Assembly (NCBI GenBank): GCA_016926185.1
Contig: JAFGPD010000038.1
Span: 1 to 39,465 of the forward strand
DNA: 39,465 bases
Origin: Candidatus Woesebacteria bacterium
GTDB taxonomy: Bacteria; Patescibacteriota; Microgenomatia; UBA8517
Direction: 5' to 3'
Position numbers and translations under genes: made by a program
Shown: piece by piece, positions 1-39,465 of the stretch
How the letters are laid out: every line of letters starts with the position of its first letter
How positions within the stretch are numbered: position 1 is the stretch's first letter
The notes under the pieces: model-generated
What the model was told of the DNA's origin: nothing
What the model saw: only the letters and a program-made list of their open reading frames with translations
The model's database searches: none

Positions 1-1494
1 CTGATTATCATTTTCCTGAGTTAACTCTAAATCACTGCTTGACAACGTTACACTTCCACCAGAGACACTTTCTTCTGCATCATCTGAACTTGAACAAACT
101 CTTCTTAAAACAGTATTTGGTGATAATGGAGGTGTGGGTGAAGGTATTGGTGTAGAAGTAGGAGATGGGCGAGGTGTTGGTGTATTGTAGGGGGTAGGAG
201 TAGATCCTCCTGTACCGTTATATTCATGACCGCCGTAGTCAGGCAAACTATCACGCAAGTTATAAAAATAATCATTGTAAATTCCTGACACATGATTGTT
301 ATGATCAATTGCAGGCGAGTTTGAAAGTAATCTGAACCAGTCAGCAGTTAACGCACCTGCTGAAGTTGGTCCAATCTTTGCCAGCAGCGGGTCTCCAATC
401 ACATCTCCCTCACCTCGGGCATTTGAATTGCTCGGTGCCACTGACCAGAGATTGTGGTGGAAATGAAGATCTGGATCACTTACTCCAATTGATGCAATTC
501 GAGAACTGCTTGTATTTACAAAAATATTATTAACAACATAAGTGTTTACAATATCTTTACTACTACCGCTTAAATAAAATGTTTCGTCGCTGCTATCGTT
601 AACAAAGGTATTGTGGGCGATGGTCGCATTTGTAAGGCCGATCCAGCACGATCCGCCCTGAATATTTAGTGAACCGTTTCCACCCATTGAAAAATTATTA
701 TAAATCCTTAAACCATCAGAGGCTTCTCTTTCGGTGCTATATGATTCGTCACAAACACTAATAGAAGCATGTCCTGTGCCTGCTTCTGATTGATATGCCA
801 AGTTATTTCGTACAATTGCTCCGGGACAATTATCTATATAAATATTTACTCTGTTGTTGTACGAGATATTATTTTCAATTATAGTTCTGCGGCCTTTGAA
901 ACATGATATTGCTTCACCATCGTTCTCATAGACAAGACTGTTTCTTATGATATTGTCTTCACCCTGAGCAGTTACACTGTACGTTCCGCTTGTTCTTCCA
1001 TCTGTTCTCATCGAGTTCAGGTAGACTTCGTTGTTTTCCAATAAATTCCTGTCACCGGTGATCAATATTCCGCTTTTCCAGCTATGATGAACTTTGATGT
1101 TTTCAATTAAGTTATCATTTCCGGTTACTCCTAAAGCTCTTTGAGGAGCGCTCTCAACAGGTGTATTTTCAATCTCAAAATTACGGAATCTGATATTACT
1201 GCCGCTGATCGTGACAAGGTATTCTCCGCCGGTCATGCTACCCGCATAGATACGGGGACGCGATCCCTCGATTCCGGCGACTGTAATATTCGAGCTGGAT
1301 ATAGAAAATTGCTCGTTATAATTACCTGCGCGAACGTATACAGTGTCTCCTGAGGATACAGCATTCACTGCTGACTGGATTGTTGAATAATTATCAGGAA
1401 CATAAAAGGTAGCTGCATTTGAATATTTTGTGAATGCAATGAAAAGTAGGGTAGTGAATAAGAAAAATAATTTCTGTTTTCGTTTGAAGTTCAT
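1..1494 (-). CDS. Secreted right-handed beta-helix protein with PT-linker, C-terminus cut by window edge
   Basis: Open minus frame from ATG at 1494 (MNFKRKQKLFFLFTTLLFIAFTKYSNAATFYVPDNYSTIQSAVNAVSSGDTVYVRAG...) to base 1 with no stop; N/V-rich beta-helix repeats, then TPTPRPSPTSTPIPSP linker; paralog of the 1543-3264 gene. Not in the ORF track because it runs off the edge. Confidence 0.85.
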   Translation of the reverse strand, partial: MNFKRKQKLFFLFTTLLFIAFTKYSNAATFYVPDNYSTIQSAVNAVSSGDTVYVRAGNYNEQFSISSSNITVAGIEGSRPRIYAGSMTGGEYLVTISGSNIRFRNFEIENTPVESAPQRALGVTGNDNLIENIKVHHSWKSGILITGDRNLLENNEVYLNSMRTDGRTSGTYSVTAQGEDNIIRNSLVYENDGEAISCFKGRRTIIENNISYNNRVNIYIDNCPGAIVRNNLAYQSEAGTGHASISVCDESYSTEREASDGLRIYNNFSMGGNGSLNIQGGSCWIGLTNATIAHNTFVNDSSDETFYLSGSSKDIVNTYVVNNIFVNTSSSRIASIGVSDPDLHFHHNLWSVAPSNSNARGEGDVIGDPLLAKIGPTSAGALTADWFRLLSNSPAIDHNNHVSGIYNDYFYNLRDSLPDYGGHEYNGTGGSTPTPYNTPTPRPSPTSTPIPSPTPPLSPNTVLRRVCSSSDDAEESVSGGSVTLSSSDLELTQENDNQ

Positions 1495-1542
1495 CAAACT
1501 AAGAATACATTTTCTGGACATCTGAATCAATGTAATGAAGGT

Positions 1543-3264
1543 TTAGATAGGAGTGAAGTAGTAAGCCCAACTGGCATAATCGGTCAGATCAACATAATTA
1601 TCACAGTTAAAGTCTCCTACAGTTGGGCCTCCATAATTTCTTACAAATGGAGCAAAGTAATTAGCCCATACAGCATAGTCATATAGCGCTGCTCTTCCGT
1701 CACCATTGGCATCACCGTTTGATCGAGTGCATTGAGGAGGCGTAGTTGTCGGAGTGTTTGTAACTGTTGGCTTTGGAGTATTTGTTGGCAAGGGTGTTGT
1801 TGATGGTTGTGTACCGCTATATTCATGAGCTCCAATATCAGGGTTGGTATCACGGATGCTTCGAAAATAATCATCAAATACCTCGGGTAAGGGTATTCCA
1901 CGGTCTATAGCTGGAGAACTGCTCGTCAGCTTAAACCATTCTGCTGCTAACTCTCCACCCGTTATTGATCCTGTTCTGCTTATGTGTGGATCTCCGATTA
2001 TATCGTCATTAGGATTTTCACTTCTTACATCTGACGGTGGTGCTACCGTCCATAAATTATGCGAGAAAGTTATTCCTGGATCTCCCACACCACTTCCTGT
2101 TATTGGATGATTGCTTACAATTATATTGTTGGCAATTAGTGAATCCGAGTGTGCGCCTGCATAAATAATAAAGGCATATGACAGAGGATCGATTATAGTA
2201 TTATTGGCAAATGTCAGATCATTCAGTCCGCTTTCTGCCTCACTTGTCTGGTTATAAAAATAAAAGCCTGTATTTCCTCTCCAGAACAAATTATTGATCA
2301 CCTTTGCGTTTTTTGCTTTGAGGTTTGTAGAATCTACCACCTCATCTGTATAGTTAAAGCTATCACCAAAACGTCTTGAGCCTCCAACTTCCTTTTGATA
2401 ATAAAAAATACTATCCGGTGTGTTATAACTTATGTTTCTTTGATAAGTAGCGTTGTAGCAGTTACCCATATAGTAATGGCTATGTGATACGTTCCAAACA
2501 ATATTATCTTCAAATAATATTTCTCCTTCTCCGTCTTGATTCGCCTCATACGCGTTTATTCCAATTCCCCAATGTTCATGTACAACGTTTCTTCTTACTA
2601 TTACGTCTTTCACTCCGCCTCTGCTGATAGAGATAGCGCTGCTCCAGCAGCAAGTGCCCACCAATCTTTCCGACACGCGGGAACTGTAATAAACCTCGTT
2701 GTTTTGTATGATCACACCTGAACCTGATATCATTCTGATACCAGATCTCCAGTTATACTGAGATTTGTTATCACGTAAAGTTATATGATCTCCAGTAGTG
2801 GCAATACCATCACCACTGCTATTGGATACGATAAAACCATCGAATACTATCCAGTTACCACTGATTGTTACCAATGAACTCCATTCACTTGACGGAATAC
2901 TACCTCTTGTTGGCTGGTGGGGATTGTCGAAGTCTGGATCGGGGAGATCTCCTCTAATATTCACTTCTTCACCCGGATAAGCTTTGATAATGATAGGATT
3001 ACTGCTTGTACCAGAATTACTGATACTAACTTCTTCTGTATATGAACCTTTTCTAATATAGAGACTATCTCCTGCATAAGCAGTATCAACACCAGCTTGG
3101 ATTGTTGTAAAGTCTCCACTACCATCCTGGGCAACGGTGTAAGTGGCTGCAGATGCTGACCTAGTATATATAAGCATAAAAAGTATTGACAATGAAGAAA
3201 AAATGAATATTTTTCGTTTGAAGTTCATCAAACTAAGAATACATTTTCTGGACATCTGAATCAA
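1543..3264 (-). CDS. Secreted right-handed beta-helix (pectate lyase-like fold) protein with PT linker and C-terminal dockerin-like module
   Basis: Signal peptide; TIQAGVDTAYAGDSLYIRKGSYTEEVSI start typical of beta-helix proteins; C-term [22 protein letters not shown]...[24 protein letters not shown]. Start may be the inner ATG at 3228 (MNFKRK). Confidence 0.85.
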   Translation of the reverse strand: MIQMSRKCILSLMNFKRKIFIFSSLSILFMLIYTRSASAATYTVAQDGSGDFTTIQAGVDTAYAGDSLYIRKGSYTEEVSISNSGTSSNPIIIKAYPGEEVNIRGDLPDPDFDNPHQPTRGSIPSSEWSSLVTISGNWIVFDGFIVSNSSGDGIATTGDHITLRDNKSQYNWRSGIRMISGSGVIIQNNEVYYSSRVSERLVGTCCWSSAISISRGGVKDVIVRRNVVHEHWGIGINAYEANQDGEGEILFEDNIVWNVSHSHYYMGNCYNATYQRNISYNTPDSIFYYQKEVGGSRRFGDSFNYTDEVVDSTNLKAKNAKVINNLFWRGNTGFYFYNQTSEAESGLNDLTFANNTIIDPLSYAFIIYAGAHSDSLIANNIIVSNHPITGSGVGDPGITFSHNLWTVAPPSDVRSENPNDDIIGDPHISRTGSITGGELAAEWFKLTSSSPAIDRGIPLPEVFDDYFRSIRDTNPDIGAHEYSGTQPSTTPLPTNTPKPTVTNTPTTTPPQCTRSNGDANGDGRAALYDYAVWANYFAPFVRNYGGPTVGDFNCDNYVDLTDYASWAYYFTPI

Positions 3265-3276
3265 TGTAATGAAGGT

Positions 3277-4776
3277 TTAGATCGGAGTGAAGTAATTAGC
3301 CCATATTGCATAATCGGTCAGATCAACATAATTATCACAGTTAAAATCACCAACAGATACACCTCCATAATTTCTTACAAATGGAGCAAAATAGTTAGCC
3401 CATACCGCATAGTCATAAAGTGCTGCTCTTCCATCACCATTGGCATCACCGTTTGATCGAACACAGCCAGGAGTAGGAGTGGCTGAAATGCAGGCACCAT
3501 CATTACAACCATGTTCACAATCATAGACTAGTGTTCCTGGCACATAACTACCGCTTCCTTCAGGGCTTTCATAACACCACTTTTCATTAACTTGAGTGTT
3601 TGAACCATTACATTCATCATATAAAACGCTTTGTGTTCCAACTTCATTGGTATAAGTGACATTTCCTTTTATGAATATATCGTTTGGTGCTTCTTCCGCG
3701 TCAGAATCAACACAATTTAAAGGTTGCGGAGGGGTATTGGTCGGGCGTGGTGTTGGTGTCAGGGTTGGTCGCTGAAATTCGGTACCGCATGCATTTTGCA
3801 CGCCCAAAAGTGTAATTGTACGTGTACCGTTACTTACACCTCCATTGGCAAGATCTTCTAAAAGCACCTGGAAATTGGGAGAGCCCGAACTCCAAGACCA
3901 TGGGTTTAGCACATCTATCTTGCCCCAACCGCAAAGCTGAACATAATTATCCCAGAAGAGATAATTAGTAGATACATCCTCGCAACCGGGATATACAAAG
4001 ACCATAAGCTCATCTGTAAGATCTGACATGTATGTTTCCATGCATGAAATGAAAGAACTTGCCTGACCGCTTACGAGAAAACCTGATGCTCCCATCACCA
4101 TTTTACTGCCCAAAGGCGAAAGACCTTCTCGTGATCTCAGCAGATCAATTCTGTCTTTTACAAGCTTCATGTAGGAAAGAGAAGTAGTGCTGCCGATAGG
4201 TAAATTCGAAGGCAGACCGCCGTTTGATCTAATTACCTGATGCAGCATGTCGGCAAATCCCGGCTGGCTGTCTGTGCCAATAGGCAGTGAGTCAATATCG
4301 TTGCGTATCTCATGATAACCTCGACCGCAATTTTCCATGGTGTAACGATAACCACTGCAGCATCCGCAATTTTGCACTTCATCATAGAACCGAAGTGCAA
4401 GCAATGTACCGTCATTTACATAAGGCTGCAGCTGTGACCTTAGCGAGCTAGTCAGGATACCGTTAAAGTAGTTCACAGCTGACTGGTATTGGTAGAGGTT
4501 ATTTAACATATGATTGCATTCAGCTACACTGCCGACAGTGATGATGACGCTTTTCCCTGCTGCTCTAGCAGATTGCAATTCAGAAAGTATTTCGTTAGCA
4601 TTCCTCAGTGAACCGCTGGTATAAGCTTCCATGCTATATTGTGTCATTGCGGATATTGGCACATACATACCACCCCATTGAGTTTCGGTGCTTTGGGCAA
4701 AAACAGGCTTTACAAAGGTGGTGAAGAAAACGCCGATAAAAATGAAAATAATTAATACTTTAGGTCTTGAAGTCAT
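3277..4776 (-). CDS. Secreted protein of unknown function (possible glycosidase-like fold) with Cys-rich domain and C-terminal dockerin-like module
   Basis: 499-aa ORF, signal peptide, [13 protein letters not shown] linker, CVDSDAEEAPNDIFIKGNVTYTNE...CEHGCNDGACI domain, then dockerin-like C-term. Confidence 0.8.
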   Translation of the reverse strand: MTSRPKVLIIFIFIGVFFTTFVKPVFAQSTETQWGGMYVPISAMTQYSMEAYTSGSLRNANEILSELQSARAAGKSVIITVGSVAECNHMLNNLYQYQSAVNYFNGILTSSLRSQLQPYVNDGTLLALRFYDEVQNCGCCSGYRYTMENCGRGYHEIRNDIDSLPIGTDSQPGFADMLHQVIRSNGGLPSNLPIGSTTSLSYMKLVKDRIDLLRSREGLSPLGSKMVMGASGFLVSGQASSFISCMETYMSDLTDELMVFVYPGCEDVSTNYLFWDNYVQLCGWGKIDVLNPWSWSSGSPNFQVLLEDLANGGVSNGTRTITLLGVQNACGTEFQRPTLTPTPRPTNTPPQPLNCVDSDAEEAPNDIFIKGNVTYTNEVGTQSVLYDECNGSNTQVNEKWCYESPEGSGSYVPGTLVYDCEHGCNDGACISATPTPGCVRSNGDANGDGRAALYDYAVWANYFAPFVRNYGGVSVGDFNCDNYVDLTDYAIWANYFTPI

Positions 4777-4820
4777 TACATACAGGATATATTAATTTAG
4801 AGGGTGAAATCAATTATATT

Positions 4821-7800
4821 TTAAATTGGAGTGAAGTAGTAAGCCCAACTGGCATAATCTGATATATCCACATAATTATCACAGTTAAAATCTCCTACAG
4901 ATGGACCTCCATAATTTCTTACAAATGGAGCAAAGTAGTTTGCCCATACCGCATAGTCATATAGCGCTGCTCTTCCGTCACCATTGGCATCACCGTTTGA
5001 TTTAACACAAGCGGTTCCGTGTGTAGAAGTTGGTACGGGGGTATTAGTTGGTCCGGAAGGCGGTGTCTCGGTGGGATTTGGTGTATTTGTGGGTCTGGGA
5101 GTAGAGGTAGGTCTTGGTGTGGAAGTCGCTGTTGGAAGAGGTGTGTTGGTGGGTGTGGGTTTAGGAGTGTTAGTAGGACGGGGAGTGTTCGTTGCAGTAG
5201 GTGTTGGTGTTGAAGTGGGAGTATTGGTTGGTCTGGGTGTGTTGGTGGGAGTAGGTGTGGATGTGTTTGTCGGGGTTGGGGTCGCGGGAGGTGTTGGCGT
5301 ATTAGTGGGAAGAGGCGTATTTGTCGGAGAAGGTGTATTTGTTGCAGTAGGTCTTGGTGTTGATGTGGAAGTTGGTATTGGCTCACCGGGGGGTATGACC
5401 GGATGATAGTAATTTGCCAGATTATAATAACCTGCAAGATAGTTATTGAGAATGACTGCGTTTGTGCGGAATTCCGATAACGAACGATCGTTAAATGACC
5501 AGAAAAGTCCGCATTCATAGAGATCGTGAGCATCAATTGGTTCGCTGACTTTTGGTGTAAAAAGCTGGTCGGCGAGATCTAGAAGCTCATAGCCTTTTAT
5601 CTGATCTTGATACGAAACAACATGGGCAAGAGGAGATATAAGAGTGCTTATAAGTTCAACAGCTGTTTCACCATCTTCTAAAACGACCAGACCTCCATCC
5701 GTTTTGAAATAAAGCGGTTTGGGACAATTATCACGGTTTTCGTCTGTACAGCAGGGAAGGACTTGGTCAGAACCCCGATAAGCAATTATTGTATCTTCAT
5801 TGAATCCTCCCGTTTGGAGATCTATATAAGAGTGATTATCTTTGCTGAAACTTGCATAGAACGAGTAATAATAATTCATGGCATTATCAAGATACTGCTG
5901 AGGAGGGAGTTCGCCGCTGAGTATCGCCATCTCACCGGATAAATGCTGCGACATGTATGTCAATCCGGTTTGGGCTTTGAGTGGTTGTGGATCGTACATA
6001 TACCATTCATGTTTTCCGCCCTGGCAGATATTCAGAGGGTTGAGAGCATTATTATTTACTGTACCTTCCGGACAATAACTAAATAGACTACCACGGACTA
6101 GTTCTCCGTAAAGATTTATGTCATGATAGTTATCATCTGGTTCGTTGTTACGATCGAATGAAAATACATATCCATTGGCGTTTATACCAAAATCTTCGAT
6201 TTGCTTGTACAAGTCACCGCCGCTTTCTGCTAGCCGAGCGTTCAGTGCCATTCCGCTCATTTGCCATCCAAAGAAGTGGGGACTCATATTTTGTTCCGGC
6301 AGATTTTTCCCCATAGTCCTTCTTCCCGCAAGATCATACCAACCTATTCCAGAGTCGGGATCAAATGTTGTGTTGGGAAAATCATAATAGACACGGTTGT
6401 CGATATCAGGATCAAATATTTGTATCCAATATTCTGGGCTATTCCAATATCTTTTGTTTAAATTGTTTGGATATGATCCGTTATCTAAGATCATCCATTC
6501 AGAGGCTACTTTAGTGGCAACCGCCGAGCTGACCCTGCGGATACGTTCCCAGAGGTTGATAGTCCGGCAATTCTTTCCTTGATCATATGGAATTTCCAAA
6601 GAAGTGCAGTAGGTCTGGGGAAGAATTCCTGCCGAGTGCATTATTCCCCAAATCCTGTATATACCGCTGCTATCCGGTAAATATCTCGCTGTTACTCCAG
6701 TGTCACGAAGTTTGAACGCATCAGGAGGAAATTTTTCAGGATCAAAGGGTGCTTGCGGATAAGCTTCATAAGGAAAACCTGATAGAGGTTTTTCATATTC
6801 CGGTCCGGTGGTCAGCATATCTATCTCGTTTACCGAAAGATATGTATGAGTGATCGCATTTTCAAGATCAGATTGTTTTCGTCCTTCGGTAAGATATTTA
6901 AATAAGTGATATCTGGCAAAGAGGGTGTTTCCGGCTGCCATACATTTCCTCCACTTAGCCCAGCTATCAAGCCATATGGCATAATCTATTTCCGGAGGGT
7001 ATTTCTCTTTTTCGGTATCCGGGATGTCAGGAGGGGTATAGGGAGGGGGATTTTGACAAAACAGTCGCGCTTTCCATGTTGCTCTTATATCGGCCGGAGC
7101 ATCTGCATATTTTGCATCAAGACTTGCCGCTGAGTCTTTAAACTCATCATCTATTTTCCCATCACCGTCTAAATCTTTTCCGTCGCCATCAACATCTTCA
7201 GCAAGCTGATCGTAAAAGGGATAAAAGTTCTCTTGTGTTTGGATCACTTGCTGGAATTTATTTTTGATGGTCTCGAATTTGTGCTGCAGATTGAACCAGA
7301 CTTCCCAGTCAAACGATGGTCCGACCCAAGTCCCTTTTCTATGCCAGACCTCTCTACCATCCGGACTTATGAATCTTTGCCAGCTGGTATTATCAGGATA
7401 AACGACCTGATTGAATATTGAGATCTCGGTGTAACCGGTTTGTTCATCAATGATAAGGTCCGTTATCAAACGGTCTTCCCAGTTACCCCAATCAAAAAAT
7501 CCGGAATCAGGATTCCAGGTACCTAATCGCTGCCAAACATGCTTACGGTCTGTCGTTATTATCCTTTGCCAGCTTGTGTTGTTGGGAAAAATGACTTGGT
7601 GAAAATGTCTGATATTGGTGTTCCCGGGGATCAGCGGTTTTTCGTTCAGGTCACGAACGGACCAGGTTTCCCAGTCAAAAAAACCAATTGAGGGATTCCA
7701 TGTTCCTTTTCTCTGCCAAAGATAACGCCCATCCTGTGATAATATCCGTTGCCAGCTGATATTGTCGGGGAAAACGACCTGATTGAACATTGAGATCTGA

Positions 7801-8168
7801 GTGAGCCCTGTTTCCTCATCAATATTTGTGTCTGTCACTTGTTTTCTTTCCCAATTACTGTCCCAGTCAAAACTGTTAGTATCAGAGTTCCATACTCCTT
7901 TTCGCTGCCACAAGCGTTTTCCGTCTGAGGCAAGCGCTCTCTGCCAAGCATCGTTGTTGGGAAATACTGTTTCATTAAAATCTAATAGATCATTAAGCTC
8001 AGCAGCCTCGTACATCGGTCTTGGCTGAGGATCAAAGGGAACTTCTAATGCTGCTTTTTCCCGCAGCTCCTGTCTTTGCTGAACAAGATATATTCCGGAT
8101 GCAAGTCCTATTACAAGAAGAAGCAGTCCTACGATCGAAGAAAACTTGATACTTCGAAAGACACGCAT
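4821..8168 (-). CDS. Large secreted multidomain protein: N-terminal TM/signal, four W/F-rich repeats, ~600-aa unknown domain, long TP-rich linker, dockerin-like module
   Basis: 1115-aa ORF; repeats such as [42 protein letters not shown]; (PTNTP)n linker; [22 protein letters not shown]...C-term. Confidence 0.85.
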
Positions 8169-8281
8169 AATTTAATGTATCACACAATTATCAATCCCGT
8201 ACATATATGAAATCCATATGGAAATTATTATTTTTAAAAAGAAGTGAGAATAAATAGAAAAAGAATCGGAGGTTAAATAAT

Positions 8282-9130
8282 TTAGTTAACTTTTAGCTTT
8301 ATTCCTGGTCCCATTGTGGAAGTTACAACGGCTTTTTCGATCTGGCGTGCTGTGATCGCATCAATTACAGCTGCAATATTTTCTTCAAGCTCATTATCTT
8401 TTTGACTTACTTTTCCAACGACAGTATGCATTACCGGAGCTTTCTTTTCTGTTTTTAAGGTCAGCTCGTCGGCCGAGAATTTCTTTGCATCCGAAGGGGA
8501 CTTTATCAGTGTACCGCTTTTTGGATTGGGCATGAGTCCTTTTGGTCCGAGATCCTTTGCAAAAGGTACCAGTTTTGGCATCATGTCGGGTGTTGCCAGC
8601 AGAATGTCAAAATCAATTTTGCCCTGCTTTAGTTTCTTTACCGTATTGTCATCTGCCACTTCCACCTTCTTTGTTTTTCCAGTCGGATGGGGGAGAGTCA
8701 CTTTTGCAGATAGACCTTCCTTTTTGACAACTACGTGCATTTCAACTGTGCCGTCGAATTTGGTGTATGAGGTTTCTTTGACAAGTTTGACTGCCTTGTC
8801 CAAAGGATAAAATTTTTCTCTGTCGATTTTGGAAAGTGATGTTTTGTATTTTTTACCCCGAATTCTTGGTTCGGATGTTCTTTTATCTGATCTTTCAGAA
8901 GTTTCTTTATCAATTTTTGGTTCATCAATAGGCAGTTCTCCCCCTACTACCTTGATCCTTTCACCGCCCTTTAGCCCCACACCTGAAACTGACCCTTTGC
9001 CTTTTTTGCTAAGTTTTGCTTCTTCGGCTTTTTTGGCCTCTTGTGCTTTTTTCTTTGCCTCATAAGCAGCTTTACCTGACAGATCTTCATCAGGTACTCC
9101 GCTAATGACTGCTGTTTTTGTTTTTCCCAT
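8282..9130 (-). CDS. rplA: 50S ribosomal protein L1 with N-terminal extension
   Basis: KTEKKAPVMHTVVGKVSQ, LATPDMMPKLVPFAKDLGPKGLMPNPKSGT and ARQIEKAVVTSTMGPGIKLKVN are L1 signatures; about 95-aa Lys-rich extension at N-terminus. Confidence 0.95.
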   Translation of the reverse strand: MGKTKTAVISGVPDEDLSGKAAYEAKKKAQEAKKAEEAKLSKKGKGSVSGVGLKGGERIKVVGGELPIDEPKIDKETSERSDKRTSEPRIRGKKYKTSLSKIDREKFYPLDKAVKLVKETSYTKFDGTVEMHVVVKKEGLSAKVTLPHPTGKTKKVEVADDNTVKKLKQGKIDFDILLATPDMMPKLVPFAKDLGPKGLMPNPKSGTLIKSPSDAKKFSADELTLKTEKKAPVMHTVVGKVSQKDNELEENIAAVIDAITARQIEKAVVTSTMGPGIKLKVN

Positions 9131-9272
9131 ATGCAAATGATTAAAATGCTAATATACTAATTAATTCGAATGCTACGAATTACTACTAATTTGTTAGCGT
9201 GAATAGCTATTAAGTTTAATTATTAGTATCTATTTGTAACATTAGTATTCATTTGTTGATTAGTATTATCAC

Positions 9273-9698
9273 TTATTCTTCGTAGTCAACACCCATTGAC
9301 CTTGCTGAGCCTTGAACTATCTTCACTGCTGATTCCAGATTGTCCGTATTAAGATCGGCCATTTTGTCTGTTGCTATTTGCTCTATTTGCTGTTTTGACA
9401 ATTTCCCGGCTTTTTTTCTAGGTGTCTCACCGCTGCCTTTATCGATCTTCAGGACCTTTTTTATCATGTCTGTGACCGGTGCTAATTTTGTTTCAAAAGT
9501 AAAAGATCTGTCCTCATATATGGTGATAACAGCAGGGATGACTTCACCCTTTTTATCCTTTGTTGCGTTATTGTATTGATTGACAAAATCCATAATTGCA
9601 ACACCGTGTTGACCCAATGCCGGGCCCAACGGGGGAGCAGGGGATGCCTCTCCGCCTTTAAGGTTGACCTTTATCTTTGTTAGAACTGCTTTTGGCAT
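9273..9698 (-). CDS. rplK: 50S ribosomal protein L11
   Basis: KIKVNLKGGEASPAPPLGPALGQHGVAIMDFVNQYN... L11 signature; upstream of rplA. Confidence 0.97.
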   Translation of the reverse strand: MPKAVLTKIKVNLKGGEASPAPPLGPALGQHGVAIMDFVNQYNNATKDKKGEVIPAVITIYEDRSFTFETKLAPVTDMIKKVLKIDKGSGETPRKKAGKLSKQQIEQIATDKMADLNTDNLESAVKIVQGSARSMGVDYEE

Positions 9699-9838
9699 AA
9701 TATTAGTCTATTATCTGAAAAGTTTTTTCTAGTCTGGCCAAAGAAGTATATCGAAGGCGTATTTTCGACAAACTTGCTTTAAGCCGTCTACCTCGCTGAA
9801 TATGAAATTTTAGCGAAGTGTAGTGATTTTAACTGAAA

Positions 9839-10120
9839 TTAACCCAAGTGTAAAGAGCTTATTTGTTTTTTTGCACCATTAACTTCACCCTGAATTCTTG
9901 CAAGCCTTTCTGCAAAAGGTCCTTCGTTGACTTCTGTTACGTGTTCAGTGATTTTTCCTTCTCTGGCGACTCTTGTGATCATAGTACCGCCACCTTTTGG
10001 GTTGGGATGATATGTTACAAGACCATCTCTCATGGCTTGGCTGAAAGTCGCATCTACTTTTTCCTCCTTTGAAAGTGGCTGATTTTGAGGCTTATGATTT
10101 AGTGGATATCCTTCTTTCAT
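9839..10120 (-). CDS. Hypothetical protein (93 aa)
   Basis: Intact ORF between nusG and rplK. Confidence 0.5.
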   Translation of the reverse strand: MKEGYPLNHKPQNQPLSKEEKVDATFSQAMRDGLVTYHPNPKGGGTMITRVAREGKITEHVTEVNEGPFAERLARIQGEVNGAKKQISSLHLG

Positions 10121-10203
10121 AAGTGTTTATTAAATCAGATTTATTTGAAGAATAAAAGCTTTAAATATGTTTTAGATATTTAATAAAAAAGGCGATTGGA
10201 AAA

Positions 10204-10498
10204 TTATTTATTTTTGTTGTCGAATTCGGACTTGAGACCAACGTATAAAGAAACTTCAAAGCTTCCGGGTTCAATTTTCGTTTCATCAATTCCATTCCAA
10301 GTTTTCAATTGTATCGTTACTCCGCCATTGGAATTTGGAATTATCTTTACATTTCCTTCTTCTAATCCAGCGCTTATAGTGTCTATCAGAGAATCTGCTT
10401 CACCGGGCAGCATTCCTTTATCTTTGTAGAATGTTTTTTTTGAATTTTGTGCTGGCGTCAGCCAGAGATTGAATAAATATTTCTTTTTTTCTTGTCAT
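10204..10498 (-). pseudogene. Hypothetical protein ORF interrupted by a frameshift at an A8 tract (T8 on + at 10434-10441)
   Basis: ATG at 10498 gives MTRKKEIFIQSLADASTKFKK then stops soon after A8; dropping one A joins it to TFYKDKGMLPGEADSLIDTISAGLEEG... (the 69-aa ORF). Confidence 0.5.
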
Positions 10499-10541
10499 AT
10501 TATTTTTCTAGTGACCTAGAAATAAATTCATAATTTATTTA

Positions 10542-10787
10542 TCACTTCATTCCTGCTCTCCACATGCAAGAGAACCTTGCAGTGATACTATCTGTGGGTT
10601 CTTTTGTTTTTAGACAATGATTGCATTTATCTATCAAAGCATCGGTAAATCTTTTTTCTTCCGGGTGAGTTTTTCCTCTGTTTTTAAGTTGTTTCAACTG
10701 CTTGATGTTATTTTCCATGCCACAATTAGCACATCCAATGTCAAGCGATATTGCAAATTGTTCATCAATATTTATTCGATCTTTCAT
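10542..10787 (-). CDS. Hypothetical Cys-containing protein (81 aa)
   Basis: Intact ORF with CANCGM and CNHCL motifs, possible zinc-binding. Confidence 0.5.
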   Translation of the reverse strand: MKDRINIDEQFAISLDIGCANCGMENNIKQLKQLKNRGKTHPEEKRFTDALIDKCNHCLKTKEPTDSITARFSCMWRAGMK

Positions 10788-10842
10788 AATAATATTATAG
10801 GATTTAGTTGACTGAAAATCAAAATGCTAAAAATCTTTTTGT

Positions 10843-11910
10843 TTAAACCTTTGTTATCTGGAGAAGATCCAACTCGACTGGGGTTTCGCGGCCGAATATT
10901 GAAACTAGAACTTTTACTTTTCCTTTTTCCTCGTCAATATCGTCAACCGATCCCAAGAATCCTGAGAATGGCCCGTCTGTTATCTTGACCGCTTCACCCT
11001 TGCTGAACTTTGTCTTGAATCTTTTTGCGGGTGTTGCAACGAACTTTTGGATATTGGCAACCTCTGCATCAGAAAGGGGAGTAGGGGTTTTGCCTGTTCC
11101 GACAAAGCCTGTGATCCCGGGAGTTGTGCGCACTGCCAGCCATGTTGGGTCATCCAAAATAAGCTTTATGAGAAGGTATCCGGGAAAGATCTTTTCCTTG
11201 ATGTTTTGCTTTTTACCGCTTCTTATGATGACCCTGTCCTGTGTTGGGACTAAAAGTTCAAATATCTTATCTTCAAGCATTTGGGTTTCGACTCTTTGCC
11301 TCAAGGTTTCTGCAACACGCACTTCGTGGCCGCTTGCGGTGTGGACGACATACCATTTTGCGCGCGGATCGTCTTTTTTATTGATCACAATATGGCCGGA
11401 AACCTTTCTATTGCCTGTTCCTTTTTCCTGAAGTTTATGTTCATCATTGGGGTCGTACTCTTTATCTATTTCTTCATTTACTTCCTCTTCCTCCTCATCT
11501 TCATCATCTTCATCGTCATTGTCATCTGAGCTTGATTTATCATCCTGTTCAGTTTCAGCATTATCACTTTTTTCAATTATGTCAGTGTCTTTATCGTCTT
11601 CAGTCTTCATTTTTTCGTCTTCATTTTTCTCAGAAAAATCAGTTTCCTCGGTGTTTGCAGATTCGTTATTGTCATCCTGAGTAACTTCAGGTTCACTTTC
11701 TTTGGGAGCATCTTCGTCAGAGGTTTGATCGTCATCAGATGGGGAAGCGGTATTTGAACTTTCTTCCACAGCCTCTTCAGAAGCAGTTTTTTCATCCTTT
11801 TCGTTTACCATAGACTCTTCAGAAGGTTTGGTATCCTCCTTCTTTGGATCAACATCTTCCTTAAGGGAATCGTTTTGATCGGTTATTAGTTGGTCTTCGT
11901 CTTTTGCCAT
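10843..11910 (-). CDS. nusG: Transcription termination/antitermination protein NusG with long acidic N-terminal extension
   Basis: KWYVVHTASGHEVRVAETLRQRV...IFPGYLLIKL...VRTTPGITGFVG and KOW region KGEAVKITDGPFSGFLGSVDDID; preceded by about 170 aa of D/E/S-rich sequence. Confidence 0.95.
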   Translation of the reverse strand: MAKDEDQLITDQNDSLKEDVDPKKEDTKPSEESMVNEKDEKTASEEAVEESSNTASPSDDDQTSDEDAPKESEPEVTQDDNNESANTEETDFSEKNEDEKMKTEDDKDTDIIEKSDNAETEQDDKSSSDDNDDEDDEDEEEEEVNEEIDKEYDPNDEHKLQEKGTGNRKVSGHIVINKKDDPRAKWYVVHTASGHEVRVAETLRQRVETQMLEDKIFELLVPTQDRVIIRSGKKQNIKEKIFPGYLLIKLILDDPTWLAVRTTPGITGFVGTGKTPTPLSDAEVANIQKFVATPAKRFKTKFSKGEAVKITDGPFSGFLGSVDDIDEEKGKVKVLVSIFGRETPVELDLLQITKV

Positions 11911-11916
11911 GATCTA

Positions 11917-12102
11917 TTATATCGCAAGTAAATATTCTAATGCTTTTGTAAACAAAAAGTCCAGCCCTCCGGTATAGGCGGCCACAGCGGCTGAAATAAT
12001 TATTACTATCAGCGTTAGTTTTATAACTTCTTCCCGCTTGGGCCAAACTACTTTGGAGAGCTCCAACCTTACATCTTTAAGGTATTTGATTGCAGCCTTC
12101 AC
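11917..12102 (-). CDS. secE: Preprotein translocase subunit SecE
   Basis: 61-aa single-TM protein with YLKDVRLELSKVVWPKREEVIKLTLIVIII signature directly upstream of nusG. Confidence 0.93.
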   Translation of the reverse strand: MKAAIKYLKDVRLELSKVVWPKREEVIKLTLIVIIISAAVAAYTGGLDFLFTKALEYLLAI

Positions 12103-12156
12103 AACAGAGCAATTTTATCATGTAGATTATTTACAAGCAAGAATTTTGTTTGTAAA

Positions 12157-12717
12157 ATGATATCAGCAAATATGAACTTATCAACTTTATATATTATTCT
12201 CAGGGTATTGGCAGTGTTGATCCTCTTAGTTCTGTTTTGGGCGTGGTCTTTATACAATCAGCTTGTCAGAAAAAGAAATCAATATTTGACGGACCTTTCA
12301 GACACCAATATCCAAATTAAAAGAAAAGCTGAGCTGATCGACCGATTGATATCTTTGGTTACAGATTATTCCAAGCACGAAAAAAATACTTACAAAGGCG
12401 TTGCACAAGCTCGTTCAACTTTGAATAATGCAAAGTCGATAACAGGATCTGCAAAAGCTGAGAATATGCTTACCGAAACTCTGCGTTCTTTGATGGTTGT
12501 CATCGAAGCATATCCGGAGCTTAAGGCTAACGAAAATTATAAAGAACTAAGGATGGACCTTAAAAATCTTGAAGATAAAATTGCTGACTATCGTGAAGAG
12601 TATAACCGTTCTGTGCAAACATACAATAATGCTGTGCAACTTTTCCCCAGTGTTTTGCTGGCATCGATTCTAGGCTTTAAGGATGCGGAGCTGTTTCAGG
12701 TGAAAAGTTCTTCATAA
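12157..12717 (+). CDS. LemA family protein
   Basis: N-term TM, SLYNQLVRKRNQYLTDLSDTNIQIKRKAELIDRLISLV...YNRSVQTYNNAVQLFPSVLLASILGFKDAELF. Confidence 0.9.
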   Translation: MISANMNLSTLYIILRVLAVLILLVLFWAWSLYNQLVRKRNQYLTDLSDTNIQIKRKAELIDRLISLVTDYSKHEKNTYKGVAQARSTLNNAKSITGSAKAENMLTETLRSLMVVIEAYPELKANENYKELRMDLKNLEDKIADYREEYNRSVQTYNNAVQLFPSVLLASILGFKDAELFQVKSSS

Positions 12718-12771
12718 GATGACAAAAGTAAGTGATTTTTTTGCCGATCTTGAGTTTGTGAAGATATTTCG

Positions 12772-13386
12772 ATGAATAATTTTGCAAGAAAAGCGAGAAT
12801 AGTGTTTTTCTCTCTTTTGGCGGCATTTTTGTTGACTGCCGTTCCAACCTTTGCACATGATCTGCAAAGCGGTTACTACAGAGAAAAAATTATTGAACCG
12901 TTAAAGAAATTGGGAGAAACAATAGATGAATACTCCAAAACCTCGGTTCCTACAGTTCCTCCGGTGAAAAAATATAACTACGAAAGTGAAGGTAGTGTAA
13001 AGACCAATGTTCAGATAAATATCAATGGAACCCCATATCAGCAAAAAGTTGCTCCAACAGTCACTCAGCAAAAAGTCACAATTATTCCTCAAAGAGAGTG
13101 TTATCGCTATATGGTTACCCATCTAGATGGTTCAACCTCTAATCTTTGCTATTCAAAGAGTGATTATGAACAGCTGAGAAGTTTTGGCTATGACCTTTCG
13201 TCTGCAAAGACCTTTTATGAGTTTCATTTGGAAGGGGTAGAGAATTATCAAGCCACTTATGAAAGGACCGGATCTGATATTTACTTGGACGCCAAAGCAA
13301 GTCAGCAACAAAAGGCTGATAGAGAAAAAGAAAAGATCAACCAGATCACGCTCCAAATGCAGCAAATAGAGGAGAGGGGATACTAG
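12772..13386 (+). CDS. Hypothetical secreted protein
   Basis: Signal peptide (FFSLLAAFLLTAVPTFA), intact 204-aa ORF downstream of lemA. Confidence 0.65.
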   Translation: MNNFARKARIVFFSLLAAFLLTAVPTFAHDLQSGYYREKIIEPLKKLGETIDEYSKTSVPTVPPVKKYNYESEGSVKTNVQININGTPYQQKVAPTVTQQKVTIIPQRECYRYMVTHLDGSTSNLCYSKSDYEQLRSFGYDLSSAKTFYEFHLEGVENYQATYERTGSDIYLDAKASQQQKADREKEKINQITLQMQQIEERGY

Positions 13387-13462
13387 ATTAGAAGAGGTTT
13401 TCTTATCAAATAAAAGTTTTTGCTACTAGTTATTATTTCCACTATCAGCAAAAGACATACAG

Positions 13463-13675
13463 CTAAGGTTTAGAAGGGTTTTTCTCCTCGTCTTTTTTTC
13501 GTTGTTTGTCTAAAGTGTCTTCGGTAAATCCCCAAGCTGCTTTCTCTTCAGGTGTCATACCGTTAAATCTTTTTTTCTGTTCTAGGTTACTTTTTCTCCT
13601 CATCCACCTTGCAAGCTCTTTTTCGTTAACTGTATGCTCTCCGATTTCAAAATCATCTTCACCCATTGAATACAC
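13463..13675 (-). CDS. Hypothetical small charged protein
   Basis: 70-aa ORF preceded by AAAGGAGGTGT Shine-Dalgarno. Confidence 0.6.
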   Translation of the reverse strand: MYSMGEDDFEIGEHTVNEKELARWMRRKSNLEQKKRFNGMTPEEKAAWGFTEDTLDKQRKKDEEKNPSKP

Positions 13676-13880
13676 CTCCTTTGATAGAAAGTATTGTATT
13701 TATCATACGAATAGATATATAAATATCTTTTTACATCATAACAAAAGATACTGGATAATTGAAAAATATGAATTATATGCAAGGGACGGACCCTCGTTTA
13801 ACGGACCCTCGTTTAATATAAATACCTTTTAATATAATTGCAAAAATACTGGATAATTGAAAGATATAGATTAAGGTTAG

Positions 13881-14450
13881 TTATTTACCTTTAATCCTTC
13901 TGAGGAAGTTCTGAGCGATATTGCCGGTTTCTTCTCTGATTTCTTCGATTTCGCTTGCAGTGCTGTTAAACGCAAAACCACCCGTTTTGGGGATTTTTGT
14001 TCCGTCAGCACCTTGGTCCTGATATTTGTTTTCGATATTGGTTCCAAATTGGGTAGCACCACCTTTTTTACTTGCAGTTTTTCGTGTTCTGCTAACTATT
14101 TGATCATCAGGTTCAGCGTCGGTTACTTTTACTCTGGTTAATTTATGATTTTGAGGAATAACGTCTTCACCAATATCATTTAGACGGCGATACGATATGG
14201 TTCCACTATCAGGTCTAAGGGATCTGAGAAATCTTACAACACCCTGGAGAAATAGAGGTGTTCCGTCAGGAAGTCTGTCAATGTTTCGTTTTCGCCATTT
14301 TGTTTCCTCAACCCCCTGAACTTCTTCTGGTTCTCTTCTGGAATTATACTTTGGTGGTTCTTGTTGAAACTCAGCCTCAAGGTCAAATTCATCTACGAAT
14401 TGATCATCAAACTCTCCCGGCTCAACTTCGTGTCCTATTCTTTTTTTCAT
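13881..14450 (-). CDS. Hypothetical protein
   Basis: Intact 189-aa ORF. Confidence 0.55.
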   Translation of the reverse strand: MKKRIGHEVEPGEFDDQFVDEFDLEAEFQQEPPKYNSRREPEEVQGVEETKWRKRNIDRLPDGTPLFLQGVVRFLRSLRPDSGTISYRRLNDIGEDVIPQNHKLTRVKVTDAEPDDQIVSRTRKTASKKGGATQFGTNIENKYQDQGADGTKIPKTGGFAFNSTASEIEEIREETGNIAQNFLRRIKGK

Positions 14451-14500
14451 AGCACCTATATTTTATCATTGAAGTTCAATGAGTCTGTATTTTTGCAAAT

Positions 14501-15049
14501 TCAGAGGGATTCAAGGCTGAGCCTGTAGCGATCGTAGAGATCTTCAGTGAGGTGGCTGGGGTAGTTGGCCTTTATTGCGACAACGATCAGAGCTAGACTA
14601 GTGAGCAGAATATCTTTGTTGGTTTTTGATGACTTGGAAGTAGAGTAAAGACACAGCTTGTATTGATGTTGGAGAAATATTATTTGAGTGAAAAAATCCC
14701 TGTCCGAAAATCTTGGAGGAATATATATAGTTTTTGCCTTTTGTGTTAGCTTTTTGCCTTTTTTGAGTTTGCTTTGGGCGCTTGAGAGAGTTATCTCCTC
14801 AACTTCTATATTTCTATCTTTGATCTGTTCTTGGATAGATTCGACTGCATCTTTTAGTTTTTTACTTAGCACCATATCAGGAAGTGCTTTGAGCAGTTTG
14901 TCACTTTTGAATTTTGAACTGTCGAGCTTTTTCAAGTAATCTTTTTTTGCTTCTTTGACTCCTGTTTTATAATCAGCAAGAACTTGCTTGTATGTTTTTA
15001 GTTTACTTTTTGAAGTTTTTTTGATCTTTTCAGTACTTTTTTTAGCCAT
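14501..15049 (-). CDS. Hypothetical protein
   Basis: Intact 182-aa Lys-rich ORF, divergent from rnhB. Confidence 0.55.
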   Translation of the reverse strand: MAKKSTEKIKKTSKSKLKTYKQVLADYKTGVKEAKKDYLKKLDSSKFKSDKLLKALPDMVLSKKLKDAVESIQEQIKDRNIEVEEITLSSAQSKLKKGKKLTQKAKTIYIPPRFSDRDFFTQIIFLQHQYKLCLYSTSKSSKTNKDILLTSLALIVVAIKANYPSHLTEDLYDRYRLSLESL

Positions 15050-15079
15050 GGATCGATTCTGATGTTATATTTAGTCTAA

Positions 15080-15823
15080 ATGACGAAAGCAATATTTCCA
15101 AGTTTTGAATTTGAAGAAAGCTTATGGAGCAGTGGATATGATGTAGTTGCCGGTGCGGATGAGGTTGGCAGGGGATCATTTGCCGGACCGGTTGTGGCAG
15201 CGGCTGTGGCTTTCAGGAAATTTTCTGATTATCAATTTCCGATCATCAATGAAGACAAACAAAAGGTGGTTATCAGGGATTCCAAAACCCTGTCAGAAAG
15301 ACAAAGAATTATTGCAGGGGAGTGGATAAAAGGGCATTCAATATTTAGTAATGTAGGTCTGGCAAGTGTCATCGAGATCAACGAAAACGGAATTTCCGCA
15401 GCTTGTTTTTCGGCTTTTCGTCGGGCGGTGGGGGGTATGAATATCGGTACCGGAAATAGCGTACAATTCCTGCTCGTAGACGGATATATTATCCCTGAAA
15501 TAGGCATTAATAATAGTTCAAAACAAGAGCTTGTAGGTGCTGAAAATGCAATTAATCATTCATCAGATCAGCTTGCAATAAAAAAAGGTGATCAAAGATC
15601 TTTTTCTATCTCTGCTGCATCCATAATTGCAAAACTATTCCGTGACGATCTGATGAAAAAACTTGGCAGGGAAAAACAACACAAAGTTTACGGCTGGGCC
15701 AGTAATAAAGGTTATGGCACACAACAGCACACAATTGCGATATTAAAACACGGAATGACAGATCATCACAGGACACAATTTGTGGAAACTTTCCTTAAAA
15801 AACATAAAAGGGAAGATATTTAA
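15080..15823 (+). CDS. rnhB: Ribonuclease HII
   Basis: VVAGADEVGRGSFAGPVVAAAVAF...ISAASIIAKLFRD...YGWASNKGYGTQQHTIAI signature motifs. Confidence 0.95.
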   Translation: MTKAIFPSFEFEESLWSSGYDVVAGADEVGRGSFAGPVVAAAVAFRKFSDYQFPIINEDKQKVVIRDSKTLSERQRIIAGEWIKGHSIFSNVGLASVIEINENGISAACFSAFRRAVGGMNIGTGNSVQFLLVDGYIIPEIGINNSSKQELVGAENAINHSSDQLAIKKGDQRSFSISAASIIAKLFRDDLMKKLGREKQHKVYGWASNKGYGTQQHTIAILKHGMTDHHRTQFVETFLKKHKREDI

Positions 15824-15828
15824 AAATA

Positions 15829-16026
15829 TCACCTTTCGTTCCTTTTCTTCTGCAGCTTTATCTTGTGCTGGATCTCTTTTTTCTTTTTCTTTCTTTTTTC
15901 AGAAGGGGGTTCGTATCTGGCGTTATCTCTTGCTTCGTCTATGATGCCCCAGTCTCTAACTTTATTGCGGAATCGAGCAATGAGAGACCCTGAATCCTCG
16001 CCCGGCTTTCTTTTGACCTTTACCAT
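15829..16026 (-). CDS. rpsU: 30S ribosomal protein bS21
   Basis: MVKVKRKPGEDSGSLIARFRNKVRDWGIIDEARDNARYEPPSEKRKKKKKE; GGAGGCGATCACTT SD before ATG at 16026. Confidence 0.85.
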   Translation of the reverse strand: MVKVKRKPGEDSGSLIARFRNKVRDWGIIDEARDNARYEPPSEKRKKKKKEIQHKIKLQKKRNER

Positions 16027-16202
16027 AAGTGATCGCCTCCTTCCCGTACTCAAACGGTTCTAAGTGTTTATTTTGTATGGTGTTTATTAGTTTTAAATCC
16101 ATAAAACCACCTCGCTTACCTTTATTCTAACAGATGTGTAAAGAGTTTTCTGGATAAATTGTCTTGAAATAATAACATATCTTATAGTAATATACTCGAA
16201 TA

Positions 16203-16646
16203 ATGCGAAAAGATAGGCTTTTTTGGAACTTAAGAGGTAAAAGAGCGAAGGATACAGAGGAGGACTTAACTCTAACTCATGTAGATTCTCGTCACAGAGG
16301 TGATGATCGTGAGTTAGTGCATGAAGATTGCGGTATGCCTTTTGGTCGAGGCACACAATTCCCTCCGCATGTAAATGCAGGAAACATAAGAGAGATGGAA
16401 AAAACAGTAGAAGGTGAGTGGCGCAACTACACAAAAGGACACCCAAGTAATATAAAAGAGGCTAAACCCGCAGGAGACGCAATGTATGTGGAAGTTAGGA
16501 TGGATAAGTACGGAGTAAGACTTGTTGGTGGTTTTTTGAGGCAGGGTCAGGTGGCAACAATATTTCCTGAAGAGGCTTGTGGTGGAAACCTGTTGAATTA
16601 CAAAGGAAGAAAAATAAAAAAATATAAAGATCGTAATAATGATTGA
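16203..16646 (+). CDS. Hypothetical protein
   Basis: Intact 147-aa ORF. Confidence 0.5.
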   Translation: MRKDRLFWNLRGKRAKDTEEDLTLTHVDSRHRGDDRELVHEDCGMPFGRGTQFPPHVNAGNIREMEKTVEGEWRNYTKGHPSNIKEAKPAGDAMYVEVRMDKYGVRLVGGFLRQGQVATIFPEEACGGNLLNYKGRKIKKYKDRNND

Positions 16647-16651
16647 TATTG

Positions 16652-17470
16652 TTACTTGTAATTTATTACCAACTCGGGAGTATTTCCTGATCTTTGTGTG
16701 TTTTCGCTTGATTCAAAGTATGCAAAATCTCCATTTTCGTCATCACCGACAACTTCTTTTTCAAAATGTAGCCTGTATTGTGTAGATGGCCTTGCGCTTA
16801 CAAGATCATTGACCAGTTGGTCTGTAACGTCAGCCTCTCTCCAGCCGGTTGCAGATTTTTCTGAAAATATCTCAAAACCGGAAATAAGTGCAGGAGTGGA
16901 GAAGTCGGTTGAATCAAGACTGTCGCCGTAGTCCAGATGGTCAATTAAAAGATCTCCTCCTGACTTGTAAGGATTTCCCAGTGTTTTGGTTTGGAATAGC
17001 CTTATTGTTGCTGAGATGATTTCTGCATCTTCAGGGATCACGGTAATATCAAAACTGATAAATGCCCTTGTGACCAGCTCATTATCCCTGCCTGCGCGGA
17101 TGTTGCTGCTTGTGCTGCCCGAACCATTGGAGGAGCGAAATCCTTCAAGATCTTTCTGAGGGGGAAGAATTATTTCGCGGGAACTTATTGATGGAATTGG
17201 CTGGGTTGGTTTCACTGGAGTTGGTGTCAGATCAAGTTTTGGAGTGGGAGTGGCTTCTACTTTTACTGGATTGACATTGCCTGTTTCGCTTCCCAAGATC
17301 AGTCTTCGGTCGGAATTCTCAACCGGCACGGTTCTAAGATTTGTTCTTGCGCTTTGTTTTCCCAGAATGAATGATACTGTGCTGACAGCAGATATTACTA
17401 CAAAGGCTGTCAGAGAAATTGCTATCTTTTTCCATTTTCTAATTTGTCCGTAAAGGTCCTCGTTTTGCAT
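16652..17470 (-). CDS. Membrane-anchored DNRLRE-domain-like protein
   Basis: Inner start MQNEDLYGQIRKWKKIAISL; TM; TPTPKLDLTPTPVKPTQP linker; SNIRAGRDNELVTRAFISFDIT...ATIRLFQ...ADVTDQLVNDLV...YFESSEN...PELVINY. Confidence 0.75.
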   Translation of the reverse strand: MQNEDLYGQIRKWKKIAISLTAFVVISAVSTVSFILGKQSARTNLRTVPVENSDRRLILGSETGNVNPVKVEATPTPKLDLTPTPVKPTQPIPSISSREIILPPQKDLEGFRSSNGSGSTSSNIRAGRDNELVTRAFISFDITVIPEDAEIISATIRLFQTKTLGNPYKSGGDLLIDHLDYGDSLDSTDFSTPALISGFEIFSEKSATGWREADVTDQLVNDLVSARPSTQYRLHFEKEVVGDDENGDFAYFESSENTQRSGNTPELVINYK

Positions 17471-17509
17471 GTTGAGCCTTATTATATCAAGTAGAAGTAT
17501 AAAATATTT

Positions 17510-17528
17510 GACAGGGGTTACCCCTGTC
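17510..17528. terminator. Perfect hairpin GACAGGGG-TTA-CCCCTGTC (terminator or leader structure)
   Basis: 8-bp perfect stem between the minus-strand genes at 17550-18218 and 16652-17470, followed on the minus strand by AAATATTTTATAC. Confidence 0.5.
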
Positions 17529-17549
17529 AACCCGTGTCGAAAAAGATGT

Positions 17550-18218
17550 TTATAGTATTTTGAAAGTGGAGATTATCTTTTCAACGTCCTTTTTGGTCAG
17601 GGTAGCGTATGAAACGTCTCCATTGTAGTAAGCTCCTATTATGTAAAGGTTTTCATCCGTTGTGATCACAAAACGCAGCTCATTGACCCCCAAAGGGAAT
17701 TCCCACGGTTTTGTATTCAAAAATACCCTTGCCTCTCTTCCGTTTATTAAGGTGTTGGGAAGCCTTTCGTAAATGAACCATTCACTATAGCCGGGTACAT
17801 TATTTACTTTGGAAATGATGCTCTGAGTGGAACCGGCATTTATGTTCATTAAATTTTTGAATTGTTCATAATTGTAGTTATAAACACGGTTGCTGTCCTT
17901 GATCTTTTCGCGGTTCACCACGGAAATATAAACATAATTTTTCGTTCCAAATTCGCCGGATTCTACATTAGGAACAAGGTGGACGCTTGCTTCACCCACA
18001 TCGGTGTTGACAAGCATATTTGTTGGCATTTTTATCCTGTAACCAAGTTCGCTTTCATAAGTTCTCCAGTCGTCCGGAATTTCTTCATTTGAGATTTCTG
18101 CAGTGGCGGTCGGGGTAGAGGATCTTTGTTTAAAAATATAACCATTTTTATAAAGGATGAAAACGGTGACTCCGCCAAGGATTATTAAAATAACGATGAA
18201 AACTCCGGCTTTTTTCAT
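17550..18218 (-). CDS. Hypothetical membrane-anchored protein (PsbP-like fold suspected)
   Basis: N-term TM, IPDDWRTYESELGYRIKMPTNM...; similar layout to the 20332 gene. Confidence 0.55.
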   Translation of the reverse strand: MKKAGVFIVILIILGGVTVFILYKNGYIFKQRSSTPTATAEISNEEIPDDWRTYESELGYRIKMPTNMLVNTDVGEASVHLVPNVESGEFGTKNYVYISVVNREKIKDSNRVYNYNYEQFKNLMNINAGSTQSIISKVNNVPGYSEWFIYERLPNTLINGREARVFLNTKPWEFPLGVNELRFVITTDENLYIIGAYYNGDVSYATLTKKDVEKIISTFKIL

Positions 18219-18295
18219 AAATGTTCAGTGAGAAAGCGATATGTAAAAATTATATCATTAAATCGTGTGTGAAGGCTGATTTATATGAATGTCAA

Positions 18296-19006
18296 TTATG
18301 GCTGCCAGACCTCTAAAGTATATAATCTGCCGGTATTGCCAATGCAGCCGTAGGTGGCGCTGGTGAGCATATTTGCGTTATGTCCCGAAGAGTTTCGCCA
18401 CAACTCAAAGGCTTTATTGGGACTGCTGGTATCGGCAATGTTTTCAGCGATGTGTGAGTAATCCGAGTAGGGAAGGGTGTTATTGTCGATCTTGCTTCTG
18501 AATCCTGTATGGGAAAATTCGCTTTGAAGTTCATTAGCCCTTAAACTTGCAAAATTACAGACAACTTCATTGTAAGAAAAGTCGGAAAGTCCGTTTTGTG
18601 ACCTATACCAGTTGATCTTGTTCATCAAAGCTGTTGCGTTATTGGGCGTTTCCAAGACTTCAATTTCTTTATCATTCATATCAAAATCATTTTTTGTAGG
18701 ATCATTGACGGGTACTATTATTGCCTCCGTGACCTGTGAATTATGAGTGTCATTTTCTTGAGGCTCATTTTGTGATCGAGATTGGGCATTTTTTGTCACT
18801 GCGTCGTATGAGATGACGTAACTTCCCAAGACGTCAACTTTGCTGTTAATTCTTTCGTTTACAGTTGATTGTTCAGTTGTATGTACAACGGTATTTTGGT
18901 TTAAATTCGAATGAGGGTCTTTTTTGGGATGAGCACGGCTTTGGATAAAGTTAGTAAAAAGCAGGATGTTCAGTGTTAAAAGCGCCAAAAATTGCATCAC
19001 GGGCAA
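18296..19006 (-). CDS. CAP/SCP (YkwD-like) domain secreted protein
   Basis: LMNKINWYRSQNGLSDFSYNEVVCNFASLRANEL...FSHTGF...AENIAD...AFELWRNSSGHNANML. Confidence 0.85.
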   Translation of the reverse strand: MPVMQFLALLTLNILLFTNFIQSRAHPKKDPHSNLNQNTVVHTTEQSTVNERINSKVDVLGSYVISYDAVTKNAQSRSQNEPQENDTHNSQVTEAIIVPVNDPTKNDFDMNDKEIEVLETPNNATALMNKINWYRSQNGLSDFSYNEVVCNFASLRANELQSEFSHTGFRSKIDNNTLPYSDYSHIAENIADTSSPNKAFELWRNSSGHNANMLTSATYGCIGNTGRLYTLEVWQP

Positions 19007-19078
19007 TTTAGCTTAAATGGCATTGAACGTCAAGTCCATACACTTTATAAATGTTATAAAAAGTCCTATAATATTATT

Positions 19079-20032
19079 ATGTCACCGGAAAAACCACTTT
19101 TTGGGAAAAAACTTCCTATGAATAAGAGACAATTAGAACAGGCCGCACGTGAGTTCCAAACACCATTTTTTGATAGTATGTTAAGTAAGACTGAAACTGA
19201 GAATAATAAACCTCCTTCTGCAAAGATAATCGAAGACGCCCTGGGTAAAGAGTATGTAAATGACTTACCTGAAAAGAAAGGTCTTTTTGCACAATTCAGG
19301 CAAGGATCAGGTCAAATAGAGGTGTTTGGTGATAATGGAGAACTTAGTCCTTACAAAAGAAAGTCTGGACAAAAAAGAGAAGAACATGCTTTAGTTGTGA
19401 CAGAACCCTTAGATGAGGGTAATAAAAACGCATTTTTTAAATTATTATCAAATATTAAAAAAAACCTATTACACAGTAACCAGAAACGAGAGGTTAATGT
19501 GGATGTGGTTGAAAGAAGATCGTCTTCAGAAGAACCTGATATTGAAGAAAGAAGAAGAATGTTGAAGGATGCCGGTCTATTAAAAGGAAAGGTTTATATA
19601 AGCGATCAGGAAATTGTTTGGAGAACAAGAACCGAAAAACGAAGAACTAGGGAGGAAATAGATTATTTAGACTTTGTGGATGTAGAACCGGAAGATAGAA
19701 GTGATCGGATGAGAAAGGCTAGTAGAAACGTAAGAAGATCTTATTCGCAGGCACGCAAAGAATACAAAAAAGATAATTTTGTTGTGCTAGAAAGACCAGA
19801 GGTTGAAATTTTGGGAAGGGAGTTGGGTAGAAGAGATTTAGAAAAAGGACATCCTATTATGACGAAATTGAGACATACTAAGTTTGTCCAAAAAGATTTA
19901 AGTGATTTAGAGAAAGGTTTTGGTTTGATAGTTAAAGCTAAAATATGCGGTTGTATTGTGGAAGTGGATCTGGGGGGATCGTGGAACATCTTAAAGAAAT
20001 GCCATTCTGGTATTTGTCAGCTTGAACGGTAA
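19079..20032 (+). CDS. Hypothetical charged protein
   Basis: ORF from ATG at 19079 (MSPEKPLFGKKLPMNKRQ), preceded by TATAAT. Confidence 0.6.
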   Translation: MSPEKPLFGKKLPMNKRQLEQAAREFQTPFFDSMLSKTETENNKPPSAKIIEDALGKEYVNDLPEKKGLFAQFRQGSGQIEVFGDNGELSPYKRKSGQKREEHALVVTEPLDEGNKNAFFKLLSNIKKNLLHSNQKREVNVDVVERRSSSEEPDIEERRRMLKDAGLLKGKVYISDQEIVWRTRTEKRRTREEIDYLDFVDVEPEDRSDRMRKASRNVRRSYSQARKEYKKDNFVVLERPEVEILGRELGRRDLEKGHPIMTKLRHTKFVQKDLSDLEKGFGLIVKAKICGCIVEVDLGGSWNILKKCHSGICQLER

Positions 20033-20076
20033 CCCTAAAGATTTAGGTATTTTGTTAGAAAAGTTGTTGAAAATAG

Positions 20077-20286
20077 TCAACTTTGCTGTCCCCATTTTCT
20101 GCCGGTCAGTTCGGTATGTTCCTCAGGTGAGCCAGCAAGTTTGTCGGCCAATTTAAAGACATTCTCTTTACCCATGCCGTATGTACCTGTAGTTAGTAAA
20201 AGGTTCTTTTGTACGTCTAGGATTTTTAAAATATCTTTTTCACTCAATACATTACACTCTTGTTGTTGATTTTGTCTTTCAGACAT
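20077..20286 (-). CDS. Hypothetical small protein
   Basis: 69-aa ORF with strong SD (AGGAGGTGATAAACG-ATG). Confidence 0.6.
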   Translation of the reverse strand: MSERQNQQQECNVLSEKDILKILDVQKNLLLTTGTYGMGKENVFKLADKLAGSPEEHTELTGRKWGQQS

Positions 20287-20331
20287 CGTTTATCACCTCC
20301 TAAGAAAAATTGTGGGGAAATATTATCAAAT

Positions 20332-21015
20332 TTAGTTTTTATAATCAATTGAAGAGATGATCTGCTCTGCCATTTCGGAAAAACCGGCATTGGTCGGGTC
20401 TGCTACGAGCTTCGTGACGTGTACATACGTATTTTTGTCAAAGGGGATATAGATATGCGTGAAGGTTCCTAATCCTACCTCTTCGTATTGGTAAGCTGTT
20501 TTTCCGTTTATTGAACTTTCCGAAATTTCACTGATCTCAGAAACAGGAGACTGCTGAGCCTTTTCGTGTTCGCCTTCAACAAAATCCATTAAATTATCTT
20601 CTTCATATGTACCGCTGTCTATTGTTAAAATGATCCCGTCAAAGACTTCTGTGCCTTCAGTTTGTGTCGGACCAAGTTTGACAAAAACAACACTTCCATC
20701 TTCATTTTCCCGAATTTCAAGATCAGATGGATATAAGAGGGTGAAATAATAGTCGGGATCATCATAAACTTCCCAACCTTCCGGAGTCAAACTTGCGGAC
20801 TCTGTTGCTGTGGGAGTAGGTTTCAGTTTTGAAGTTGGTGTGGACTGAATTTGTTCTGGTGTAGGGGTGGGCAAGTCTTGTGAGTTATTGTCTGTACCTT
20901 TTCTATCTGACAGATATACACTTGCAGTGACACCGACTGCAAAGATTATTATGGCAATAGGAATAAGGACCTTTGAGCTGTTTTTGCCGACTTTTTCCTG
21001 TTGTTCTTCTTCCAT
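20332..21015 (-). CDS. Hypothetical membrane-anchored protein with PT-rich linker
   Basis: TM near N-term, PTPTPEQIQSTPTSKLKPTPTATES linker, then GWEVYDDPDYYFTLLYPSDLEI globular domain. Confidence 0.6.
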   Translation of the reverse strand: MEEEQQEKVGKNSSKVLIPIAIIIFAVGVTASVYLSDRKGTDNNSQDLPTPTPEQIQSTPTSKLKPTPTATESASLTPEGWEVYDDPDYYFTLLYPSDLEIRENEDGSVVFVKLGPTQTEGTEVFDGIILTIDSGTYEEDNLMDFVEGEHEKAQQSPVSEISEISESSINGKTAYQYEEVGLGTFTHIYIPFDKNTYVHVTKLVADPTNAGFSEMAEQIISSIDYKN

Positions 21016-21138
21016 AAGCTTAGACTGATGATATGACTAATCCTGCAGTTTGTAAAGCAAATATGAAATTTATTATTTACTGCCGGAATAATACTTGATA
21101 AATTTGTGCGAGATTAATTATAAATGTAAAATTCAGCT

Positions 21139-21558
21139 ATGAAAATTTATGTTTCTTATAAATATAAGGGTTCTGACAAAAGAAAACTTATTAAAAACCT
21201 TAAATATGTCGACAGGGAGATCACCGAAGCGGACCATAAAAGCTATATTTATTTAAGAGATGCACTAAAGTGGGGGAAGGTCAAAAAGAAAGAGGAATTG
21301 ATAATTCGGGAAGCTTTTAAGGCAATTGATGGTTGCGATGCCCTCTTGGCGATAGTTGAAAGTGAGAATTTAAGCGAGGGAATGCTTTTGGAGATAGGTT
21401 ATGCGTATGCTAAGGGTAAAAAGATCTATCTTTCAATTAACGAAAAACTTGAAAAAGATCATTTGAGATTTGTCAGAAATTTAGCGACTAAAGAAGGATT
21501 ATTTTCAACAAAGACAAAAGATATGAGAGTAAATCACTTAGGCTTTTTTAGATCATGA
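21139..21558 (+). CDS. Nucleoside 2-deoxyribosyltransferase-like protein
   Basis: MKIYVSYKYKGSDK...IDGCDALLAIVESENLSEGMLLEIGYAYAKGKKIYLSI resembles the family core (D..LA...S.G...EIGYA.a.gK.i). Confidence 0.6.
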   Translation: MKIYVSYKYKGSDKRKLIKNLKYVDREITEADHKSYIYLRDALKWGKVKKKEELIIREAFKAIDGCDALLAIVESENLSEGMLLEIGYAYAKGKKIYLSINEKLEKDHLRFVRNLATKEGLFSTKTKDMRVNHLGFFRS

Positions 21559-21656
21559 TCAGCAAAGAACTGGATCTTTTTATAAATAGGATAATCAAGT
21601 TGGCTTCTGATGTATCTGTTTATAGTAAAAGGGATATCAGTGTCAAACAAACAGAA

Positions 21657-21688
21657 CAAAAAACCGAGGTTTTTATACCTCGGTTTTT
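21657..21688. terminator. Bidirectional intrinsic terminator
   Basis: AAAAAACCGAGG-TTTTTATA-CCTCGGTTTTT hairpin with A/T tracts on both sides, between convergent genes. Confidence 0.85.
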
Positions 21689-21716
21689 CATGGGCTACTT
21701 GACTATATTTTGTCTT

Positions 21717-22313
21717 TTATTGCGGTATTAATACTGCGTCGATAACATATATCACGCCATTTTCAGCCTCGATGTCTGTTGAAACAACATTGGCGTTATT
21801 GACCATTACGCTTGATCCTTCTACATCTATAGTTAGATCACTTCCTTGTACCGTTGTGGCTGATGTTAAGTTAATAACATCTTCTGCCATTACTTTTCCC
21901 GGTACAACGTGGTAGGTAAGAATTGCAGTCAGCTGGTCTTTGTCAGCTAACACTTCCTGCAAAGTTGCCTCTGGAAGTTTTGCAAAAGCCTCATTTGTTG
22001 GCGCAAAGACTGTGAATGGTCCTTCAGAGGATAGTGTCTCCACCAACCCTGCTTGTTTTACTGCAGTGACCAATGTTGAGAAGTCATCATTGGAAGATGC
22101 TATCTCCACAATATTTTGCATAGCATCTGAATCTTTCTGGACTTCTTCCATAGCAACCATTTTCTCAGACGTGTCAGCTACAGGCATGTCATTTACTGCA
22201 GCATCACTTGTTAAGTTCGCAGTGTCTCCCTGCATTGAGCCGCTTAGTAAAATAAATCCTGCAACTCCAATTACACCGACTATTAATAAAGTTATAATTA
22301 AATTTGAGTTCAT
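21717..22313 (-). CDS. Fasciclin (FAS1) domain protein, membrane-anchored
   Basis: [37 protein letters not shown]...[10 protein letters not shown]...[32 protein letters not shown] before ATG at 22313. Confidence 0.93.
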
Positions 22314-22373
22314 TTTTATCACCTCCTTTCTTGAAATGTAATATGACTTTACAGTTTGGATCACATAGATTCT

Positions 22374-22387
22374 GTTAGCTGGCTAAC
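22374..22387. promoter_or_regulatory. Inverted repeat GTTAGC-TG-GCTAAC, candidate operator
   Basis: Perfect 6+2+6 dyad in the divergent fasciclin/Crp-Fnr intergenic region, 20 bp before the regulator ATG. Confidence 0.5.
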
Positions 22388-22407
22388 AATGTGGTAAGAT
22401 TTGGTGC

Positions 22408-23091
22408 ATGGAAAGTAAAATCCAAGATAAAATTGATAAATTCTTCTCGAAATATAAGAGTAAGGTCTATAAAAAGGGGGAGACACTGATACTTCCGGAA
22501 GAGCCTTTGGTATATATCTTTAATCTTAAAAAAGGTTTTGTAAAAAGTTACTCTCTCAACGAGGGAGGGTTTGAGCTGACAATAAATATTTATAAACCCT
22601 ACAGTTTTTTTCCGATAACAGAGACTCTGGCCGGAAGGACCAATACTTACTTTTTTGAAGCGATCACTGATGTTATAGTTCAGAAAGCTCCCACACACGA
22701 GGTGCATGAGTTTGTTAAGGAGAATAGTGATGTATTGTTTGATCTGACTAAAAGAATTAGTAGCGGTCTTGAGGGGTTTATGGTTCGTACACAGTATCTT
22801 ATTCGTTCTAATTCATCTCAAAAGGTAGCATCCTCACTGGTCCTTTTGGCAAGAAGATTTGGGGAAAATACTGACGAAGGAAAAATAAAAATTGCAATTC
22901 CGCAGACTCACGAGGATATAGCAAATTTAGCCGGTGTATCGCGTGAAACGGCCAGTATTGAACTAAAAAAGCTGCGGGATATAAAAGTTATTTCCGAAAA
23001 GGCTAAAAAGTATACGGTTAACGATTATGACAAGCTTCAGGAGTTATCTACGATATATCACGAAGACAAACCACTACCTTTTAGGTTTTGA
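22408..23091 (+). CDS. Crp/Fnr family transcriptional regulator
   Basis: N-terminal cNMP-binding-like domain and C-terminal HTH (IAIPQTHEDIANLAGVSRETASIELKKLRD). Confidence 0.9.
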   Translation: MESKIQDKIDKFFSKYKSKVYKKGETLILPEEPLVYIFNLKKGFVKSYSLNEGGFELTINIYKPYSFFPITETLAGRTNTYFFEAITDVIVQKAPTHEVHEFVKENSDVLFDLTKRISSGLEGFMVRTQYLIRSNSSQKVASSLVLLARRFGENTDEGKIKIAIPQTHEDIANLAGVSRETASIELKKLRDIKVISEKAKKYTVNDYDKLQELSTIYHEDKPLPFRF

Positions 23092-23105
23092 ATCACTGCA
23101 AGTTT

Positions 23106-24281
23106 ATGAAATTAACCAAAGAACTGATAATTATTTTCGTCATCAAAATTACTGAGGTGTTGGGGTTTTCCCTGATACTTCCGCTTCTTCCTTTTTACGC
23201 GAAAAGCTTTGGAGCCACACCTTTTGTGGTTTCTCTGATCCCTAGTGTTTTTTCTTTCTTTCAGTTTTTCTCCGCCCCGATCATGGGCAAGTTAAGTGAT
23301 CAGTATGGAAGGAGGCCGCTTCTGATAATTTCTCAGTTCTCAACTTTTTTAAGCTTTGTGATTTTCGGATTATCAAACTCGCTTTTTATGATCTTTTTAT
23401 CACGCATTGTTGATGGATTGTTGGGTAGCAATTTCACGATTACTCAAGCCTATATTGCAGATGTAACTGACGAAAAAGACAGAAGCAAGGCCTTTGGTCT
23501 CAGCGGTGTGGCTTTTGGGATCGGGTTTTTGATCGGTCCTGCGATCGGGGGATATTTATCAAAATTCGGAATAGCAGTACCCGCCTTTGTTGCTGCTGGG
23601 ATATCACTTCTTTCGATAATCGCAACAGCGGTAATGCTGCCCGAAACGGTTAAAAGAAAGAAGGCCTTTAAGATAGAAAAGATAAAAATCATTAATATAA
23701 AAGCAATAACAAAATATTTGACTGACGAAAAAACTGCAAAACCATTGTTTGAGCTGTTTAGTTTTAATTCTACGCATGTTATTTGGACCAGCAATTTTGC
23801 ACTTTTTTCTGGACTTAAGTATGGTTTCACTGTGGAGAGAGTTGGTTATGTTTTAGCTTATGTGGGATTGATAAGCATAATCATGAGGGGAGCGGTATTA
23901 CCGAAGCTGATTGACAGGTTCGAGGAGCATTCACTGAAAGTCCTTGCATCATTATCGATCGTGTTTGCTTTACTGCTTCTTGCATTTACAGAAAGTTTTA
24001 TGCTCTTGTTTGTGGCTTTCACCTTCTTTGCTTTTGGTGGGGGACTGGCCCGACCGCTTATGACCGGTACAATATCCAGAAGCGTAGGCAGGAGTGAGCA
24101 AGGGTCAATACTTGGAGTATCGAATTCAATGGGAAGTTTGGTGCAGATAATTGGACCAATGGTGGGAGGGTTGCTTTTGACAAAACTGGTTCCAGAAAGT
24201 CTGATGATAGTATCAGCAGCGATGATGCTGGTTGGTCTGCGTCTGATCCTGAAAAACGGGAAGACCTCCTTAAATACCTGA
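23106..24281 (+). CDS. MFS transporter
   Basis: 12-TM-like; GKLSDQYGRRPLLIISQF, GLSGVAFGIGFLIGPAIGGYLS motifs. Confidence 0.92.
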   Translation: MKLTKELIIIFVIKITEVLGFSLILPLLPFYAKSFGATPFVVSLIPSVFSFFQFFSAPIMGKLSDQYGRRPLLIISQFSTFLSFVIFGLSNSLFMIFLSRIVDGLLGSNFTITQAYIADVTDEKDRSKAFGLSGVAFGIGFLIGPAIGGYLSKFGIAVPAFVAAGISLLSIIATAVMLPETVKRKKAFKIEKIKIINIKAITKYLTDEKTAKPLFELFSFNSTHVIWTSNFALFSGLKYGFTVERVGYVLAYVGLISIIMRGAVLPKLIDRFEEHSLKVLASLSIVFALLLLAFTESFMLLFVAFTFFAFGGGLARPLMTGTISRSVGRSEQGSILGVSNSMGSLVQIIGPMVGGLLLTKLVPESLMIVSAAMMLVGLRLILKNGKTSLNT

Positions 24282-24441
24282 AATTTAAACTTGACTCTTC
24301 TATTAGTGGAAATTCTCTAAAAATATCAAAAAGATACGAAAAGCTGAAAAAGAAATATTCATACTCAAAAAAACAATATATGATCAAGAAAAATGAGTTT
24401 TTTGATAAGTTAACCAAAACGATCAACGAAGATGATTAGGA

Positions 24442-24660
24442 TCAGCGACGGACAACTTTTACTTGGGTTTCATTATCACCGGCTTTGCGGTAACTTTCCT
24501 CCCATCTTGGAACAGCTTCTTCTGCAGATACTCTTGTTGGGTAGATACCATTACGTGATATTATTTCGTCAATTGGACGAAGTGATCTAGGAACAAGTTT
24601 TCCAAGCAAGCACCCTGGATTAACCTCTCGATATCCTACTACCGTCCACGAATCCTTCAT
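24442..24660 (-). CDS. Hypothetical small protein
   Basis: Intact 72-aa ORF. Confidence 0.45.
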   Translation of the reverse strand: MKDSWTVVGYREVNPGCLLGKLVPRSLRPIDEIISRNGIYPTRVSAEEAVPRWEESYRKAGDNETQVKVVRR

Positions 24661-24879
24661 TATTTGTATTTTAGCATAAGATAGGGAAGGGCAGTATTGT
24701 CATCTTGAGGTCACATTCATTGAGGAAGCCTGCAGAGGTAAAGGAATTCGGTGGTTCGTATGATCCAAAGGCGAAAATATATTTGGCTCATCACCTGATA
24801 GACATCAGAAAAAGGATAAAGCTAAATAATTTTCTTTTTTTTCCAGCCCTTCTAAATTTATAGATAATAACCCATAATA

Positions 24880-25611
24880 TTGTTTAAAGGACTTTTTTTT
24901 GATAAAATTGTGCGTATTATGGGAAAAGACAGGGAAATTGTGACTTCTGATGAGATAGCTTCTGAATTTGAAAGAAAATTGAGAGAAAGAAAAAAATGCA
25001 TGCAAGCTGTACGAAATGCAGCTTTAGAATTGACTAATGCGCATCCTGACCAATTTAGCGTGATTCCGATAACGAATGAACATATGCAACAAATTCTGGC
25101 TGAAACGGAATTTGATGTTGAATTTGAAGACAGACCAGAAACTTTGAGACTTACTCTGGATGTAACTGCATGGGATAGTGGCGATTTGGAAAATTGTATA
25201 AATATCAGACCGGCAGAAGGGAAATGGATGGATGATGATGCGGTTTCTTACAGGTTGGATATAAGTCAAGGAAGAGATGTGATCGATGAATATGAAAGGT
25301 TGAAGGCTAAAATATCAATTGCTCCTGAAAGCACGTCTGATGAGTGGTTTCAAGAAACAATGAGAGGAGTAATTGCTGGGATGTATGATATTGGAGACAA
25401 CGGTATGGTCAGTGAAATGACTGATAATTATGCAGAGACTACTATAAAAACCGATACTGCTAAACAGATTCTAATAAATGCTAAGAATTTAAGGAGGCCG
25501 ATAGATGGATATGGAAGAGTGCGGGGGGTAACTTTTACGCAGTTTAGAGAATATATTGATCAGAATGAAGGCCGTCAATTAATATATCCGCAAAAAATGC
25601 TTGGTTTTTGA
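24880..25611 (+). CDS. Hypothetical protein
   Basis: Intact 243-aa ORF; inner ATG (MGKDREIVTSDEIASEF) is a likely start. Confidence 0.55.
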   Translation: MFKGLFFDKIVRIMGKDREIVTSDEIASEFERKLRERKKCMQAVRNAALELTNAHPDQFSVIPITNEHMQQILAETEFDVEFEDRPETLRLTLDVTAWDSGDLENCINIRPAEGKWMDDDAVSYRLDISQGRDVIDEYERLKAKISIAPESTSDEWFQETMRGVIAGMYDIGDNGMVSEMTDNYAETTIKTDTAKQILINAKNLRRPIDGYGRVRGVTFTQFREYIDQNEGRQLIYPQKMLGF

Positions 25612-25719
25612 AGGTGATATGTAGCTATTTATCCTACATTCTTTGAATTCATGGGTGAGTATCGTTTCTTGAAACAAGAAACTCTTATCGATTGAGTGAG
25701 ATTGGTTTGAAGTTATATA

Positions 25720-26343
25720 ATGCTTCCAATGAAAGAACTATTAGTCGGAACTTCTAATCCTGCGAAAGTTGAACAAGTGAGAGGGGCTTTGTCTCCACTG
25801 GAAGACATATTGGTTGTTGGAGTAGAGGACAAGGCTGAATTGCCTGAAGTTGTTGAAGACGGAGAGACAGCTCAGGAAAACGCACGAAAGAAATCTATTG
25901 CTTACGCGGAAGCTTTGGGGACAACGGTGCTTTCAATGGACAATGCTTTGTATTTTGACGGTTTGGAAGGTGATGACAGACAGCCCGGTCTAAGCGTCAG
26001 AAGGTTTGCAAAAGAAGGGGAAAGACCCAATGATAATGAAATACTGAAATATTATTCTGACCTGATAGGTAGTTTGGGTCAGGAGGTTAATGGTAGGTGG
26101 GAGTTTGCAGTTTGTGTGGCCGATCAAGATGGGATAATTTCAGAAACAACAATACTTTCTCCTCGTGTTTTTACGAGTGTTCCAAGTAACAAGGTAATTG
26201 AAGGATATCCTCTCGAAAGTCTGCAAAAAGATCCTGAGACAGGTAAATATATTTCCGAGATGTCAAAAGATGAGTCAGATGAATTCTGGAACAAAATTAT
26301 CGGAAAATCCCTTCAGGAGTTTGTTTCAACTTTAGATCTATAA
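25720..26343 (+). CDS. Non-canonical purine NTP pyrophosphatase-like (RdgB/HAM1 family)
   Basis: ELLVGTSNPAKVEQVRGAL...VEDGETAQENARKKSIAYAEALG...VLSMDNALYFDGL. Confidence 0.85.
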   Translation: MLPMKELLVGTSNPAKVEQVRGALSPLEDILVVGVEDKAELPEVVEDGETAQENARKKSIAYAEALGTTVLSMDNALYFDGLEGDDRQPGLSVRRFAKEGERPNDNEILKYYSDLIGSLGQEVNGRWEFAVCVADQDGIISETTILSPRVFTSVPSNKVIEGYPLESLQKDPETGKYISEMSKDESDEFWNKIIGKSLQEFVSTLDL

Positions 26344-26735
26344 TTATACCCAAATAGGGCAATAAGCAGCTCATCCTTATCCTCTTTAGTTAGAAGGAAG
26401 ATATCTTGCCTTTCGAGCCTGTTTTTTAATTCTGTACTGATTTCTAGACTGCTATTGAATACCTCCAGGATAGTGTGGCAATTATCGTCTCCGGCGATAC
26501 GATTCACTTTAATTGCGCTACATCCCAAGCATAGATGGACCAGCTTGATCTCTCCGGTAGTTCTGCCAGTGTACCGATTGATCTGCAATTGTCCAAATGT
26601 GAGCCCGATCGGTTTCATTCGAGAGCGGCAATCACACATCCTGTCACCGGGACGGTTATCAACATGCAATGACCACAGGCAATACGGACAATGGTTCCTG
26701 TGCTTTGTGCCTATTAAGCTATCACTGAAGATCAT
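26313..26735 (-). CDS. RNHCP domain protein
   Basis: KHRNHCPYCLWSLHVDNRPGDRMCDCRSRMKPIG...LVHLCLGCSAIKVNRIAGDDN matches the RNHCP domain. Confidence 0.88.
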   Translation of the reverse strand: MIFSDSLIGTKHRNHCPYCLWSLHVDNRPGDRMCDCRSRMKPIGLTFGQLQINRYTGRTTGEIKLVHLCLGCSAIKVNRIAGDDNCHTILEVFNSSLEISTELKNRLERQDIFLLTKEDKDELLIALFGYNYRSKVETNS

Positions 26736-26896
26736 CTCACGGCAATTTCGGCATCTGAATGCCTTATTGCGTGAGTCGCTGTTTTTGCACTGTAGTTAAA
26801 TCTCTTCATAGCCATATTATACAACAGGAGCTATTTATTCTTCTTTCCATCTTACAGATTGTGATACAATTCTTCTCGCTGCTTAGGTCTTTAAAT

Positions 26897-27127
26897 ATGA
26901 AGGAATGCAAATTTGGAACAGATTGCAAGGGGGGAGAAGATTGTTTGTTATTCAAAAGATATCAAACTGATAAAACTCTTAAGCCAATTCTATTTGTTGA
27001 AAACAGTTGTCCTGAAAAGTACGTCAGAATTGTACAAAGGGATTGGCTACTAAGAAGAGCAGGTGGCAACAAATTCACTGAAGATTTTCTTCGAGATTGG
27101 ACTACCAATGAAGCAAAGACTGAATGA
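26897..27127 (+). CDS. Hypothetical Cys-containing small protein
   Basis: MKECKFGTDCKGGEDCLLFKRYQ... from ATG at 26897. Confidence 0.5.
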   Translation: MKECKFGTDCKGGEDCLLFKRYQTDKTLKPILFVENSCPEKYVRIVQRDWLLRRAGGNKFTEDFLRDWTTNEAKTE

Positions 27128-27199
27128 CCTCTTTGTTGTGAATTATTCTGAAATATATTCAATAAACAGGGGTTTTACCTTTGTTGGAATACAGAGATA

Positions 27200-27499
27200 C
27201 TATTTTTCAATGTGTGAAATATATTGACCAATATATTGACCGGAAGAAGCAGCGGAGCTTACAGCTACAAAACCTACATTTTCATCTTTTTGATAAAGAT
27301 AAAAATGTTGGTGAAATTTTCTTTCTGAATGATGTATTCTGCAATTTTCAATAATTGGACAATCTTTTGCTGTAGAACCTGTATTTATTTCAACAGTAAG
27401 CCTGCCAGTGAACTGCCAACTGCATTTTGTGCATTTGGCTGTCACTCCGATACTGGTATATTCTAGAGGTTCAGAATTTTGTAATTCTTCTTTTGACAT
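27200..27499 (-). CDS. Hypothetical small Cys-containing protein
   Basis: 99-aa ORF with CTKCSW motif and further Cys/His. Confidence 0.5.
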   Translation of the reverse strand: MSKEELQNSEPLEYTSIGVTAKCTKCSWQFTGRLTVEINTGSTAKDCPIIENCRIHHSERKFHQHFYLYQKDENVGFVAVSSAASSGQYIGQYISHIEK

Positions 27500-27553
27500 G
27501 ATTTAAGGTTTTTAAATTGTGCTATGCTGGGATTTGATTAGTAAAAAAAGAAG

Positions 27554-27922
27554 CTATTTCCTTTCTCGTCTTCTACCGCGTACTTTTTTAATACCTAAAA
27601 TTTTTCCACCAGGTACGAAAGTGACGTCTAGCTCTTTTTCTGTATTTACTATTCTTCCTAATATTATCTTTTTAGTAGTGCCGTTTGGGTTATGAATTAT
27701 TGTGTCCGGATATATTCTTTTAGCATGTTGCGCTATACGCATAGTTTGAGTATTATCGTCATTTCGGACCCATTTTGTTACTCTGCCACTGATATTCGTA
27801 AGCGGGCAAGAATTAAGACATACTTCTTGACCCCATTTTATTGGGCCAGCACACTGATCCGTGGAATTGATTCTAGTATTAGGACAACCGGGAGGCAGTT
27901 GATTAGTATTTTCCTTGGTCAT
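27554..27922 (-). CDS. Hypothetical Cys-containing protein
   Basis: 122-aa ORF; PGCPNTRINSTDQCAGPIKWGQEVCLNSCPLTN. Confidence 0.5.
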   Translation of the reverse strand: MTKENTNQLPPGCPNTRINSTDQCAGPIKWGQEVCLNSCPLTNISGRVTKWVRNDDNTQTMRIAQHAKRIYPDTIIHNPNGTTKKIILGRIVNTEKELDVTFVPGGKILGIKKVRGRRRERK

Positions 27923-27978
27923 TGTAAAGTATTATATAAAAATTTAAGATAAAAAACAACACTATAGGAATTATTTAA

Positions 27979-28018
27979 GTAAGTGATCTTGGGGAGTCCA
28001 GCCGGGATGGGAGGTACA
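27979..28018 (-). pseudogene. 3'-end fragment of a cupin-like gene (remnant)
   Basis: Minus strand encodes CTSHPGWTPQDHLLK*, matching the C-terminus CTSNPGWIPQDHLQE* of the cupin gene at 30271. Confidence 0.6.
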
Positions 28019-28071
28019 TATTTTTGTTAAAAACTTGCATTAATATATTCCTATAGTACAATAAACTTATT

Positions 28072-28459
28072 ATGGCACCGATTGAAAGTATAAGAAGAGC
28101 AACAGAAGAAGAACTGGAAACTTTAGACCCCCAAAATAATAAATCAATATGGGAAGATAAGGCTCGTAAGGTTATGAGTATAATTGCTGACGGAGAAATA
28201 GCGGCTCTTGATATTTCTGGAGGTTCTCGTGAGGTAAGAAGATAAGGCTCGTAAGGTTATGAGTATAATTGCTGACGGAGAAATAGCGGCTCTTGATATT
28301 TCTGGAGGTTCTCGTGAGGTAAACAGAACCTTCTCTGGTATACGCCATATTGTTAATAAAGAAGGTATTGAAATACACTCCAAGAGAATAAAGACGGGAG
28401 AGGGTGAAGATGGAGACCGGTACACACTTTATTTATCAAGCAGGAAATTTGAGGAATAG
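28072..28459 (+). pseudogene. Hypothetical protein gene disrupted by an exact 85-bp tandem duplication
   Basis: ATG at 28072 reads to ...DISGGSREVRR*; removing one 85-bp copy restores a continuous 100-aa ORF ending at 28459. Confidence 0.7.
28153..28322. repeat. Exact 85-bp tandem direct repeat, 2 copies
   Basis: 28153-28237 and 28238-28322 identical by eye (GAAGATAAGGCTCG...CTCGTGAGGTAA). Confidence 0.95.
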
Positions 28460-28471
28460 TTATTTTGTGCT

Positions 28472-29185
28472 ATGACTAGAAATATAGAAAGACCAAGCGG
28501 ACTAGAAGTGAGTTTAAGATTACTAGGTGCGGGTGTTGCGTTGGCAGGATGCAGGAGGGTTACACCAGCTGAGTCCCCAGAAAAAGCCGCGTTAAGAGAC
28601 TTGAACAGTAGGGGTAAAAGTGGTCAAGAAATTAGCAGACCCCCAGTTGAGAGCAAATCAGATATCGACGAGTTTAATGTGATTGTGACACCATTAGATT
28701 TAAGAGATCAATATTTACAAGAAGAGATGTTAGAAGCTGGAGTAGTTGAGCCGTACGAAACCAAGAATGGCGATGTGCTATATCTTGATCTTATTGCAAA
28801 GGTTTACACACCTGAGCAAAAAAAGCAAAGAACCCTAGATTATAGATCAGACCCTTCACTACAAGGTGTGGTTTGGGCAGAAAACGCTGATTTGAGAGTG
28901 TATACGACTGGTGAAGGTGCATTTTATCTTCCTGTTACCCCCGTAGATGAGGATGGAGGAGTAATAGTAAATGAGAGAGTGCCTTTTCCCTCAGATGAGA
29001 TTGATGATGAGGAACTGACAAAATTCACGAATGGTACATATATATTTGACCTAGAAAGACGTCAATGGGTAAGGCTAAATGAAGAAGATAAATTAGAGGT
29101 TTATCAAATTATTGAAGAAAAAGGTGAACAGCCCGGCCATTTTACAAGAGTGTCTGAACAATGGGTAACAGCAGATGGGAAATAG
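28472..29185 (+). CDS. Putative lipoprotein, unknown function
   Basis: 237-aa ORF with N-term hydrophobic LLGAGVALAGC lipobox-like sequence. Confidence 0.6.
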   Translation: MTRNIERPSGLEVSLRLLGAGVALAGCRRVTPAESPEKAALRDLNSRGKSGQEISRPPVESKSDIDEFNVIVTPLDLRDQYLQEEMLEAGVVEPYETKNGDVLYLDLIAKVYTPEQKKQRTLDYRSDPSLQGVVWAENADLRVYTTGEGAFYLPVTPVDEDGGVIVNERVPFPSDEIDDEELTKFTNGTYIFDLERRQWVRLNEEDKLEVYQIIEEKGEQPGHFTRVSEQWVTADGK

Positions 29186-29311
29186 TAAAAATAACTATAA
29201 GTAATCTCCAATTATAACCCTACGCAGAAAAACCGATTTATAAACAAGGGTTTAAACAAGGGTTGAACCCTTTTGCAATAATACCTTAAGTCTGAATATT
29301 TGTATTTATCA

Positions 29312-30181
29312 CTATAATTGACGTAAATATTTTGTTTTGTGGATAGCTAAGACGTTTCCTTGATCAGAGTGGCTGGTTTCAGATAATGGTTTGAGACCGT
29401 TTCCGTTCCATGAATGAAATCCATATCCAAGATTCCCAAGGAGATCAAGGCAGGCTTGAGTAGAGTTTTCAGGTGTTCTTCCGCAGTCTCCAGTTTCCAT
29501 GATGACACTTGGAAGACATATAGAGAGAGTTGCATGCGATCCTTCGAGTATAGGCATTTCATGGTTTTCAGCATCAATTTTGATAAGATTCGGCACGATA
29601 CCGCTTTCTGATACAAAATCATCAATAGATATAGTTTTAACAGGTAGAGAGTGTGTTTTTATTTTTGCCAATATTTCTGCAGGCAATCTAGGTACTTGAC
29701 CTAAAGTGTTACTAGCTTCAAATTTTGTAGGAAGAACCGTAAGGTTGAGAGTATTACCTGAAGAACTGGAAACCGCTGAATCAACTATTGTCACGTTTGG
29801 TAACATATCACAATTGGTATGTAGCATTCTCAAAGCTTCGGGGGAAGGTTCAAAAGCAACGATATTGCCATTACCTTGAAGGATCTGGTTAGCTTGGAGT
29901 GTTCGCAATCCATAATGTGCACCAATATCGAAAAAATTATCTTCTGGTGTGATTGACCCCTCGATCATTCGTGAAATTTCAGGTTCGTAATCACCTTCAT
30001 ATGCCAAAACTGTTGAGACATTTTCAGGTAGTTTAACTCTCATCACGGAACCGCAAGATAGTTTTACTGATGTTTCAAAAGGCCTTCCTGTAAATTGTGT
30101 TAATTTATTAACGGCAGACACTCGTAGCCTGTCGGGTCTTTCTATCAGTCTATTTCCTTTTGTGAAGATCTCTTTGAACAT
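29312..30181 (-). CDS. FkbM family methyltransferase
   Basis: EDNFFDIGAHYGLRTLQA...IVAFEPSPEALRMLHTNCDM...LIKIDAENHEMPILEGS...IMETGD. Confidence 0.85.
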   Translation of the reverse strand: MFKEIFTKGNRLIERPDRLRVSAVNKLTQFTGRPFETSVKLSCGSVMRVKLPENVSTVLAYEGDYEPEISRMIEGSITPEDNFFDIGAHYGLRTLQANQILQGNGNIVAFEPSPEALRMLHTNCDMLPNVTIVDSAVSSSSGNTLNLTVLPTKFEASNTLGQVPRLPAEILAKIKTHSLPVKTISIDDFVSESGIVPNLIKIDAENHEMPILEGSHATLSICLPSVIMETGDCGRTPENSTQACLDLLGNLGYGFHSWNGNGLKPLSETSHSDQGNVLAIHKTKYLRQL

Positions 30182-30270
30182 TTAACTATAAGAATTATAC
30201 TAAAAACAGATGCAATGTTCTACTATAGGATTGATTATCGGCTAGAAAGATTGATTTTGTGCTGATAATT

Positions 30271-30633
30271 CTATTCTTGTAAGTGATCTTGGGGAATCCA
30301 GCCGGGATTAGAGGTGCATTTGATCCACGTTTCGCTGCCTTCTGCCCAGTGAGTCTGACCAGGCTCAATTGTGTAAGAATCAGCCTCGTGAAGTTCATGT
30401 TTCTTACCGTCGATGAAGAGAGTCAATTTTCCTTTTATGACTTCATAGTATTCTGTAGACTTGCTGTGGTAGTGGGGTTGAATTTTGTCGATAACTGCGA
30501 TTGCAACACTTTCTTCAGGGTTCTCTGTTGAAGGATTAACTTCACAGATTATTTCACCTTCGCCTTCTATCACAGTTTTTCCCGGATACTTTTTCTGGAG
30601 TTCCTTCACCACTTTCTTAGTGTCCATATCCAA
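30271..30633 (-). CDS. Cupin domain protein
   Basis: AVIDKIQPHYHSKSTEYYEVIKGKLTLFIDGKKHELHEADSYTIEPGQTHWAEG cupin motifs. Confidence 0.85.
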   Translation of the reverse strand: MDMDTKKVVKELQKKYPGKTVIEGEGEIICEVNPSTENPEESVAIAVIDKIQPHYHSKSTEYYEVIKGKLTLFIDGKKHELHEADSYTIEPGQTHWAEGSETWIKCTSNPGWIPQDHLQE

Positions 30634-30681
30634 AAGTATATCATTCGAGGATATGTCAAAGATAAACCGTACAATCTTCCA

Positions 30682-30981
30682 TTATCTTCTTTTTAATGCT
30701 TCTTCATATAGCTTTTCAGCAGCGTTCGCAAGATCTTTTAGATTTTGATGTAATAATTCATTTCCGGTTTCATCAGCGAAACTCAAATCATCGACTGTAA
30801 CCCCGTAACCCTCTTGAGTTTTATCTTTGTGAAACTCGCTTTCTCCATACGGTCTAACAAATCCGGCATTATAACAGATCTCAAATGTCATTTCGTCTTG
30901 TTGAGCTCTCTCAAGAAGACGCATAAGTTTTTCTGAAGAATTAGGGTTTGTGTCGCATGATATTGAAGGTATAGGTTTCAC
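30682..30981 (-). CDS. Hypothetical protein (99 aa)
   Basis: Intact ORF. Confidence 0.5.
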   Translation of the reverse strand: MKPIPSISCDTNPNSSEKLMRLLERAQQDEMTFEICYNAGFVRPYGESEFHKDKTQEGYGVTVDDLSFADETGNELLHQNLKDLANAAEKLYEEALKRR

Positions 30982-31399
30982 ATATGTTCCTAATTCAAAT
31001 GAAATTGCTTACTTTGCGGGTGTCGAAGATGTCTATAGTGCTTATACGATCAATTATTATGATCCCAACAACAAGAGAGTTGTAAAATATAAAATCCCTG
31101 GTGAAGGTAAAGATAGCATAGGAAATTTACAAGTTTCATCCAACAAGGCAATGGTTTGTTTCGAGCATGGTTCATCTGGATTTCATGGTTATTCAATTTA
31201 TCGTCTTTCAGATATGCTTGAATTGGGTAGTGGGGGACAATACTCATATTGTGAACATTGGATAAATAACTCCAGCATTGTTGTCAGATATAAACCATAT
31301 AATAATCCTTCACGAGTAACTCATAAAAGAATTTACGATATTGATACGGGAAAATTTGATTTTATTTCTGTAGACAACTACATGCATATGCCAGAATAA
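30950..31399 (+). CDS. Hypothetical protein, beta-propeller-like, possibly 5'-truncated
   Basis: GTG start; SNEIAYFAGVEDVYSAYTINYYDPNNKRVVKYKIPGEGK resembles a repeat blade; 5' end overlaps the divergent ORF. Confidence 0.45.
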   Translation: MSHDIEGIGFTYVPNSNEIAYFAGVEDVYSAYTINYYDPNNKRVVKYKIPGEGKDSIGNLQVSSNKAMVCFEHGSSGFHGYSIYRLSDMLELGSGGQYSYCEHWINNSSIVVRYKPYNNPSRVTHKRIYDIDTGKFDFISVDNYMHMPE

Positions 31400-31440
31400 G
31401 CTTTTCATATACAACTTCGAGTGAACATATTTTTTTAGGT

Positions 31441-31534
31441 TAAATTGCAGGCTTGTGCTGAGTGTTGACGAAGTAGGCTAGTGAACTTTGCTGTGCCTTT
31501 CTGAAGCCTTGTGCGAAAGAGGGTCAGGAACTTC
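31441..31534 (+). repeat. Intergenic repeat copy A
   Basis: TAAATTGCAGGCTTGTGCTGAGTGTTGACGAAGTAG ... GGTCAGGAACTTC. Confidence 0.8.
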
Positions 31535-31604
31535 AATATTAACCAATCAACATCGTTTGGTATAGAATACAGTTATGGATAATATTCAGTAAAAATCTTC
31601 AATA

Positions 31605-32006
31605 ATGTCAAAATTATCAAAACCTACTGGTAATAGATTTTTATCTAAAAGGATACTACTAATTTTAGGATTGATATTAGTTCTAATTATTATATTGGTT
31701 GGGGTAGAGCCAAGATTTCACTATCATGATGGTGGAGGCGTGTGTAAAGTAAGCGGTTGGGCTGGTTTGGGAATACCAGCTAAAAGAAGAATATGTTTTT
31801 GTGCAGGTATTGTAAGTCCAATCAGGACTGGCTGGTTTGAAGGACCATCAACCTACACTTGTGGAGGCTTGGGAACATCTTTCATAAGTCCTTTGAGTGT
31901 GCCAGGCAACATTAGTTCTAAAATTAATAAGGTTGTGGATTGTTTTAGCATGATTGGTTCAGGCAGTGATTATGAAGTAAGTAGTAAGTGCAAATTTTTG
32001 TTTTAG
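31605..32006 (+). CDS. Small membrane-anchored hypothetical protein
   Basis: 133 aa, strong N-term TM (ILLILGLILVLIIILVGV), several Cys. Confidence 0.55.
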   Translation: MSKLSKPTGNRFLSKRILLILGLILVLIIILVGVEPRFHYHDGGGVCKVSGWAGLGIPAKRRICFCAGIVSPIRTGWFEGPSTYTCGGLGTSFISPLSVPGNISSKINKVVDCFSMIGSGSDYEVSSKCKFLF

Positions 32007-32061
32007 TGTCCCTCTGAGTTCTATTACCACCCCAATGAACCTTGTCGTATTATTTTGAGGC

Positions 32062-32132
32062 TAAATTGCAGGCTTGTACTGAGTTTTTACGAAGTAGCTC
32101 GCACTGAGTGTTAACGAAGTGTCAGGAACTTC
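32062..32132 (+). repeat. Intergenic repeat copy B
   Basis: TAAATTGCAGGCTTGTACTGAGTTTTTACGAAGTAG...CACTGAGTGTTAACGAAGTGTCAGGAACTTC. Confidence 0.85.
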
Positions 32133-32169
32133 TTTCTATATTCAAAGCCAAATATTATACTTGTAGGTA

Positions 32170-33027
32170 ATGGAAAATGACTTTGATTGCGATCATATTA
32201 ATAATGAAAGAAGCAAAATATTCAGAGAGGTGTTTGACAAAATTAGCATAAAATCTGACCAGGAGCTTGCAATAGCATTGCAAGATTATTCAGTAGCATA
32301 TTTTGAAAAAGGTGGTAACGAAAAGGTAATTTGGAAAAACGTACCTCTTATGCGAGCTTATTTAATTAATAAAACATTTTCTTGGTTGCAAATGGATTCT
32401 CCTCAGAATCTTCTTGAATGCGGTAGTGCTGGTGACATATCTGCTGCCATATCTCTACCAAATACAGAAGTGACTTCTTATGATATTGATCCAGATATTT
32501 TTTTTAACGTTCCATATAACGATTTGCCAGAGGAATACTTAGGTGCTATTGGCAAGAAAAAAAATCTTGAGGGGTATGGACCAAAAGACTTGTTAGGTTT
32601 TAGGAGAAGAAAACTTGATTTAGTTAAAGAGGCATTACCAAACTGGAAAATGGAAGTCGGTGACGCAAATGAAATAAAACATCCTGACAATTCATTTGAA
32701 GCTGTTTTAGTACAAGGTACACCCAATATGCTGGATTTTATTGATGAGATGGCAAGAGTTGTAGAGCCAGGTGGTTTTGTTGTTTCTATTATTCACGAGG
32801 AAATTAGAATAGGAGAATATGAGTCTGTGTACAAAACGGGAAGATACAACACATTACCTGAGTATCAATTTGTAGATAGCGGAAAGCTTGAAGAGCTCGG
32901 TCTTGAAAAGGTAGAAATTCCACAGGAATTTAAGGAATATGAGAATTTATGTGAGTGGGGTAAAAACAAATCATCGGGTTTTGTTTTTGAAGTATTTAAA
33001 AAGAACCAACCACAGCCTTTTGGTTGA
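32170..33027 (+). CDS. Class I SAM-dependent methyltransferase
   Basis: NLLECGSAGDISAAISLPNTEVTSYDIDPD...VGDANEIKHPDNSFEAVLVQGTPNML...EMARVVEPGGFVVSI. Confidence 0.75.
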   Translation: MENDFDCDHINNERSKIFREVFDKISIKSDQELAIALQDYSVAYFEKGGNEKVIWKNVPLMRAYLINKTFSWLQMDSPQNLLECGSAGDISAAISLPNTEVTSYDIDPDIFFNVPYNDLPEEYLGAIGKKKNLEGYGPKDLLGFRRRKLDLVKEALPNWKMEVGDANEIKHPDNSFEAVLVQGTPNMLDFIDEMARVVEPGGFVVSIIHEEIRIGEYESVYKTGRYNTLPEYQFVDSGKLEELGLEKVEIPQEFKEYENLCEWGKNKSSGFVFEVFKKNQPQPFG

Positions 33028-33030
33028 TCC

Positions 33031-33075
33031 TAAATTGCAGGCTTGCATTGAGTGTTAACGAAGTGTCACGAACTT
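33031..33075 (+). repeat. Intergenic repeat copy C
   Basis: TAAATTGCAGGCTTGCATTGAGTGTTAACGAAGTGTCACGAACTT. Confidence 0.85.
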
Positions 33076-33654
33076 TTATTTCAATACAAATATGTCAAAC
33101 TCTTTAAGTTTCTCAACAAGACTGTTCAGTGGCAGTCCCATTACGTTGAAATAGTCACCTTCAATTTTTTCTACTAATATTGCACCCAATCCCTGTATTG
33201 CATAAGAACCAGCTTTATCAAGAGGTTCACCAGTGGAAACATAAGAATCTATTTCCTCATTGGTCAGTTTTTTGAAATATACTTTTGTCTCTACTGCATG
33301 GGAAAGTGTTTGTTTGGAGTCTGTGTCAATTATGGTGAATCCAGTAATAACTGAGTGCGACTTTCCACTCATCCTTTTTAACATTTCTTTAGCATCATTT
33401 TCATTAATTGGTTTGCCCAGTACTTTACCTTCAAAAGCAATAAAAGTGTCTGCACCAATAACAACAGCACCTTCTTGTGAATCTGCCACATCTGATGCCT
33501 TACCAAGTGATAACTTTTTGGCTAATTCCATTGGAGGAATAGCATCACTCATATTTTCCTCGTACTTACTTGGTATCACTTCAAATACTAGTCCAGATTT
33601 TTCTAATATTTCTTTCCTCCTTGGAGACCCAGATGCGAGTATTATCCTTTTCAT
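33076..33654 (-). CDS. maf: Maf family nucleotide pyrophosphatase
   Basis: MKRIILASGSPRRKEILEKSGLVFEVIPS...VVIGADTFIAFEGKVLGKP...AGSYAIQGLGAILVEKIEGDYFNVMGLPL; ATG at 33654. Confidence 0.95.
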   Translation of the reverse strand: MKRIILASGSPRRKEILEKSGLVFEVIPSKYEENMSDAIPPMELAKKLSLGKASDVADSQEGAVVIGADTFIAFEGKVLGKPINENDAKEMLKRMSGKSHSVITGFTIIDTDSKQTLSHAVETKVYFKKLTNEEIDSYVSTGEPLDKAGSYAIQGLGAILVEKIEGDYFNVMGLPLNSLVEKLKEFDIFVLK

Positions 33655-33776
33655 TCTTAGATAATTATAACAGAAGCATTTGAGGCTACGCAGCAGGGTC
33701 GGAGGGAATCCTCTTTCGTCAAGACTTCGGAAGGACACAGTCGAACCTTTGGGGATTCTCATTCCTCCTTACAAAC

Positions 33777-33808
33777 AAAAATCCCGGGTATAAATACACG
33801 GGATTTTT
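33777..33808 (-). terminator. Intrinsic terminator downstream of tRNA-Trp
   Basis: AAAAATCCCG...CGGGATTTTT hairpin with T-tract. Confidence 0.8.
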
Positions 33809-33813
33809 ATCTG

Positions 33814-33884
33814 CAGGGTCGGAGGGAATCGAACCCCCAATAGCGGTTTTGGAGACCGCTGTTATACCATTTAACTACGACCCT
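33814..33884 (-). tRNA. tRNA-Trp(CCA)
   Basis: Cloverleaf AGGGTCG TA GTTAAATGGTATAAC AGCGGT-CTCCAAA-ACCGCT ... GGGGGTTCGATTCCCTC CGACCCT; anticodon CCA. Confidence 0.95.
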
Positions 33885-33891
33885 ACATCTC

Positions 33892-34140
33892 TTATTTTAG
33901 TCGAATTCGCTTGAGCAATCCAGTTTTAGAAGAACCCCTTTGTTTGAGTTTTCTTTCGCGTTCGAAAGCCAGTTGTTTATTGGGATATGCTTCGTAGTAG
34001 TAAAGAATGGGGTTTGTTAATCTTTTTGACCAGAGACTTTTTCCGTTTTTATGTTCTTTAAGTCTTCTTTTAAGGTTTTTAGTGTATCCAATATAATGTT
34101 TGGTTTTATCTTCGTTAGCCAGGATATAAACATAATACAT
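33892..34140 (-). CDS. GIY-YIG domain nuclease (UPF0213-like)
   Basis: MYYVYILANEDKTKHYIGYTKNLKRRLKEHKNGKSLWSKRLTNPILYYYEAYPNKQLAFERERKLKQ; start at ATG 34140. Confidence 0.9.
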   Translation of the reverse strand: MYYVYILANEDKTKHYIGYTKNLKRRLKEHKNGKSLWSKRLTNPILYYYEAYPNKQLAFERERKLKQRGSSKTGLLKRIRLK

Positions 34141-34148
34141 AAGAAATT

Positions 34149-34218
34149 CCGGTTTTGGATCGAGCCTTTCGCGAAAGGCTCGATGGAGACCGCCATGATA
34201 CCATTTCATCACGGACCT
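34149..34218 (-). pseudogene. tRNA-Trp 5'-half remnant with a 26-bp palindrome inserted in the anticodon loop
   Basis: + strand CCGGTTTTGG-[ATCGAGCCTTTCG CGAAAGGCTCGAT]-GGAGACCGCcatgATACCATTTcatcaCGgACCT versus intact GCGGTTTTGGAGACCGCtgttATACCATTTaactaCGACCCT. Confidence 0.75.
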
Positions 34219-34340
34219 ATGAATACAATTATAACATTGGGCATTATGTATCACCAGAATGGAGAAACACTCTTTTGCTTTAACCTGTTGATATAGTTTG
34301 ATGTATTGAAATAAAATCAATATTATTTTATATTTCAGTT

Positions 34341-34568
34341 ATGCTTACAAAAACAGATTTAAGTCAAATTACAAAAATTGTAAAATCTGAAAGCCAGTCA
34401 CTGGAGAATAAATTAAACAAGAAATTCGATAAAATGGATAAAAGGTTTGATAAATTAGAAAGAAAATTGGATTATGCAATCAATTTTCTAGATAGAGATT
34501 ATCTTAAGCTTCTTGATAGGGTAGAGGCAATTGAAGAGCACCTTCATCTTAAACCGGCATCGATCTAA
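34341..34568 (+). CDS. Hypothetical coiled-coil small protein
   Basis: 75 aa, KKFDKMDKRFDKLERKLD heptads. Confidence 0.6.
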   Translation: MLTKTDLSQITKIVKSESQSLENKLNKKFDKMDKRFDKLERKLDYAINFLDRDYLKLLDRVEAIEEHLHLKPASI

Positions 34569-34586
34569 AAGATTTTCGGATAATAG

Positions 34587-35198
34587 TCAATAATTATCAA
34601 CCAGTTTTAATATTTCATTAACAGCTTCATTTTGCTTACCGGTTTTGTTGACTACAACATTCGGGAATTTATCACGATTATTTTTCCATATCTGTATATC
34701 CTGCTGAAGCCTCTTTTGGAACTCTTCGAGGTCAGCGAGGTCATTTTCTCTGGATCTATAACGATTGAGCGCAACCTTGGGTGTGGAGGTTTTAATAAGT
34801 ATTTTTTCTGTACGTTTCACGATGATTGTACCGATAGTATGGTCTAAACTGGTTTGCAATGTTTCCTCGATAACTGCTGCCCTAGACATATTAATTCTCC
34901 AGATCAGATCTTGCCCTTCCAACACTTTGTTAAATTCTAACTTTGAAGTGCCTTTGTAATGAGAACCGTAACTGACATGTTCAATTAGCTGATCACTTTC
35001 TATCATTTGCTCAAAAGTCTCAGATGAGACGAAGTGGTAATCGACTCCTTCAGTCTCACTCTCACGCTTCGGGCGAGTGGTGTGGGTGACAACACGATGA
35101 ATGTGCGGTCTTTTTTGTAGCACCATATTCATCAAAGTATCTTTACCCGAGCCTGAGAAACCGGTTAAAACAATAAGCTTGCCCAGATCAGATTTCAT
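34587..35198 (-). CDS. gmk: Guanylate kinase (family)
   Basis: LIVLTGFSGSGKDTLMNMVL...RVVTHTTRPKRESETEGVDYHFVSSETFEQMIESDQLIEHVSYGSHYKGTS. Confidence 0.88.
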   Translation of the reverse strand: MKSDLGKLIVLTGFSGSGKDTLMNMVLQKRPHIHRVVTHTTRPKRESETEGVDYHFVSSETFEQMIESDQLIEHVSYGSHYKGTSKLEFNKVLEGQDLIWRINMSRAAVIEETLQTSLDHTIGTIIVKRTEKILIKTSTPKVALNRYRSRENDLADLEEFQKRLQQDIQIWKNNRDKFPNVVVNKTGKQNEAVNEILKLVDNY

Positions 35199-35295
35199 AT
35201 CAGTGAAAAGTATACTAAATAACTGTCGGTAGGAGAAATGCCTTTATAATAAAAGATAATATTAGATTTATAGTTTTTAATGAGAATAAGAAGAA

Positions 35296-35493
35296 TTAAC
35301 TCGTGTCTTTAGGTAAGGAAGCTCCATGACCATGTCCCGTTCCAAGTTTTGAATCTGTATCGATTGAGTCATAAACTGGCCTGGGTGAAAATTGTGGACC
35401 CTCATCTATACGAACAGTATACGTTTTACCTTCAAATTTCATTGTAGTAAACGTGATATTTATCCTGGCTGGTGTTTCTTCTTCGGATGGCAT
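35296..35493 (-). CDS. Hypothetical small protein
   Basis: Intact 65-aa ORF. Confidence 0.4.
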   Translation of the reverse strand: MPSEEETPARINITFTTMKFEGKTYTVRIDEGPQFSPRPVYDSIDTDSKLGTGHGHGASLPKDTS

Positions 35494-35782
35494 AATTTGT
35501 ACTTATTATAAAAAAATAAAAAAGTAATAACAAAAGTAGAAAGGAATACGATTATATTCAAATATCTTTATTAAATCAAGTATTAGCCAGTTGCCAGTAT
35601 TCAGGCTATTATCTTTAATAAGTAGGATATTAAAGCATCATTAAAGCATTTCAGTAACTGCAAACACAGTCAGCTATTATATCATCTGGGAATTATCGTG
35701 CTTAGGTCGAAACAATCAACTATGGGACTAAACCGGTTTAAAAATATACACTATTATTCTAATGAATTGTTTACATTGGGGT

Positions 35783-35812
35783 TTGTGAGAAAGTTTTTAA
35801 ATATGTTATAAT
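35783..35812 (+). promoter_or_regulatory. Sigma70-like promoter
   Basis: TTGTGA-18 bp-TATAAT upstream of the ORF starting about 35836/35848. Confidence 0.55.
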
Positions 35813-35835
35813 ATGCAAATTTTGATACACATTGG

Positions 35836-36195
35836 GTGATTAATATTATGAGTCCTTTAAAAGAAAAACCGGGAGTAGGAGAAAAGGCAGTAAAAGATAA
35901 AGAACTGGACCCATTCACTAGGCGAATTCTTGATGATATGTTTATTCAAAAGCCATTGTTGAAAGTACGCGAGGGATTACTTGCAAGAGCTGTTGGAGCT
36001 TTTATCGATGCCGTTAAGAAAAATGATGCAGGTATTCACTTCAACGAAAGTACGGTTAATGAGTTTCTTGATGAGTTAGATTTAGAAGAAGAGGAATTTT
36101 TAACAACCGTTGTAGATACTGATTCAACGACGCCTTTGGGCAAAAGAACACCATTAGCCCATATAAGACAAGAAGTTCAGGACAAAAAAAAATAA
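35836..36195 (+). CDS. Hypothetical protein
   Basis: 119-aa ORF (GTG 35836 or ATG 35848) behind a good promoter. Confidence 0.55.
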   Translation: MINIMSPLKEKPGVGEKAVKDKELDPFTRRILDDMFIQKPLLKVREGLLARAVGAFIDAVKKNDAGIHFNESTVNEFLDELDLEEEEFLTTVVDTDSTTPLGKRTPLAHIRQEVQDKKK

Positions 36196-36453
36196 AGACT
36201 CCAATATTGGTTCAAATTTTTTATCTTACCTTATGCTCTTATTGTAGCTTTTATTTTTGAGTTTATCCTATGTAATCATACGCATGGAAGAAAATTGAAA
36301 TTATATCTTTCTAACTTAGACTTCATAACTTCAGTTTATGAATTTAACCCAGATTCATATCACAAAGTAAGAAAGTCAACATTTTCAGAGGGGACTACTG
36401 GTAATTGTTGATGAAATATTCACTTTACATATAGGATGGAAGTTTTAAATTTT

Positions 36454-37260
36454 CTAATTACGTCTAAAGCTGCGGGTTTTTGATAAGTTTTTTACACTTG
36501 CGTCTCCTGAGATAGGATCGAAACCACGAGGACGAGAAGCTGGTACGAAGTTATTATCTTCAGCCCAGCTTTCCAATGTTTTACGCATCTCGTCTCCAGA
36601 GTAGTACGATTCTACAGTGTTATCGTCTAGAACGTAAGCAAATTTTTGTCTTTTCTTCGGGTGCAGAAACTTTTTCAAAGTTTGAAGTATTCCTCCTTCC
36701 CTAATAACATCTGGATTGGGCGCGACCATTACAATCTCATCAGGAGATAATTTAGGGTAAAATTGCTGTAATTCCTCAACTTTTTTGTCATAGTGTACTA
36801 TTTTTAAGTTTGGGCCAACCGCTTTACCACCAGTACTGAAAAGCACCTTTTTACGTTTAGTTTCCTCTTCATTGTCAGGAGGATTACAAGTTACTAATAG
36901 TTCCTTTTTTTTGCCAAAACCAGATAAAAAAGAGAGAAAACGTTTTTTTTGTCCTACTCCTACTTCTAATTTGACAATGTCTGCTTCTTTTATACGTTTT
37001 TTAAGTTCTTTTTTTGAAAGATTGGCTTCTGCACTCACATGAATTTTCCCAAAAGCTTCAGGATAATTTCCAGAAAGATTGGCTTCTGCTTTTGCTTGTA
37101 GTTCTGCCATTTCTTCCTGATCTTTTTGTATCTGCTCTAATAGCCTTTTTTCCCTGCGGGATAGATTTTGTGGAGGAGCAGTATTCTCATTATTTCTGTT
37201 TCCACTACCCCCGCCTCTACCGCCCCATGGCTCTTGATATAAACCTTCGTGTTCAGTCAT
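36454..37260 (-). CDS. Hypothetical Lys-rich protein
   Basis: Intact 268-aa ORF. Confidence 0.6.
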   Translation of the reverse strand: MTEHEGLYQEPWGGRGGGSGNRNNENTAPPQNLSRREKRLLEQIQKDQEEMAELQAKAEANLSGNYPEAFGKIHVSAEANLSKKELKKRIKEADIVKLEVGVGQKKRFLSFLSGFGKKKELLVTCNPPDNEEETKRKKVLFSTGGKAVGPNLKIVHYDKKVEELQQFYPKLSPDEIVMVAPNPDVIREGGILQTLKKFLHPKKRQKFAYVLDDNTVESYYSGDEMRKTLESWAEDNNFVPASRPRGFDPISGDASVKNLSKTRSFRRN

Positions 37261-37439
37261 TTTAATTCTGCTTTTTAAGCTTCTAAGATTATTTTAGCTT
37301 AGAAGTTTCTTTATGCAAAGTCTTTTTTTTTTGCAATTCTTATCCCGACACAGATCTTACTTGCTCTCAAAAATTACGGGTTTGCATCGCAAGAGCGATT
37401 GTTCGGGACTGCGCTCGGCCTTGTCATGAAAAACTTATC

Positions 37440-37628
37440 TTATTTGAGTTTACTGGTCTCTTTATGGGTAGTTTTCTTTTTACAATTTTTGCAATATTTT
37501 TTCACTTCAAGCTTGCCGGAGCCTCCGGTCTTGTTCTGGATATTAACCTTGTTTCTGGTTGTTATATAGTTTTGGCTTTTGCACTTTGTGCAGACCATTC
37601 CTACTATTTCTCTTCCTGCTACGGCCAT
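37440..37628 (-). CDS. rpmG: 50S ribosomal protein L33
   Basis: VCTKCKSQNYITTRNKVNIQNKTGGSGKLEVKKYCKNCKKKTTHKETS. Confidence 0.92.
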   Translation of the reverse strand: MAVAGREIVGMVCTKCKSQNYITTRNKVNIQNKTGGSGKLEVKKYCKNCKKKTTHKETSKLK

Positions 37629-37736
37629 TTTATTTTTAATTTCTCAAACGTAGGTATTGTAGCATTTAAGCGTTGTTTAGTCGATAAGAGAACGGCATTT
37701 TAACAATTAAGACAATGCTGTTAATATAATTAGTTT

Positions 37737-39290
37737 ATGAAGAAAAAGTGGATCTTGTTTGTGAGTATTTCACTTGGGCTATTGTTTGTGGCGATCATAA
37801 GCTATCTTCTTGTTCAGCAAAATAGTGATGACAAGCTGGGGGAGATAGATCTTTTTCCTGATAGTGAGTTAAGTGAGAAAAGCAGTGAAGAGCCTCAAAT
37901 AAGGGAAGCTGAGGTTGCCGGACAGTTCTATCCTGCAGATAAGGAGGAGCTTTCAAATAAGATTGAAAGTTATTTAGAAAATACTTCGAAGGTTGAAGCT
38001 AATGGTAAACCCAGAGTTCTTTTTGTTCCGCATGCAGGATTGAGTTACTCGGGTCAGACTGCGGCTTGGGGCTTTTCCCAGCTTCAGGGGCATGATTATT
38101 CGCACGTTGTGATCCTTTCGGCAAATCATCAGCTTCCAAATAGCAAAGCTGCAGTCTATTCAAAAGGCATATGGCAGACACCGCTGGGGGATACAGAGAT
38201 TGACGAGAGCTTTGCGTCAAACTTGATCGATAATGAGGCAAACATTATTCCCAATACTGAACTTTTTACAGGCGATCATACTATCGAAGTTGAGCTGGTG
38301 TTTTTGCAATCAATTTTGAATAACTTTAAGATAGTTCCGGTAATCTTGGGTCAGGTGAATGATGCAACAATTGAGACACTTGCAGGAAAGCTGTCTTATC
38401 TGATGGATGAGAAAACGCTTTTATTGGTGAGCACAGATCTTTCACACTATCCAACTTGGGAAGATGCCGGTAAAGTTGATGAGAATACAATTCAAGCTAT
38501 TTTGTCTGGAAGAGAGGGAAGCTATATTGATGGGGTTTCAAAGATCAACATAAGCGACTATCAGAACTTACAAACACTTGCATGTGGTGATAAGGCAATT
38601 CGGGTTGCATTAAAAACAGCTGAACTTTTAGGTGTAAACGATTTACGAAAGATCGCTTATTCCAATTCAGGTGATGTGACAGGGGACAAAACGAAAGTTG
38701 TTGGCTACGCTGCCATAGCCGGATATAAGGATTTTTTGCCAGAGTCACAACTTGATGAACAGACAAAAGAGGAGGCGCTAACAATTGCAAGAAATACTCT
38801 AGAGACCTATTTAACTACTAAAAAAGTACCGTTGTTATATCCGAATAATAGGTATCTTTATAAGCCATTGGGGGTATTTGTTACTCTTAATAAAGTTCAT
38901 AATCTCCGCGGCTGTATAGGCCGTTTTGAACCTGCGGACCCGTTGTATGAAGTGATACAAGATACAGCAATTGACGCTGCCCTTCATGACAGCAGGTTCG
39001 ATCCAGTCCAGCCGTCAGAACTGGAAGATATCGAAATTGAGATCTCGATAATGACACCGAAGGTAATCGAAGACAGTTGGCAGGATATTGAATTAGGCAG
39101 ACACGGTGTAGTTATTCAAAAGGGAAGTAAATCCGGAACTTTTCTGCCTCAGGTGGCAACGGATACGGGATGGTCCAAGGAGGAGTTTTTATCACAACTT
39201 TGCAGTCAAAAAGCCGGACTTCCAAAAGATTGCTACAAAGACCCGTCAGTTGATATCTACACCTTCGAAGCACAAGTGTTTTCAGAATAA
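37737..39290 (+). CDS. Membrane-anchored MEMO (AmmeMemoRadiSam protein B)-AMMECR1 (protein A) fusion
   Basis: N-term TM; EAEVAGQFYPADKEELSNKI...RVLFVPHAGLSYSGQTAAWGF (MEMO); KPLGVFVTLNKVHNLRGCIGRFEPADPLYEVIQDTAIDAALHDSRFDPV (AMMECR1). Confidence 0.93.
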   Translation: MKKKWILFVSISLGLLFVAIISYLLVQQNSDDKLGEIDLFPDSELSEKSSEEPQIREAEVAGQFYPADKEELSNKIESYLENTSKVEANGKPRVLFVPHAGLSYSGQTAAWGFSQLQGHDYSHVVILSANHQLPNSKAAVYSKGIWQTPLGDTEIDESFASNLIDNEANIIPNTELFTGDHTIEVELVFLQSILNNFKIVPVILGQVNDATIETLAGKLSYLMDEKTLLLVSTDLSHYPTWEDAGKVDENTIQAILSGREGSYIDGVSKINISDYQNLQTLACGDKAIRVALKTAELLGVNDLRKIAYSNSGDVTGDKTKVVGYAAIAGYKDFLPESQLDEQTKEEALTIARNTLETYLTTKKVPLLYPNNRYLYKPLGVFVTLNKVHNLRGCIGRFEPADPLYEVIQDTAIDAALHDSRFDPVQPSELEDIEIEISIMTPKVIEDSWQDIELGRHGVVIQKGSKSGTFLPQVATDTGWSKEEFLSQLCSQKAGLPKDCYKDPSVDIYTFEAQVFSE

Positions 39291-39393
39291 AACTAAACAT
39301 TAAATACTAAAAACTAAACACCTTAGCCATAACAGATATGAAAAGTATAAAAGCGGCATCGGAATTCTTAAATTAATAATTTTAATTATTTTG

Positions 39394-39465
39394 AGCCTGA
39401 GGTGGGAATTGAACCCACGACCCCTTTCTTACCAAGAAAGTGCTCTACCCCTGAGCTACCCAGGC
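39394..39465 (-). tRNA. tRNA-Thr(GGU)
   Basis: GCCTGGG TA GCTCAGGGGTAGAGC A CTTTC-TTGGTAA-GAAAG ... GTGGGTTCAATTCCCAC CTCAGGC; anticodon GGT; ends at the window edge. Confidence 0.95.

Follow-up and report, generated by a model that had tools for sequence, protein, structure and literature searches.

The window, the whole stretch of 39,465 nucleotides that was analysed, is C50, one of the 57 contigs of a genome of 1.11 Mb that is 94% complete. It holds most of a tandem array of genes for predicted secreted proteins that end in a common dockerin module, and we consider it probable that these proteins are displayed at the cell surface by a two-tier system of cohesins and dockerins. In outline, the array would be an operon-like set of effectors, exported by way of N-terminal signal or transmembrane (TM) sequences, each with a dockerin, specific to the lineage, at the end of a Pro/Thr linker. 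The dockerin would fold round two Ca2+ ions. The effector dockerins would plug into the cohesins of small adaptor scaffoldins, one of cohesin-dockerin architecture on contig C36 and one of cohesin-CBM96-cohesin-dockerin architecture on contig C38. The dockerin of the C38 adaptor, which belongs to a different class, would itself plug into a surface cohesin held by an LPDSG/TM anchor, probably through the action of sortase. The outcome would be an exchangeable display, in two tiers, of proteins that contact the wall, glycans or a host.

The dockerin array and its genomic setting

The named matches of the window's rplA are led by Candidatus Woesebacteria UBA5073, at 51% identity; Gottesmanbacteria and others come next. 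From these neighbours we infer that the organism, tiny and uncultured, is a member of the Microgenomatia within the Candidate Phyla Radiation (CPR). A reading of the window made from its sequence alone had described three consecutive minus-strand proteins with an almost identical C-terminal module, and this description holds: open reading frames for 1115, 499 and 573 amino acids share a module of 62 residues that is 90-92% identical between them (Table 1). It can be read directly from the sequences that each protein opens with a signal or TM stretch and has a linker rich in Pro and Thr ahead of the module. The fourth β-helix gene that was said to run off the left edge is also present, and the sequence to its left could be recovered, as window bases 1-87 are identical to the final 87 bases of contig C36. 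Joined across this overlap, the gene encodes 711 amino acids comprising a β-helix, the linker, a second module homologous to a copy on contig C22 and, at the end, the same dockerin.

Table 1. Features of the window and of related contigs
Contig	Position	Strand	Feature	Basis or remark
C50 (window)	1..1530	-	Fourth gene, 5' part: β-helix and PT-rich linker	Continues on C36 (L012:11469-12161)
C50	1477..1746	-	Direct repeat, 270 nt: module, stop, gap and start of next gene	Further copies 3211-3480 (90%), 4755-5024 (72%)
C50	1543..3264	-	573-aa predicted secreted right-handed β-helix protein, C-terminal dockerin	PF13229, E = 3e-11
C50	1543..1731	-	Dockerin module of 573-aa protein	Module search
C50	3277..4776	-	499-aa predicted secreted protein: signal peptide, orphan domain of ~310 aa, Cys-rich linker, C-terminal dockerin	Sequence
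C50	3277..3465	-	Dockerin module of 499-aa protein	Pfam and module searches
C50	4821..8168	-	1115-aa protein, predicted secreted or membrane-tethered: N-terminal TM, W-rich repeats of ~55 aa, orphan domain, long PT linker, C-terminal dockerin	Sequence
C50	4821..5009	-	Dockerin module of 1115-aa protein	Module search, identity, dN/dS
C50	8282..9136	-	rplA (L1)	Upstream flank of array
C50	9273..9698	-	rplK (L11)	Upstream flank of array; rplJ-rplL past the opposite end, on C36
C36			428-aa cohesin-dockerin adaptor	Inside dockerin array
C38			327 aa: cohesin, PT linker, C-terminal LPDSG and TM	
C38			202 aa: TM and cohesin	
C38			684 aa: cohesin-CBM96/DNRLRE-cohesin-dockerin	
C47			Cohesin with C-terminal TM; also a dockerin protein	

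Beyond the join, C36 continues with the 428-residue adaptor, a 384-residue protein with BP74_N and dockerin domains and a 456-residue protein with fn3 and dockerin domains, and then with rplJ and rplL. The overlap and this gene order therefore place the array between rplKA and rplJL. In the window, nusG also lies upstream of the array together with rplA and rplK; if the join, for which the basis is the single 87-base overlap and the gene order, is correct, nusG-rplK-rplA and rplJ-rplL would bracket seven dockerin genes. One more module of this type, the eighth, opens contig C22. A scan for promoters and terminators returned signals at chance level only. The GC content of the array is slightly raised (0.42 versus 0.38) and its tetranucleotides are odd; repeats, linkers and coding bias can account for this composition, and no transfer is therefore claimed.

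Judged by its sequence, the module of the window is a dockerin, an identity previously proposed by pattern. Scored in isolation against Dockerin_1 (PF00404), it reaches 21.0 bits, just under the cut-off of 22.9, which is exceeded by modules on C47, at C36:10119 and at C50:3286 (the last with its neighbours in frame). Searched with a single module, phmmer gave E = 0.007 against solved dockerins. A profile of 16 Microgenomatia modules matched 34 distinct solved chains, mostly cellulosomal dockerins of types I and II, with 2y3n_B the best (2.2e-13), 4fl4_A at 1.6e-11 and 1ohz_B at 1.9e-5. The two 12-residue EF-hand-like loops noted earlier keep their Ca-ligand positions (1, 3, 5, 9 and 12) across 114 modules, own and related, positions 1 and 12 being almost invariant and positions 3 and 5 being Asp, Asn or Ser in nearly all. 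The exception is position 9 of loop 1, which is Ala in nearly all of the genome's own effector modules and Ser in the cohesin-dockerin protein. At positions 10-11, which we take to be the classical specificity sites of dockerins, the own effector modules have Leu-Tyr and Leu-Thr (Ile-Ser) where relatives mostly have Gly followed by Leu, Val or Ile, and the effector and adaptor classes of dockerin differ there. An AlphaFold model of the module from a three-row alignment (pLDDT 44, two helices predicted) was not trustworthy enough to use.

The further copies that the sequence-only reading suggested looking for exist: eight were found in the genome at E ≤ 6e-19, which rules out a chance resemblance, and the genome encodes ten dockerin modules in all. 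A pattern search for the module in GenBank genome contigs found no relative, and a search of a phage collection found none. Strong purifying selection acts on the module. Its five closest copies differ from one another by a dS of 0.17-0.55 and a dN of 0.015-0.055; comparisons with the older copies are for the most part saturated in dS (about 1.1 upward) and give a dN of 0.12-0.37.

The domains that precede the module are far more varied: two β-helix proteins, fn3, BP74_N and two orphan domains make up the effectors of this genome. Among 281 genomes of the class, the 1115-residue protein has relatives for its linker and dockerin only, plus a weak repeat-like match in one genome, and the orphan domain of the 499-residue protein has none. 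To the eye, the latter is possibly TIM-barrel-like; its single-sequence AlphaFold model (pLDDT 34) was unusable.

Cohesins, candidate anchors and sortases

Cohesins, the expected partners, of which the sequence-only reading saw none in the window and for which it proposed a search of the rest of the genome, are present. The Pfam model PF00963 (cut-off 24.1 bits) finds three domains at 7e-13, 3e-7 and 6e-6 (48.6, 30.3 and 26.3 bits); the one on C36 among them reaches 23.4 bits when the whole protein is scored. With a lineage profile the count rises to six domains, spread over five proteins; these own cohesins contributed to the profile, and three of them were found independently by Pfam alone. 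Compared with solved structures, the cohesin profile matches the adaptor cohesin of ScaB (3l8q_A, 3.8e-10) and the anchoring cohesin 2bm3 (3.3e-8). The three cohesin genes of C38 form an operon just past rpsI and convergent with it, and C47 is a contig of 4.3 kb for which mis-binning is possible. No scaffoldin has more than two cohesins. The LPXTG model (PF00746) gives the LPDSG-TM protein 16.0 bits, below the cut-off of 20, and the genome encodes three sortases, the best at 3.5e-26. A cohesin scaffoldin that appears to be anchored and proteins that bear dockerins coexist, then, in one genome. Since a set of predicted secreted proteins ending in dockerins is accompanied by cohesins, some of them on apparently membrane-anchored proteins, a modular surface complex is probably displayed.

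Relatives and known systems

Across 95 genomes (this one and others of its family, order and class), cohesins were detected in 52, dockerins in 59 and both in 47 (Fisher p = 4e-10, or 1.5e-5 for the family alone); five have a cohesin without a detected dockerin. The C38 gene order, a cohesin with C-terminal TM, a cohesin of ~190 amino acids and a cohesin-dockerin protein, recurs in three relatives (L214, L215 and L217). Relatives also carry dockerin arrays, which reach about 13 genes within 20 kb in L204, although gene numbers per array are an unfair sample because the fetched relatives were picked for dockerin richness; the dockerin and cohesin trees depend on the same choice.

Effector dockerins are on average 69.5% identical within a genome versus 56% between genomes, and dockerins on cohesin-bearing proteins share 39% identity with the effector dockerins of the same genome. 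On the dockerin tree, the division into cohesin-bearing and effector kinds takes 5 changes versus 14.4 when shuffled (0/500), and on the cohesin tree the architectures take 11 versus 18.4 (0/200), in shuffle tests that correct only partly for near-copies and on trees with many unresolved forks. The existence of distinct effector-type and adaptor-type dockerins suggests a two-tier assembly. The dockerin of the C36 adaptor is of the effector type, and the tiers are therefore not cleanly separated in this genome. A divergent clade, starred and with a long stem (1.5), holds its own effector dockerins, and its adaptor cohesins (that of C36 and the first of the 684-residue protein) have long branches and do not fall within the main adaptor clade. 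The dockerin of the 684-residue protein, like the anchor cohesin and the short cohesin, groups with class-wide counterparts. Such a pattern is what co-divergence of partners would look like, in one lineage and thus not as a test.

The cellulosomes of Acetivibrio/Clostridium thermocellum and A. cellulolyticus resemble this system in having C-terminal dockerins on diverse proteins, adaptor and anchoring cohesins, a scaffoldin CBM and two dockerin classes for two tiers, and their solved structures are the ones that our profiles match. They differ in their long cohesin arrays, against one or two cohesins per scaffoldin here, and in their SLH attachment, against an LPDSG/TM anchor in a genome with sortases; here, moreover, the array stands among ribosomal protein genes in a 1.1-Mb CPR genome, and the dockerin proteins scanned from it include no recognised cellulases. 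Ruminococcus flavefaciens and R. bromii have a sortase-anchored scaffoldin, single-cohesin adaptors and many dockerin-bearing proteins, a likeness that extends to the putatively sortase-anchored cohesin, the one-cohesin-one-dockerin adaptor and the varied dockerin proteins described here. Theirs, in contrast, are type III modules, which have sequence features of a different kind, and they are gut Firmicutes with known polysaccharide substrates.

Cohesins and dockerins have already been reported from the Microgenomates, and the kind of system is to that extent known: one report (PMC9123182) describes expressed cohesin and dockerin genes in Candidatus Shapirobacterales and cites Geesink et al. 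2020 for a cellulosome in Candidatus Roizmanbacterium. These organisms belong to the same supergroup and have the same module families. The consulted passages of that report say nothing of how the genes are arranged, of tiers, of anchors or of an array; the effector dockerins of our genome fall in a divergent clade. Noncellulosomal dockerins have been proposed as possible adhesins in giant open reading frames of Omnitrophota (PMC10066038, where Peer et al. 2009 is cited for noncellulosomal cohesin and dockerin modules). Those too lie outside the classical cellulolytic bacteria; unlike them, the present case has cohesins, anchors and sortases together in a single genome, and its effector genes are clustered in an array. 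A literature search found no account of an array or tier structure in Microgenomatia, which is weak evidence as it covered few subscription journals.

What the array may display

Alternatives to a mixed surface display can be weighed largely by the effectors themselves. CPR bacteria are generally regarded as host-attached, and an episymbiont might use dockerins to display adhesins or host-contact proteins with no part in glycan degradation. The genome's own effectors (β-helix, fn3, BP74_N and orphan domains, none of them a recognised enzyme) fit this explanation, as do the β-propeller, cadherin-like or Ig domains of many relatives' effectors. Clear hydrolases, however, occur as well among the effectors of relatives. 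In 63 of these effectors the domains recognised were seven PQQ-type β-propellers, four DUF5060, three β-helices, two GH5, two metallophosphoesterases, Ig- and cadherin-like domains, and one each of sulfatase, phytase, β-lactamase-like, pectate-lyase-like and CBM6 domains. Attachment of this kind is possible, if doubtful.

A true cellulosome, in which the array would supply polysaccharide-degrading enzymes to a scaffoldin for the digestion of plant or microbial glycans, we regard as unlikely. It would suit the 684-residue scaffoldin, which combines cohesin and dockerin with CBM96/DNRLRE, the weak similarity of the β-helix proteins to lyases and pectinesterases, the GH5, GHL10, sulfatase and CBM6 effectors of some relatives, and the claims made for Shapirobacterales and Roizmanbacterium in PMC9123182. 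Against this, no recognised glycoside hydrolase family or cellulase was found in the dockerin proteins scanned from the genome, scaffoldins have at most two cohesins and two of the N-terminal domains are orphans. The cellulosome-like logic proposed in the sequence-only reading consequently stands for the manner of assembly and fails for the enzymes. With no cellulase recognisable among these proteins, the term 'cellulosome' is not justified, and since the effectors mix hydrolases with adhesin-like folds, 'surface display complex' is to be favoured over it.

It is decidedly improbable that the module is a Ca-binding tail that interacts with nothing, or a sorting tag of the PEP-CTERM kind, and not a ligand of cohesins. 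Dockerin-like modules do occur without a detected cohesin in 12 of 59 genomes, but here cohesins are encoded in the same genome and even in the same array, the presence of the two is correlated across genomes, and the classes differ at the specificity positions. A PEP-CTERM-like tag was rejected, as the proteins stop at ...YFTPI with no TM helix and no basic or hydrophobic tail. That the near-identical 3' ends merely reflect repeat expansion or an assembly artefact, free of functional selection, is barely credible: 270-nt repeats cover the module and the gene start and contigs break at or near them, but a dN far below dS already disfavours it, older copies retain the module though the remaining protein is unrelated, and the same arrangement is found in many relatives.

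Two-tier surface display thus remains the reading that we prefer. A broader version can be offered tentatively, as having somewhat less than an even chance of being right in full: display of this kind would be class-wide in the Microgenomatia and probably anchored by sortase, its effector arrays would be renewed rapidly, orphan N-terminal domains being joined to a plug that is conserved, its role would lie in contact with a host or neighbour and not in cellulose digestion, and the effector dockerins and adaptor cohesins of the window's lineage would have co-diverged. A note of caution follows for annotation, in that a 'cellulosome' in a CPR genome need not imply the degradation of cellulose. 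For protein engineering, the modules offer new and possibly orthogonal cohesin-dockerin pairs. For the question of how ultra-small CPR bacteria make contact with hosts or take up polymers, a modular plug-and-socket system of the surface, seen in roughly every second genome sampled from the class, supplies defined protein pairs, ready for recombinant work, that can be used to probe what these bacteria display.

Repeats in the dockerin gene array

Each copy of a 270-nt direct repeat in the array spans the 3' end of a dockerin module with its stop codon, the 12-nt gap behind it and the beginning of the gene that follows, and the first 54 nt are identical between the two beta-helix genes of the array. 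Taken together, these shared sequences suggest that the array has undergone unit-wise duplication or gene conversion. Within the 1115-aa protein, four Trp-rich repeats of ~55 aa lie in tandem (residues ~60-290); they have no assigned family and match one relative weakly.

Features of the window and of other loci of the same genome (L012, contig C36; L014, a further locus; L015, contig C47)
Feature	Location
270-nt direct repeat	window 1477-1746, 3211-3480, 4755-5024
Trp-rich repeats	window about 7300-7990
N-terminal motif carriers	window 4821-8168 (start); L012:10092-11378; L014:8091-9074; L015:803-1633, 2287-3216
NusG	window 10843-11910
Memo-like/AMMECR1 fusion	window 37737-39290
CapA-like protein (by eye)	L015:3280-4281

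Gene neighbourhoods

In the relative G022 (L220) and in Woesebacteria UBA5073 (L075), too, cohesin genes lie within about 3-6 kb of rplK, so a position close to this ribosomal cluster may be a recurring feature. Contig C47, which is small, encodes a protein judged by eye to be CapA-like (polyglutamate synthesis type) next to cohesin and dockerin genes. In the window, NusG carries an additional N-terminal region of ~180 aa ahead of its NusG domain (residues 185-287), and a 517-aa protein fuses Memo-like and AMMECR1 domains.

An N-terminal transmembrane motif

A transmembrane motif with the pattern G(I/L)YLVxQRQxxREKA recurs at the N termini of this genome's cohesin and dockerin proteins, and may represent a lineage-specific export or anchoring signal.

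Follow-up and report, generated by a model that had tools for sequence, protein, structure and literature searches.

A GIY-YIG nuclease gene in a 39,465-nt stretch of Patescibacteria DNA (assembly GCA_016926185.1, contig JAFGPD010000038.1), referred to here at its full length as the window, was found together with a complete tRNA-Trp between the two parts of a dead tRNA-Trp gene. Comparison with related loci indicates that this locus is probably one copy of a widespread mobile element, consisting of a GIY-YIG gene, hairpin DNA, and a complete tRNA, residing inside an older, dead tRNA gene. Such elements would form a widespread and apparently undescribed family of small mobile units. The nested order of the parts, its recurrence at many tRNA isotypes, the shared strand of nuclease and tRNA, the hairpins in the loops of the dead copies, and the occurrence of related nucleases beside different tRNAs were read directly off the sequence, and from them we infer that the element is mobile.

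On the minus strand, the order of the parts was the dead tRNA-Trp 5′ half with a palindrome, the GIY-YIG gene, the intact tRNA-Trp, and a 3′ remnant (Table 1), with the outer tRNA present as two parts around the nuclease gene and the complete tRNA. The 5′ half of the intact tRNA-Trp was matched at 78% over 36 nt (positions 34184 to 34219), and a further match to the intact tRNA of 87% over 15 nt was found at 34145 to 34159. The remnant ended at 34149, 8 nt ahead of the GIY-YIG ATG (34140), and a gap of 7 nt separated the GIY-YIG stop from the intact tRNA. The 3′ remnant was composed of GGTTC (33747 to 33743), a T-loop insert of 32 nt (33742 to 33711), and the exact last 18 nt of the tRNA (33710 to 33693); the T-loop insert of this remnant did not form a significant hairpin (z, +0.9). 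In a search of the source genome, which is 94% complete, the intact tRNA-Trp was the sole tRNA-Trp detected, the next best match being tRNA-Cys. The first-pass annotation had described a tRNA-Trp 5′-half remnant carrying a perfect palindrome in its anticodon loop, followed by the GIY-YIG gene and the complete tRNA. The remnant was indeed present, the location of the nuclease gene between it and the intact tRNA was confirmed with Pfam and ARAGORN, and the order was as proposed; the layout was incomplete in that the 3′ remnant at 33693 to 33747 had been overlooked.

Table 1. Features of the tRNA-Trp locus, with positions numbered along the window
Feature	Position	Strand	Evidence
Possible −10 box (TATAAT) in the promoter of the outer tRNA, lying about 9 nt upstream of its remnant	34228..34233	−	Sequence reading
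Outer tRNA-Trp remnant, 5′ half to anticodon loop	34185..34219	−	Direct repeat of intact tRNA
Perfect 26-bp palindrome ATCGAGCCTTTCGCGAAAGGCTCGAT, within the anticodon loop of the remnant	34159..34184		
Remnant continuation CCAAAACCGG, rest of the anticodon loop and most of the anticodon-stem 3′ strand	34149..34158	−	
GIY-YIG nuclease gene, 82 aa, UPF0213/SLX1-like	33892..34140	−	Pfam PF01541, E 3e-16
Intact inner tRNA-Trp(CCA)	33813..33884	−	ARAGORN; Rfam, 68.4 bits
Inverted repeat past the intact tRNA-Trp, probably its terminator	33767..33818		
Outer tRNA-Trp 3′ remnant	33693..33747	−	Direct repeat and split alignment

No convincing −35 box for the outer tRNA promoter was found at the locus. 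When the leader was searched for known RNA families, the Rfam cut-off was reached by tRNA only. Separately, positions 33691 to 33783 of the minus strand showed a weak likeness (21 bits, with a cut-off of 45) to the RtT RNA of the Escherichia coli tyrT operon, an RNA that also bears a repeat of a tRNA 3′ end. On the plus strand, positions 34341 to 34568 encode an ORF of 75 aa that diverges from the element; it is probably a coiled coil, as judged by eye, and had no Pfam match.

The split alignment of the Trp remnant scored 34.2, exceeding all of 200 shuffles, for which the median score was 14 and the maximum 29. Among the 13 hairpins of the 39-kb window, the palindrome had the longest stem and the highest G+C, and Markov-shuffled windows contained 0 to 1 stems of 12 or more. 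Folding gave a z value of −5.2 for the palindrome insert and −3.1 for the remnant region. A single copy of the 26-bp palindrome was present in the source genome, and it was therefore rejected as a genome-wide repeat there. The GG/GGA found on both sides of it, which had been likened to a small target duplication, is only 2 to 3 nt long and not significant by itself; a target-site duplication was not supported. Because the Trp remnant has diverged, the evidence from this locus taken alone is modest; its strength comes from recurrence across loci.

Recurrence was assessed in loci drawn from 50 genomes of the family as well as from genomes spread over the phylum. As these loci were picked by best score and are mutually related, formal p-values overstate the case, and effect size is the relevant measure. 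The source genome itself contained eight stand-alone GIY-YIG genes besides UvrC, six of which had a tRNA or tmRNA at a distance of no more than about 210 bp, in every case on the same strand. Across Patescibacteria, 117/217 GIY-YIG ORFs had a tRNA or tmRNA no farther than 260 bp away, against a rough estimate of about 4% under random placement, and 115 of these 117 were on the same strand as their neighbor; about 45% of the ORFs had no detected tRNA nearby. In these 117 cases, the nuclease gene is outside introns and beside a tRNA gene, as is a free-standing homing endonuclease gene located next to its target. Two layouts were observed, at many isotypes and in many genera: either the GIY-YIG gene preceded the intact tRNA, with a 5′ remnant upstream, or the intact tRNA preceded the GIY-YIG gene, with a 3′ remnant downstream.

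The frequency of partial tRNA copies on the far side of the nuclease gene, which the first-pass annotation had suggested looking for in other Patescibacteria, was compared with that at control tRNAs. A matching 5′ remnant was found beyond the GIY-YIG gene for 37 of the 46 tRNAs with such a gene directly upstream, compared with 1 of 30 control tRNAs located away from any GIY-YIG gene. A strongly folding insert (z below −2) split the remnant in 24 of those 37 cases and in none of the controls. Neither an absence of recurrence nor matches at chance level, which together had been put forward as grounds for discarding the proposal, was observed. The suggested link to the canonical anticodon-loop intron position was not supported, as inserts were located mainly in the D arm, then in the anticodon loop, and then in the T loop. 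An intron at the canonical position was rejected: inserts were seen in the D and T arms too, and the tRNA existed in intact form downstream. Nor did the locus resemble a group I or archaeal-type tRNA intron, since the remnant was without its own 3′ half in place and no Rfam intron match was obtained.

Two further arrangements were seen in the same survey. Members of the same nuclease family lay 96 to 200 bp downstream of tmRNA, on the same strand, in several genera (L006, L183, L189, L191, L238, L259, and L283). Stacked copies, in which two or three GIY-YIG genes alternated with tRNAs, were present at L107, L128, L155, and L168, and at L155 a second hairpin-bearing remnant, of tRNA-Tyr, lay between nuclease and tRNA.

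Individual remnants differed in length and in the number and position of their hairpins. A tRNA-Lys locus (L276) retained 62 nt of tRNA and had two T-loop hairpins, while two anticodon-loop hairpins each were found at L261 (Glu), L273 (Ser), and L295 (Leu). A common 20-bp palindrome was located in the D arm at L143 (Ile), L129 (Ile), and L149 (His). At L142 (Glu), the simplest case, the 38 nt of the 5′ half were the same as in the inner tRNA; a few copies, L142 and L168, had no hairpin. Inspection by eye revealed a 3′ remnant beyond the inner tRNA at L131 (Cys), L141 (Val), L180 (Gly), and L190 (Glu), and at the last three of these the sequence of the inner tRNA differed from that of the outer one. 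At L268 and L035, the same hairpin-bearing tRNA fragment was directly repeated on both sides of the GIY-YIG gene and tRNA. Outside Patescibacteria, an Opitutia locus (L026) had an intact tRNA-His followed by the GIY-YIG gene and a remnant with hairpins in two places.

The hairpins were mostly unlike one another in sequence and were concentrated in tRNA remnants beside the nuclease. Remnants that in other respects barely differed from the inner tRNA already carried them; hence, the hairpins arrived early, which argues against slow passive decay. Left and right hairpins matched at only 5 of 72 tRNA loci, and a role as matching element ends was rejected for these loci. A role as a needed block to recombination between the tRNA copies was also rejected, since uninterrupted near-identical stretches of 38 to 57 nt persist (L142, L255, L276, and L280). 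The outer-loop hairpins may be element ends, destroyed cut sites, or passive insertions.

Other hairpins were noted in these genomes. Directly after intact tRNAs, there were hairpins whose pairing includes the encoded terminal CC or CCA, as in TCACCGAGCTCAGCTCGGTGA (L152, L156, L166, and L124), and a hairpin of this type also occurred at a tRNA-Lys that is not directly beside a GIY-YIG gene (L002). The palindrome CCTGCCTGCCGGCAGGCAGG was found inside a PNPase-like reading frame (L208, at about 1501, as an LPAGRQ-like insert) and in tRNA-like remnants, and also at L202 and L205. It numbered about 28 copies in 50 genomes, in genes and intergenic DNA as well, and these inserts read as Rickettsia-type palindromic inserts in Patescibacteria.

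The GIY-YIG motif of the nuclease was conserved, with Tyr5, Tyr16, Gly18, Arg26, and Glu62 invariant or nearly so and His30 also conserved. In a profile search of the PDB, the best matches were UPF0213 (4e-17) and SLX1 (9e-8). A fold model was obtained with a mean pLDDT of 84, and its Foldseek scores were modest. Sequence profiles and the predicted fold place the nuclease with UPF0213, then SLX1, and then I-TevI and UvrC. At about 80 aa, it comprises just the catalytic domain, without a recognizable DNA-binding part. By analogy with UPF0213 and with SLX1, whose nuclease activity on branched DNA is structure specific, and given this bare domain, action on hairpins or cruciforms is plausible. 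A search of phage records gave no match to the window protein at an E value of 1e-5, and a phage origin of the nuclease was rejected on that ground.

A tree of 122 proteins was built from few columns for many rows and contained many open forks, and only its well-supported groups were used. It included clades that were constant in isotype across genera (Cys, Arg, Gly, and Asn) and clades that switched. The nucleases at L152, L156, and L166, which lie beside tRNA-Glu, tRNA-Arg, and tRNA-Lys in three genomes, were joined with 100% support and short branches. Likewise, the proteins of L008 (Glu, in the source genome) and L116 (Gln, in another genus) were joined with 99% support, and, as judged by eye, a hairpin insert that looks homologous occupied the same D-arm position at both loci. 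Related nucleases also occurred beside Ile and His tRNAs. Taken with the range of isotypes and genera and with the sole tRNA-Trp of the source genome, these groupings of related nucleases beside different tRNAs support the idea, raised in the first-pass annotation, that the locus is a selfish element that lodges in a tRNA gene and preserves tRNA function.

Relatives of the nuclease located away from tRNA genes, in Bradyrhizobium, Flavonifractor, Zixiibacteriota, and others, had inverted REP-like hairpins on both flanks. Such flanks were found for 42 of 43 relatives in Bradyrhizobium and 21 of 38 elsewhere (15/27 in other genomes and 6/11 for further copies in seven genomes), compared with 1 of 179 control ORFs. 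Examples include L017 to L019, L030, L039, L050, and others, as well as genome G191. The Bradyrhizobium repeat, TGTCGTCCCTGCGAACGCAGGGACCCATA, has a CGTC tag and a CCA tail, as in CGTC REPs, and in one genome about 49 copies were present at ≤1 mismatch, with many REPIN-like inverted pairs about 96 bp apart. In Patescibacteria, inverted REP flanks were rare (5/211), and they were absent at the window locus. Hence, what joins the tRNA form to the REP form is the protein family and the possession of hairpins, not shared ends. The REP-flanked relatives in other phyla lend support to a partnership of nuclease and hairpin. CGTC-type REPs were stated in 2013 to have no dedicated transposase (Di Nocera et al., PMC3733652). 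A literature search covering open publications returned no paper linking GIY-YIG genes to REPs or tRNA remnants.

A mechanism can be outlined from these observations. The element would enter a tRNA gene in the direction of transcription and would capture the promoter of the outer tRNA to drive both the nuclease and the replacement tRNA. By bringing or regenerating a working tRNA, it would allow the host to survive. In the window, the lone tRNA-Trp would rely on read-through across the element, and the element would therefore be hard to lose. As for the entry itself, the likeliest course, though at slightly less than even odds, is that the putative nuclease, as kin of UPF0213 and SLX1, opens hairpins or cruciforms that form by extrusion both at tRNA genes and on its own flanks, and that the break is repaired by recombination with another copy of the element through the shared tRNA arms, copying in hairpin, nuclease, and tRNA. 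Several observations count against a mobile element. Synteny with Maf, which was present in just 3 of the 50 family genomes, yielded no empty site or polymorphic allele; in addition, left and right hairpins seldom match, inverted REP flanks are rare in Patescibacteria, a few copies have no hairpin, and many of the ORFs have no detected tRNA nearby.

The main rival is sequence-specific homing, in which a free-standing, SegB-like endonuclease would recognize tRNA genes by their sequence and cut them, and the element would spread through repair from a copy that carries it, the hairpins just destroying the cut site in the outer remnants. SegB is itself a GIY-YIG enzyme whose cleavage sites are inside tRNA genes, and in phages its gene is found together with tRNA genes (PMC13096335); the ends and interruptions of the remnants lie in the D, anticodon, and T arms, the pattern that cut sites would give; and the clades that stay constant in isotype across genera are as expected from site-specific homing. 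This account is considered somewhat unlikely. In carriers, the outer tRNA was disrupted and the inner tRNA was often identical to it and intact (as at L268 and L276), so that the inner copy would be cut too. A bare catalytic domain lacking any recognizable DNA-binding part is also difficult to reconcile with recognition by sequence, and the REP-flanked relatives are left unexplained. Passive decay, in which tRNAs duplicate near the nuclease for other reasons and palindromes resembling Rickettsia palindromic elements enter the unselected dead copies, appears improbable. The presence of CCTGCCTGCCGGCAGGCAGG within genes and intergenic DNA does indicate that palindromes move in such genomes. At only some 28 copies, however, it is scarce, whereas hairpins lay in 24 of 37 remnants, within some 30 to 60 nt, even where there were no or few substitutions. 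Neither the same-strand rule nor the jumps between isotypes would be explained.

Integration at tRNA genes usually leaves its trace as partial copies of a tRNA next to an intact one, and the direct repeats on both sides at L268 and L035 fit integrase-type or recombination-only integration with the nuclease as a passenger. That the GIY-YIG gene is the sole gene in the unit and a constant partner across isotypes and phyla makes such integration very doubtful, as does the finding that both 5′ and 3′ parts can persist with hairpins inside them. No integrase was found, the GIY-YIG gene being the only ORF identified between the remnants. Chance similarity or an assembly artifact could be entertained for the Trp remnant alone, which is only 78% identical and comes from a 57-contig assembly. 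The scores above all shuffles and the excess over control tRNAs, which extends to the single-contig genomes G040 (L143) and G008 (L155), leave this a negligible prospect, and it was refuted at the level of the family by the recurrence and the controls. A mobile element carrying its own replacement tRNA thus remains the preferred reading of the locus.

If that reading is correct, a tiny element has entered essential tRNA genes of Patescibacteria time and again, each time supplying a substitute for what it disrupts, which would amount to genetic addiction in bacteria with some of the smallest genomes. It would thereby account for many broken tRNA fragments and for many stand-alone GIY-YIG genes annotated without a function. 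Extending the argument to the REP-flanked relatives, we tentatively suggest that small stand-alone GIY-YIG nucleases constitute a new class of mobile element built of a nuclease and DNA hairpins. One form would be flanked by inverted REPs and supply the missing mobilizing enzyme for those of the CGTC type, and the other would be nested in tRNA genes, with a replacement tRNA and a hairpin-marked dead copy. The long-standing question of what moves CGTC-type REPs could then be put to a direct test with an enzyme about 80 residues long. The unit in the window is best regarded as a variant of the free-standing nuclease element, and there is a real chance that it represents the tRNA-lodged branch of this nuclease-hairpin class.

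Among known systems, SegB of phages T4 and T6 is similar in being a free-standing GIY-YIG gene among tRNA genes, not in an intron, and in cutting tRNA genes (PMC13096335). Unlike the window nuclease, it is phage encoded, and no description was found for it of a nested dead tRNA with hairpins or of a unit replacing one tRNA per nuclease. UPF0213 (1zg2 and 1ywl) and SLX1 are the closest solved structures and share the same bare GIY-YIG domain; SLX1 differs in being a cellular enzyme of branched DNA with SLX4 as a partner, and no role at tRNA genes or in mobility was found in the description of the family. Integrative elements inserted at tRNA genes also leave part of a tRNA behind and preserve a functional one. 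Their integration depends on an integrase, and it is typically the 3′ end that they restore, whereas in the unit described here, which spans a few hundred base pairs and has no integrase, both the 5′ and the 3′ parts can remain. REPtrons and REPINs with RAYT (PMC3733652) are likewise small mobile units with one nuclease gene beside palindromic hairpins, and the window nuclease has relatives located between inverted REPs, REPIN-like inverted pairs also being present in the genome. RAYT enzymes belong to the HUH tyrosine type and are associated with GTAG REPs (PMC3733652), in contrast to the GIY-YIG enzyme here and the CGTC-type REPs of Bradyrhizobium, and the hairpins of Patescibacteria are in tRNA remnants and do not serve as matching ends. 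Finally, Rickettsia palindromic elements, which are CGTC tagged (PMC3733652), are palindromes that enter genes, and a comparable palindrome occurs in Patescibacteria genes; the hairpins of the tRNA loci differ from them in being mostly dissimilar in sequence and concentrated in the remnants adjoining the nuclease.
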